Below, piece after piece: positions 1 to 64,000 of a stretch of 64,000 nt of DNA (position 1 is its first letter; every line of letters starts with the position of its first letter). This DNA comes from Tilletia caries. Its lineage: Eukaryota > Basidiomycota > Exobasidiomycetes > Tilletiales > Tilletiaceae. Below the pieces are notes generated by a model that saw only the letters and a list, made by a program, of their open reading frames with translations, was not told where the DNA came from and made no database searches. Position numbers and translations under genes: made by a program. The stretch lies in the NCBI GenBank assembly GCA_032718865.1, contig JALUTQ010000005.1, forward strand, positions 1,550,001-1,614,000, read 5' to 3'.

Positions 1-2398
1 TGTCCTTCTTACTGTCCCGATCATTCTCCTTCAGAGTTAGTCGAGCTCGGCGATCGGCATGGGCGTTGAGACCAGTGAGCTCTTGATTGGCGTCGTCCTT
101 CTGCTCTTCTGCTTGGCGAAGCTTTGCACTAAGAGTACGCATACTGTCCTCATAGTCGGCAAGATTAAGAGCATCGAGTTGCTCTTGTAGCTTGGTCGCG
201 GCTTCTTCAGCCTCCTTCTTCGCCAGTTCCACGTTCTGTTCCGATGCCGGGAGTTCTTCGAGCTCGTCCTCCAAGCGCTTGATGTCCACATTCGCTTTGC
301 GCTGCGGGAATATGACAATAAGCCTATGTATGGTCCAGGTTGTGCTACACGTGCGGCACAGACTACTCACCACCGCATCGTTTTGCGCTTGTTGTTGCAT
401 CCTTTTCGCTTTCACATCACCTTGCGCTTCTGAATGCTTGTTTTCCAACTCGTTCAAAGCAGCACGGAGATCCGCCTGATCAGGATAAAACAGATTATTG
501 CTTCAAAGGCATGGCAGGTCACTATGTCGGTCCGGCCAGTCAGCCTACATACCTTCAGCTGGTCGTGATTTCTCTCCGCCTTGTCGGTCTGCCCACGCAG
601 CTTGGTGAGAAAGTTTGCTATCTCGTCTTCGTCGAGATTCTCCATGTCGAAGCCTTTGATACCCGCATCGATACTGATGCTTCGGATAAGCTGCTTTCGA
701 TTCTGCACCGCCGTTTCGTGCCTCTGCAGGATTGGCAGTGGACGTGTCAGCTGCCACCAATCTCTGAGAGATGGAAAAAGAATTGCCCACCTCCTTCTCA
801 TTTTGTAGGCTGCGCATTCGCCCGAACTCTTCCTTGTACTTGTTGTCGAGTTGGGCGTGCGAAGACCGCTTCTCTCCGATGGTCTGCTTCAATTTCTGTG
901 ACTTCGCTCGTTGCGCCTCAAGGTGTTTTTGGAAGTCTGCCTTGCGGGTTTGCAGCTCTTCATCGCCCTCTGTACGTGAAGGAAGGAAAATAATCAGAGC
1001 TCGAAGTTTGAGAATCATTTCAGCATCGCCTGTCTTACCTTCGATCATGGTCATGCTATTCTTGAGAGCTTCCATGTTCTCCCGCAGAAGTTTCTCCTTA
1101 TCTTCGAGTGCTTCCGCATGTGCAAGACGCTCGCGGAACGAATTGTGGGCGTCGGCCCATTTGGTGTTCTCAGCTGCCACTTTGATTGACTGCTCTTCGA
1201 GCCTCTGTCGCTCAGCGTCCTTGGCGACTCGCTCCGCCTCGACCTTTGCCTTCTTGTCTCGGATCTGAAGGAAGCACCAGGGTCAGGAGATCACTGAGCA
1301 TATCACGCGGTGCACCGTTCAATCATCCTACATACACTGGTGGCCCGGGCTCTATCCTCTTGCAAGCTTTCCAGCCGAACCTTGTCGGCCTTAGCATCAG
1401 CCACGCGCTCTTTGTGCAAATCCTTGATGTGCTTCAGCGCCTTGGTGAATCTTGGATGCGCGAGATATCGATCAGAAAGAGACAGAGGCGGTCTGCCAAA
1501 TAGTGCGTCGAAAGAGCTCACCTTGTGGCTTCGAAGATGTTATCGAATTTTGTCTTGAGCTTTGCCGGCTCTGACAAAGGCCAGTTTGCATCTTCCTGAT
1601 GGCAAAAAATGACATTCTCCAAGATCGACGGAGAAACGCCGAGCAGGCGAGGTATTTCTTCTTCGAGTTCTGCGCAGCGGGAAGAGATCGTAGTGTTCCT
1701 CTGCATGAATCCAGGAAGGCAGATGATGAGCTCTCCACTGGCGTTCATTGAAGCACTCGGATTGGCGACTCACCTTTCGCTTTCCTCCAACCTTGTCCTT
1801 GTCATCCACGTCAAGCTGAAGCAGACCTTCGAGCGTGGACATGGACAGATTTCCGCCCTTTTTCGTGGTCACTTGGAGATTTCTGACGACATTGTATCGG
1901 TCGCCTTTCGCATCGTAGAAGCGGAGACGGACCTGAGCTTTGACCTCCTTTTCGTTCACAAGCTGAATGCGAGGGAGCGAGATGGCGCTGAGTATGCGGG
2001 AGACTGATACATGCTGATTAGAAGATTCTTACCTTGGGGTCGTGGATGAATGCACCTCCCTTCGTATTGGGCGGCATGTTCCCCGTGGTGATGTAATTGA
2101 GGCATTCGATGATTGTCTGGGAAGAGGTACCATTCAGCGCACAGCGCAAGAATTGGTCAGATACTCGCACCAGACGCATACACATCCACAGGCGCACTCA
2201 CTGTTTTGCCGCTACCATTCTGACCTACGATGACGGTGAGAGGCGAGTGAAACTGGATGACCGATATGTTGTTGTCGAAACTGCGAATGTTGCGAATCGC
2301 AAGCTCTGGGGATGGAAAAGGATGCAAGGTCGGGGAGTCATGCTTCACAGCACTATCACGCGCGCTGCTGCTATGAACTCACTATCTAGGGACGCCAT
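1..2398 (-). CDS. RAD50: RAD50 DNA repair ATPase, N-terminal part (gene continues beyond window start)
   Basis: Rad50 is the SMC-like ATPase of the Mre11-Rad50-Nbs1/Xrs2 complex, acting on DNA double-strand breaks and telomeres. Start ATG at 2398-2396; exon 1 is only 16 nt, and exon 2 gives a textbook Walker A (GQNGSGKT, residues 33-40). Later exons contain the Q-loop region [11 protein letters not shown] near residue 165 and then a long coiled coil running off the left edge, so the zinc hook and Walker B half are not in the window. Exons I can place: 2398-2383, 2305-2202, 2116-2033, 1962-1774, 1700-1522, 1450-1336, 1264-1039, and 969 onward, all with consistent phases. Near 770-810 a 40-nt intron (GTGGGC...GGCAG) or a small indel is needed to stay in frame. 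Further left the coding blocks around 450-740 and 1-320 continue the coiled coil. Identification is very secure; distal exon edges are approximate. Confidence 0.95.
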
Positions 2399-3440
2399 CT
2401 TGGATGACTTCCACAAGAGCTTCGAGAAAGCTCTGCTGTGCTCCGCGTTTCCTCAGCTGCAAGAAACGGACAGTGGTCCGCCCGTTTGACACTTTGAGGA
2501 TCCTGGGTGCTTGGGAAGAATCGAGGCCAAAAAGAGTTACCGGTTCCGGCTCGTACCTGCCTTTTGCCTGAGTACACGCGCCCGCCGTCAGTCAAGCCTA
2601 CTCGAGCTCGTCGTTGTTCGCTCCTCATCAGCGCCTCAGCCAGGCAAGTCGAGAAGTGTTGGTTGGGAGCCTTGAATCGGAACCGACATAGAACCGACAA
2701 GGGAAACGCGTCGCGTGGCAGCGTCCTCTCAAGCGCGTTTTTTCTTCTTCTCGTTTTCTCCCTCGGCGCCTTCACCGCTTCACCTCAGCAACTCCGGTTC
2801 CCTTTCCGTGCCAGTCGCTCATCCGTTTGAGTCAGGCGGCTTCTTGTGGTGGAAGCACTGATGCTGGCAGCTGGGCGCGCAGTGGTAAGCGTGTAACGTA
2901 CGCGCGCACGCGGATGCGGTCCAAGCAGTGACGCTCGCCCTCGTTCGGACGAGGGTACATAAGGTCCTGAACCGCGCATTCAATATCAGAACACCGCATG
3001 GACCGTACGCCAACGGGACCAGATTGGGGGTCCCCTCCCTCCCCTTCTCGGACGTGACCATATGTGTACAGTATGTATGTGTGTAGAGCTCGCCAAGCAT
3101 CTCCAAAGTCGATGGTCAACGTTTAACTCAAGGAGGTGAGCTCCCCATCAGACCCACACAGAGCTGGGAAAATGATCAACTCACTGTTGTCTGTTTTTCT
3201 TCTCCTCGCAGATGAAATATACTTCCTCCCTCTCCCCACAGGTAACAGATAGTAGTAGTCCTCTTGCGCCTGCTCGACCGAAGGCCCGAGCGCCGGCATG
3301 CCTGATGCCTGGTCCGCCTGATGCGCCTCACCGTCACCTTTCCCAGGCTCGGACCCTCTTTTGTCAGCAGCAACTGACCTCCAGGCTCCAGCATGTTGTG
3401 TTGTGCCAGGAGACAGGTCGGCTCTGAGTCGGTGGTCAGT
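2399..3440. other. Intergenic region upstream of RAD50
   Basis: I see no convincing gene. Short open frames here lack conserved motifs and mostly lie antisense to one another. The 2400-2830 part is the RAD50 promoter and 5' leader side. The remainder up to 3440 leads into a transposable-element remnant. Confidence 0.5.
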
Positions 3441-4390
3441 CTAGGGGTGTTTAGCAACAAGACGCAGGGCATAATAAGACGCTAATCTGGACGCGGGTCT
3501 GGAGTTGGCTGGACAGAGTTGACGCGCCCTAATTTCGGCGTCATGTTGGTGAAGCATCGAGAAATTTCACAGGATGACCCCCATTTTTATCTAAGTTGAC
3601 AGAATGACCCTCACCTTATCTCTTCACAGGATGACCCCCTCCCAGAAAGCAGAGGAAAACCTTTCTCTACTGATCCACACCATGACCACAGAACGAGGCG
3701 AACACAGCTGACGTTTGGCACAAAGCTTTGCGCGCCTACAACAAAGCCAACAACGTTGAAGGTATTGAAATCGAATCATCCAAAGATGAGCAGTAGATGC
3801 TGAGAGAAGGGTCAATTCCAAGGCAAAATTCTCTCGGCCGAGAGGCGCTCTTTGTTCGCTTCGTTCTGCCCTTTTTTGCGCGGACCATTGCTCGACGGTG
3901 CGTCTCTCGAATTGTCAATAAAAAGCGGGAGGAGCTTCAGCGTGGGTAGCCGCGCTGCCATAGGTAGTTTGGACGTGTTCGAGCCTCTGATCGCCGTGGC
4001 GGAGCTTTTACTGGACATCCGAAAGTGGTGGTTCCAATCGGGGGGGTCATTCTGTACATGAGGGTCATTCTGTCAACTTAGATAAAAATGGGGGTCATCC
4101 TGTGAAATTTCTCTGAAGCATCATGCCGCCACTCAAAAGGCGTGAAGAATTTATTTCGGCGGTTAAATCCAAGTTGTCCAGCAGGAGAAGATCAAGAATT
4201 TACTTTTTTTCTTCTTGATGATCAGCATGATCGCATGATCTTTGTTGCGTGATCACTCATTTTAGGTCAAGGTCTAGGATTTTGGGCCTTTTGGCGCTGC
4301 TAAAGGTAAAATCGAAAGCGTCATGGCTAAATGAGGGGCGTCTAAATTATGCCTTTTCTGCTCCCAGGGCATGTTGCTAAACACCCCTAG
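3441..4390. mobile_element. Short DNA transposon remnant with 18-bp terminal inverted repeats, host of nested element M1
   Basis: The ends are an exact inverted pair: CTAGGGGTGTTTAGCAAC at 3441-3458 and its reverse complement at 4373-4390. A TA (or CTAG) target duplication fits the flanks, but no longer one is clear. The element carries no recognisable transposase and is interrupted by the 555-bp element at 3559-4113. Without that insertion it would be about 390 bp, a MITE-like size. Family assignment (Tc1/mariner versus hAT) is open. Confidence 0.7.
3559..4113. mobile_element. M1: 555-bp non-autonomous DNA element with 55-bp perfect TIRs and 9-bp TSD
   Basis: Positions 3559-3613 and 4059-4113 are perfect inverted repeats of 55 bp. 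The 9-bp direct repeat TGAAGCATC flanks the element at 3550-3558 and 4114-4122. The ends are built from short repeated units ending in ACAGGATGACCCCC or ACAGAATGACCCTC, and a further unit lies inside each end. There is no transposase frame. A 9-bp duplication is typical of Mutator-like elements, and the end structure parallels elements A and B further right. It is inserted inside the element at 3441-4390. Confidence 0.85.
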
Positions 4391-4748
4391 CTAGTGCGCC
4401 AGGATGCGAACTTTCCCTGATGTGGTCGCCTGAACTCAACGCCTGCCCATCTCATTTTCCCAGGACTCAGCGAAACCGATGTCCGAATCTCGAAGGGTAT
4501 CGCCATCTTATTTCTTCAAGTCGACCTCCTCAGTCCAACCCTTCATTCTGCCCTGGATCTATGTTCGAACTGTAGCTCGGTATGAGACGGCAGAAGACCT
4601 GCGTTTCCTTCCCTTCCCTTCGATCTTCACAGCGCCGTCCTGGGACTCTTCCGCCGGAAGAAGCGCTCAAAAGAAACATCCACGTCGCCGAAATCCCCTC
4701 CCTCACGGCTCTCTCCTTCCGTTCTCGACTTTGACGATTACATATCCG

Positions 4749-6907
4749 ATGGCTCGTCCAACACTCCTCACGCTACCACCTTCAGATGACCCTACGCTTC
4801 TGCGCTCAGAGAAAGACACGCCTGTGCAGCTGTCTTACTCTTACTGGCCACCAACTGCAGCAGATGTTCACATCGCTCCGGTTGTCGTCTTCCTTCCCGC
4901 TGAAGGTACTGACTCGCGATCGATCCACCGCGAACAGCTTGAATCACCAGGCCTTCGTTGTCGCTTCAATCTCATCGCCCTCGACCTTCGCGGCTGCGGA
5001 TACAGTGTGCATCCTGTACCGTCCGTGGACGCTGTGAAAGACATCGACTTGCAAAATGTGCTCGCTCAAGATGTCATCGACGCGCTTCCGTCCTTACCCG
5101 GCCGTCCCCTGGAACCAGGACCCAATGGCGAGAGTCGCCTCTTCTTTGTCGGCACGTCGGTCAATTGCTTCATAGCAATGCGAATCGCTGCCAAGTTAGG
5201 AGATCTGGCACGCGGTTTGATATTGATTTCTCCTAGCTCGGAGGTAGAGGTGAGTGGATCCAATCTCTCTTGCCTTGCCTTCGAATGATGCATAACCACA
5301 TCTGTGGATAGACCACGCTCCCAAGGGGCTGATGGTCGATGATTCCTACAAAATAAACAACTTTAATATACCCTGACGTATGGGCAACCCAATTCAAACA
5401 CTACAGAATGGCGAGCTGACTTTAAATCATGTCCTCTTCGTCGCAGTCGTCCGACAATGCGGAGTCGTTCACAGACATGGTTGAGGCGTGGGCGATGACG
5501 AACCAGGAACTCGTGAACCAATTTCCCGACTCGGATACGCTCCTCCGCGTGTCCCCCTCCGTCAAGGTTCCCCTCCTCGTTTCCGGCGGATTCCATGCTC
5601 GGTTATTGAACGAGCAACCATGGCCGGCGAAGCTCTTCTCGGTACTGACAAACCATTGGCGAAGGCGATGGCTCAGCGCCCAGGATGCGCACATGGATCT
5701 CGAGATTTGGGTGCATCTCCCATGCTCGAAGCGGCGTGAATTGGGGACGCAGTGGGCGGGTATCACGTCTCATGTGCTCGTGGTCCGCGGTGGTGAAGGC
5801 CAACCAAATGGCAACGGAATGGAGGAGGTGAGTTCCGAGGTCCTGAGCGTGGCAGTCTGATGAGAAAGTTCTGACTCAAGTCCCTTTGCGATACTTCAGC
5901 ACCTTCGCGCAAAGCTGGTGAATGCCGCTTCTTTCACGTGTCATGTGATCGACGAAGCGCCCCTCCTCGTCTCTGTCACCCATGCGGCTTCAGTGAACAA
6001 CGAGATGGCCAAATTCTGCGCGCGCGTTTGTGGATTGGACACACCCGAACTGGAACCAGCGGATAATGGATCGGCAAACGACTCTCTTTCGCCGAGTATT
6101 ACTCAGGCCACTGCGTCGCCGCCTTCCCGTTCTGGAAGCCCTTCCAGCCTGCACGAGAGTGTGCATCTTGATGGCGGCGTACATCGAAGTCGCGCGGAGA
6201 GCGTGTGCTCAGGCGTTTCAAGCAACAGTCGAAGCAGTGGGCTGACACCGACCACAACACAAGCCTTGCGCAACATCATGGACTTCAACATGTGGAAGGA
6301 TCTGAACAGGAGCCAGAACAGCTGGACTACTGGCGACACGAGCTGCAGTTCCGGCGACATTCGAGGACGGACGACGAGCTGTGTGACAGCTTCGGCGTTG
6401 GCTGTGTCGCCAGACGTCAGGAGCCGTGCGACGAGCGATGCCTCCTCCTTCGTTGCCCAGCCCGACGGTGTTCCACGTTCCCGGGGCATGACGGATCTTC
6501 ATGAGAACGAAGTACTGGTGATGGCAGCTGGACAGCCGGAACCCGGCTACAAAGGCATGTCGGCATCAACAGATTTGGCTCCACAGGCGCTCTGTCCTGT
6601 GGAGCCGCCTTACGACAGCCCGACCTCGCAAGCCGAAGGATCAGACGCACGGTCCGAAGGCGACGATGCTACTGATGCCGAGGACGACGTATCGATCGAG
6701 CGTGGGGCGTTGTTGAGGCGCTCCTTCGGCCGATTGTCTACGAAGCCATGTGTTCTCCTCTTTCCGTCTGAGTATGACGGCGAGAACTTCAAAACGGGGG
6801 AGACGAACGCGGAATGTGCTGCCCAGGACTACGCGATGGACGCAAACGCGGCGGCGAGGATGAGCATCGTGATCGATGAGGAGGTCGTCGCCTATACTTC
6901 CTATTGA
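4749..6907 (+). CDS. Alpha/beta-hydrolase-fold protein with long Ser-rich C-terminal extension
   Basis: Predicted 629 aa from three exons: 4749-5249, 5447-5827 and 5900-6907, with GTGAGT donors and phase-0 joins. The first intron is 197 nt, long for this genome, so its acceptor is the least certain point. The N-terminal 290 residues resemble an alpha/beta hydrolase: a strand-rich start (VVVFLPAEG), FNLIALDLRGCGYS, a nucleophile-elbow-like FVGTSVNC (GxSxN rather than GxSxG), and near the end of exon 2 SHVLVVRGGEGQP followed by VSVTHAASVN, which may supply the acid and His region. The last 300 residues are Ser/Asp-rich and probably disordered. An in-frame ATG at 4479 could extend the protein but adds non-conserved sequence. 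Substrate is unknown, and the altered elbow leaves activity open. Confidence 0.7.
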
Positions 6908-7513
6908 TGCTCGTCCCTTCTGTTTCTGGTACGTCTTTACTAAAGTCCAGAGGAAAGCAAGCTCCTCAAAGCTGAACATCGCCGGGATACATTAATATTT
7001 GCAGCTATATGCTTCGTGCTCTTCCTCAAAACTTCTCACCTTCATCCTGCTTCCCCAAACTCTCGACTAGAAAACGTTTCTCGACATCAACACAGCATCA
7101 CACCAAACCCTCGCATAGACGATACCTTTCAACAGCATAGACGATACCTTTCAACAGTCGTCCACGACCTCACGAACCCTTACGACCTCGGCCACCCAAC
7201 TACCGGCCCGCCTCGACTGCCATCTCCCACCATCTCTCTCAGCACTGACCTCCTGTCGTCATCTTTTTCTTCATCCCCGTCCTCGCTGGCAGACAACCTT
7301 CTTGGGTAGATACCCCCGAGCGTTTGCGCCGAGCGCCCCTGCACCAACTGACTGTCACCATCTCCTCTCTCTGTCTGGCCTTTTCTTACCTGCGAATCTC
7401 ATACATTCTGCCATGCTTGCCGTGCTGCCTTCCTCATCATTGGACCATTGTTTCGAGGCTGTGCTTGCGTGACATGTTGAGGGGAGGCCGTGTCGCAACG
7501 ATGAGCTCGGGTC
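6908..7513. other. Intergenic region with a 22-bp tandem duplication
   Basis: No gene is supported here. A perfect 22-bp unit beginning GCATAGACGATACC is present twice in tandem at about 7113-7156. The stretch is C/T rich and is probably the 3' end of the preceding gene plus promoter and leader of the DHHC gene. Confidence 0.5.
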
Positions 7514-9908
7514 ATGGTTGGTTCTTCGCACACTCCCTCCACCATAGCCCACAGCATAGGCATCAGGGAAAGGACTGCGAGACCGATGGCACGGCCACGC
7601 TTCACGCAGCGCACGTTGGGGCATTGCTGCTCATCGCCGCGCAACTGCTGTCAGTGCGTGCGTGACCATGGCCGACTCATTCCCGTGTTCTTTGTGAGTC
7701 GCTAGGAATGCCTAAGCAAAGTGTACGACGGGAGCTCATCAGGCCCCTTGACCTCCCCTAGATTCTCGCCCTGATGATGTATGCCTACCTCATCCTCACC
7801 TTCTCCGTCTCGCTCTCCTACACCCTGTTCCAACGGCGAAACATCTTCTCGGCCCTCGTCCAGCTCGTCCTTACGCATGTCCTGGTCGGCGGCGCAGCGC
7901 TCTCCTTGCTCATCGCAGTCTTCCGAGATCCGGGCTCGCCCAAAGCGACGGGGACAGACAACTTCGGCGGCATTGAAGAGGGGAGAGCGGGTGGAGGAGG
8001 AGATGCGGCTTCTACCCGTGAGGGAGCTGAAGCAGGAGGAGGACGGGCCGGGTTTCGCAATGCCGGCGAGGCACAGGACGATGGCGATCGAGCCCCGCTG
8101 CTGTCCTCCGCCGACGCAGAAGCAGGCGACGACGAAGGCGAGGGCATCTCCCTACACAACCGCCGAGGCGGCAGTGGCTCCCGATCAGGAGCCTCACATA
8201 CGGCTCCGCTGCTCACATCTGGGCCTTCCAGCTTGCTACCTGGACAACCGCAACTGCCCGCGCGGACGAGCCGAGACCAACTGGCGGACCAGCTCTCCCT
8301 TGCTCAGCGCCTTGCGCCAGCGTCTACACTTGCACAACCTCGTGTTGATACCGGCGATGCATTCGGGGCGTCCACCACATCAGGATCGCGTCAAGCTCAA
8401 GACTCGTCCGCTCCAGCAACTACAACGGCGACAGCGCCAGCCTCTTCGCGCGGCTCCAAGCGTACGCGCTCAGGATCAACTGCCAAAGTCTCGGATCTTA
8501 TGGTAAAGAGCACGGGCGAAGCAAGGTGGTGCAACAAGTGCTCTGGACCGAAGCCCGATCGGGCGCATCACTGCTCGACGTGCGGAGTCTGTGTGCTGAG
8601 GGTGAGTCCCTCTCTTCAAGAGATGCAGCACAGCATTGAACTGACGCGGCTCTTTTTTCACTTAAATTGATTGCAGATGGACCACCACTGCCCATGGCTC
8701 GGAGGTTGCATCGGTCTGCGGAATCACAAGGCCTTCTTTCTCTTTTTGTCGTATACCGCGGCGGTTTGCATATATGCGGGCCAAGAGACCGCGCGGGCCT
8801 TCGTACGATGGATCAACGAGGAGAACAACGTGAGTCAGCAGGATTCCAGTGTTGACTTTCGTTGCGCAGCATGAACTGAACGCGGTCTGAGCAAAACGCA
8901 GGGGAGCGAAACAACGCCAGTCACCTGGGCTGTTTTGTTGCTCATTTCTTTCATTGTGAGTACTCCAAAATGATAGTCTGGGCTCTGCGCTGTGGGTGCT
9001 GATCGTCAACCCGCTCTCTCACAGTTCGGAATGGCCCTCATTCCCTTTTCCGTCTATCATTGCTACTTGATCTGCAAGAACAAGACCACAATCGAGAGTA
9101 TGGAGGGCGGTGGGCGGGTCCGTTTGCCATCAGAACGTATGCGAAATGGTAGCGGCTCAAGACCGTCTCGCGTCAATGTCCAAGACCGACTGCGACAGAT
9201 TGTGGGCAACCCGCAGCTTGGCTTTCCTCCCCGCCCGCTTTCCCACCTGGACGATCAAGATGCAGCTCAGCGGTGGAGAGCGGACGAGGAGTTGACACGT
9301 GAGGAGCGGAAAGCACTCAAGAAGGCGAACAAACTTAATCTGTACGACGTAGGGTGGAAGAGGAACTGGCGGATGATAATGGGCCGGACCTGGTGGGAGT
9401 GGTTCCTGCCGTGGGGTGAACCGTGAGTGCTGTCTCAGGAAGATTGAGCTTCAAGCTCGTCTGCTGACATTCCTGTTGTTTTCTTGGTGATTCCAGTGAG
9501 GCCGACGGCTTCTACTGGGACATTAACACTCGCGCTCTGGAAGAACTTGACCGGATCACCATGAGAATACGAACGGGACAAGATCCGCCGCCCGCGCGAA
9601 GAAATGATGTCGACATCAATGACTACAGTGATGATGACGACGATAACACAAATAATCACAGAGCGGGGCGGAACCATCAAGAGCACGATCCAACTCCAGA
9701 CGGGATGGGTCTCATTCGGGTGGACGATACCATGACCCCGTCTGACCAACGAAGAGCGGCTGCACATGGACGAGTCCCAGCTCTACCGGGACAGGGCCGC
9801 GACGAAGGTGATCGGTGGGAGAGCGGACACGGCGAGGCAGAATGGGGGCCTGCGCCAAAGCGTGACTTTGTCCTGTACGATGTCGATTCGGACGAGGAGG
9901 CTTCTTAA
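7514..9908 (+). CDS. DHHC-type palmitoyltransferase (Pfa3-like)
   Basis: Transfers palmitate to cysteines of membrane-associated proteins; a polytopic enzyme of the endomembrane/vacuolar system. Six exons with consistent phases: 7514-7693, 7762-8601, 8677-8829, 8902-8955, 9025-9422, 9497-9908; predicted 678 aa. Visible marks: two N-terminal membrane segments (exon 1 end into exon 2), the DPG motif (FRDPGSP), a Cys-rich domain starting [18 protein letters not shown] and ending [12 protein letters not shown] with the catalytic DHHC split from its Cys-rich front by an intron at 8602-8676, two further membrane segments, and the TTxE motif (KTTIESM). Odd features are a roughly 230-residue Ser/Gly/Ala-rich insertion between the second membrane segment and the Cys-rich domain, and an acidic C-tail. 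The start is chosen because it supplies the CCQC segment before the first membrane helix. Pfa3 versus another fungal DHHC clade is not settled. Confidence 0.9.
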
Positions 9909-10799
9909 GAATCAGAAGCATTTCATCGGAATTGCATGCATTGACCTTGTTCATGATTCTGGCATCACTATACAGATGACGGCCCAGCATAGCCATGAGT
10001 ACATGAGTGTGCAAGGCCGCGCCGCATATGTACCGCCCCACAACAGCGCGGCGATCATCGGAACGGACGAAGCGCAGGGTCGGGGTGACACTGAGCACCA
10101 AGGAGAGCAGCACGCAAAGTGGAGCATTCGAGTTTGGAAGAACAAAGAGTATGCAGTGCGGAAGTGCGACAGGACGATGGAGTGAACGAGTAGCGATCGC
10201 CTTTCCGTGTCAATATTAAAGGGGGAGAAAGTACATAAGGAGGAGCGTTGCTAAGAGTTTCGGTGCAAAAGCGAGTTGTCGAGTGAGTGGTGGTAATGCA
10301 GAATGCGTGGGTAAGATGCTGTGGAAGTGGGGCGGACAGCTTCTGAAGAGGAGGCAGAATGACGCGCGGACGTGTCGAGCCGAAAGTTTTTGAAGGCGGA
10401 GGGGAGGGGACGAATCTTTGACAAAAGTGACCAGTCAAAGAGATGCTGAAGGAGGCGAAACGGCGGAGATCAGGATGGGCGCGAATGGCAAAATACGCGA
10501 AAAGAGATCGTGGGATTTGCACTCACCCCCCTGATGGACCGAGCAGCAAGTAGGGCTGCAGGCAGCTGCCAGATGCATTGCGGCGGAAGGGATCGAGTGG
10601 GATTGCTGAGGAGTAGTGGGCGCTGGGCCTTGTGTATCGGAGCCGCTTTGAGGCCGGGGCACATACGTTGTTCCGACTTCCGACGCGCACGGAGTACGCA
10701 TGTGGGCGTACCGCGTATGTGTGTGCGCACGCGCGCGCAAGCCTTGCGTCGGACCCACTTTGTCGTCCACCGCGCACGCGCCCAGCAGCTCGCAGGCCC
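9909..10799. other. Intergenic region between convergent DHHC and COX17 genes
   Basis: The two flanking genes converge here. I see no conserved frame. The only repeat-like stretch is purine/pyrimidine alternating GTGTGTGCGCACGCGCGCG around 10,718-10,738. Confidence 0.5.
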
Positions 10800-11039
10800 T
10801 CAGACCTGGTAGCCCAACTTGGCCATGCAAGCTCGATGCGCCGCCACGAGATTCTTGCACTTCTCCTCCGCCGCCTCGGCGTCGTAGCCGCCATGTCTGA
10901 GGAAGCACTCGTCCCGAACCGACTTGGTGTCAGGGCAGGCACAGCATGGCTTGATGCCCTTGGGGTTCAGCTCGGTCACGAACTTGTTCGGCTTGGACGC
11001 GGTGGCGGAAACGGCACTGAGCTCGTTCGCGCCCGGCAT
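10800..11039 (-). CDS. COX17: COX17 copper chaperone for cytochrome c oxidase
   Basis: Predicted 79 aa, the usual size for Cox17, which carries Cu(I) in the mitochondrial intermembrane space to Sco1 and Cox11 for cytochrome c oxidase assembly. The copper site KPCCACPDTK is intact, and both CX9C motifs are visible (CPDTKSVRDEC and CKNLVAAHRAC), forming the twin-CX9C helical hairpin. The start at 11039 (MPGANELS) is chosen over longer upstream frames because it gives a standard-length protein. Single exon as read. Its upstream region is truncated after about 260 bp by transposable element B, so most of the original promoter neighbourhood has been displaced by 20 kb. Confidence 0.95.
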   Translation of the reverse strand: MPGANELSAVSATASKPNKFVTELNPKGIKPCCACPDTKSVRDECFLRHGGYDAEAAEEKCKNLVAAHRACMAKLGYQV

Positions 11040-11300
11040 GATTTCGTATATCGAGGAGGACGACTTGGGGATGCTTGCCTTCAGAGTTGTGGATCGACGA
11101 CGGGGGGAAGGTAGGCCTAGCAGTGAGCAGCTATTGGGAGTGGCAGATGTTGTGGATGTCCGCAAGAAGATGGTGAAGCAAGACGTCTCGCTGATGTGCT
11201 TCTTCTGGACGGAGATAGGACGGACTTTACCTCCAAAATCTTGCTGACCTCATCGCCTCATCACCGCCGGTCACCTCCGAGTCGGAGAGAGATCACAATT

Positions 11301-11483
11301 GCAAGATACCTGATCACCCTATAAGAAATACATCTGACCCTCCAGTAATGACCAAATTTTCAAAATGAGATCAACTGTCCCTGTAAACATATGCAACTGG
11401 CCCTTCAACATAGGCAACTGGCCCTCTAGAGAGCCCTATAACATATGCAATTGGCCCTATAACTATATGCAACTGGCCCTGTA
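11301..11483 (-). repeat. Left terminal unit array of element B, outer part
   Basis: Begins with a diverged terminal unit (GCAAGATACCTGATCACCC), then increasingly regular units such as ACATATGCAACTGGCCC. The array breaks at TA 11482-11483, where element C is inserted, and resumes in register at 12712. Confidence 0.85.
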
Positions 11484-12711
11484 CACCACCGGCTGGTCTC
11501 AAGTGGTTCTGAAGTATTGGAGGCTTTAGACTTGGGGAAGAGTTGGGGAATGATTGCGGAATAGTGGGGATGAGGAACTCAGAGAAGGCTTATGACTGAA
11601 GTATGGAACAACTCTACTGCATGTAATGCTTCATGAAGACGTCCAGACTGAGAGTTCGGGAAGAGAAAGGTGTAAAATAGTTCGGGAAGACGTCCCAAAG
11701 AGCCGCTCCAGCGCACCCACAGAAAAACCCTGGCACGTGACCTTGATAGAGTGATCATTCTTTGATCATCGCACGTTCGAGCAGCAGCCCACACCCCACA
11801 CCCAGGATCCTCCTCCAAAACGACGCGACCCGGCGTTGCGAGAATTTCTGCCTTAGAGAATTTTCACCTTCTCACCCACTCACCCCGACCTTCTTCCACA
11901 GCCTCAGACCTCCGCTCACCATTCTTCATCCCCCATCCCGTACACCCGGGCAATAGGATGCGCATGCGCATCAGCACCCCAGTATCAGTGTCCTCCCTGC
12001 GCTCGCCCACAGCAGCACCAGCTTCTTCCCTAGCCCACCCACTCCCATCCGCACCCGCATCCGCCATCTGACTGACACTATCACTGATTTTTTCACACCG
12101 CGTCACCGCCGTCTGACTACTCACTCATCCTTCTCTTTTTCCAGAGCAGTCAGCACAGCTTGCCTTCGTCCTCTTCTCCTCCGGCGTTGACTGCTGACTT
12201 CCCTCTTCCCTTCGCCTCCGCTGATTTTTCTTCACACACCCTGTTCTCATGCGCAGATTTTTCTCTTTTTCTCGCACATTTTTTTTCCCCTCCCCCCTCT
12301 CACCTCTGCGCTCCGTCCTCGTCCCGCCTACAGTCACAGCCCTCGAACAGACACGAACGCGCTGTGCCGGCTGGTTCAGTTCTCCTCTATCCTTGTTTTT
12401 GTTATGTATAATGTATGAGTAGTCATTCACCGCATCGCGCATCGATCGATTCCTGCATACATATTTGTGGGCGTGATCGTGAAAGGAGGAGATCCTGAAA
12501 GTGGGGTTTCATAGGGACAGACACCTGAGAAGACTTGACCTAACCATTGCCCAAGCATTTGGGTAAGTCTTGGGGAAGTATTTGAGTCAACTATTTGGGA
12601 AGTCTTCCCCATGCGGCGATCGCCTTCGGGAAGACTTTGACTCTCGAGGCGGCCAATCATTGGGGAAGACTTGCCCCAACTATTGTGAAGACTTAAGAAC
12701 AACCGGTGGTG
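11484..12711. mobile_element. Element C: 1.2-kb TA-inserting DNA element
   Basis: Left end CACCACCGGCTGGTCTCAAG (11484-11503) pairs with the right end reading CACCACCGGTTGTTCTTAAG on the other strand (to 12711): three mismatches in 20. TA flanks both ends (11482-83 and 12712-13). Removing C restores a continuous 22-bp unit of element B, which is strong evidence for the boundaries. The right side (12530-12690) and, more weakly, the left side contain degenerate units of AAGTCTTCCCCAAT type. No transposase is visible; the interior is T/C rich. Probably a Tc1/mariner-type non-autonomous element. Confidence 0.8.
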
Positions 12712-12850
12712 TAAACATATGCAACTGACCCTCTAACTATATGCAACTGGCCCTCTTACTATATGCAACTGACCCTGTAAACATAGGCAACTGGCCCTCT
12801 AACTATATGCAACTAACCCTGTAAACATACGCAACTGGCCCTCCAGTACA
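12712..12850 (-). repeat. Left terminal unit array of element B, inner part
   Basis: Six further ~22-bp units, alternately GCAACTGACCC and GCAACTGGCCC, in the same orientation as the array at 11301-11483. The spacer alternates between GTAAACATA and CTAACTATA, a possible two-unit higher-order period of 44 bp. Confidence 0.85.
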
Positions 12851-12990
12851 CCCGTAAACCTCAACATCTCAAGCATCACTGGACGCTACCTGAGAGGTAT
12901 GCTCATGGCGAGCTCATAGAGCCTTTCAGACTGAAGTTTGAACCAGAGAATAGGGCGTGGTAAGGGAAAAAAGAATGGCAGAGGCCCGGT

Positions 12991-13350
12991 TGTGCTGGCA
13001 AGTAGCCAGTAATCGGTGATGCCGTTTTCCCCATTTCTCTTTCTCGATTCTCTTTCTCTATGACTGCTGATTCCGATCCGATCCGACCCGACTCTGACAC
13101 GTGGTTTCCACTCCAGCGCCTCACAAACGTTACGCAACGTGCCATTTTCTTCCTGTCTTCTTCTTCTTCTTCTCATCACTCGCCACAGCGGCTTCTCTCT
13201 CTTCTCCGCCTCGGCTATTTAAGCCACTGTGTCTCATTTCCCCCTCTTGTAATTAGTCCGACACTGCATACTTGTTTCATCTCAGTTCTCTCCGAACACA
13301 GTCCTTAGTGAAACCTAGGTGATTAGACTATCTCGGCCTGTGTTCGCACA
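12991..13350 (+). repeat. 5' LTR of outer retrotransposon (360 bp)
   Basis: Starts TGTGCTGGCAAG and ends GTGTTCGCACA (TG...CA ends). A TATA-like CTATTTAAG near 13215 is the likely core promoter for the + strand transcript. Near-identical to 26737-27096. Confidence 0.95.
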
Positions 13351-13771
13351 TGGTGATGAGAGGGGATCTTTCACTGACTTGAACCGATCCATTTACAGTG
13401 ACCCCCACCCCGAGACGGCCCCACAGTTTAACGACTACAGCGCCTCTCAACCCTTTCGTCCTCGCACTCGACGGCCTCCAGTCTCACGACTACAGTGCCT
13501 CCAGTCCCTCGACTACCACGAACACCGTTCTCAGCATTTTCCTCTTTTCTCTACCTCACACCTTCTTCTCTCTTCACACACCTTCTTCTCTTCTCACACC
13601 GCACCCTCAAGACTTCTTCTTCTCCTCTTTCGGTCCTCTCTCCCACCTCGATCCTTTTCCGCCTCCGACCCGTGCTTTCGCCCGCCGTCTCTTCTCGAAG
13701 GAGCCTTGAGTTGAGGCATCTCCTCGGCTCTCTCGAGTTCAACAGCAGGCACAGCACCGTCCAACGCCAAG
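13351..13771 (+). other. Leader of outer retrotransposon
   Basis: Untranslated leader between the 5' LTR and gag. It starts with the putative primer binding site TGGTGATGAGAG; the rest is C/T rich with no recognisable feature. Confidence 0.6.
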
Positions 13772-14551
13772 ATGGATCACTCCCACAACTCCGGTCGAAC
13801 CAACCGCGGCGGTCGACCACCTTCCGCAGCGTCTCATACTTCCGAGCGCGCTCCGCATCCAACCATCTCCACCACCCCGGCCACCCGCCCTACTACGGCC
13901 GACCCGAACGCGTTGTCGATCATTGCTGAAGTTCGATACATGCGAGACGGTCTGGAGGCGCGTCTGGACGGATTCGGCGAGCGCCTCGGCGCGATGGAAC
14001 GCTGGCAACGAGGACAAGAGCTCGCCGAGGACGAGCGGGACGTCAACACCACCCCGGCCGCCGCCGAAGAGCAGCCCGAACCGGAATCCGATTCAGAGGA
14101 GATCGGTATCACCAACTTCGGCATGCAGACTCCAGCATTCGTCAACACCCGTCGACGCGATCGGGCACCACCTCCTCACCAGCGCATCCAGCAGTCGGAC
14201 AGTCAACCCACTCCGACCTCACGCACGACGGTCGCGGCTCAAGAGCTCCGAGCTTCGTCATTCGTCACGTCCACCCCGGGTGGCCTGTCACCCCGCGATC
14301 GTTTCCGTCTGCTCGATGGTCAGAATCGTCGCAAGGTTCGACGGACCATGAAGAAGCTCGGCCTCGAGGTGCCCGAGTTCATGAACACTCCCGAGGGCGC
14401 GTCCAATGCCGATCACGAGGACGACTTCGCGAACTCCTCCGAAAGTCCTCTTCGGTCTCGGGACACCGCCAATCAAGATGGCGCTCTCCACCCTGGCGTC
14501 TCTCCATCCGGCAACACCACCATCGCGGTCGTCCCGTCCACGGACATCGCC

Positions 14552-14943
14552 TGTGCTAGTATGGACTCTGCTCGGCTCTCCCTTTCTGATGCTGCGTTCT
14601 CATTCTCGTTCTCACTCCTCTCCGCCATTCCGTTCCGTTCCGATCCGCTTCCGTTCCCAGTCCATATTCGATTCCACTCCTCGTCGATGACACGGAATCG
14701 TTGCGCAACGACTCGTCACTCCTTCACTCCCTCCTCGCTCTCCATCTTTCCGACGATCCCCAATAGTCACTCCCGCTCCAAACAAGCTGGCTCTAGGTAT
14801 ATAACGACTCGATGTACTTAGTAGTTCTCTCTGAATCGAGAAATCCTTCCCACAATCTTCTCTCGTATTTACTGGGGTTCCAATACCTCCTCAAGACTAG
14901 CTCCAGGTTAGTTCTTCTTTATTATCGACCCAGCTTCAATACA
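14552..14943 (+). repeat. 5' LTR of inner retrotransposon (392 bp)
   Basis: Starts TGTGCTAGTATGG and ends TCAATACA. TATA box GGTATATAAC at about 14797. Four transitions separate it from the 3' copy. Confidence 0.95.
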
Positions 14944-15027
14944 TGGTGATGAGAGTTCTTCACTGACTCACCGAAACACGGACGTCTGTGATCGAATCCA
15001 GTTAATACGCCCAACTCCAGCTACGCC

Positions 15028-16603
15028 ATGACCGCTCCCAAGGGCACCAAAGGAAAAGGCCCGGCCCAGTCCGACCCTCCTTCCATCTCGGCCGCCACGG
15101 CTCAAGCACCTCTCACCGCTGCTATCCACCAGGCTCCTCACGAGCCCCGTCCTTCTACAAGCACCGCCATCCCCGAGGGAGGTTCCTCTCCTCTCACGCC
15201 ACTCGAATCCGCCGCTGGGGACGAACCCCCTCCGGCCGCTCTCCCCTCTGCCGCGTCGCCAAACGACGCTGTGCTGATGATGCTGCTGGGCACCGTCAAC
15301 GACATCAGCCGCCGCCTCACTGGCTTGGAGAATCGATCGAGCCAAGACTCACCGGTCGCTTCTGCTGCTCGCCAGACTGCTGTCGCGCCGGAGGCATCGT
15401 TGCCACCCGTCACCCCGGTTCGTTCCACCAACCTCCCTTCTCACATGACCCCGGCCGTCATGTTCCCACACATGACGCCGGCGGAGCAAGATGGTCTGTC
15501 CTCGGGTCTGCGTAGCATGGGGATCCGGTTCGAAGACTTCGTCAACATGGTCCACGGTCGAGCATCAACGCCGCACCAAGACTCACCGTTGCTTGCCCGC
15601 TCTCGCTCGACGGCCTTCCCCACCTCGTCCAATGACTTGCCCCCTTCGACGTCGACCGAGTTCCGTTGTGCCGACCCGAGTTTATCGGCAGGTTCCATGG
15701 TGATCCAACTCACCTGGAAAACTTCCTGAGTCGGGTTCGCGCTGTGGCGAGGTCGAACACCAACCCGGAGTGGGTCATGTCGGTCGTGCGTACGCTGCCA
15801 ATCGTCATGGAGGACGATGCCGCTGTCTGGCATGCCGGTCTCACCGATGAGGAGGCCGCGAGCATGACGACGTTGACGGTCTGGCAAGACAAGCTCCGCG
15901 AGGCCTTCCCCGTCAACCGGTACGAGCAGCGCCGCAACGCTCGCAATCGGCAGTGGAACCCTGCGGATGAAGGCGCTTCAGCGTACTTCTTCTACAAGCT
16001 CCGTCTTCTCCGTGGTGCATACGGTCCCGACCAAAACGAGACGAACCTCACTCACGACATCTTGGACGGCCTCCCTCCCGAGTTCCGCGTCATGCTCCGT
16101 CTCCCTCGCCACAACGTCTCGCTCAACGACGTTCGGCAGGAGATCAGTGAGTGGAAACTATGTGGAGAGAGCTCCATCGTCAGTCTCGCTCGTTGCCGTC
16201 GCCATCCACGGCACGTACCTCTGGTGGATCACCCCCGGGTCGAGACAGTCGCCTGTTCCCGGCCTCGACGTTGTACGCGGTCGCTCCCAGCACCGTCACG
16301 GCACCTGCTGCTGGACCTCGACCGACTGGCGCCTACGTTCCGTTGGCGGTTTCGTACGATCCTGGCCGCATCATTCCGGCCACGGCAACCCAGCCTCGGA
16401 AGTACCGTCGCCCCGACAACAACAAGGTCATCGACCTTGACCGAGCTTGCGACCGGTGTGGAGAACTCCACTTCAACTTCGAGCACAACCATCTGCAGGT
16501 CAAGGCGCAAGCTCGTGTTGTCAATGCTGAGGACGACTACCCTGAGGCCGAGGACGAGACGGCTGAGGACTCACAGCCTTTTGGGGAGTCCGTAATGACG
16601 TAA
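15028..16603 (+). pseudogene. Inner element gag, broken by two frameshifts
   Basis: Starts at ATG 15028 after an 84-nt leader. The reading frame has to shift once between about 15636 and 15668 and again near 16150; each fits loss of one base, the second in a G run at GAGTGGAAAC. Blocks in order: Pro/Ser-rich N-terminus, capsid-like core (CRPEFIGRFHGDP to about 16150), and the CCHH motif CDRCGELHFNFEH. The outer element's gag supports each shift by alignment. A frame-restoring explanation by splicing is not evident at either site. Sequencing error in homopolymers is an alternative. Confidence 0.8.
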
Positions 16604-16629
16604 AACTATCGGCGGATGCTCCCTCCCAG

Positions 16630-19600
16630 GCACCGCCTCCACCACCCCTCCCTCCCGAGGTACCACACTCGCCTCCTCCGCCAACGAAGGTCGCATCTGT
16701 GGGCGGGAAGGAAATCACTGCTGATTCAGCGCTGGCACCGCTGAAAGAGGAGGAACAGATCCCTCCTATCCCCACCGACCCGGCCACCAGTCTTTATCTC
16801 GATCGCCGGCCCCACTTCTTCCACATGAAGAAGGCATCGGTTGACAAGGGTTCCAAACCTCTTGCATCCGAGACGATCCGACACGGCAGGGTCGAGGAGC
16901 TCCCCACGTCCACTGCTACTGGGACGGGCTCCGGATACAAGCGTCATGTACCTCTCACCTTGAAGCTTCGATTGAATGACACAACCGCATCCCCTCTCTC
17001 TTCTCTGCTTGATACCGGCGCCTCGTTGTCGATCATCGATGCTAAGTTGTTGGAGAAGCTTGGTGGTCAGTCACAAGGCGACGGCATGATGGTACACGGC
17101 CTCGGGAACATGCGCACCTTGGGATGGACGACGATTACATTCTTCATCGAGGCCCGCGACCCTCAAGGTCACGCTCTTCACCTTGAATGCCGGCAGGACT
17201 TCCACGTCCTCCCCTCATTCTCCCCGGGTCTCTGCCTCGGCCTCGACTTCATCACCACTCACGATGTCGTCTTGATGTCTTCCAAGGGCAAGGCTTCCGT
17301 TGGTCGCTTCATCTTCTCCATCACAGAAGAAGTCTCGGGACCATACTCGTCGAAGCCCGAGATCCACGCGGCTGACGACGTCGAGTTGCCGGCCAACATG
17401 TACACCTGGGTGCCGGTCTACGCGGGCTGTCTTGCTCCCGGCGTCGATTACACTGTTCACCCGCGGATGTCGGTCAGCGAAGATGACACCGTCCAATTGG
17501 CCGGCCCTACTGGGTATCTTACTCACCGGTCTCGGCGTCACATCCTGCTCGGAAACTTCAGTACCTCTGCGTACTTGCTGCAGAAGGGAACCATCGTTGC
17601 CGATGCGTTGAGCGCTCGCCTCGGTGATATGGTCAAGGACGGTGGGGATGCCTTCGTGTTGGGCCCGGCTGTTGTGTCGTCTCCGTCGCCTCGGGTCTTC
17701 ACATCGTCGTCTATGGCAGAGCCGGTGAACCCGTTCGAGGACGATGCTGACGACCTTGCCTGCTCCTCTCTTGCTAGAGACGCGGAGACTGTCTTGGTCG
17801 ATGGTCATTTCCGCGTCGGCGTCGATGAGTCCGGTTCGCCCCCGTCTCAGATTGTTGCGGTGCTGAGGGGGCATACCGATGCCTTCGCTTTGGATGGTCG
17901 CCCGGGGCGAATCCAGAACGGAGAGGAGATGGGCATTGAGTTGGTACCGGGAGCGGAGTTGCGTCCCGAGGCTCCTCGTCGGGCGATTCCGGAGAAGCGT
18001 CAGGCGATGGACGCGGCTATTGACCAGTTGCTTGAATGGGACGTCATTGAGCCCTCCAATAGCCCCGTCTCCTTTCCGGTCTTGATGGTCCGCCAACGCG
18101 ACAAGTGGCGTTTCTGCGTCGATTATCGACAGCTGAACACCGCCACTGTCTCCGACCGGTACCCGCTTCCAACGATCGACTCGATTTTCCAGACGCTGGT
18201 GGGAAAAAGGGTTTTCAGTTCCTTGGACGCGATCCGGGGGTACCATCAGATGGGAGTAAAGGAGACTGACCGTTGGAAGACGGCTTTTGTCTGCCACCGA
18301 GGACTTTTCCAATATCGTACCGTCCCGTTCGGCCTCAAGAACGCGCCCAGCGTTTTCCAACGGCTGATGGATCGTATTCTTGGATCCCTCCGTTGGCAAC
18401 AGGCGATAGTCTATATCGATGACATCGTCGTTGCCACGACCACCCTCGACGAACACACCCAGGCTTTGGACACCCTCTTGCGTCGAGCTTCACTCGCGGG
18501 TCTGAAGTTCAGCCCCAGCAAGTGTACCTTCGCTGTGCCATCGTTGGTCCTTCTCGGACGAAAGGTGTCAGGTGCTGGGGTCTCGGTCTGGCAGGAACGT
18601 GCGAAGGCGGTCAGTGATCTCTCCCGGCCCACTACGCTACGAGAGTTGTACCACGTACTTGGGCTTTTCGGCTATTATCGCGCCTTTATCGACCAGTATG
18701 CCGCCATCGCCGCCCCCTTGACGTCGTTGACCAAAGGATGGCGGTACGAGGCCGATGCGACCGGTCGATATCGATTGATCAACGTCGAAGGGAAGTCCGT
18801 CGCTGCCGAACGCGTTGTGATTGCTTGGGGAGAGGACCAGCAACACAGTTTCGACTCGTTGAAGAAGGCGATCGCCAATCCTCCTGTGCTCGCGCACCCG
18901 GATTCGACGCGCCCCTTCGTCTTGTATGTCGACGCCAGCAAGGATGCCTTTGCGGCGGTCCTTCACCAGGTGTATGACGAGCCCTCGGTGCCGCAGCCCC
19001 AATCTTTCACGGCCGCGGCCTTCCACCCCGCTCCGATTTCCTTGCTTCCTCCAACGGTAGCTCGTGAACGATGGGCGGCGTGGTTGCGCTCGGATCGGTT
19101 CTTCGCCCCTCTGATCCATCGGCTCGAGAAGGATGGCACCGATGACGTTTGGGCGTTGCGCGAGGGTTTGCTGGTTCGCCGACTGGATGACCGTCTGGCT
19201 TTGCCTGAAGCCGCAATTCCGTCAGTTATGAAGTCAGAACATGATGGACGGGGACACTTCGGTTTCCTCAAGACTTACCTTTCGGTGTCCCGCAACTATT
19301 GGCGACCCGGGCTGTCGGTCGCGGTCCGTTCGTGGGTGAAGCATTGTGCTGTATGCCTCCGCACCAAGCGGACGCCGAAGGTCGGAGAACTGGATGTCGA
19401 TCATGACCCGCAGTTCCCGTTCGAGTGGATCAGCATTGACCTGCTCCTCGGTCTGCCAAAGACCAGGTCCGGAAACGATGCCGTCCTCGTCATGTTGGAC
19501 GTCTTCTCCCGCATGGTCCTGCTGCACCCCTGTCCTAGTACCGTCACGGCCGAGGGCATTGCTGCCATCGTGAGCGACCGTATCCTGCGGCTCGGATGGC

Positions 19601-20915
19601 GCCCTCGTCGCTTCGTCTCGGGCTCGGAGGCTCGCGTCTCGGGCTCCGTGATGGCATCATTGGCCCAGTCCCTGAATGCTGATCTCACTCCTTCCCCGCC
19701 GCATCACCAACAGGCCAACTCTGTTGAACGCGCGATTCAGACGGTTCAGCATGTCTTACAGTCCATGGGCACAGCAGGTCACACTCACTGGGATCGCCGT
19801 CTCGTTCCGACTGTCGAGCTAGCCATCAACTCCACGCCGTCGATGGTCTCGGGTTTCCGACCCTTCGACCTCGTCTTCGTGTGTCATCCTGAGCGGCCCA
19901 TGTCGTCTTCGACGCGGCCGAGCATGAGGGCGTGTCCTCCTTTGACGAACGCCTTGTCGCTGCCGAGGAGCGCCTTCATGATGCGCGCGTGGCCATCGAT
20001 GCCGCTCGTCGGGACCAGAAGCGTCGGTATGACCGTCGTCGGCGCGAGTTGCCCCAGTTGCGTGAAGGGGACTTGGTCTTCGTTCGCTTAGTCGATCGGC
20101 CAATGCCGGGCCTGATCCGCAGCAAGCTCGATGCGCGCAAGGCCGGTCCCTATCCCGTCCGGACTGTGCTCTCGCCGCACCGAGTTGTGCTGGAGCTTCC
20201 TGCGGACGCGAGCATGGGACCGGAGTTCAGCGTTGAGCAACTAGATCTGGTGCCTCGCTCCCCTGATCCGTTTGCCACTCACCGGCTTGGTTCTAGATCT
20301 CTCGGTCCCATGGCGGATGACCAGGACGAACGTTCTGATGCTGTTCTGGATGGGGAACAGAGTGACAGGGACGCGTCAGCTTCCGATGATCTGCTTCTGG
20401 GCGCGGCCGACGGAACTCACCTGGCCGAGGATGTCGTCCTTCCTCCTCGAGCTCGACGGCCCCCTAACGCGTTGCGTCAGTTTGACGTGGGAACGATCAC
20501 GGTCGTCAACACCGAGGGGCTGCAAGAGGCGCTCCGGGGTCCTATCTTTCGGCGGCGAACGCTGGAGATAGATGGCGTCAGTATCGAGCTCCGTGAACGG
20601 CCGGTAGCTTTCATCTCCCGACTCACCTCGCCTGCCGAGAAGAAGATGGTTGCCGCAGAGCTCGAGCTCTGTTGTCTTGCGTGGGCGTTCTCCCGCTTCA
20701 CGCACCTGCTGGAGGGCGCGCAAGTTACCGTCGTCACCGACCATGCGCCGTTGGGCCCGATGTTGTCGTCGACGTCAGCCATTCCTTACGGGCCGACGAT
20801 TAGCCGTTGCCGTGCGTTCGTGATGCCTCACGTGTCCAATATGCGCTTCGTCCATCGCGCCGGCCACACGCACACGAACGTCGATGCGCTTTCACGCCTT
20901 CCGCCTCCGACTTGA
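16630..20915 (+). pseudogene. Inner element pol: protease, RT, RNase H front half, integrase, RNase H rear half (broken)
   Basis: Runs in one frame to about 19890 and then needs a 1-nt shift (a C run before CATGTCGTC) to continue to TGA 20915. Domains: aspartic protease LLDTGAS near 17010; reverse transcriptase with YIDDIVVA near 18412; RNase H first strand LYVDASKDAFAAV near 18925; integrase zinc finger H-H-C-C (19240-19360), DDE core from 19438; RNase H remainder RPVAFISR to VDALSRLP (20598-20905). The integrase second Asp is replaced: GGC (Gly) at 19621-19623, where the outer element has GAC. The N-terminus is uncertain because the frame is open upstream of any ATG. Confidence 0.85.
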
Positions 20916-20955
20916 CTGGTCCGGGACGCCCAGCCTGCTTTGGGGGGGGGGGGGA

Positions 20956-21347
20956 TGTGCTAGTATGGACTCTGCTCGGCTCTCCCTTTCTGATGCTGCG
21001 TTCTCATTCTCGTTCTCACTCCTCTCCGCCATTCCGTTCCGTTCCGATCCGCTTCCGTTCCCAGTCCATATTCGATTCCACTCCTCGTCGATGACACGGA
21101 ATCGTTGCGCAACGACTCGTCACTCCTTCACTCCCTCCTCGCTCTCCATCTTTCCGACGATCCCCAATAGTCACTCCCGCTCCAAACAAGCTGGCTCTAG
21201 GTATATAACGACTCGATGTACTTAGTAGTTCTCTCTAAATCGAGAAATCCTTCCCACAATCTTCTTTCGTATTTACTGGGGTTCCAATACCTCCTCAAGA
21301 CTAGCTCCAGATTAGTTCTTCTTTATTATCGACCCAGCTTCGATACA
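20956..21347 (+). repeat. 3' LTR of inner retrotransposon (392 bp)
   Basis: Ends TCGATACA and is followed by TCGCC. It is preceded by a run of 13 G and one A, the polypurine tract. Confidence 0.95.
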
Positions 21348-22408
21348 TCGCCCCGGCGCCAAACATACGGCACGGCCAACCCCCCGCATGCCGTCAAGAA
21401 ATGATCGGCCTATACCACGGCGATCCCTACCGCCTTGAGCCGTTTCTCAGTCGTCTCCGGGACGTCATTCGCTCAGACGGCGACAACCCGGTTTGGGTCG
21501 CCTCAGTCATGCGCACGATTCCGATCGCCCTCCGCGGCAATGCCGCCAAGTGGCACGAAGGCCTTTCCGACGAGCGCGCTAAGGAACTCAAGTCCTTTGA
21601 TGCGTGGGCCTCGGTCATGCGCATGTCGTTCAAGGTCAATACAACCTTGCAACGCAAGCAGGCTCGCGAACGTCAGTGAATTCCGGCTCAAGAATACGTG
21701 TCCGAATACTACTTCGACAAGCTGCGGGCCCTTCGACAGGCTTTCGGATTCGATCAGACCGACGAAAAGCTGGTGGGAGAGATCAAAGACGGTTTCCCAC
21801 CCAGCTTCGTCACGATGCTCCGCCTCCCTCGCGACCAACCCACTCTCGACAACCTCGTTGAAGAGATGGGCGAGTACGAGTCACACTGGAGGGCCATCCA
21901 CAATGTTCCACTTCCGCCTGATCCGGACACCGGCTCCACCACGACCGTCGTGTCGGCTTCCGCCGTTCCGTCCGCTCTCAGTCGATTGCAGAGCCAGGCC
22001 ATGGTGCGCTCCGCCTCCGCGCCGTCGCTCCCTGCTGTCCGCCAGCTGACTGCGGCTGCAGCTCCAGCCTCGCGCGCGACTCCACCTGCTTCGACCGGCA
22101 TGTCTCCGATGGCAGCCGCATACGACCCCTCTCGCGTCATCCCTGCCGCCAATGGCGAGGTGCGCAAGTATCGGGTCGAGGGCAGATCCACGCCCATGCG
22201 GCTCGACCGTCCCTGCGGTAAGTGTGGTGGGGACCACTTCAACTTCGAACACGTCCATCTGGTCCCTCAAGTTCGCCTACTTGAGGTCGATGAAGATGAT
22301 GATTACCCATTCGAAGAAGACCTTGGTCCCTCCGCCTTTGCGGCCCAGCCGGCGAACCACGGGGAGATGGAGGAGGGTAGAAACACTTCGGAGAACGTTT
22401 CCTCCTTC

Positions 22409-22490
22409 GTGAGTTGAGCGCCCATGCGGGGCTTGATGGCTGGCATTCCTTGTTCTCTTTCTCATTGTATTTCCCTTCCTGTTGTTGTAG
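22409..22490 (+). other. Candidate 82-nt intron joining gag to pol in the outer retrotransposon
   Basis: Donor GTGAGT at 22409, the commonest donor of host genes in this window, and acceptor TTGTTGTAG ending at 22490 after a strong pyrimidine tract. The last Gag codon before the donor (TTC, 22406-22408) joins directly to CAC (22491) in the Pol frame, phase 0. Without splicing, Gag ends at TGA within the intron and Pol lies in another frame. A consensus CTNAC branch site is not obvious, the main weakness. Confidence 0.65.
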
Positions 22491-25400
22491 CACTCCACGG
22501 AGAATGGCCTTGCGCCCTCCATGTCCAATTCACACGGTCAAGTGACCTCAGATCATTCTGATTCAACCACGACGTCTGCGCCTGTGCCTGATGACTCGGG
22601 CATCCTGTTCTTGGTCGACCGGCCTATCCTGTCCACTCCACGCACCTTGCATCCGAATGAGTCAGTTCCCCCGTTGAGCCAACCCAAACGGGCCTTCGGG
22701 AACATCGTCGCTCTTCCTCGCCAGGTCGCTGCTGGCACGGGACAAGGCTATCGGTCCCACATTCCGTTGACCACTCACATTCGGGTGAATGATACGGACG
22801 GGCGCGCGCTCTCGACCCTCGTCGACACAGGAGCTACCCTGTCCTGCATTGACGCCTCGCTCCTTCAACGTATGGGTGGTCGTCCGACCGGCTCCCCCAT
22901 GAGGGTGCAGGGGATTGGATCGTCACACACCCTCGGCTGGGCGACGCTTCCGGTGTTTCTCCATGCGACCGACCCGCACGGTCAGCACGTCCACCTCGAG
23001 TTCCACCAGGACTTCCATGTCCTTCCGACGTTTCCTCCCGGGCTGTGCCTCGGCCTCGATTTCATCGTGGGATATGATGTCTCGCTTTCCCCGACTCGAG
23101 GCCGTGGACGCATCGGTCGGTACACGTTCCCGGTTCACGAGAAGCTGGCCGGGCCGTACGCCAAGGACGCGGAATTATGCGTGGCCACGGACATCACGGT
23201 GCCGGCCGGGTTCCAGACCTGGGTGCCCGTCGACGCGTCGTGTCTTGCACCGGGGGTGGATTACACTATCACTCCTCGCTTGTCAGTCACGCCTGATGAG
23301 ACCGTACGTTTGGCAGGACCCGTCGGGTTACTCACCCATGGCACTCGTCAACACGTGTTGCTGGGCAACTACGGTCCGACTTCCTTTCTGCTGGAACGAG
23401 GGACTGTTGTCGCTGACGCAGTGGGAGCCAGGATCGGCGACCAGCATTCCCAGTCCGCGCAAGCCTTCGTGGCCGGGGTTCCATACGCGGCGGAACTGCC
23501 ACCTCCGCCCGCTGTCCTCCCCGAGGACTCCGAGGACGCCGCTCTGCCCCTTGACGTTTTCGATGGCATCGACGTCGCCGAGAGCACGCTCACGCAGGAT
23601 GCTGTCACCGTCCTCGTTGACGACTCCTTCCGCGTTGGCATCACGCCTGAGGGCCAGCCGCACGCTTCCGTGGTGTCTCTCCTTCGTTCGCACCACGACG
23701 CATTCGCTCTTGACGGTCGGCCGGGGCGGATCGAGGATCACGACATGACCATCAACCTCCTTCCCGATGCCGTCCTTCCGCCTGAGCCCCCTCGCCGCGC
23801 CAGCCCGGAGAAGCGGGCGGCCATGGACTCTGCGATCGAGCAGCTCCTTGATTGGCAAGTAATCGAGCCATCTCAGAGCCCCGTCTCCTTCCCGGTCGTC
23901 ATGGTGAAGCAGAATGGGAAATGGCGGTTATGTGTCGATTACCGACAGCTCAACTCGAAGACCGTCCCGGACCGTTACCCCCTCCCCACAATCGACGCCA
24001 TCTTCCAGACGCTCACCGGGAAGAAATGGTTCAGCTCCCTCGACGCTATCCGGGGGTACCATCAACTCGGTGTTGCGGCTGAGGATCGATGGAAGACGGC
24101 TTTCGTGTGCCATCGGGGCCTCTACCAATATAAACGTGTCCCCTTCGGCCTTCGCAACGCCCCGGCGATCTTCCAACGTCTCATGGATAAGGTCCTCGGA
24201 AGTCTTCGCTGGCAGCAGGCGGTGGTCTACATTGATGACGCTGTCATCGCCACCGACACATTGGAGGAGCACAACTCCGCACTCGTCACCCTGCTCACCA
24301 ATGCGATAGCGGTCGGGCTCAAGTTCAGCCCAGCGAAATGCACTTTCGCCGTCCCCAGCCTTACCCTCCTCGGTCGCAAGGTCTCGGGCGCCGGCGTCGC
24401 GGTGTGGGCCGATCGTGCTCAGGCAGTTCAGGCTCTGGCTCGTCCTACAACGCTGCAAGAGCTCTACCACACGCTCGGATTGTTCGGGTACTACAGGGCC
24501 TTCATCCACAAGTTCGCGGAGAAGGCTGCCCCGTTGACTCGACTTCTCAAGGGATGGAAGTACGAGTCAGTCGACGGTCAAACTCGGCTCGTGAACACCG
24601 AGGGGAAGGCGGTATCGGCGGGTCGCGTTCCGCTGGCATGGGGAACCGAACAACAAGTCAGCTTCGAGGCTCTGCGTGCCGCTGTCGCAAATCCGCCGGT
24701 CCTGGCTCACCCAGACCCATCTCGACCATACATCCTCTACACCGATGCATCAAAGGACGCCCTTGCTGCTATCCTTCACCAAGTTTCGACCGCTCACACT
24801 CCGGTCGGGGTTCCTGATGCCGCCGCTCGTGTAAACACTCTCTCGGTCCCTCACTTGCCTGCGGATTTTGCTCGGGAACGGTGGAATGTTTGGCTTTCGG
24901 AGGATCGGCATTTCGGACCCATCCTGCGTTCCATTCGGTCCGACCCGGACTCGGTTCCCGACTGGCTGCTCCGCGAGGACGTCTTGGTGCGCCGAAGCGA
25001 TGATCGGGTGGCGCTGCCGGCCGCCGGTCTGTCAACAGTGTTGAAGGGGATCCACGATGATGGTGGTCATTTTGGGTTCTGGAAGACGTTCTTGGCGGTC
25101 AGTCGTTACTTCTGGCGGCCCCAGCTCTCGACCGCCGTTCGGACCTGGGTGAAGCACTGCGACCTCTGCCGCCACACTAAGGCCGCTCCCAAGACCGGTA
25201 TGCTTGACATCTCCCAAGATCCGACGCTACCCTTCGATCACATCTCTCTGGACTTGATTTACGGGTTCCCTCGAGCTCGTTCGGGCAACGACGCCGCTCT
25301 TGTGATCCAAGACCTCTTCTCCCGCATGGTCTTGCTCGCGCCCTGTACGAAGGAGATCACCGCGGAAGGGGTCGCCGCCATCATCAGCGACCGAGTCCTC

Positions 25401-26765
25401 CGGTTCGGCTGGCGACCACGTCGCATCGTGTCGGACTCAGAGGCTCGTGTGTCTGGCTCGATCATGACGCAACTCTGTGCGTCTCTGGGCGCGGTCGGCA
25501 CCCCGTCCAGTCCGTACCATCAACAAGCGAACAGCGTCGAGCGCGCGGTTCAAACGGTGCAGCGCGTCCTTCAAGTCATGGCCTTGGACTCCAAAGCCCA
25601 TTGGGACCGACGGCTTCTTCCGGCAGTCGAATTGGCGATGAACGGGAGTCCGTCGACTGTGACCGGCCAGCGGCCTTTCGATCTCGTCTTCCTGAGCCAT
25701 CCGACAGTCGTCCACGCTGTGTTCGATGCGGATGAGCATCTCGGCGTCAGCTCGTTCTCGGAACGCCTGGCGGCTGCTCAGGATCGACTCGAGGAGGCTC
25801 GCAGTCACATTGTCGCTGCCCGGCAGGAGCAAAAGCGCCGATTTGACCAGCGTCGCGCGCGGCCTTCTTTGATCGTCCCCGGCATGCGCGCGTGGATCCG
25901 CCTCCGGGACCGACCCGTGGCTGGTGCCACTACCGACAAGCTGGACGCCCGAAAGCTCGGTCCTTTCCCCATTCTCGAGGTCGTCTCGGCTCACCGTGTC
26001 CGTCTCGATCTCCCCACCGGTCTCGACATCGATCCCGTGCTCAGTATTGAGCAGCTGGACCTCGAGCCCCTCGCCGACGATCCCTTTGCCGCCGACCGCG
26101 CCATTCCCTCCGTGCCGTCGCCCTCACCGTTCGTTCGCGAGGAGGATGTGTCGGTCCGTCCCGCCGATTCCTCGGCTTCCGTCGTCGTTGAGCCTGACGG
26201 GGATGCGGATGAGGGACCTCGCTTGCCGCCGCGCGTGAGACGCCCTCCGCTCGGCCTCCAGGACTTCCACCTGGCGACGGTTCGCGCTGCTCCTTCTCCT
26301 GCGCTACAGGACCTGCTTCTCGGCCCCCTGTTCAGGCCTCAAACGCTGCAGGAAGGGGATACGCTGCTCACGCTCACGGAGCGACCAGTCGCGTTCATCT
26401 CGCGTCTTACCTCCCCCGCCGAGTCCAAACTCGTGGCCGCCGAACTCGAACTGGTGTGTCTGGCCTGGGCATACCAGAAGTTCTCACACCTGCTCGAGGG
26501 TGTTATCACGACCATAGTCACGGACCACGCGCCCATGAAGAGGATGCTCCGGTCAACCAATTCCATTGCATACGGGCCAATAATCACTCGCTGCCGGGCC
26601 GTCATCATGCCTCACCTGGCCAACCTCCGGTTCGTTTACCGCCCGGGCCCCCGCCACACCAATGTGGACGCGCTCTCTCGGCTGCCAACAAATACTGTCG
26701 ACCAGGGACGGCCGACTTTGTTGGGGGGGGGGGGGATGTGCTGGCAAGTAGCCAGTAATCGGTGA
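22491..26765 (+). CDS. Outer element pol polyprotein with split RNase H (intact frame)
   Basis: Open from 22491 if spliced from gag, or from ATG 22521 (1414 codons). Residues counted from that ATG: aspartic protease LVDTGAT near 100; reverse transcriptase with YIDDAVIA near 570; first RNase H strand LYTDASKDALAAI with Asp 742; integrase zinc finger (H about 845-850, C about 879-882); DDE integrase with Asp about 910, Asp 972 (VSDSEAR) and Glu about 1004 (NSVERAV); a spacer; then RNase H rear half from RPVAFISR (about 1288), with ELEL Glu, VTDHAP Asp and VDALSR Asp (about 1382). The stop lies inside the 3' LTR. In ordinary Ty3 elements the whole RNase H precedes integrase. No chromodomain is seen. 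Confidence 0.9.
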   Translation, partial: HSTENGLAPSMSNSHGQVTSDHSDSTTTSAPVPDDSGILFLVDRPILSTPRTLHPNESVPPLSQPKRAFGNIVALPRQVAAGTGQGYRSHIPLTTHIRVNDTDGRALSTLVDTGATLSCIDASLLQRMGGRPTGSPMRVQGIGSSHTLGWATLPVFLHATDPHGQHVHLEFHQDFHVLPTFPPGLCLGLDFIVGYDVSLSPTRGRGRIGRYTFPVHEKLAGPYAKDAELCVATDITVPAGFQTWVPVDASCLAPGVDYTITPRLSVTPDETVRLAGPVGLLTHGTRQHVLLGNYGPTSFLLERGTVVADAVGARIGDQHSQSAQAFVAGVPYAAELPPPPAVLPEDSEDAALPLDVFDGIDVAESTLTQDAVTVLVDDSFRVGITPEGQPHASVVSLLRSHHDAFALDGRPGRIEDHDMTINLLPDAVLPPEPPRRASPEKRAAMDSAIEQLLDWQVIEPSQSPVSFPVVMVKQNGKWRLCVDYRQLNSKTVPDRYPLPTIDAIFQTLTGKKWFSSLDAIRGYHQLGVAAEDRWKTAFVCHRGLYQYKRVPFGLRNAPAIFQRLMDKVLGSLRWQQAVVYIDDAVIATDTLEEHNSALVTLLTNAIAVGLKFSPAKCTFAVPSLTLLGRKVSGAGVAVWADRAQAVQALARPTTLQELYHTLGLFGYYRAFIHKFAEKAAPLTRLLKGWKYESVDGQTRLVNTEGKAVSAGRVPLAWGTEQQVSFEALRAAVANPPVLAHPDPSRPYILYTDASKDALAAILHQVSTAHTPVGVPDAAARVNTLSVPHLPADFARERWNVWLSEDRHFGPILRSIRSDPDSVPDWLLREDVLVRRSDDRVALPAAGLSTVLKGIHDDGGHFGFWKTFLAVSRYFWRPQLSTAVRTWVKHCDLCRHTKAAPKTGMLDISQDPTLPFDHISLDLIYGFPRARSGNDAALVIQDLFSRMVLLAPCTKEITAEGVAAIISDRVLRFGWRPRRIVSDSEARVSGSIMTQLCASLGAVGTPSSPYHQQANSVERAVQTVQRVLQVMALDSKAHWDRRLLPAVELAMNGSPSTVTGQRPFDLVFLSHPTVVHAVFDADEHLGVSSFSERLAAAQDRLEEARSHIVAARQEQKRRFDQRRARPSLIVPGMRAWIRLRDRPVAGATTDKLDARKLGPFPILEVVSAHRVRLDLPTGLDIDPVLSIEQLDLEPLADDPFAADRAIPSVPSPSPFVREEDVSVRPADSSASVVVEPDGDADEGPRLPPRVRRPPLGLQDFHLATVRAAPSPALQDLLLGPLFRPQTLQEGDTLLTLTERPVAFISRLTSPAESKLVAAELELVCLAWAYQKFSHLLEGVITTIVTDHAPMKRMLRSTNSIAYGPIITRCRAVIMPHLANLRFVYRPGPRHTNVDALSRLPTNTVDQGRPTLLGGGGMCWQVASNR

Positions 26766-27096
26766 TGCCGTTTTCCCCATTTCTCTTTCTCGATTCTCTT
26801 TCTCTATGACTGCTGATTCCGATCCGATCCGACCCGACTCTGACACGTGGTTTCCACTCCAGCGCCTCACAAACGTTACGCAACGTGCCATTTTCTTCCT
26901 TTCTTCTTCTTCTTCTTCTCATCACTCGCCACAGCGGCTTCTCTCTCTTCTCCGCCTCGGCTATTTAAGCCACTGTGTCTCATTTCCCCCTCTTGTAATT
27001 AGTCCGACACTGCATACTTGTTTCATCTCAGTTCTCTCCGAACACAGTCCTTAGTGAAAGCTAGGTGATTAGACTATCTCGGCCTGTGTTCGCACA
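26737..27096 (+). repeat. 3' LTR of outer retrotransposon (360 bp)
   Basis: Same ends as the 5' LTR and followed by the duplication CCGGT. The pol stop codon lies 29 bp inside it. A G13-A polypurine tract precedes it. Confidence 0.95.
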
Positions 27097-27101
27097 CCGG
27101 T

Positions 27102-27640
27102 TGACTCCCATCAGGAATGGTATATGCTGAGATGCACGGGACAGTCTCAGAGACACAGCACAATGACAAAGAGCTGTCAGAAACACGGAGCAGTACCTTT
27201 ACGATACACTATACAGGCTCTTTTTGTCGTGTATGAATGACTGTTGTATGTCATAGGCGAGGAAGGGAGAGGGGAGAAGAGACGGGCAGAAGCGTGGCTG
27301 TTTGATCATTATCGGAGCGACGATGGATGCCTTCACGTGATCTTTTCTTTCTACTAATGTATGTTGAAACCTGTCCTCGCGACACCATACATCTCGGCCA
27401 AACCGGACCGACCTTCCTCCTCACCAGTACTCCGACCTGCACCTCAAGCTCAACGATCAACGGTTAACAGTCGTCCTCAGCATCTACCTTCCTTACTACT
27501 TCACTCTCAGTCTCTTCTATCAGTCTGTCCTGCTTCCTATAAAATCCCTGTAGTCTCTCCATTGCAATCCCATCCCCTAAGCGTTTCCTCTACACTGTGT
27601 GCAGAGTCTGATCCCGGAGATCCTGATCATATTCAACAAT
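27102..27640. other. Interior of element B, no gene seen
   Basis: Internal sequence of element B continuing from 12851-12990 after removal of the retrotransposon. I see no conserved frame and no transposase. Confidence 0.5.
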
Positions 27641-27775
27641 GTACCGGGGTCAGTTGCATATGTTACAGGGCCAGTTGCATATGTTTACAGGGCCAGTTGC
27701 ATATATCTATAGGGCCAGTTGCATATGTTTACAGGGCCAATTGCATTTATTTAGACAAGTGATCATGTTATTGCC
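27641..27775 (+). repeat. Right unit array of element B, inner part
   Basis: Five ~22-bp units of the type AGGGCCAGTTGCATATG in the opposite sense to the left array. It closes with AAGTGATCATGTTATTGC, which reads on the other strand as GCAATAACATGATCAC and resembles the terminal unit at 11301 (GCAAGATACCTGATCAC). Confidence 0.8.
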
Positions 27776-28532
27776 TGCGGCCGCGCGGGACTGCTCATGT
27801 TGATGTATCCTATGGGACCTTTTGTGACGCTGTGGTCACCTCGCTCAAAGTAGCGTCTGAACACATGTCATTCAACTGCAGTCAGCGCAGCACACCAACC
27901 GCACAATGAAGCTATTGCTTGTACAGCTACGTTCTTCTCCCAGACGCGCAAGTGTACCCTCGCTGAAGTACCTCAGTATGTACCGCTGAGAAAAGGTCAG
28001 TGGCATTGAAGCAGCGTGCGGATGTCGTGGTCTCAGCGTCTCAGCAGCGTCTCAGACTTTCTAGCGGGTCAGTCAGTTCTTTTTGAGCGTATATGTCATA
28101 TGTGTACCATGTCCTTGTAAAGTCCTCTTGAAGCATCGTATATTCGTATCAGCAGCGTCCAGACAAAGAGTGCGTGGGGCGTAAGTTAAGGCGAAGCAGC
28201 CTGTGGACGTCGCGTTAGCAGCGTGTCGGCGCATTGCTGAGAATCTTCTCCCTGAGTGTAGATATCTTGGCGGACTGGCAGCGTGGCAACTGGCAGCTCT
28301 CCCTCTACATTCTACTTCCAAACCTCACAGCCTTTTCGAACAACGACCACTTGAGAGATGTTCAGGGACGTTTGTATGAGCTTGATCAGGAAGCTGGCTG
28401 CGTTCATTGCGACGTCGAAAGGACATTGACGTTGTGATGAGGCGCTGGAGTTGACGTTGACGTGAAATTGTTGACGTGCGAGTGGAACCGCTTGATTACC
28501 GATGGTCAGTACCGTTGTGGCCCTAACATTTC

Positions 28533-29258
28533 GCAAGTAACCTGAATGTCCCGATCTATGGTCGATTCGCCCCGAGCATGAGGCGATTGGCCCCGTAAGC
28601 GTTTTTTGAATTGAGCCCGTAAGATGAGGCGATTCAGCCCGTAATTATCGGCGACTGAACACATAAACAAAGGCGATTGAGCCCATAAAGATGGTCGATT
28701 GGCCCCATAAGGCAGGGCACTGGCCCCATAAAAATCTCAAATCGCCTTTGGCGACCTTCCCTGCTTCCAAATCTTCCAGATAAATTATTCTACAGCGGCC
28801 AGGGTGCCTGAAGTAACTGTACTGAGCTTCCAGGGTCATATCCGGTCATAGGCGGGCCGGGATGGCGGTCTTCGGCGACGTAATTCACTTTGAGAGCTCG
28901 TCGACGGGCAGAAACGCTTCACAGAAGCTCGACTTGTATGTGAGTTGAACCCTCTTACATACCTGAAGGCCCGACCGGTCGTTTGGACAGTGTTAGTACA
29001 CACTACCGCTCTATCCGGCTGAAATAGACATTACGGGCTCTGTCCACCATCTTTATGGGGCCAATCGACCATCTTTATGGGTTCAATGTACTAATCTTAC
29101 GGGGTCAATGCACCAAAATTGCGTTTTTTACGGGCTCAATCGACCATCTTTATGGGGTCACATGACCATCTTTATGGGGTCACTCAACTATAGATCGGGG
29201 TCAGTGCCGGGGTGCTCGGGGCGAACCGACCATAGATCGGGACATTCACCCGTTCTCG
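28533..29258. mobile_element. Element A: 726-bp DNA element with unit-array ends and 9-bp TSD
   Basis: Flanked by TAACATTTC at 28524-28532 and 29259-29267. A 36-bp inverted repeat (28543-28578 and 29213-29248, one mismatch) starts TGAATGTCCCGATCTATGG; ten less similar bases lie outside it at each end. The left terminus GCAAGTAACCTGA matches the left terminus of element B (GCAAGATACCTGA). Behind the ends run about nine degenerate units of type AAGATGGTCGATTGGCCCC on the left and inverted units on the right (29040-29210). No coding capacity was seen. Confidence 0.8.
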
Positions 29259-30321
29259 TAACATTTCACAGAACCTGTTTCGAGCCTCTACTTCATGCGC
29301 TCTCTGCTCGCTCAGTATTGACGCAGAGAAGTACAGATTTCAGTGAACTGATGGCAATGGACATGCGCACCGATAGCAGCTTTCAGCGAGCCGATACGTT
29401 GCGATGCTGAGGATCAGCATGCTCTCAAAGTTTGTGACACGATTTTGACACTTTTGACAGCTCTAGTGCCTCGAGCGTGACCATTTTGACACACCAAAAC
29501 CTGTTTAAACACGATAACTTCCGCTACAGGTGTTCGAATTGAGTCAAAGAACATGCGCTGGAAAGGTATGAAGCGATTGCGTTGCATGAGCGGAAATTTT
29601 TGAAGTGTTGAGGTGTGAAAGGAGGCGTGGGAGTGGTGCGAAGGGGCGCGGTGGTAATTCTCGAGGTTGCACTATAAGAATCTTTAACATTATAACGGAA
29701 AGTCGCTTTCGCGCTGTGCCACGTTGCATACACCACATGGCATACACCACGTGTCCTTAAGGTTCACACTCACCAGTCACTACTGCCTATGATGTCCTCG
29801 CCCTCTCCAACTTCCATGCAGGATTCCCTTTATTGACTCCGGTCCATTGTCCCAACCTCCAACCTCGCATTCCTTTCTCTCAGCTTCTTGATTCTTCAGG
29901 CTTCGATCGGCACTCGGAAGTTCCCGTTGTCTCAACTCCCAATCGCTCAACTTCGACATTTCTTTCTGCCTTTTTGTCTGCAGCGGCAGAGCGGGACTTC
30001 CCGAGTCGCGAGTCGCGACACACGCGGAGCACAAAGGGGTGAGGCAGGCGTGAGGATTGTCGGCGATAGATAGGATATATAAAGGATGCACACTTCCCCT
30101 TCTCCAGCTGGAACTTCCTTCTCTTTTCATTGCGAACTCACCACTCTGTACTCCCTGCTCACTACTCCCCTTAAACAGTATAGATGTAGATCAAAAAGGA
30201 AGCTGGAGTGCTCGACTCTTCTGGAGATTCGGGGATCAAGCCACTGACCGACTCCTCCATCTCCTCTCTTGTGTTCTATCTAGTTGTATCTTGATGATGA
30301 CCTTTGCTCCCTAGCCTCGCA

Positions 30322-30474
<153 letters not shown>

Positions 30475-30841
30475 TCCTTTCCTCAGTTCCTTCTCAGTTC
30501 TTCCGGCCTCCTGCTGCTGCCCTCCGAAAGGGTGCTGGTTCAAGAAGCTCGCCGTCAACTGCAACGCCGCTGCTGCAGCGTCTAGCGAGCTGCGGCTCCC
30601 GTCAACTGGGCTTCCCCCGCTGCTGCGGTTCCCGTCCGACGCTGAATGGGCTCTCACCCAGCTCGCACCCCACTTCTAGGAAGCCGTCAGTACTCAATCA
30701 GCCAACAAGTAATACACGCAGTCGACACACACGGACACAGCACAGCTTCTCCAGAAGTCGCTCTCGCCTCGTGCGTACATGTCATGCTGCATTTACTCAC
30801 AGGCCTAATCATGCTCACCTCGCTCTCTCCCTCTCTCTCTC

Positions 30842-31240
30842 ATCTAGGACGGACGCAGAGAAGAAGCTCGAAACCACAGCACAAGAAGACCAGGCGAGCA
30901 TGACCTTCCTCCTCACTCAGGACGAGGACGAATGGGACGTCTCCGCAGCCGCTACCTGCATCGGTCGAGTGGCAGCCTGTGTCGGCGACGCCATCGACAT
31001 GCCCGCCATCCACTTCATCGAGGGTAGCATCAAGAGCAAAGACTGGAGAAGGCGCGGAGCTGCATGCATGTGCTTCGGCTCCATCAGGGAGGGTTTTACG
31101 CTCCTACCGTTGAAACACTCACCCCTCCCGTTCCCCAGGCAGCCAGGACCGTCCATCTGACCGAGATCGGCCACCATCTGCATCCTTTCCTTCAAGGTCT
31201 CAAGGATGCCCATCTACGGGTAAAATGTGCGCGGTTGAAG
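30842..31240 (+). pseudogene. Broken importin-beta (karyopherin beta-1) gene fragment
   Basis: One frame gives LTQDEDEWDVSAAATC, then VGDAIDMPAIHFIEGSIK and a KDWRRR...FGSIREG block, which match the HEAT-repeat pattern of importin beta (DEWNVS-AA, FIE-NI-S-DW--RE-A-MAFGSILEG). A second frame continues the homology (VETLTPP, then KDAHLRVK), so a frameshift lies near 31090. It is preceded by a pyrimidine-rich CTCATCTAG that looks like a retained intron acceptor. Only about 120 codons are present, without start or stop. It lies in a transposon-dense block and is best read as a captured host fragment. Confidence 0.75.
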
Positions 31241-31545
31241 GGTGGCTGCGCCACCCTGATACCGCGTGGCGCGTACGAAGGTACATATACATAACTAGAT
31301 TTACACACGTATTTCATTCAGTTTCAATGTCAATACATAGTACACTGTACACATGCCAAGTCCAAAGCTTTCCTCACCAGTGTGTATCGTGTATCATACT
31401 GTCATACATGAATCATGATACATCACATGATTCAAGGAGTTAAGAAGGAAAGAAAACGCAGCCCACTGCCCAGCTCTTCACTGCCAAAATGCCCTATTCA
31501 TTAATTGCTTTGCACAAACTTTGTAGACACACCCTTTGCGGCCGC

Positions 31546-31732
31546 ACATTTATGTGCGGTCGACTTGATCCTTGTTAGTTATACTGAGGGTCAGTTGCAT
31601 ATGTTTCGAGGGCCAGTTGCATATGTTTACAGGGCCAACTGACTTTTGAAAAGGGCCAACTGTATTTACCACCAGGGCAGCGCATTATTATAGGGCGAGA
31701 TGCATTTATGACAGGGCATCTCACCATTTTCC
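31546..31732 (+). repeat. Right terminal unit array of element B, outer part
   Basis: Units GGGTCAGTTGCATATG and GGGCCAGTTGCATATG, then increasingly diverged units (GGGCCAACTG, GGGCAGCGC, GGGCGAGATG, GGGCATCTC) up to the end at 31732. The gradual decay from inner regular to outer diverged units mirrors the left end. Confidence 0.8.
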
Positions 31733-32012
31733 ATCACAATTCACAGAGCGCGAGCAGATGTAGTGTAATGCATTGGACTTTGGAGCGCGCTCGCTTTTAT
31801 GGGGGAATAGACATTGGATGGGTGTGAGGAGGACAGGCTTCGAGGGCGTCCACTCCTAACAGGGAACTGCTTAGAGGAGGCCAGGTAAACATATGTTGGG
31901 GGGGCCTTGCCCGCGTCCGAGCCGTGCGCGGTGCCGATGTCGATGGCGCCAGGGAGAGAAAGTGATGAGGAGGTTTCTTGTTTGCTTGCTGGGTGACTCA
32001 CTGTCGACCAGT

Positions 32013-34436
32013 TCAGCCCGGCCCACTCGCTTGAAGTCTGCCACCCACTGCGCTGGGTCCAGCCTGCGCCGCCTCCTCCACAGCCGCATTTGCTCCATCT
32101 ACCGCTGCCGACAAGCTCGACCCGTCCGCAGCGGGTCCTCCAGCACTCGTCCCTTGTCCGACATGCGGAGTGGAAGCAGACGACGCTTCTGGCGCCGACG
32201 GTGGCGGCGGGTGAATGCCCTCATACTCCAAATCAGCCAATGAGGTCGGTTTCATCCGCATCCATCGCATGCGCGGCCCACTCTTCGCATGCTCGCTCAC
32301 TTTGAAGCCATAGACCCGTGGGGTATAGATCCGGGTCTGTGGTGGCTTTGAGCCGATCAGCTGCGGATCCAGCACACCGCCAGGTACCGGTTGAAGCGCG
32401 TTCGCCTGAGCCGCATTTGCGCCATTCGTACCGTCAGCCCAGGACGTGGTGCTGGTTTGAGAGGATGGAACTCCGGCAGCGGTGGCGGCAGCATTGGCAT
32501 CAGCTGGCTGAGCTTGAGCACTTCGGCTGCTACCAGATGGAATCGCGATCGGCGAAGGCTCCAGGTCGCGGTAATTTTGAAGGAAAAGGTGAGGGAACGT
32601 TGTACCAAAGTACGCGCCTGGGATCAGGTCATTTTCGCGTCAGCATGTCGGCGTAGGTGGATGTGTCTGAGTTGAAACTCACCATCTACGCCGGAGAATC
32701 TTGAGCTGGGTGGTTGATAGCAGTCCATGCAGTTTGGGCAGTAAAGCTTTGTACAGAACAATTAAGAAGTCGGTCAGGAGAGATTCATGGGAGACGTGCT
32801 ACAGTCCTCTCACCTTGACAGGTTCCAGACCTGGCAAGTCTGATCGCCCACACGGTAATACCGCTTGCGTAGGGCAGAATACCCTTGGACAGGCACCAAA
32901 ATGGGAGGCCTCGAACTTTTCCAGCTGTGAAGGATTCCAGAACAGGTAATCAGCGACATCTCATCGACAATCACAAGTTTAGGGCAGAAGAGGCAGTAAG
33001 GCGCTCATGGGTGGAGTCAGTCAAGTCAACGGAGGAAGGTGATCTGCAAACCCTTCGGAGACTCCCTGCATCAAGATCGCGCGGCCGCACCTCGGGCCCA
33101 ACCCCAACCGCATTGACATGCATGCATGCAGCGGCTGAGAAAAGGTATCCTCAGTGAGTCGCGACGACCGAGCAATAAGAGCCCCGATGACGGGTGATTA
33201 AGCAAGCCATGCATGTGTTGAAAAAGGTTGATCATCTCGTTGCGCCCAGAGTAGACAAAGGCGCTTTGCTCGGCGGTCCAACACGGAACGGAAATTGCAC
33301 CTGGGGGGATTTCAGCACGTACCATTTGTTGCAGACCTCTTCGGGTAGTGATATATCGCTGATGGATTAGGCCGTAGAGAAGTTCGGCAGAAGACTCGAT
33401 GATTGAGACGTCGGGGATCTTGTGGGATTCGTCCACTGGTGATAAAGAAGAAAAACAGTAGGTAAATTCGAGCGCATTTATCTGTATTGCCAAAGGAGCT
33501 TGACAAGGACATACCAGTTTCAACATCGAGAATCATCTCCAGTGCCTCCTTGTAGAAGGGTACGACTTGGACGAGACCGGTTAAATTGAAATCGTCCTCG
33601 ATAAAGTCTTCATCCACCTCTGCGAAGAATTCGTGGCCTGGCAAGGAGCAGTACCACTTGATCCATGTGATGGTTTCGGAAGGAGTGTCTGTATCCAGCA
33701 TTTCCTCTAAGCGAGAGAGGAGAGGCAGAAATGTAGAGGGGACGCGTTCGTCATTCCGCGCAGGAGCATTTATGAGGAAAGGGAGCGCAAGGACATACCA
33801 TAGTCATCATACGCCTCTTCCGACTTCTCTTCTTCTTCCTCTTCCTCCTCCTCCTCTTCTGGATCATCCACATGATCCCCTTGTGCATAGTTGGCGTGTC
33901 CCTCCGGCGCATCCCACGGTTCGCGTCCAAAGGCGGCATTTGCATCGTCCTCTTCCAGGACCTCGCTGTCTTCCTCTTCATCCTCCTCTTCGCCCACAGC
34001 AGCCTCGGCAAGGGCGGTCACATCTTCTGGAGCGGCTCCTTGGCCGTGATGAGACGTGCCTGCCCATTGGTCCAAGCCGACATCGACATCTGCATCGCCT
34101 TGGAGAGCTGCGTGTTCTGGATGCGAGGAGGATTGTGACGCGTGACGCTGTGCTTGTTGTTGTTGTTGCTGTTGCTGTTGCAGCTGCTGCCTAGCAGACG
34201 GGTATTCGGACATGGCGTCGTGACTCTGTTTCTGATGGCGTTTTTCTTGTCTGTGTTGATGTCCGTGCTGCTCTTGGATGCGCTTCTGTTGCAAGTAGAG
34301 CTGGAAGGGGCACAGGATTTGCCAAAGCAGCCGAATGATCAGTCAAACCCTGGACACGTTCCTGGCTGGTATAACAGAGGGATAGGGGGGACAAGAGAGG
34401 GAGAGAGAGACTCACTGTGCTGTGCACTGCGTCCAT
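32013..34436 (-). CDS. CKB1: Casein kinase II regulatory subunit beta, extended form
   Basis: Regulatory subunit of protein kinase CK2, dimerising through a zinc finger and docking the catalytic subunits. Seven exons, phases consistent: 34436-34416, 34300-33799, 33706-33515, 33435-33323, 32924-32814, 32746-32683, 32617-32013; 535 aa. Core motifs: ITWIKWYCSLPGHEFFAEVDEDFIEDDFNLTGL, given here as positions ~183-215; zinc cysteines at about 288, 293, 316 and 319 (CPRVFC ... CPNC), exactly the family spacing; then DGAYFGTTFPH and the YGFKVSEHAK region. At 535 aa it is about twice the usual size: a poly-Gln run and a Glu-rich acidic stretch precede the core, an Ala/Pro-rich insert separates it from the C-terminal segment, and a further tail follows. 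The fourth intron is long (398 nt). CKB1 versus CKB2 is not certain; the acidic insertion recalls CKB1. Confidence 0.9.
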
Positions 34437-36541
34437 GCAAGTCGGCGGAAGATGGAGACAGATCAGAGATGAGGTCTTCCCGGCAGTCGTGTATCCGCGT
34501 CGAGGAGGAGCGAGCGAGCGGCGCGCGGATGTCCGTGCTGCTGCGAGAAGCCGACAGGGAGGCGGGTGGGCAGACGACGCTCAGCGCTCAGCGTTTAGCG
34601 TGCAGCAGCTCCCAGGGCTTGTTGTGCGGCTGCGAAGTGCGATGCGAGCAGAAGGAAGCAAAGCATGGACGTGGTGCCGTCGTCTCCCCTCATCGCTGCG
34701 TTTTCCTTTCCAATTCTGTTTCCCAGCCACGTGGGGTGCGCGTTTTCCTTGGTAAATCTCCACTCGGCGTTGTCCATGTGGGATCCCGGCTTTCGCCGAG
34801 CAGGCTTGAGCTCCACGCGACCACGCCTCCAGGCATTCAATTGCTCGTTTCATCGTTTGATCACGCTCCTTCCCTCGGTAGCCTCAGAAACTCAGGCGTG
34901 TGTGTGTGCTGTAATGTCGCTCACGTGATGCTCTCTCGGCCGTAATGAATTGCTCAATGGCCAGAAGCCGCGGCGTGCACAAACACGCCTGAGCACACTT
35001 GCAAGGAGCGACCCGGAGTGCCATTTCCACACAGAGCTTAGACGAAATAGACCGCAATCCACCACTGTCTACCTATGTACATTTCTAGCTTGCTTCTGCT
35101 CCTTACTCTCAGCCTTCAGACAGCATATTGGACATTGAAAACGATGAAGTGGATTGCAGATAAATGCTATGCCAAGTGCCAACAATGAATAGGTGAAAGA
35201 TGTTCTTCTGGCTCGAGAAGTGAGAACGAGTGTGCTGTGTAAGTGGGAGGCCGGAGGACCGACAGCGGCTCGCTCGAGATTGCAGGAGAACACCGGTCAT
35301 GGCTAGCCTGGTTGATGAGTCTGTCAACGTGAACGAGAAGTGAGTGAGTGAGTGAGTGAGTGAGAAGATCTGCGGCAGCCGAAGGTGGATGGGCACACAT
35401 ACCTTGAAGTTGTGGAGGGCCCTGCGATCGGTGTAAGAAAGGCAAACTGCAAAGGGAGAGAAGCAAGTAGACGTTGTGACCTGTGAGAGGAATGCAGAAG
35501 GGGAGGACAAGGAAGACGAGAGCATTGAGCAAGCAGCGACATCTAGGTACGCGTCGTGTTGGGCGCGAGAGGCAAAGGGCTCAAAGAAGATAAGCGGAAG
35601 TGTAGCAGATGTTAGCTGTATGAGAAAGGAAACAAAAGTGGGACTTGGGAGCTGTCAGCTGGATGTGAGGAGTTTGAATACTGCGCACTGCGGAGACAAG
35701 AGGAGGAGGTCAGTGGACGCAATCCTCCGAACTAACCAAGCAGCAGCGCGCAGATAGGATGCTTGAGAGGATGACAGTATGCGTATGTGCTCATCGTGAG
35801 TTTGGTCGAGGTGCGAGGATGAAGTGTGACGAGGGGTCAGGTATGTGAGTGGTGGATTCGGTCAATTTCGTCTAAGTCCCCTGCGGAGGTGGCAGTCCGG
35901 GTAGCTCCTTACAAGTGTTCTCAGGCTGTCTATTGTTCAGTCCTTCGCGGTGAAGGCGCGCTGACTGCCGGCCGTCCGAGACGGAGTGTGGCGTCGGATT
36001 ATTTACTGTTCCAGCGATTCTACAGCGAAATGAGATGAGATTAATATTGCGGTTGGCGGCCAGGTTGGACAGGTGAAAATTCTCTGCTCTGCTCCTTCGA
36101 GCTGCTTCTTCCCCTCCATCATCTTCGTCTCCCTCGCCTCTCTCCCTCAGACGCTCGGTCGACGACTTGAGCGTGTCCTTTGCTGTCCCACCCACCTCCC
36201 CGTGCGTTTGCTCCCCTCCTAGCGCCGCTAAGTCCCGGACCGCACGCAGCGGCGGACACGGCGTTCGAGCTCCAAACTCAACCCCCAATTTGATGCGCTC
36301 GTCTCCTTGTCTAACCGATTACATTAGAACACCACACAGTGCGAGGACGGCCGCGGTGTCTCTGTCTGCTCTCTAATTGAATTCATCTCGGCCGATAAAT
36401 TTGCCACGTGACACTGCGGCAACGCCGTTGCCGCGACCGCATACGATACGCCTGAGTCAATGAGGCTATTCCCTCGGCCCTCCGCCCACTTTCTTCTTTC
36501 TTCTGGCCTGGCCCCATCCATCCGCCTGACGCCTGACCGCC
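34437..36541. other. Gene-poor region with a (TGAG)n repeat
   Basis: Upstream side of CK2 beta and beyond. No frame shows conserved motifs on either strand. A short TGAG tetranucleotide run lies at about 35340-35364. Several overlapping C/T-rich frames are present but look like chance. Confidence 0.5.
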
Positions 36542-36653
36542 ATGGGCACCTGCGTTTCGACTCCCGAAGACTTCCTTGTCCCCTCTGACTTCCTCAACGC
36601 CTCTCCGCCCTCGCCACGGCTCGGACCTCAGCGCGGCTGCGACTGCCAGCTGC
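36542..36653 (+). CDS. Candidate first exon of an unidentified gene (MGTC N-terminus)
   Basis: ATG at 36542 in the context GCCATGG opens MGTCVSTPEDFLVPSD, followed after CAGCTGC by a GTAAGT donor at 36654. Glycine at position 2 and Cys at 4 with Ser at 6 resemble an N-myristoylation/palmitoylation signal. Possible later exons (36712-36760, 36945-36974) have plausible splice sites but no homology I recognise. It may equally be part of the long leader of the downstream kinase gene. Confidence 0.25.
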
Positions 36654-38294
36654 GTAAGTCTTGCAGTCTAGAACCCTCAGAGACAAAGCGCACTCATTTT
36701 ATCCCTCAGAAGGGCTCTGACGTCTATCTTGCTCATTCTCCCTCTTCCAGCCGCGAACAGGTAAGAGCCTTACAGGGTCTGGACTCGCTTTCATGGCTGC
36801 GTTTTCCAACACTGACCACTCCCGCTGACCTCAGATCCTTAGACGCGAATGCCACCGGAGGTCCCTGCCAGCTCACCTTTTCTGTCCATGTCCTACTCCC
36901 CCTTTCTTTCCCTGAAGACTTCTTTCTTTTTCTTTCAACAGGCGGCATATATTGGTGTCCAGTTCGCGACGTAATCTCCGGGCTGTCTCGTCTCAATTAT
37001 CGCAATCCTAAGCCTCTCTCCTCGATACCGGCATCATTCTCCAAGCCCAGCACTGCGCTTTGAGGCCCGGCTACTTATCGGCCTCTGGAAGCAGAGCGAG
37101 CCTTCGGAACAAACGGGCTCTACATCCATCATTGGTCGTCAGTCATGCGAACCTGGCTCTCACGGCGATCTCTATACATATCATTTCCACAATCGTGACG
37201 GCGTCGACGTCCAAGCTAGCTCATACTCGCCTTTCCGAGCGGCATGGAAGGCTGCTATGCCTGCGGATTGTCCCTGTCAGTTGCGCGACCCTTGCTCTCA
37301 CAGCCACCTCATTGACTTTCACCCTAGGTGATCTGTACACAGCAGCAAGCATCTCGCAGTCCTCTACCTGCCTCTCGGTCGGAGACGGAATCGACAGATA
37401 TGGACCGCATCAGCGCGCAGGCACACGTTGGCCACTCATCTCATGTGATTGCCCACTTGCAAACTTTCCATTGTTTGATGTCATCGGGATTCGACTGGCC
37501 AAGCTACACGTTTCCAGAAAAGAAAAAGAGGAAGAAGGCAGCTCGTTCGGGCGGAAATTCCTCCTACCCAGCGCGCCGCCTCTGCCACCTAATATTTCCA
37601 CCTTCACAACTGCAAGCTTCTTCCACCCGATGCTGCCGCTGATTCCGCCCGTCCATGGCATCGAGACTGCTCTTCCTCGCCAACTGTGTTCGGCAGCGAG
37701 GAATACCAACGTGCCTTTAGATGATGAGATAAGTACGAGTAGCGGTCCAAGCGCGTCTGTGCGCCTGTTTACCGAAGGTGGTGTTTTGAATGAGGTCCGG
37801 GCCCTGGTGAAAGAGAAAAGAGAGCCCGCGTACACGCCCTCCTCTCCGTCTCATTCCACCATGCTGTGTTGGGGATTGGGAAGGATGAGGGCGGCTGTTG
37901 GTTTTGTTTACATTACTTATGTAGCCACGGGACCACGGTCTCTTCCTTCATTCTTCCCCTTCCGTGGTCTCACTCACGTCCCCCCTCACTCCTCTCGTCT
38001 TCCCCCTCCTCCTTCTCTCCCTTTCTGGTCTTCCTTCCTCCGCCCCCTCCTCCAGCATTTTCTCCCCCTCCATTCTATTATAGAGAGAAGCAGACGCTCA
38101 AGCAGTCCACGCACATTGTCTGTGATCAAGGTCAGGTTCTTGGCCACGGATCCGACGCGTTCGCTCCCAGCAGCCCGACTTTCTTCGACATCCAGGGGCT
38201 TGACAGGAGGTACCAAACACTTGCAGTCCCCGAACCAGACGGGCTAGCAACAAGCTCCCAGAATTGGTCTCTTGCCCTGACGTCGTCCATCACC
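36654..38294. other. Region upstream of the kinase gene
   Basis: A 395-codon frame spans 37060-38247, but its composition is irregular and shows no domain. I read the stretch as leader or promoter of the kinase gene, possibly with the exons of the candidate at 36542. Confidence 0.4.
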
Positions 38295-41200
38295 ATGTTC
38301 CACTTCACCAGTCAAGAGTCAGCCTCGCCCATGGCCACGCCTGGTCGACATCACGGTCGCCATGATGTCGAGCAAGACTCTCCTTCGAACACACCAACGA
38401 ACACCTCGCGAGTAGTTGTCACGCCACCGATCCCCACATCTCACCTGACTGAGCAGCCATTGCAGCAACAGTTGCAGCAACAGCATTCAGTCCACAAAGC
38501 CCCAGCCAAAAATGCCCTCTTGCCCGATGTGCACTTCAAGCACCTTTCGGTTCGAAAGGATGCTCATGGCATGTCCATTCGACAAGGACCCGGTCTCGCT
38601 GTCGCGCCACCTGCCGCACGTAACCCCGACCAATCCGTCTCCATGGACATCTCCGCCGAATACGGTGCACAACGACCGATAGATCATCAAAGTCCCGATT
38701 CTAGCTCGCCCTCAGGCTCGGGCTCGGGCAACCTTCATGATGCCGCTCGTCAGTACGGTGACCAGCTCCAGTCCCCTGCTCAGATTCCCGAGCGGCGTGC
38801 GGATGTCGATGCTCCTAGTCAGGCCAGGGACGACCAGCATCGAGTCACAAAAAGCGATGTCCAGCAACAACCGTTTCATCACCAGCAGGACGCACCTCGT
38901 CGGAACGAAGTCAGTCCATCGGCCGCAGCACCTTCGTCGATGGTTGTCGCCCCGTCCTCAACCCATAATGCATCGGCACTCCTTGCGCAGCAAAACAGCG
39001 GGGTATACAGTCTCACTGACGAACAACTGGCTGAGCGCCTGCATTTCGAGCAGGAGATTGGACATGGTGAGTACGGCCTCCTTCGGCAACATTCGCATGA
39101 CGCATGTATGCGCCTTTGTCTTGGCGAAAAAGGGGCTCATCACCTCTTTTGCGTCTCATTTGATCCATTCTCCGCCTCCAGGAAACTGGGGCTCGATCTG
39201 GACGGTCCAACCACGGCATCCAACCTCACTCACCCCTCATCTTCCCGCGGAAACGCTTGCTGCTAAGCTTTGTCATCGTCAACGCTCGGCTCCTTCCAAC
39301 GCTCGTGTTCGCAGTCTGTGGAATGAGTTCAAAGTGCTCAAGGCGGTCGGAAGTGCGCCATGGCCGAAGAACCGTAGTCCACAGAAGGCGAGCCTGGGCG
39401 TGGGTCCGGGCGGACGCGGACGGGTCATGGCGCAACCGCCCTCGGGACATCCCTCGATCATGCGCTTCTATGAGTTCTTGATCACACCCAGCTACGGTGA
39501 GTCGATTTTCCGAGCGGCAGCTCTGTATGGATGAGCCTTACACCTATCCCCACCTTCCCTAATTCTCAGCGGTGATCCTTATGCCCTACTTCAGGTCAGC
39601 TACCCTGCACGCCCTTGATTTGTTGATTACCTTCTTAAGTTAACGCTTCTTTTGATCCAGGCAACCGATGAACGTTGCACTCCCTCCAGAGACTTGCAAA
39701 GCCTACTTCCAGCATCTGCTGAGCGCTGTCTTCTGGCTGCATCAGAACAACGTCACTCACAACGATGTCAAGACCGGTGAGTGGCATACAAGCACATTTA
39801 TGAGTCACATCAATGCTGAACTATCGTCATGTGTACTACGCAGCCAACACTATGATCGAAGTTCTACCCTCCCCGGGCCATCCATCGGACGTTCCCTTGA
39901 ATCCTGTCCTTCACACCATTCCCATCCTGGCGGACTTCGGTTTTGCTCAGTTGCATGACGAGGCAAGCGTTCCCAAGAACGTAGACAGGGAAGGAAACTT
40001 GATGCCCCGCTTCTGCACCAAGAACAGCTGGGGCACACCAGAATATCTCTCTCCTGAACGGGCCCGGGCCGACTTGCACGACGAGAGACGGAGCGACCTT
40101 TGGAGCTTGGGTGTAACGTTTTTCGAGATCGCTACTGTGAGTCAAATACGCCGTTTAGGAGGTTTTAAGCATCATTGCTAAACAATTACGTTCTGTTCCA
40201 GGGCCGAACGCCTTTCGAGAACGAAGATGAACAGTTTCTGACCAAGGATGAGCTGGTGAGTGTATCCTGTTATTTTTGATCCACTTGGTCGGCCTTTGGA
40301 CTGATCCACGATTCACATTTGTAGGCCATCTACTACAAACGGACTCTGTCTGGAGAATGGACGGGAGCATATTCAATCAGTGACGAGCTCGAGGATCTGA
40401 TTCGCGGCATGCTGCACCCGGACCCTCACAAGCGTATGGACGAAGCCGACACTTTGCTGCACCCATACTTTGCGGACTCTGAACTTCTTCAAGACGCAGA
40501 GGAAAACGAGAATCTGTCGGACTTCACCGATGATCTCGACGCAAGTCTTGGTGCCATGGTTCGTGCCCAAGTCGAAGCGGTCAAAGCAGATCGGGTACGG
40601 CGCCAACCTCGCGAAGAGCACAACAATAGAGTCCTTGACGAACCTAGTATGGACGTTTCCGCTTCAGGTAGCGCCTCCTACCGCTCCCATGCTGCTTCTG
40701 CGCAGATCGGACAAAACAGCTCCTACGGCGGCGGCTACAGTACCAGCGCCAGTGGTATGGTCTCGGCGGATGGTCCATACACAAAGTCCAAGGTTGTCTT
40801 TCCATCTGTTCCGAACTCAAACGTTGAGCAGGTGGGTCATCATAGCCAGACCCATTCTTTTCAATCAAGGGCTCAAGACCTTGATTCGGATGCGTCTGTT
40901 CAAGAGGACAGCTTCATACGCAAGCACTGGAACGCTGGCCCTTCGTCGATGGTTACATCTACGCCCGTTTCCGCATCCAAGAAGCTCGAGACGGCCCGGA
41001 CTCCTTCCAAAAAGACTGGGCAGGAACAAAAGCCAACGGATAGCATTCTGTCTCCTGTGCGGTCGACGTACAAGAAGTCACAAGCTCTTATCAGCGGTGC
41101 GTTCCACGGAACACCTATGGGCAAGGCAAAGCCGCGAGAAGGCGTCACCAAGAACGTTCAAGCTTCACCTTCGCGCACGCATGCCAAAGCCGTAATCTCT

Positions 41201-43570
41201 ACGCCTCAGGCTGGCACCCAAACACCCAAGTCCCTCCGTTCCCGGCTCTATCAGATCGACTACGATCCGGCCAGAGCATCAGACTCTGTCGACTCCCAGA
41301 ATAGGGACATCGATACATCTGAGAGCGTGCCCGAAGCTCACTTTCAGAGCAAGCGTGGACGTGAGGGCCCCGGAAGTCCCATTTCGCTGGCAAAGAGCTT
41401 GGCTCCGTCAAACGCAGGGACCCATGGCCATCGTGGTTTCCAATCGCAATCGAGGAGCGCCTGGGCCTCGCTAGTCGCTGGTGAAAGCAACAGTCATGAC
41501 TTCCCTCCAAGTCCTTCTGCATCACATAACGACACCAGCTCACCACAAGTGAAGGAAGGTAATCGGCTCCTAGCTATTGCAAGGACCATCAAGCGGAGCA
41601 TGAGTAAGTCCTCACTTGCCGCGGACGCGAATACCAACATAAGGCTCCTGTCGCCGGTGAGCTCCAAGACGGTTTCCGGCAAGCTCGCTTCACCTGCTGT
41701 TCAACACGAATCGGACGCCAACATCAATCATACCATTCAGCAAAGGCGTCAACAGGCGGCGCAGCGTCTGGAGCGTGGGTTCGAGACTCCCAAAGGTTTG
41801 AACAGAAACGTTCTGGACTCGCCCGCCTCGTGGCATGCTACGGCACCGGCTTCGTCTTCCGCAGTGTTGCCTCGCTCTAAAGCGGCACTAAATGCCGACG
41901 GACGTCAAAAGTTGCAGTTCGGCCATGGGCGCGTTCCTATGCGTGCGACCAGTGAGGTCCTGCCCAAACCGATCCCGTCCCGGTCTGGCAATGATGGCGA
42001 GGACAGCGACGCGAACGACGACGAGGAGCATATGTCTGACGGTCGTAGATCTCCCACCGTAGTCGTTACTGCCCAGCGGGAAAAGGTCGCTGCGGCCCAG
42101 AGAAAAGCAGCCGCACAGGCGTCCATGACTCTTCTCCGACCTGAGCCCGTTGCACGTGGACATGATCCTCGACGAACATCATCAGACCAATGGCCATCGA
42201 CGCAGACCAACTTTGACATGATCGCTGGCAGGCTCGATGCCATGTCGCAGCATGCATCCTCACTTCTGCGGCTGGTGGAAGAAACTCGCAGTAGCATGAC
42301 TGCTGCTCAGCAAATCGCCGCCATGGGAAGTCCGGTCTCCCAGTCGAAGACAACCTCGGAGAGCCAGGAAGCCCTGATTCAGGCATGTTACGAGGAAGCT
42401 GATCGGCCGATCATGCAATCGCCTGCGGTACACGTCACGACGGCAACAAGTGACTTCCAAGGGGCTCGCAAGAACATACGTCCGTTCTCGGTGGATGGCA
42501 TGAAGAGTATGATGGGTCAGGGGCCAGGAACTCGCGCCAACGTCAGTGTAATGTCAGATGGCCGTGCGAATGTATCTCACGTCGGCGAACAGTCGGAAGG
42601 GGCGACGCTCGTGGGCGACTATTCGTCTGCCGCTGCGTCAATTCCCGATGTCGACCAGCTTCGAGGTGGTCAGCAGGATCGCACGTCCCAACGGGCACCC
42701 AACCCGAACCAGCGGGACGAACAGTCGCGACGGTCGGCCATCGCGACCCCCCTCAAGGCGAAGACGAAAGGCGCACTGTTCGACAAAGGAAGTGGTACAC
42801 ACAAGACGCCACTTACCTACGGAGCAGCTGGCTTCACTGGTCCGAACGCAGTCCCTTCGTATGCGACCGTGCGGAAGCACAATGCTGGCTGGCACCGTAC
42901 TTACCCCTCCCAGACACCAGAAACCCCAAGTGTCATTGGAAACGAGACGTACCACACCGCTCTGACTCCCGGATCACCCGAGAGCAACCAGTGGGTCAAG
43001 GTCGACGAGCAACAGACGCCTGCCGACAGTCCTCTAACCCAATCTCAGTCTTCATCGGCTCGCTTTTCCATGCGACGCACTCGATCCTTCATGCTCTCTG
43101 CATTGGCTCCTCAGCCTCACGCTCGTCAAAGCGGCCAACAGCCGAACGTACTTGCTGCTGCTGTTTCGCCTCCGGCTCCACCCCGCAAGTCGCTGCACGT
43201 GGGCCGTGGTACAAGAAATCTTGACAACAGCGAAGGGATCGAGTCGCCTGCGGCTGCTGTAGTCAGCGCGAACAGGCAGTATCGGGGCTCGCCATCCCTC
43301 GCGTCATCCATAATGCCTGGTTCCAGCATTAGCTCGCGTCCACGATTCGGCCCGAGCCCGGTCGCCCAGGTCCCACCGGCGGTGACGAGCTCTCGAACGC
43401 CGGGCAAGACGGTCAGCCGCCTCCTCAAGCTGATCAGAGGTGGTCCTTCGCCTGGCATGGACTTGAGCTCGGTTCCTGCGGCGCGTACGTATGACTCTAT
43501 GCGTACACGGTCCGGATGCGCGACAGACACGACTCATGATGGGGAGGAGTATGGGTACTACTCCCCGTAA
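38295..43570 (+). CDS. Serine/threonine protein kinase with long disordered N- and C-terminal regions
   Basis: Predicted 1606 aa in seven exons, all phases agreeing: 38295-39066, 39182-39496, 39570-39594, 39661-39776, 39844-40136, 40202-40255, 40325-43570. The kinase domain spans about residues 250-560: glycine-rich loop IGHGNWGSIWTV, ATP lysine in ETLAAKLC (Lys 286), helix-C Glu in LWNEFKVLKA, catalytic loop THNDVKTAN (Asp 406), DFG Asp 440, and GTPEYLSPERA as P+1/APE. The catalytic loop has HND in place of HRD, so it is probably not a kinase that needs activation-loop phosphorylation through the HRD Arg. N-terminal 250 residues are Gln/Ser/His-rich; the 1050-residue tail is Ser/Thr/Pro-rich with many SP and TP sites. 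I do not recognise a named orthologue. The ATG lies in context ATCACCATG; upstream in-frame starts are possible. Confidence 0.88.
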
Positions 43571-44297
43571 TCGTGAAAGGTCGTCGCGGCACCTTCCAGA
43601 TCTCCGGCAATCGCTCGCTATCTCTTCCATCTCTTCCGGTCCCAGTCATACTTCCTCCACACGGCAAATCGTGAAGGGGCCAGCATAGTCACAACCCACG
43701 ATCACACGCTCTTTTTACTCATCTTCGTTGGCGTTTCTCGACTGACTCGCGCACCTCCTTCCGAGCTCCAACATGTCGCATTCTGCGTCTGGGCTCCGTC
43801 TGGCGTATCACTTCAGGCAATCATCAGAATCAAACCTCGCTCCTTTTCATTCCTAATCAGCCTGGGCGAAGCGATCAATTTTCCGGTGGCGTCTCTCGTA
43901 CGCGGTGTCCCACTCCGACTAGATATCATCCCTTTCTGTCAGCTTTCACATTCATAGATCAGCTCTTCTAAACGTCCCTTTGTCCTCGTCCGCCTTCTCC
44001 TTTCGCTTTCTACTCAAAAGGGCACGCTGCGCTGCGGAGCCTTGGGGATCGACTCCAAGCCTTCGAGTCTCGCTCAGAACGTTCCCACCTCACAACGCAT
44101 CTCGTCGTAGCTTTCCCAGTCCTCCCTGTACATAAATAGACTTGCGTCTTCAGTTCTTTCTCTCAACCCTTTCCCTCAGACTTAACGAACGTTCCCATTT
44201 CCGACTGTTGTTCACAATCTGTCGTCCTTGAGAGTGACGGGAAAGCGTTGCTATGTGTGTATAACATCGCGTTGCGATGACACATGCGAGGGAGGTA
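43571..44297. other. Intergenic, 3' side of the kinase gene
   Basis: No gene seen. C/T-rich sequence typical of the 3' untranslated region, up to the MITE at 44298. Confidence 0.5.
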
Positions 44298-44772
44298 CGA
44301 GGTGGTTGTCAAAAGTATCCGGACACTAAAATTTTAACCATACGTTTACTAAGTGTTCGCCTCTATTGAGCTCTCGATGCAACTCAAAGACATGGATATG
44401 GAAGACGCTCAATGATGGGCCATTTGGAAAGCCTCTATACCGGAGAACAACCTCTTTCTGTGGAGTTTTCCCAGCTCTGACTTGGAAGACAGGTTGCTCT
44501 AAGTGGAAAGAGGAAGAAACGATTGCAATTAGTAATCTACTAGGTGATTTCAAACTCCTTCACACCCACCTTACTCAACCCAGCTCCTCATTTTTTCTCA
44601 ATTTTTTGAGTCACATATTCCGATGCTTCTGCACTCGCGCTAGAAGGTCAGCTAAGAGGTGTATTTTTACAGATTTTACTGACCAAGTTTGACTTAAGGT
44701 GAAATAGAGGCGAACACTTAGTAAACGTATGGTTAAAATTTTAGTGTCCGGATACTTTTGACAACCACCTCG
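44298..44772. mobile_element. 475-bp MITE with 69-bp perfect TIRs and TA duplication
   Basis: Left repeat 44298-44366 starts CGAGGTGGTTGTCAAAAGTA; its exact reverse complement is 44704-44772. TA flanks both sides (44296-97 and 44773-74). The sequence AGTGTCCGGATACTTTTG within the repeat is of Tc1/mariner type. The 337-bp interior has no transposase. Perfect repeats suggest a young insertion. It lies between the 3' ends of two convergent genes. Confidence 0.92.
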
Positions 44773-44972
44773 TACATGGGTCGAATTAAACGTTCGAGGC
44801 TGAAAAGAAAGAAGCGAATCCAATACCGTAGGAAGGCTGGAAACGAGCAAGTTGACTCCCGGGAGTGGCGGGGAGGATAGACGCGCGCGGCGCGAGCCAG
44901 AAGGCTATAGATGTGGATGCCATTCGGAGCGCGTGTTGAAAAGAAAATCAACTCTGGTGCAGCCAAGAATTT

Positions 44973-46564
44973 CTATACCTTCTTTGGCGTAGCGCGATCG
45001 AAGGTCGGACTGGCCGAGGGTCCTGCCACGTCGGCGCCGCCTTCATCTTCGCTTTCCGTCTCCGAGTCGTCCCCACCGCCGCCGAACTTGCCTCGCCCAC
45101 CCACGTCGCGACTGACGGGGATTCGAAGAGTCCACACAAAAACAGGGAAAGGATTCGTACCAAAGGGAGAATACGTTGGTCAGTCCTTTAGAATCGTGAT
45201 GTTTGAGATGGGGGAATGGGAAGGGTTGGTCAACTTACGGCACGAAACCGGTGCGAGCGAGCGTAGGGGCACCTGTAAGCTTTGAGCTGACTTGACTGCT
45301 TCTTTGCTTGTCCGTGGTGAGAAGCTGTAGGAAGGGGGTTTCGCGATGTGCAGGCAATGCTTAGCGTTCAATAATGTCGGAATCTCCCACAAGACTTGAA
45401 GGAGAACCAGACTCACTTCGCGGTATTGTTGCTTGTCTTTGATCTTCTCTCTCTTAAGCTCGACAATCTTGGTTTGAAGCTTGGCAATCTTTGCATCACG
45501 CTTCTTGACTGCGTTCTTCAGCTGTTCGACGGTAGCTAGAAGCATCGAGGGGCGTCCAAAGGATCAGAGAAACGGTGTGAGCTTATAATCGTGAAAATGA
45601 CGAAGGAACAGAAGCTTACCATTCTCGGGTACCTGTGAGAGCTGAGTGGTCGCTTGACTGGCATTCTCCCAGTCGCCCACGCTGGATGGACTGTGAATAC
45701 TTCTTGGCAAGCTTGGGGAGAATCTGTGAGAGACTGGCGTCGAAGGTGCAGAAGGGTGAATCTTGCCGTGGTGGAGTTTGCCGAGCTGCGAGAGACGAGA
45801 AATTGATCTTCAGCTGAAAATGCTTGCAAACGTCGAGAAAGGACGAGGTATAGATTATGCACTCACTGCCCATGCTACGGAAGAAGCAATGATCCTGGCA
45901 TGCTCATCTGACACCGGACTGAGTTCGAGTTCGACAGGATAAGCTCCTCGATGATCAATTTTCAGCTGGCAAAGGAAGAAGAAACCCTCAAGCATAAGTC
46001 GCCTGGTGCGAAAGTCCAAGGTGGGACAGGAAGGAGGTTCATGACTCACGATCAGTCTCTTCTTCCCCGACGATTTCTCTACTCCCATTCGACCTTCCGC
46101 CCAGGCTTCTGCCATTCGAGTCGCGAAAGCGTGCCATGACCGATCTTTTCTCTGCGGACAATAACATCCTCGTCAGAACGCGCATCAAAGGCCATCATCA
46201 TTTTCGGAATCCAAATGCTCACCGCAAGGTCCTCTAACTTTTCGCCCGACCATTTCCCCATCCACCACAGTCCACGCTCGTGGTCTCCAGCAAAGACGGT
46301 CCAGGAAAAGCCAGCCTGCTCTTCTATTCCGTCCGCCTTCCTCTTTCCCGCCGACGTTGTTGGCACTGATAATGGATCCGCCGAGCCGATGAGTACCGAC
46401 GATGATGAGGGGTAGGAAATGGTGCGGCTCGTTGCTGGAAGGGTATAGTTGGACGCGACCAGGTACGAAGGTTCGGCAGGGGATCCGCCATTGATGGTGC
46501 CGACGAGGTTGCTCAGAAGCCCCGTCGCGCGTAGATTGTGGACGAAGCGTTCGGGCCCCGCCAT
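44973..46564 (-). CDS. Coiled-coil protein, possibly XRCC4/XLF-like
   Basis: Seven exons give a 344-aa protein with every phase agreeing: 46564-46223, 46151-46050, 45965-45867, 45785-45620, 45535-45417, 45306-45239, 45111-44973. Layout: a beta-type N-terminal head (FSWTVFAGD ... WWMGKWSGEKLEDLA), a middle helix-rich part, LILKIDHRGAYPVELELSPVSD as the last head strands, a helix, then a 40-residue coiled coil (ATVEQLKNAVKKRDAKIAKL onward), and an acidic tail (DDSETESEDEGG). A head domain followed by a coiled coil and acidic tail is the layout of the XRCC4/XLF/PAXX family used in non-homologous end joining, but residue-level similarity is weak, so this remains a suggestion. Confidence 0.7.
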
Positions 46565-47160
46565 CGCGGAATGCTGGAGGATCTCGTACCCGCCGTCTCG
46601 AGGGGCTTCCTTTGCAGCGACCGCGTTTCTCCTCTTTCTAGATGTATCTGTCTGTACTTAGGTCGCGTGAAGCAACTGTCGCCTCCTCGACGCGTCTGAC
46701 CCTGTGTTTTGATTTGTGGATGTTGATTTCTTCATTTTTATCTTATCGTTATCTAAGCGCGTGGTCCGTGCGTTATGTTCAGCGCCTCGAAACGGTACAG
46801 TTGCTCGTACCAGCTGCTGAACTTCTCCCTTCCATCCTCCTCCTCGTTGCTCGTTCTCTGCCTCGCCAAAGGCTCCTTCAGCGATCGCGGTGATATAGTG
46901 GAACAGGGGCGTCAATTAGAAAGGGTGGCTTGTGGTACATGTTGCAGAGGGAAATCAAGAGTTGAAGGCGAAACCGTAACGGAGGAACAGTTCGAGACGT
47001 AGGTCGTAAACTTGTTTATAATGGGTCGTTAAAAAGGATCGAGAAGGACTGGTCGCTTCGAGAAGTATTTGTGGTATGCCGTTTCGCGCGGAAGTCGGCC
47101 CCTCCTGGCTGTTGCGTCGCGAGATTTCAGCATTTATTCGAGTGTCGCATCGGCGCCTTG
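46565..47160. other. Intergenic between two minus-strand genes
   Basis: Contains the promoter side of the coiled-coil gene and the 3' side of the XPA-like gene. No gene or repeat seen. Confidence 0.5.
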
Positions 47161-48429
47161 TCACTCAACCGAGCGGAACAATGGTTGGTCGAGTTCCTGC
47201 TTGACCTGCGACGTCGAGCTGTCCGATGTCGGCGGGAGCATAGGAAGCTCCAAACCAGGCTCGGCCTTGACCCGGAAGCCTTGGTGAGCGACAGGCTGGG
47301 GATCGGCAGCAGGAATGCTCGAAGAGGAGGCTTGGTGGGCTTCGGCATCGATGTCATCATCCCCGTCGCCGGACATGTCAACAATGTAAGTGGAAGACAC
47401 GGTGACGGAAGAGTTCGGACCGGCCTCGTCAATCGGTGCGCTTGAGGATGGACCATCCGAGCTGCCAGGCTCCGCTTTGACTGACAAGACCCCGGCCGTC
47501 CCCGTAGCGGTCTTCTCCCTGCGGGCATTGGCAGCCGCAGCCGCCTTCTGGGCTTTCTTCTTCGCCTTCTCCCGCTCCTTCTCCGCCTTCTTCTCCGCCC
47601 TGATCCGCTCCGCCTGTACCTTGCGTGCGAGCTTCTCGGCGTCCTTCTGGTCTTTTTCCGCCTGCTTAGTCTGCAATACCTTGCTCTTCTTGGCTACCTT
47701 GGCGCGTGAGAGCTCGTAGAGCTGCCTCACCCAGTAGAGACGCATGTGAGGAAGTCCACCGGTGTGAGGATTTCGGCGGAGACGAACCTCGAGTTGGCCC
47801 TCATTCTCGGCCTTCATCAGATCTTCTTTGTTGATATTGCCGCCCACGCCCTTGTACTTGGAGAAATACTTGATGGCCTTGGTCTGATGCATGGTCCAGA
47901 GAGGGTCGTGTATCTTGCAGTAGAGCACACCGTCGCGAGCTCGGATATTGTCTCCCGTACCGCATGTCGAGCAGAGTTGTGGGACCGCTGCATATGGAGC
48001 ATATATGTAGACTGTCTGGCCGTACTGTCCGTCCCCGTAGTCACTTTCGTCGCTGTCGGCCCCATCATCTTCATCTTGAAGCATGCTACCTCCGCCCCCG
48101 TAGTCGTTGGGCGGCGAGTCTGGTGTGAGGAGTGGGAGCACCCTGGCTGAGTTGGCAGGGGTGGCCGGGGGTCCGTGTGCTTGGTGGACTTGAAGGCCTT
48201 CATCCATGGACGAGTCGCCGTCGTCCTTCTTGACCAAGACAGCGGGCTTCTTCTCGTCCTTCACCTTCGGATTGTTTGCATTGGAGGATGACGAGGCGGC
48301 GGATGGACCGGCGACAGAAGGAGCGGCAGTGGGAATGGGTTTGATATCGATGGGCTCCTTCTTGAGGGCAGGCTGCTTCTTCTGGGCGCGGGCTGTCTTC
48401 TGGGCAGCGGTGGCTCGCTTGCGTGCCAT
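47161..48429 (-). CDS. XPA/Rad14 C-terminal-domain-like nuclear protein
   Basis: Single exon, 422 aa. The centre has a zinc-finger-like CSTCGTGDNIRARDGVLYCK with a following His. Next comes a stretch resembling the XPA DNA-binding domain: HQTKAIKYFSKYKG, EDLMKAENEGQLEVRLRRNP, then H-TGGLPHMRLYW. The XPA pattern is TK-EAK--Y-L---DL ... NPH---W--M-LY. After this is a highly charged Lys/Glu/Ala helix of about 70 residues. Both termini are Ser/Pro/Asp-rich. Four repeated-looking acidic-Lys motifs (VKAEPG, VKQEL) resemble SUMO-attachment consensus sites. A role in nucleotide excision repair or transcription is possible; since the finger differs from classical XPA, it may be a lineage-specific relative. 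Confidence 0.6.
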   Translation of the reverse strand: MARKRATAAQKTARAQKKQPALKKEPIDIKPIPTAAPSVAGPSAASSSSNANNPKVKDEKKPAVLVKKDDGDSSMDEGLQVHQAHGPPATPANSARVLPLLTPDSPPNDYGGGGSMLQDEDDGADSDESDYGDGQYGQTVYIYAPYAAVPQLCSTCGTGDNIRARDGVLYCKIHDPLWTMHQTKAIKYFSKYKGVGGNINKEDLMKAENEGQLEVRLRRNPHTGGLPHMRLYWVRQLYELSRAKVAKKSKVLQTKQAEKDQKDAEKLARKVQAERIRAEKKAEKEREKAKKKAQKAAAAANARREKTATGTAGVLSVKAEPGSSDGPSSSAPIDEAGPNSSVTVSSTYIVDMSGDGDDDIDAEAHQASSSSIPAADPQPVAHQGFRVKAEPGLELPMLPPTSDSSTSQVKQELDQPLFRSVE

Positions 48430-49045
48430 GTTGGGCAGTCACAGCAGACGCTGGTGCTGGCAATCAATGCTGGAAGTCGTCCAAATCAACGTCCTCATCA
48501 GGAAGGACCTCGTCAGTCGTCACAAAGGGAACGGAGCGCAATTGATCTTGTCGCCTCGACTTCTCCTTTCCCCATCACATCCTCGTCGATTCCCGACCCC
48601 TCTCTCTCCATGCACCGCAATCTCTGCATCATCACCCTTCAAGCTTCAAGCTTCAAGCTTCAAGCTCCGGCCTGGTATCATTGCCCCTACCTTGCTATGG
48701 CCTATGCATGGTCAAGAGCCAAGGGTAAAGACCAGCACGAACAGGGTCCCTAAAGGTCAAGAAGCCGGCGGGGATACGGTGAACAAACCGAATACCGAAC
48801 GGGGGCCAAGAAAACAGCTTTAAAAATCTTGAACCTCGGCTGTTCGCACACACCAGAAGTCAGCAGGCGTCACTACTCACTCACTCGTCAGGCCCTCTGC
48901 TGACTGCTGGGCGCTGAGCTCGCCGTGTATGTAAGGAAGGGTCCTCTTTGCTCTTCATACTGCTGACCACTTCCTCCTCCCCCTTCCGTTTGCACCTCGC
49001 TCACTGTTCCTCATTTTTTTTGCCCAGTTTGCTCTGCCCTAACAG
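48430..49045. promoter_or_regulatory. Divergent promoter region of the XPA-like and GH16 genes
   Basis: 616 bp between two divergent starts. It contains a short tandem run of CTTCAAG units at about 48637-48666. No other clear element. Confidence 0.45.
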
Positions 49046-50762
49046 ATGAACGGACAGGTCGAAACGAACCACAAGACGGCGGCCATCGCCACCATGACTG
49101 CCTCAGGGAGCCAACGCCCAAGACCCTCACTTCGAACCGCAAGTGATCGTTGTCTTCGGTCGGCAACCGGCGTCCGTCATTCCCGTGGTGGCAAGCGTTC
49201 GAAGAAGGCTGCTGCTACCACGCTTCTCGTCTCGGCACTTGCCACCGCAGGCCTGAGCATGGTCCCCACTCAGGTCAATGCTCGAAACTGGACCATGCAG
49301 AACGAAATTTCCGGGAGCCAATTCTTCGATGAATTTAGATGGTGGTCTTATGGGGATCCGACTCATGTATGTCTCTCCGCGCCTGAGCTGCAACTGCATT
49401 TGCGAACAGAGTGGATCAATTGACGGCTCCCCTTCATATTTTTTTGTAGGGTACAGTCTCTTACCAATCCGAGTCAGACGCCATCAAGCAGAATCTCTCC
49501 TACGTGGATGAGGCGACGGGCAGATTCGTCATCCGGGCAGACTCGACCAACTTCGTCGACCCTTCCTCCGAAGGACGCGCCTCGGTCCGGATGCACTCCA
49601 AGGAGCCTATGGGGGACGGTCTCCTTATTGCCAAAATCTCGAAGATGCCAGTCGGGTGTGGAAGTTGGCCAGCGTTCTGGACCGTCACCCAGAACACTTG
49701 GCCAACCGGGGGTGAGGTGGACATTCTAGAAGGTACGAAAATGTTCAGGGATTAAATCGATCCCTTCCCCTCTTTCCTCTGCTCCTGTACTGATGGAATG
49801 TTTCTCGATCACAGGTGTCAATGGAGTTTCTTCCCGTTCCGTTCGGAACCTTGCAAGCTTGCATACAACGGACGGCTGCGCCATCGGCCCCGGCAAGTCG
49901 GACAACAGTACTGGGTACTCCTACCAAGAAAACTGCGCGTATCAGCCGGGCTGTTCTCAGCAGTTCACGCTCGACAACTCCTACGGCACAGGTTTCAATG
50001 AGAAGTGAGTAGTGTCGTCAACTGCCTTGATCTGCGCGTAACCATTAGTTGACGCTCGTTCTGTCCTTTGCTGGCCTTCCACAGTAACGGAGGGTACTTC
50101 GCCATGCTGAGAGATACTGCCCCAGGAGGAAATGGGGTGAGTGTCAACTCGCGACGAGTGTTCCTCCCATCATACGTCGTCACTGACCCCAAATCCTCTG
50201 ATGTCTCCAGATTTCGGTCTATTTCTGGCCAGCCTCGGCTTCCGACAGCTCAGTCCCCCTTGCCGTCCGCGCGCAACCGGGCTCAGCACCCCGACGCGTC
50301 ATCACAAGCCCTCAAGACCTGGCACCGGGAGGGAACAACAACACCCAGAACAAGCTTCCCGGAAAGACGTACGAATGGGGCTTACCCGCCGCCTTCTTCG
50401 CCAACACGGCCCCCGGCGCGACGGCCAAAGGCGCCCAGTGCCAGATGGACCAGTTCTTCGACGATCACACGATTATCATCAACCTCTCGTTTTGTGGGGA
50501 CTGGGCTGGACAGGTGTGGTCCCAGACGCCGGAGTGCTCCTCGCTGGCGCCAACCTGCGACGAGTACGTGCGGAACAACCCGCACGCGTTCGAGAATGCT
50601 TCTTTCGAATTCGACTACATTCGACTGTATAGCTCCCAGAGCAGCCAGGGAGCAGGCAGCGTCATCCTGGGCAAGGGACTCGGTTCGGGCAAGCCGGGGT
50701 GGATGGCGTTGGCGGGGGTCACCCTCGCAACATTCTTGACAGCTGGACTCTGGGTCTTCTAG
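49046..50762 (+). CDS. GH16 endo-beta-1,3(4)-glucanase-like enzyme, membrane-linked
   Basis: Five exons: 49046-49366, 49450-49732, 49815-50004, 50085-50136, 50211-50762; 465 aa. Family 16 hydrolases cleave or remodel beta-glucans of the fungal wall. Catalytic motif GEVDILEG is intact, with nucleophile Glu 196, Asp 198 and acid/base Glu 201 (the family consensus is GEIDIxE). Supporting blocks: WPAFWTV before it, ISVYFWP, CQMDQFFDDH and FDYIRLY. A hydrophobic segment near residues 55-75 (TTLLVSALATAGLSMV) after a basic stretch acts as signal anchor, or as a signal peptide if the later Met is used. The C-terminus has a Gly/Ser stretch followed by a hydrophobic tail (WMALAGVTLATFLTAGLW), typical of GPI attachment. 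It probably acts at the cell surface. Confidence 0.93.
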
Positions 50763-51258
50763 ACTTCAACAACAACAAGGGACTATTACGGACATATGCA
50801 CCGCACAGTCTTCGCTGCCGCAAGAAGAGGCCCAAAACGACAAAAATCTCAGGAAGCATTCCATTAACGACCTTGGACGTACATAGCACGCGCATAGAAA
50901 TGCTTACGATCGAACGCTGGACACGCAATCACGACGAAACGAGGAGCAAGGAACGCAGAAGACAATCATCAAATGTATATACAACATTCAGTCACATATT
51001 GGGGCGCGCATCGCAATCTTACCACGTATTACCCCCCGCTCTTTGTCCTTGGTCTTCAACCAGAACTACGCTGCCAGAGACAGGCGATGGGGATTGTCTT
51101 GTGGGCAGCCGACCTGCACAGGACTTTCCTCGTGAAGGCAGATCCATCATCCAGATGAGTTTACAACGCTAGTTCCAAGTCCGAGGTGAATAGATACATA
51201 ATTACACATAGGGAATCCAAGATACAGGTAAAGGTAATGTCCAAAGTCCACTGGATCT
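50763..51258. other. Intergenic between convergent genes
   Basis: The 3' ends of the GH16 and lipase-type genes face each other. No gene is seen here. Confidence 0.5.
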
Positions 51259-52735
51259 TCAGGTCGTCTTGTCCCCCAGTCCGCGCCTAATGGTGTCATA
51301 AAAGCCCTTGTAGGCCTGGATGCGCTCCTCCCAACCAGGCTTCCCCAGACTGGTAACCTTGTCCCATCCATGGTTCATCCTCTGCAGCGAAAGCAGAGTG
51401 ACATCGGGGTGCCCAGCACTCTGCAGCCTCTCGTTGAGCTTGTCCGCGCCTTCGTACAGCTTGTCAGCCGTACCACAGGCGATAAAGACGTGCGGGGGGA
51501 ACAGGGACTCGTCTGCGCGGATGGGTGACGCGCGCCAATCGGCGTAGTGCTCCCTCTTCTGGCAGTAGGAGCCGTGGAAGAAACGCATGGCCCAGCGAGG
51601 GAGCATGATTCCGCAGTCGTACTCCGAGTGCGGCAGAGGCTGGCGCATCCAAGGCGGGACGGTGAGATCGCAGGCCGGGTACAAGGTCGCCACTGCCGTG
51701 ATGACAGACTTGGCAGGCTCGTCTGACGATGGCGGCCTGGCTGCTCGAGCGGCGTGGTTGAGGGTGCACGATGCTGAGAGGGCAACATTGCCACCTGCTG
51801 AGAAGCCGCCGAGGCTGATCTTGGTGGCGTCGAATTCGGGCTCGGCCTGTGCATACCGCACGGCCTGAATGAAAAGCAAAAGGGAATGAGAATCTATAAG
51901 GTGTTTATGATCCGTAGTCAAAGCCGAAGGTAACCCTACTCACATCTTCAACGTCTTGAAGAGCGGCGGGGAACGGGTAGACCGGGCCCTTCCTGTAGTC
52001 GGAGTCGATGACGACCTATGTAGAAGGGAGGTAGAGGTCAGCCAACAGCTTTCCCTGCAGAGGTAGACCAGTAGAGTCGGAAAGGAGAGTCGGAAACCCA
52101 CAATTCCAAGCTCTTCTGCTAGGCGCCCGCAGAAGTCACAGTCCGTACCGAGCACGGGCAGTACAAAGCCCGATCCTACAGAAATGAAAAGGCTCTCAGC
52201 TCCATACCAGGTGAAAATGATGTTGCCAAAGAAAAGAAACGCACCGTGCATGTTGATGTGTACCGGGATCTTGCCATTACCTGCCTTGAGTCTAGCCTGG
52301 TAGAGAGCGTTGTTTTTCGACGGCCTGAAGATGTACGCCTTGATGTTCCTGTTCTTGTCCCGACTTGGGAAACTGGTCTTCTGCACTCGCGTACTTTCGG
52401 GAAATCCGTACTGTGGTTAGGATGAAATGGTCAGCAAGACCGACTGGAAGAAATAGCAGATGGGTACGCGTCTCAATACACACTTTGGCCTTGTGATACG
52501 CGTAGACGGGAGCAACGGCGCAGAAGGATCGGAGGATAGCGGCCAGGATGTGGTACTTGAAGAGTCGCCACCGAGACGTCGCAATAATCGGGCCGGGGTT
52601 CTTAGACAGGGGCGGTGGCGGAACGCGACTGACGACCTGCGGCATTTCCTGCTTCGAGGTGATAAGAGTCTTAGGCGATGCAGAAGACGGGGAGTCAACC
52701 GCGAAGGTTGTCGTTGAGGAATTTGCGGACAACAT
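51259..52735 (-). CDS. Alpha/beta hydrolase, hormone-sensitive-lipase type (Abhydrolase_3)
   Basis: Five exons: 52735-52484, 52410-52245, 52175-52102, 52015-51944, 51864-51259; 389 aa, phases consistent. Features: an N-terminal membrane segment about residues 58-78 (YHILAAILRSFCAVAPVYA); oxyanion motif HGSGF (His 139, split by intron 2), catalytic Ser 210 in GFSAGG, a probable Asp in IACGTADKLYEG, and His in MNHGWDK. These are the hallmarks of the HSL/bacterial family IV esterases, though HGSG replaces the commoner HGGG. Probably a membrane-anchored esterase acting on short or medium acyl esters; substrate not predictable. Start at 52735 is the first ATG in frame and gives a normal-sized protein. 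Confidence 0.92.
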
Positions 52736-53258
52736 GTTGGCTTTGGGGTGAGAAGGGTGGACGGGGGCGAGGTTGTGGTCGTCAAGAAGGATGGGGCGGT
52801 ACAACTTATACCAAGGGGAGGACACTGAACCTGTCACGAGGACGGTTAACTGTTTGAAATATGGACAAGTGGATGATGACCTGATGTTCCTGTGTTCGAG
52901 GCGTCGGAGACCGCGGGGTTCTGCGTTCTGGTTCGTCCCATTCAATTCATCAGGTCGGTTTCAGGGGGCAAAGATTTCAGATTTCATGCAGAAGAGTTCG
53001 TCTGAGGAACCTTATTTTACGTAACCGGTGCCTGTCATCGAGTTTATCCGTACAGGGGCTTTTTAGCCCCGCGTTCCTGAATCCTCATTGCCTGCTCAAC
53101 GGGAGAGCAACGAGAAGTGAGATTGTGAGAGCTCACCTTGGAGGCCAACATGCAGCGAGAATAGGGACGAGAACTCCATTCACAGATCCTGCTTGTGCTA
53201 AACTAGAACGCATCATAAGGTACTGATACGAGAATCGAAAGTAGTGGTATCTAAAAAA
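52736..53258. other. Intergenic, promoter side of the esterase gene
   Basis: No gene seen. It spans the esterase promoter and the 3' end of the TMEM184-like gene. Confidence 0.5.
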
Positions 53259-56200
53259 TCAGTCAATGTAAATGACCCTCCCGAATCCGCCTTCCAAGTC
53301 CAATTCTGAGCCGGGAGGCGGAGACGTCGATCGCACCGTCGCGGTGGGTGCAGCGCGCAAGGGAGCCGGTGTGGCTGCGTACCCTGAACCATGCGCCGCC
53401 GCCCAGTCCCGGCTGACGCTTCGTCCGTAGCCGTCCATCCGCATCGGCTCGCCCGTGTACGGATTGTAGGATCCTCTCGGTCCTCCTGACGAGGATGGCT
53501 GTTGTCCTTGATAATGTTGTCGCTGATATTGATCAGAGTGCCGACGGGTACGAGAGGCAGACGAGGGCTGAGGGGTGTGCTGCTGATTATAGTTATGGTG
53601 CTGGCTCTGGTTCGGATATTGGTAATGACGATGCGATGAGGAAGGGGGAATGGCCCCGATCGCGTTTAGGGGCACGCTGCCTGGACTCATCATCGTTCCA
53701 GGGGCGGCGGAGGAGGACGAGTGGGTTCGGTGCTGGTGCGGCATGGACTGACGCATCTGCGAACTAGGCCGGGCAGCCGAACTTTGTTGCTGTCGTACGT
53801 TTCCGGCATACCCGCCGTTATGGTCTTGGTTCTGGTGGCGGTAGCTGTGGTGATGCACGTTACGAGGTGGTCTTGGCTCGGCTTGGAGCTGGGGACCCCA
53901 TTGAGCATCAGCAATCTCGGCCCTGCTGACAACGTTGCCCACAGCCAGACCAGTACCTCCTCCCCCGCCGCCGCCATTACCAGCAGACGCGTGTGGAGGT
54001 TGACGAGGCGAGGAAGCACCAGCAGACGCGTGTGGAGGCTGACGAGGCGAGGAAGCCATCCCGCCTCTCCCTGACGTCGAATCTCTATCTTTGACGCCAA
54101 AGGTGTCGGGCTCGGATGCGAGCTGTACCGATGCAGATAAGGACTTGTTCCGATGCGGGCCTTCCACGAGTGAAGACGCGGAGTGCAATTCAAGATCAGT
54201 CGACGGGCCGCTCTCCACAGCTCGGATTGTCGAGATTGGCCGCGCCGGATGGAATTTCGGTCCTGACTTCTTGTCCGCAGCATTCGCTCTTTGCTCGGAG
54301 TAGTCGTGCTGAAGACGGGCGGCCGAGCTGGAATTACTCTGCTGTTCAGGCTTGAGGGACGACTCCCGATACTGGATCTGACTGGTGACGATCTGACTGA
54401 GCGGCGACTGTTCCTGCTGGAGTAGCCAAGGCTGAGAGTGGATGGCATTGGTATCGACCCGGAGCGGTCCAGGACGTGGTGAAGCATGGCTAGAGTCCGA
54501 GGGAGGCGGGACCGCTTTTCGGGATACTTGCGTGTTACGTCGCGGAGGAATTGTCGGACCGTTCGGCGGCGGGTCCAACTTCTGCCCAGATACCCTCATG
54601 AATGATCGCTCAATCGGTGTCGCATCCTGTCCCGTGGACGTAAGACCCTCCGCTCCGATGGCCAACGAAGACCGGCGTGGTCCAGGTAAGGTGCCGTTAT
54701 CCAGCGGAGGCCGAGGAGGATAGACTCCTGTCGATAGCCAAGCTGGCTCTTCGAATCCGCCTTGAGTCTCGGCTCGGTCCTCCCTCCATCTGGCGCCTGA
54801 GTCAACCTCGGACCGATCGCGTTCATCCACTCCCGACCCAGAGATTCGCGTTCTGAGTGCACGCCACCAGCTCTGTTGCTTGCCATGTTTGATGCCACTC
54901 ATGATAGGCGCAGAGTCATCGTTCTGACCTGTCATGGAGTATTGCCCTCGTCCGCCTTCCAACACCGGCCACAATCCACGAGCTTTGTACTCGTCCTCCA
55001 TCTCCTCAGCAAAGCATTTGCCGCCATCTGCGTCCGGCGTGTCCAGGTCGAGACCTAAGGGAGGATAGCCGATGTGATAGGCAGACAACTCCGGGTGCTG
55101 TTCATATTGGAGCTGGGGTATCCTTGCCGTTCGACCGGCATCGTTACCGTAAGGAGAAGGAAGCAAGGACTTCCCATCCGCTCCTTCCATCGCGTATTCG
55201 TCTTCATCGTCATCCTCGTGCTGATCCAGGACACTGGTAAGCCGCCGAAGTTCTTCCATTTTCGGCTTAGCCGATTTGGCAGGAGCGTCGCTTCCGGCAC
55301 GGGATCCGTGATATGATCGATCCTCTTCAGTGTGACCGCCAGCCGCCAGCTGTTTTGCTCGCTGTTGAAGTTCGGCGACCGTGTACAGTCCTCCGTCTGG
55401 CCGAACTGCATTTATGGGCTTCTCCTTCTCCTTATCGTCGTCCGAGCCCTCATGCGTCCCGTCCTTCTCATCCCACGTATGATGGGGTTTCTTCCAGAAG
55501 TGGGCCATGAGTTCCTCTCGCTGGTGGTCGCGAAAGTCCTGCAGATCGGCGTGTCGCTCTTTGCCGAGCGCCTTCATCAGGTGATCGTATTTCTGCGCTC
55601 GGATCGCATCGACAGGGGTGTAGTCCAAGCCCTTCCGATTGGCGGCTGCCCATTTGCTGCTCTGCTTCATAAGCACGAACCAGTCTCTGAAGTCGAGAAC
55701 GTGTCCAAAGGCACGCAGACGCTTCGTGGTGCGGGTTTGATCGGCAGGTTGATAGGGCAAATATGAGAAGGCCTTGATGTGCATGAAGGCGAAGATGACC
55801 ATCTCGAAGCAGGACAAGATAGCCGAGAGACCGACGACGATCTCCTCAGCATTCCAGTGCGCGGCATCCTTGATAGTTCCCATGAGGACGAGTACGCTTA
55901 GGAAAGATTCTTGCCAGAAGGCTGTTGGAGAGAATCGTTAATTGATGCCTCGTTTTTGCCACAACATAAGCTCACTCACTCAGGAAGACGACTGCTTTGA
56001 CGGCGAGAAACTTGAGTACGGGTGCGTATGGCTTGAGTTCCTCTGCGATGGGCAAGTAGAACTGGACAACGCAGTACATGGCTACCGAGACGGAGACGGT
56101 GATGGTCAAAGCCACCCAGACTGTTTGGATAATGTGGAACACAGGGTTAGTGGGATCCTACTGTGAGGACGAAGACCGTTCGAAGGGTATAAGTATTGAC

Positions 56201-57103
56201 TTACTGTGACCAAACCATGGCATCCACGATTCGACACAATAGAGGCCAAAGTACTGCATTCCGACGGTGGCAAGCGTGCAGAGTGGCCGAAGGACTGCGT
56301 ATTGCAGGATGCAGATCTAACGATGACCAAAAGATTGGGTTAGGCATAAGGAGATGGAGCAATAAGTCACGGCCTTCACACTCACCTTCATAAGCCAAAG
56401 GAACTCTGCGACAAGAAGAAGACACTCGTTAGAAACTAGAAACAGGGCTGAAGGCTAACGAATGACTCACTGAGGCCGTCTGGGCGATACTTCCAGGATC
56501 CGAGTGGGAAGAACCAACTCTTGAGTTGGACCTTTCGGAAGACGACATTCTGTTCTTCAGGAGTGTCGCCCACGTATTGCAAGAGTAGGAGAAAGAAAGA
56601 AGTGCTACATACGCCCTCAACAAAAGAAGTGAGTTGAGTGTTTCGGATCCGAGGCGTGGTAAAGGGGGGGGGACACTCACATAGTCACTGCCTCATAACA
56701 GTCTCGAACGACCTGATAGTATAATGCCTCTTCGTAGAACAGGTAAGATGCGAAGGATACGAGCGAGTAAATGGGTACCATGAAGAGCATTCGGACAATG
56801 TGTCGTTGCTGTTGTGGGCAGGTGTAATACTTGAGATGCTTGAGGACGAGCCATAGTGAGGTGACGGCTGTAAAAGAGAAAAGAAGGGAGTTCGTCAATA
56901 CGTCAGCCCTTCAGTAAAGGAAAAGTATCGGCTTAGAGTCGAGTGACAGGGGGGTTCAAGTGAGACTGACTGGCGATGAGACTCAAGAAGCCACAGACGA
57001 GCCAACCGACGTCGTGTGCCTTGAAGTTGACATTGCCGTTGGTGAGGAAGGGAACGGGATCTGGCTCCGGAAGGTGCTTGACGGGACATGTGAAGTTGAC
57101 CAT
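53259..57103 (-). CDS. TMEM184 / organic-solute-transporter-alpha family membrane protein with long tail
   Basis: Seven exons, all phases agreeing: 57103-56971, 56867-56681, 56604-56471, 56405-56386, 56316-56205, 56120-55980, 55921-53259; 1129 aa. The N-terminal ~300 residues hold seven membrane segments and family signatures RHIVRMLFMVPIYSLVSF, RDCYEAVTITSFFLLLLQY, GLKFLWLMK, YFGLYCVE and FGHIWVALTI. The fifth intron uses a distal acceptor with a good CTAAC branch site, which restores the conserved GHIW. Roughly 790 residues of Ser/Pro/His/Gln-rich, probably disordered cytosolic tail follow, with a near-perfect tandem copy of SPRQPPHASAG. Family members (LAZ1 in plants, TMEM184 in animals) sit in vacuolar/endosomal or plasma membranes. 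Transport substrate unknown. Confidence 0.92.
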
Positions 57104-57591
57104 GGCGCTTTGAATGTGTTCGTTATGAAATTGTGTCGTGTAAAATCGTGATGGTTGCGTTGTCGTTCGTAAGATCGTGAGGCGTGAGGCGTGAAGGTGC
57201 GTTAAGGTGACCGCAGAGAAGAGCAGTGCCGTTTGCGGACAGCAAATCAAGACACTCCCGTTGGCAGGAGGCTGGCTGTTCTCGGCTTGCAACTTCTGAG
57301 GGAAGTTGGTCAAAGGTGATGGTGAACGATTGGACGACTTTTCACGATTCGATGCGGACCGAGGGAGAGGGAGAAGCCCCTGTACGGATAAACTGGGATG
57401 AAAGGTTACGTAATATAAGGTTCGTCACACAATGATCTGAAACCAGCGGCGGTTCCGTGTTTCCGTTTCCGTCCCTCACTCAGAAGCTCGCCAAATGCCG
57501 CCCACCTCCGCCCATCGCGCTCACCAGTCACCACTGCCCAATCGATGCTCTCATTGGAGTCGGTCAGCCCATACATAATAGCGGACGATAA
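57104..57591. promoter_or_regulatory. Divergent promoter of the TMEM184-like and UBE3D-like genes
   Basis: 488 bp between two divergent ATGs. No repeats or obvious elements; presumed shared upstream region. Confidence 0.5.
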
Positions 57592-59540
57592 ATGGCTATG
57601 ATCAGAGATGAGCAGCGCAACCGCTCAGCTGAAGCCGGCCAGGATCCATCGGCATCTCTGCGAGAGGCTGTTCAGCCGACCGAAGGGGTTGGACAGGTCC
57701 CGAGCGTGAGAGACAACAACAGCCCATCCGGAGAGCTTGACGACGAGGGGGATTTTCATCAAGGGCTGTCGGAGGCTACCTCGCCGACGGGCAGCCGTGT
57801 CCCAACCGTGATGGAGCAGGCAGCCTCTTCCGGTGAGTCCCACTCGCGCAACGAGCACTTTCGAATTGGGCATTTGAACTTATTTTTCTGTTGTCACAGG
57901 CTGGACTGTTTCGCTGAGAGTCAACCAGGCTTAAGGTCCATTCATATCATGCTTCGCCTTCCAAACCGTCCAGAAGCAGAGGCAAACACAATCATGGGCA
58001 ACATGACATACACGATTCCCAACAACGATACCACTTCTCTGCACGTACAAACAGTCGCATCAGAACAGTTGCCCACTGTTCACATTTTTCAACTTCCTGA
58101 GGCGGCCGCGGCCGGGCAAAGCGGCAGGGTACATGCCGAGGTCGATCATGGCAGCATCAAGTTGCACATGCGTCCAAGCATCAACGGCAGCAATGAGGAC
58201 ATTCCAGGAACTTTACCACTTTCACACCACTTGTTGACGGCGATTCAATGCGAGGGACTCATTTGCGACGGCTGTCTGGCGCCACTAGCACGATGGTCCG
58301 CTGCGGTCACATACCGTGCTCTTCCATCCGATCACTGGGAGGAGCTTGTCGAGGCCTGGATGTGCCATGCGGACCAGCGCTTGCACGAGAGCATTGCAAA
58401 GGGCAGAGATGCAGTGCAGCGGAGCGGAGCGGGGGATGAACGGGACGAGGTCTGGGTTGGCGATTTCCACTTGGCAGTATCTCGAGTCAAGGTTACGGGC
58501 GCTACCGTACCGATTGATTCACAGGTGAGCCACTGCGACCGATTTCCTCTCCCCTTCCATTTCCTCTTCCTCTCAACACGAACCGATAGAAGACCGTCGT
58601 CGGCTACATTTTACCGACGTGCACGACCTGCCTGGAGGAGCGAGATGGGCGGATACCCTCGTAAGGACGGTGCGACTGTGGTGCGCTCGCGAACTGCATC
58701 GGCCTCGACCGCTGAAAGATGCGGAGAGGAGCCCCTGTTGTTCGAGATTTCGCACCACGAGTCCTTTCGAGGACGGCTGCGACTTGAGCGTAGGGGACGT
58801 CATCTTACACCAAAGGGCAGTCATCGGCAGACAATGGTTGATACAACCGGTTCAAGATCGACATTTTCTGTCTTTTCATTGAAACACCTTCGCTGCTCCA
58901 AGATTAACGAGATTGAGGGTCACTCACGAAAGATACATTCTCATTTTTTTTACAGGTCCCTTTCCATCATTCTGGAGATCGGCGCCCGGTTGTATGCCAA
59001 CAATGTGGATACGGTGTGGGTCATGAAGTCCTTGACGGTGATCGAGCCCTGGCAGCCGATTCGGCCATTCGGTTCTTCAAGTACGCGGTTCGTCCCATCT
59101 CTGCGACCTTGCAGTTGCCGAGCAGCCTCTCTGTGGTCGTCGCCAACCAGCTGGTCAATCTCGCGGACATGTACGGCAGTCGCCACTTCGAGCTTGTTAC
59201 AGAGGGTACGGATTCTATCATCTGCCAGCTCTGGCTGTTCGCGCCTCGCTGTCGAATGGTGCTGGACCTGGAGGGACCCTGGCGTGACCTAGCGTGGAGA
59301 CGAAGCGCAGACGGCCCAGCATCCGGCAGCTCAGCTTTCACAGCTGCCAAAATCTTCTACCGGGCTCTGGTCAGCGATACGACCACGCTTGCGCCAATCC
59401 CACTTCCTCGATCGGAGCGACTCGAACTTCCCGGCCCGGTGTGTGCGCGAGTGATGGAGAGACTGCGACTCAGCACTGGAATGTACCCTTCTTCCCGGCG
59501 CGCCTTCGGACCGTGGACCGTCGGTTGGCTGGAAGTTTAG
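57592..59540 (+). CDS. UBE3D-like E2-binding protein (HECT_2 family); exon structure partly unresolved
   Basis: Family members bind ubiquitin-conjugating enzymes through a C-terminal domain. Clear blocks: CDGCLAPLARW followed by YRALPSDHWEELVEAWMCHAD near 58268-58380; VVCQQCGYGVGHEVLD with FFKYAVRP near 58990-59095; then LWLFAPRCRMVL, KIFYRAL, RLELPGPV and MYPSSRRAFGPWTVGWLEV to the stop at 59540. Exon 1 is 57592-57832. Exon 2 starts either at 57900, which then meets a TAA, or at a poorer acceptor near 57931. Another join is uncertain between 58605 and 58955; one reading suits a GTAAGG intron at about 58660, another a single-base indel. The last exon starts near 58953 after TTTTTTTACAG. The family call is good; the complete protein is not reliable. 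Confidence 0.7.
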
Positions 59541-60040
59541 GTCGCCACGTCGTCACCCCTACCTCGCACTGCCAGGGTCGGGTTTCCCTGCTGCGGCCCT
59601 CTACTGTGCTCAACATGTTTCCTTTCCAGGGCCTGATGCAGCTTCTTCTTCACCGTTCATACAATTCGCATTCCCAAAAGACCCTCAATCTCCTTGCACG
59701 TCAAGGGTAGGCCTTGAGACCGACTCGCCCATCGTCAGGAGGAAGTCTAGAACTGCGCTCAGACCTCCAAAGGTTCCCGAACGTCGTGGTGCTGCTAAGT
59801 TGACTGAAATGCTGACAGTAGGATAGAGGGAACCAGGTGCAGTGGAAACGTCGCTTCGAGCAGGAGGTCAACCGAGGGAAGGGGTAGATGTGATGCGAGT
59901 ATAATCTCTATGATTCGCGTTCGCTTTTAAAGAATGTTGATACAGTCATGCCGCGGGCCACGAAGGCCGGCCCAGGGGATGTTTACGCAAGGCAAATAAA
60001 TGGGGCAAAGTGAAAGAAGGTGAGGTAGCAACGAGTTGCT
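59541..60040. other. Intergenic between convergent genes
   Basis: The 3' ends of the UBE3D-like and peroxidase genes face each other. No gene seen. Confidence 0.5.
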
Positions 60041-61799
60041 TTAACCCCAGATGTTCTGAGCGATGGCGCGGCGCGAGCCACCGAGGAGACCACCAAGGCC
60101 AACGAGGAGGTCACCGACGACGCCGAGGAGACCGGTGGTAGCGTCCTTGCCAACCGCGGAGCCCTTGAACTTGTTGTAGGCGGGGATCACACCGTCAGCC
60201 TTGATGGCAGTGAAGCAAGGGTCGTACTTGGAGGCCAGGGCCTTGTGGGGTCGGCCGATGAGGTCGTCGACGATGCTGAGAGCGTATGTGAGGTCCTTGT
60301 AGATGAACTTCAATTGAGTAGGGATGACCTGCGAGCAAGATAAGGAGCGTCAGCGTTTTGTACTCGTGCCATGTCTAGCAGCCGGAATTATCGCTATGAA
60401 CTCACCTGCTGAATAGAAGCCTGGTACAGGTAGCACGCAGTAGCGTCCTTGTTGTCGAGAAGGTTGGCCAGGTTGAGTGCGCCACCGGTAATGTCGGAAA
60501 CTTGGACACCAGCGAAGCTGTTGACCTTGCCGGTGTTGCCGCCGACGGAGAGGAGACGGGGGTCCTCAAGACCGGAGCGGACGAGGTTGGTAACAACGTC
60601 GGCGAGACCGAAGGGGGCATCGATGGGGCGGCGGAGCCAGTTCTTGGGGAAACGCTCGTGGCCGGGAGTGTACTTGAGCGTGCCGTTAGCACTGGAGGTT
60701 GAGAAAAGGAAGCAGAAGAATGTCTCAGCAAGCTTGAAACCTTGGCATCCGTCGAGCGAGTGGAAGAAGAAACTCACAGGCGCTGGTACGAGAAGAAGGG
60801 GAACAGGTTGGCGTCGTCGAGGTACTGACGGTTGTGGCCGGTTCCATCGTCGGTGTTGTTGCTCATGAAGTTAACGATGAAGTCGTGGGCCGCGGTAGTG
60901 ACGACGAGACCACCGAAAGCGGAGAAGAAGAAGTAACTACAGAAAGACGAAGACAATGATGGAGAAGTCAGAAGATGCGCAGCAGATGGTGTGGAACCGG
61001 AAGACAAAAAGACTCACGGGTTGGTGGAGATGGAGTGGTCGAAGCGGAGAGTGCGGTGCTTGGCGAGGACCTCGCGAGTGTAGGCATCCTCACCAGCCTT
61101 GTGGGGACCGGCAATGTCAACGAGCTGCTTGAAGAAAGCGGGCTGCGAGGTGTAGTCGTCGCCGTTGTTGGCGTAGTAGTCGGCGCGAGAGACGGAAGCA
61201 TCGCCCTCGTACACGTTGTGGGAGTTGATACCCTCTGGCTCACCGGCGAGCAAGTTGGAGACCGAGCCAAGGAGCGCCTTAGACTGGAAGGGACCGCCGA
61301 TGGACCAGGTGCCGTCGAGGATGTTGCCGGTGAAGACAACGGCGTAGGCGGACAGGACACCACCGAGCTCAGGTGAGATACCGTAAACTTGGGAGACGAC
61401 CTCGATGGCCTGGGTCAGACCAACAGTGCCGTCACGGTTGAAGTAGCCGTGGTTGGAGAGGACGTTGAGACCGGGGCAGGGACCGCGGATGTCACCGGGG
61501 CCGGGGGCCTTCCACTCGTGGTCGCCCTCAACGCTGACGTACTGAGCCTCGGCGTCGAAGAGCTTGCCGTTGGGGTCGATGATTGCGTCCTTGTCACGGG
61601 CAGAGAGGTTGGCGACGGCCTTCTCGAACTCGGCGCGGACCTTGGGCGAGAGGAGGTCGGTGATCTCACGAGTCACACCGGCCTCGAGCTGGATGGGCTG
61701 GCGAGCGGCGACCCACTTCTCGAAGGAGCCGAATGCTTGAGCGCTGCTGATGACCGAGAGACCGGCCGTGACGGCGGCGAGGGTGGCGGTGAACTTCAT
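60041..61799 (-). CDS. Secreted heme-thiolate peroxidase (chloroperoxidase / unspecific peroxygenase family)
   Basis: Four exons: 61799-61018, 60936-60778, 60691-60406, 60328-60041; 504 aa, phases consistent. Family enzymes use a Cys-ligated heme and hydrogen peroxide to halogenate, peroxidise or oxygenate substrates outside the cell. The N-terminus is a clear signal peptide ending near Ala 22. The proximal heme motif GPCPGLNVLSNHGYF carries the thiolate Cys at residue 107. EGDASVSRADYY downstream fits the region that holds the acid residue used to cleave peroxide. At 504 aa it is longer than typical short peroxygenases because of a C-terminal extension ending in a Gly/Leu/Val-rich stretch (LLGVVGDLLVGLGG). 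Start at 61799 is chosen for the signal peptide. A close paralogue lies at 63420. Confidence 0.93.
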
Positions 61800-63419
61800 G
61801 CTGGGATGGGCAAAGAAGGTAGGGAATGAGAAGATAGGGAAAGGAGAGAAGGTGAGGGCGGAAGCGAGGTGCTGTGGGAGGGTGAGGTTCAGTGGCAAAG
61901 TCAGTCAAGGAGGGTCCCGTTTTTATACCTGTTACCGACCCCTCTCTTTGTTCGTCCGGATTCCTGGGTGCCTAGAGCCCGTAACCCTGAAACGCTGAGC
62001 AGAAGGTACAGGAGCGGAGGACAGCAGTAGTGGACAGCGCGAAGTTGTCTTAGACGAAACGTTTTACCGATGCTGCAAGGGTCGGACCTGGTCACGAAAG
62101 AAGTGGTGGATGTCCCAATAAGCCCTGGAAGCTTGTGGGGGCAATGAGCGATGTCCTAATGGTCATCTGTGGAGGAGGTAAACAGTAGCACAGAACCCTG
62201 AAGCAGGTAGAAGCAGCAGGAGGAAGAAAGGGAGGTGCTTAGCAATATACGTGGTTGCCAATTGTCCCAGGTGGCAACATCCGCACTTACTTTGCAACTT
62301 TTACCTCGCTACACATCACAACAACGACGGCCAATAGCAATGTGAACTTTGCTGGTCCCGGCAGGGATGTGAAGGAGAGTAGCAGACAGGCGGACAACTG
62401 GCGAGTGCCCATTCCCGATACTTCGGGCCAGAGGTGGCGCCCACGTCGGTACTCGGTGACCAGTATTGCATGCTTCGAGTCGGGTAGGGCCAGAAAAGAC
62501 GAGCTGAGGCGCGCTGAGGCGCTGAGGCTACACAAAGTTGAAAAAGGGAAGGGAAGAAGTGAGCACTCGAAGGTGGAAAGTCAGGTCTCAGGCCACCCTT
62601 GCATCCCCATTCCCCACGTCGTCCAGAGCATGAATGATACACAAATGGATTCCTGTGAATCACGAAGAGCCCAGGCAGATGAGTAATGCGTGTCCAACTG
62701 TACAAGGCATCCCGACTCACGCTTGAAAATCGACACGGAGGTCCTCTTCAGCAAAACTTCGGGGTTCATGCATGCTTGCCAGAGCCTGGAAGCTAGAAGA
62801 CATCGAAGTGGAAGGTAAATGGTCGATTTTAGCGGAGCGAGAGCAGCAGCAATGCAGCATGCTGGGCGAGCCGCGACCGCGAGTAGCGAGTATACGGCTC
62901 GGCGAATTAATAAGTGGCAGATCTTTCCATGCCTAGCGCACGCAAGGGTGGCAGACTCGCAGCTATGCGTGCCCAACCTCGTGAAGCGTGATCCGTCTTG
63001 CGTGATGCGTGATGGGCAGCTGGATGGCGTGGACGGGGTGGTGGATGGTGGAACCCAGCCAGAGCCTGTTTTCACAAGACAGCCGAGCTGCAAAAATTGT
63101 TTTTCCGAACGTTTTTCAGCCTGCCAACCGCCCTCGAAGCCTTCGACCTTCCCCCTCGTTGAAGCATGCTGCATGGAGCATCTCGTCGGCGTCGATGCGG
63201 TAGTAGTGTACATAGAGGCAAGACGAGCAACCGCGAGGGAGGTCGTACAGATGTCTCAAACATCAAATAAAGACGGTATGCTGCGAATAAATAGATGGAT
63301 TCTATGGACTCGGGGATGTGGATTATATACAGTAAGGGTCTCGAGATTGCCCATGGCTTTGGAGCAAGAAACATGAATAAATATGGGAAGAGGGAAACTG
63401 TGTACATGTGCAGTGTACC
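61800..63419. other. Intergenic between tandem peroxidase genes
   Basis: 1.6 kb without a supported gene. Open frames at 62255-62686 and 62819-63376 show no conserved motifs. The 61800-62000 part is the promoter and leader of the first peroxidase. Confidence 0.5.
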
Positions 63420-63993
63420 TCAACCCCAGATGTTCTGGGCCATGGCGCGGCGAGAGCCACTGAGGAGACCACCAAGGCCACCAAGGAGGTCACCGACGAC
63501 GCCGAGGAGACCGGTGGTAGCGTCCTTGCCGACGACAGATCCCTTGAACTTCTTGTAAGCCCCGGGAACACCATCAGCGTGCACGGCCTCGAAGCACGGG
63601 TTGTACTTCGATGCCAGCGCCTTGTACGGTCGCCCGATAAGGTCGTTCACAACGCTGAGGGCGTAGGTGGTGTCCTTGTAGAGGAACTTGAGTTGCGTTG
63701 GCAGCAGCTGTTCGATGGTAGCTTGGTAGAGGAAGCATGCAGTGGCGTCCGAGTTGTTGAGCATGGTGAGCAGGTTGAGTGTTCCACCAGTGAGATCAGT
63801 GACCTGGATACCAGCGAAGGAGTTGACCTTGCCCGTGTTGCCACCAATGGAGAGGATGCGGGGGTCCTCCGCACCGATGCGAACAAGATTCCGGACAATG
63901 TCGGCGAGACCGAAGGGGGCGTCGATGGGGCGGCGGAGCCAGTTCTTGGGGAAACGCTCGTGGCCGGGAGTGTACTTCAGCGTGCCGTTAGCA
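63420..63993 (-). CDS. Second heme-thiolate peroxidase, C-terminal exon (gene runs off window end)
   Basis: Paralogue of the gene at 60041-61799. The visible exon covers the last ~190 residues, from the ANGTLKYTPGHERFPKNW block through YKDTTYALSVVNDLIGRPYK to the end SRRAMAQNIWG. Its acceptor (ACTAG before 63993) matches the second intron of the first copy, but the third intron of that copy (60329-60405) is absent here: the coding sequence is continuous at the equivalent point (ATIEQ-LLPTQ). The catalytic Cys region lies beyond the window. Tandem duplication in the same orientation is evident. Confidence 0.9.
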
Positions 63994-64000
63994 CTAGTGA

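Follow-up and report, generated by a model that had tools for sequence, protein, structure and literature searches.

Ty3-type retrotransposons of Tilletia and other fungi with RNase H sequences in two pieces flanking the integrase

Two nested elements and the layout of Pol

The window analysed here, the whole stretch of 64 kb, contains two LTR retrotransposons, one nested in the other (Table 1). Both carry the features of Ty3/Gypsy LTR elements, namely TG...CA LTRs, a target-site duplication and a polypurine tract, and in both of them TGGTGATGAGAG lies 3' of the 5' LTR. The outer LTRs were detected as a repeat of 363 nt with 3 mismatches (12988-13350 and 26734-27096) and the inner LTRs as a repeat of 393 nt with 4 mismatches, the ends and the duplication being read from the flanks. 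The insertions in the window are young. Neither tRNA genes nor Rfam families were found at gathering score in the 64-kb window.

Table 1. Positions of the features of both elements in the window (residue numbers refer to outer Pol)
Feature	Position	Strand	Remarks
5' LTR, outer element	12991..13350	+	TG...CA; target-site duplication CCGGT; ends and duplication read from flanks
Inner element	14552..21347	+	nested in outer element; LTRs 14552-14943 and 20956-21347; target-site duplication TCGCC
Inner RNase H N-part core	18925..18972	+	YVDASKDAFAAVLHQV
Inner RNase H C-part	20595..20897	+	ERPVAFI... VTDHAP... VDALSR; second ORF
Outer pol	22491..26765	+	protease - RT - RNase H N-part - integrase - RNase H C-part
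Reverse transcriptase core	23865..24542	+	pol 459-684; YIDD at 24228
RNase H N-part	24639..24788	+	beta1 and beta2; catalytic Asp 752 (first of set); final residues LHQ
Linker 1	24789..24962	+	evolves fast; median dN/dS 0.35
Integrase	24963..26057	+	H2C2, catalytic core (D921, D982, E1017), SH3 domain
Linker 2	26076..26345	+	evolves fast; median dN/dS 0.39; pLDDT <50 in middle
RNase H C-part	26379..26684	+	beta3 onward; Glu 1320, Asp 1345, Asp 1393
Polypurine tract, poly-G	26723..26736	+	within last codons of outer pol frame, 5' of 3' LTR
3' LTR, outer element	26737..27096	+	from repeat comparison

Translation of the open reading frames shows that the outer pol is a single intact open frame. 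Pfam searches assign RVT_1 to residues 473-628, RT_RNaseH_2 to 717-768 (model positions 1-52), Integrase_H2C2 to 848-898, rve to 914-1010, SH3_Tf2-1 to 1135-1189 and RT_RNaseH to 1297-1357 (model positions 30-90), the RNase H ranges being the best stretches, since each of these two models partly matches both pieces and thus gives two stretches. For Chromo, the Pfam search gave no match at E<=1 in the window element. The reverse transcriptase (RT) is of the Ty3 type, with Ty3 as best solved match (7q5b/4ol8), and lies 5' of the integrase, so that the Gmr1-like order with the integrase 5' of RT is absent. Also absent are the contiguous RNase H usually present between RT and integrase in Ty3/Gypsy elements and, according to the profile searches, a dual arrangement in which a single Pol holds two RNase H domains. 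Instead, strands 1 and 2 with the first catalytic residue, Asp 752 (24744-24746), adjoin RT, while strand 3 onward, with Glu 1320 (26448-26450), Asp 1345 (26523-26525) and Asp 1393 (26667-26669), follows C-terminally to the integrase, as assigned by alignment to Ty3.

The first-pass annotation had read this order from the sequence, and profile matching bears it out: the first strand with its Asp directly follows RT, within the RT_RNaseH_2 match, no complete RNase H is found between RT and integrase, and the missing remainder, with the Glu and two Asp, forms the C-terminus of Pol. Its distances need correction. The catalytic residues are indeed far apart, but Asp 752 and Glu 1320 are separated by 568 rather than about 540 residues, and the linker from the N-part to the integrase profile measures 58-59 instead of about 35 residues. 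The inner element has the identical domain order, its RNase H pieces flanking the integrase.

Recurrence, ancestry and selection

Protein matches identify the host as Tilletia, a basidiomycete of the smut type. Among the matches listed for its genome, the second piece lies 1.4-4.1 kb downstream of the first piece in 104 of 108 cases, and no contiguous first and second piece occurs among the listed matches of the split family, a statement that holds for this family only. The pairing used 119 of 150 listed matches in one search and 108 of 150 in the other, so that the totals are at least these numbers; matches of canonical families and second fragments of one place were left out by eye. Protein searches scored 7982-7994 candidates each, the first two giving the best 120 of 251 and the best 120 of 122. 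Among 277 related proteins, 147 are split with an insert of 473-621 amino acids, whereas 101 have a contiguous RNase H with a gap of only 1-53 amino acids; 90 of the latter show the order PR-RT-RH-IN and 11 have the integrase first. Sources of split proteins include Ustilago and Pseudozyma flocculosa, and the order is found in two fungal classes, Exobasidiomycetes and Ustilaginomycetes. A scan of IMG/VR with two alignments returned no relative. PF00385 is precomputed for 17 of the 25 split proteins from outside Tilletia, and Chromo passes the cut-off for P0142 and P0197, fails to reach it for P0135, and is not listed for P0137 and P0138. The split order is shared widely within a lineage and is not confined to one element. 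A local rearrangement or an assembly error is practically out of the question: no sign of either was found, and the same order recurs in the inner element, at 104 or more places in the assembly, and in proteins of other genera and other assemblies.

The split proteins form one branch in each of the trees of RT, integrase and RNase H, which were built from hand-chosen rows (26-27 split, 37-38 canonical and 3 integrase-first). The support for this branch is 88 in the RT tree and 89 in the RNase H tree, below the 95 mark, these being quick trees. P0211 is the nearest contiguous row; its branch is long, so its placement is unsure. In the integrase tree, the split rows group with chromodomain elements. 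Acquisition of the integrase from a foreign element was considered, because the outer integrase scores highest against family L038 (94 bits, compared with 47 for L042 and 43 for L033). With the divergent member L029, however, the integrase scores differ little (82 and 73), and the split integrases form a single branch that adjoins 20 canonical rows.

Two alignments were used for conservation: A1 contains 88 of 120 listed proteins plus the window element, including P0078 and P0100, which were later classed as incomplete or weak, and A2 combines the window element with 99 of the 147 split proteins. The four catalytic residues are retained in 95-100 of the 100 rows of A2. When the window element is compared with 7 open-frame copies from the genome, dN/dS is about 0.10 in both RNase H pieces, as in RT, which indicates purifying selection, and 0.35-0.39 in the linkers. 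The top covariation diagonal between beta2 and beta3, i+j=1203, is the same in split and canonical sets; the signals are weak, with an effective 37 sequences and kinship ignored.

These data bear on the idea that the pieces are leftovers, either of a dead RNase H or with the C-part as a second RNase H gained C-terminally. Such dual elements with a decayed first copy are known elsewhere (PMC5348765). Nevertheless, we regard this reading as very improbable here: the catalytic set is retained in full, purifying selection acts on both pieces, and they meet at one profile break (near position 52 in RT_RNaseH_2 and near position 30 in RT_RNaseH) that corresponds to one loop. Moreover, RT, N-part and C-part share their highest-scoring canonical Tilletia families (L033-L035/L042), with a tie for the outer N-part with L036.

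Predicted fold and competing readings

An AlphaFold2 model computed from split sequences alone predicts that both pieces form one RNase H seated on RT. In the comparison with Ty3 RT-RNase H, 382 of 390 residues align at 2.1 Å across the integrase, the aligned range being given by its first and last residues only. This better model has a pTM of only 0.52 and parts of both linkers have a pLDDT below 50; because AlphaFold2 has learned RNase H folds, very likely including that of Ty3 RT, part of the assembly may reflect prior knowledge. An earlier model, built on 89 Tilletia rows, was of lower quality (pLDDT 69, pTM 0.39), and the matches listed for it were uninformative on RNase H; its VIA list, filled by integrases, was not counted. 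The same applies to its Foldseek alignments to RT-RNase H chains, 653-686 columns long, in which the integrase core may be matched to RNase H, and the long Foldseek rows of the better model call for the same caution. Since the pieces are joined in the model across the integrase, the integrase would be an insertion in the beta2-beta3 loop.

We propose that RNase H is discontinuous in these elements, and it is very probable that both segments fold as one Ty3-like domain on RT with the integrase looped out, as the model predicts. Beta1-beta2 with the first catalytic Asp would be fused to RT, beta3-beta5 and their helices, which bear the Glu and the other two Asp, would constitute the Pol C-terminus, and the whole integrase, which a chromodomain would then follow in many relatives, would be inserted in the beta2-beta3 loop and held by two flexible linkers. 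The computed support consists of a conserved domain order, a single branch in each of the three trees, conserved catalytic residues, purifying selection on both pieces and the predicted joint fold. The D-E-D-D residues of RNase H type I are present, whereas the joint fold is a prediction; catalytic activity is likely, and folding would probably occur in cis inside the polyprotein. By analogy to circular permutation, the arrangement may have originated when RNase H-integrase was duplicated and the copies then underwent complementary deletions. The suggestion in the first-pass annotation that a single active site assembles from two distant parts accordingly gains support from the complementary conserved residues and the purifying selection, and from the AlphaFold2 model as far as a prediction can provide it.

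In Ty3, RT-RNase H is cut from the integrase. By the same token, the protease could cut both linkers here, leaving RT with the N-part and the small C-part as separate chains that form RNase H and setting the integrase free. The length, variability and fast evolution of the two linkers, with stretches of low pLDDT in each, fit such processing, yet no protease site was identified, and we consider this reading possible but not probable. Cleavage after folding would match the looped-out arrangement in the tests done, so the two readings are not exclusive, and looping out of the integrase is the simpler version compared with assembly across cleavage products. It is rather unlikely that RNase H becomes active only after translation through the integrase to the end of Pol and after the meeting of two protease products. 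If the split enzyme were real, RNase H would be gated by completeness and maturation of the polyprotein, and the element would produce RT, RNase H and integrase one to one.

A GT at the break suggested that RNA splicing, or protein splicing, drops the integrase from some molecules to yield a contiguous RT-RNase H. A donor-like CAG|GT is present at the break in 17 of 27 genomic places (CAA|GT in the outer element), but none of the 27 continues as GT[AG]NGT and 4 of them lack the GT. The V codon supplying the GT encodes V in only 64 of 89 rows of A1 and 53 of 100 rows of A2, and no acceptor AG occurs at a fixed place in the junctions inspected. An integrase-sized gap is present in all 104 genomic pairs, although copying of spliced RNA back into the genome is conceivable. 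Splicing was rejected on these grounds as extremely improbable.

Relation to known elements

RT and RNase H of LTR elements are usually treated as one continuous protein, and in the split Pol a replication enzyme is apparently built around the integrase. The closest known system is canonical Ty3/Gypsy (Metaviridae) with the order PR-RT-RH-IN, with P0211 and the Tilletia families L033/L042 as nearest contiguous relatives. It shares with the split elements the LTRs, protease, RT, RNase H profile and catalytic set, and an integrase composed of H2C2, core and SH3. Among the open-access papers listed in literature searches, none was found to describe a retroelement RNase H interrupted by an integrase, and passages of PMC2864245 and PMC8632968 have no bearing on a split RNase H. 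The split Pol is a natural system for testing domain insertion, polyprotein folding before cutting, and the coupling of reverse transcription and integration. Furthermore, domain-order rules for classifying LTR elements may misread this lineage.

Three systems in the literature show partial likeness. Dual RNase H elements (retroviruses, Tat, Chronos and Archon) have an RNase H altered in comparison with Ty3 as well, but they contain two domains, the older of which is decayed in Tat, Chronos and Archon (PMC5348765), while the split elements spread one catalytic set over two pieces. In the P element and related DNA transposases, an insertion domain interrupts the RNase H-like catalytic domain (PMC7776569), so that an RNase H fold is likewise broken by an inserted domain; there the insert lies at beta5/alpha4 of a DDE transposase, here it is a whole integrase at beta2/beta3 of a retroelement RNase H. 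Gmr1-like elements, in which the integrase precedes RT (PMC8220671, PMC3601003), are also a Ty3/Gypsy lineage with altered pol order. The 11 integrase-first proteins among the 277 are, by their order, probably Gmr1 elements, and unlike the split elements they have their RNase H in one piece.

Domain order of the outer pol

The first-pass annotation had claimed that the RNase H of the outer Ty3-type element is divided around the integrase, with its four acidic residues separated, and this is borne out by the order of curated profiles and by alignment to Ty3. Immediately 3' of the reverse transcriptase (RT) lies the N-terminal RNase H half (RT_RNaseH_2, model positions 1-52; N-part, strands 1-2 with the first catalytic Asp), followed by the integrase (zinc-binding, catalytic and SH3 parts, in this order), and the remainder (RT_RNaseH, model 30-90; C-part, strand 3 onward) forms the C-terminus of the frame. 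Compared with the sequence of the solved Ty3 protein, the pieces, each a weak match there by itself, are assigned to the two halves of one RNase H. In this alignment the catalytic set consists of pol residues Asp 752, Glu 1320, Asp 1345 and Asp 1393, the Glu being the one of the two in ELEL that Ty3 residue numbering would make catalytic. The profile search returned no chromodomain match at E<=1 in this element. The stretch between RT and RNase H (Table) appears to be extra compared with canonical elements, and a structural model predicts two short strands in it.

Features in the window
Feature	Window position	Pol residues
Outer pol, one open frame	22491-26765	
Outer pol, weak dUTPase-like match (E 0.1) between protease and RT	about 23172-23441	228-317
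Outer pol, KYESVDGQTRLVNTEGKAV... stretch between RT and RNase H	about 24555-24638	about 689-716
Outer polypurine tract	26723-26736	
Inner element	14552-21347	
Inner pol, disrupted	16567-20915	
Inner pol, end of first ORF	20091	
Inner pol, start of second ORF	19893	
Inner polypurine tract	just before 20956	
22-bp unit arrays (GGGCCAGTTGCATAT...)	12688-12863; 27645-27770; 31565-31668	
Direct repeat pair	60043-60693; 63422-63995	

Distribution and conservation of the split order

The division recurs beyond the outer element, in the inner element with the same break, at places across the host genome and in related proteins, and the split order is a lineage trait rather than a local event. Three protein searches gave 277 listed proteins, which profiles made from the pieces sorted into 147 split, 90 canonical (contiguous RNase H between RT and integrase), 11 with the integrase before RT and 29 incomplete or weak; the RNase H pieces are 473-621 residues apart in the split proteins vs 1-53 in the other 101. 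Among the matches listed, the closest named proteins belong to Tilletia controversa, T. laevis and T. caries, and 122 of the 147 split proteins carry Tilletia names. The 25 others comprise Pseudozyma flocculosa PFL1_01527 (P0137), Ustilago trichophora UTRI_05171 (P0138), Ustilago sp. UG-2017a UDID_18167 (P0213) and 22 with the source labels jgi, ena or lgn. Pfam independently confirmed the split order in P0135, P0137, P0138, P0142 and P0197, and contiguous RNase H in P0211; in P0142 and P0197 it places a chromodomain between integrase and C-part. The chromodomain may have been lost in Tilletia, since 17 of the 25 non-Tilletia split proteins (P0142, P0189-P0195, P0197-P0200, P0202-P0206) have a precomputed PF00385 match and the window element showed none.

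Among the matches listed for the host assembly (38.1 Mb, 40 contigs), counting split-family rows selected from two match lists, a second piece lies 1422 to 4146 nt downstream of 104 of 108 first pieces (1300-2300 nt in 101 of these pairs), and no pair has its pieces <300 nt apart. By hand count, the 150 matches listed for the RNase H profile PF17917 fall into two sharply separated classes, the model starting at 1-16 in 78 and at 27-30 in 69 (22-28 in three fragments). Nine of ten places retrieved from the 1-16 class have both pieces adjacent, 5' of the integrase; the remaining place, L039, gave no match to the N-part. Ordinary Ty3 families coexist with split families in the same Tilletia genome. 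The split element forms many diverged families in Tilletia genomes, with pol parts 47-94% identical (L003/L010 to L032; P0001-P0133), and one genomic copy (L010, about 1246-1819) has an apparent further insert of about 570 nt within the C-part.

The catalytic Asp, Glu, Asp and Asp are retained in 98, 100, 97 and 95 of 100 aligned split rows, and in 25, 25, 23 and 22 of the 25 non-Tilletia ones. Median dN/dS was computed among the window element and seven further copies from the genome; silent sites are saturated in many of the pairs, which makes the values rough. They are as follows: RT 0.104, N-part 0.098, C-part 0.108, integrase 0.141, SH3 0.192, and the linkers flanking the integrase 0.35-0.39.

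Origin and probable working

In quick trees without bootstrap, split rows form one branch for RT (66 rows, SH-aLRT 88), integrase (68 rows, 99) and RNase H (68 rows, 89), consistent with the split order having arisen once, from an ordinary Ty3-type element. P0211, whose RNase H is contiguous and which has a chromodomain, adjoins the split branch in the trees for RT and RNase H, but its own branch there is long; in the integrase tree it stands elsewhere, among canonical rows.

The break falls in the loop that joins strand 2 to strand 3, where the canonical P0211 reads LHQ-EDLEGV-ERP and split elements read LHQ-insert-ERP. Because nothing resembling strands 1-2 directly precedes ERP in several relatives, P0137, P0138 and P0142 among them, the C-part, with no evident substitute for these strands or the first Asp, appears to need the N-part. 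An insertion in this loop could spare the sheet, and two long linkers would allow the integrase to hang outside RNase H. N-part and C-part probably fold together within the polyprotein; any protease cut in the linkers would come later, leaving a nicked yet working enzyme.

The split element is genuine, a variant of the Ty3/Gypsy plan that is probably old and probably functional. Published accounts describe Gmr1-like elements with the pol gene reordered, integrase first (PMC8220671, PMC3601003), a duplicated RNase H in retroviruses and in Tat, Chronos and Archon (PMC5348765), and a split RNase H-like catalytic domain in P element and similar DNA transposases, where the insert separates beta5 from alpha4 (PMC7776569). 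A Tilletia genome paper counts Gypsy elements and, in the text consulted, leaves their domains untreated (PMC9172201), and none of the open-access text searched describes an RNase H interrupted by an integrase.

The nested elements and their surroundings

Both insertions look young because their LTR repeats differ at only 3/363 (outer) and 4/393 (inner) positions. The inner pol is damaged although its repeats differ so little: its frame is broken, and its integrase has Gly in place of the second catalytic Asp (VSGSEAR). In front of each 3' LTR, the polypurine tract consists of about 13 consecutive G. The 22-bp unit arrays surround the nested elements, those on one side being oriented opposite to those on the other. 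The direct repeat pair is 83% alike and is perhaps a duplicated gene region.
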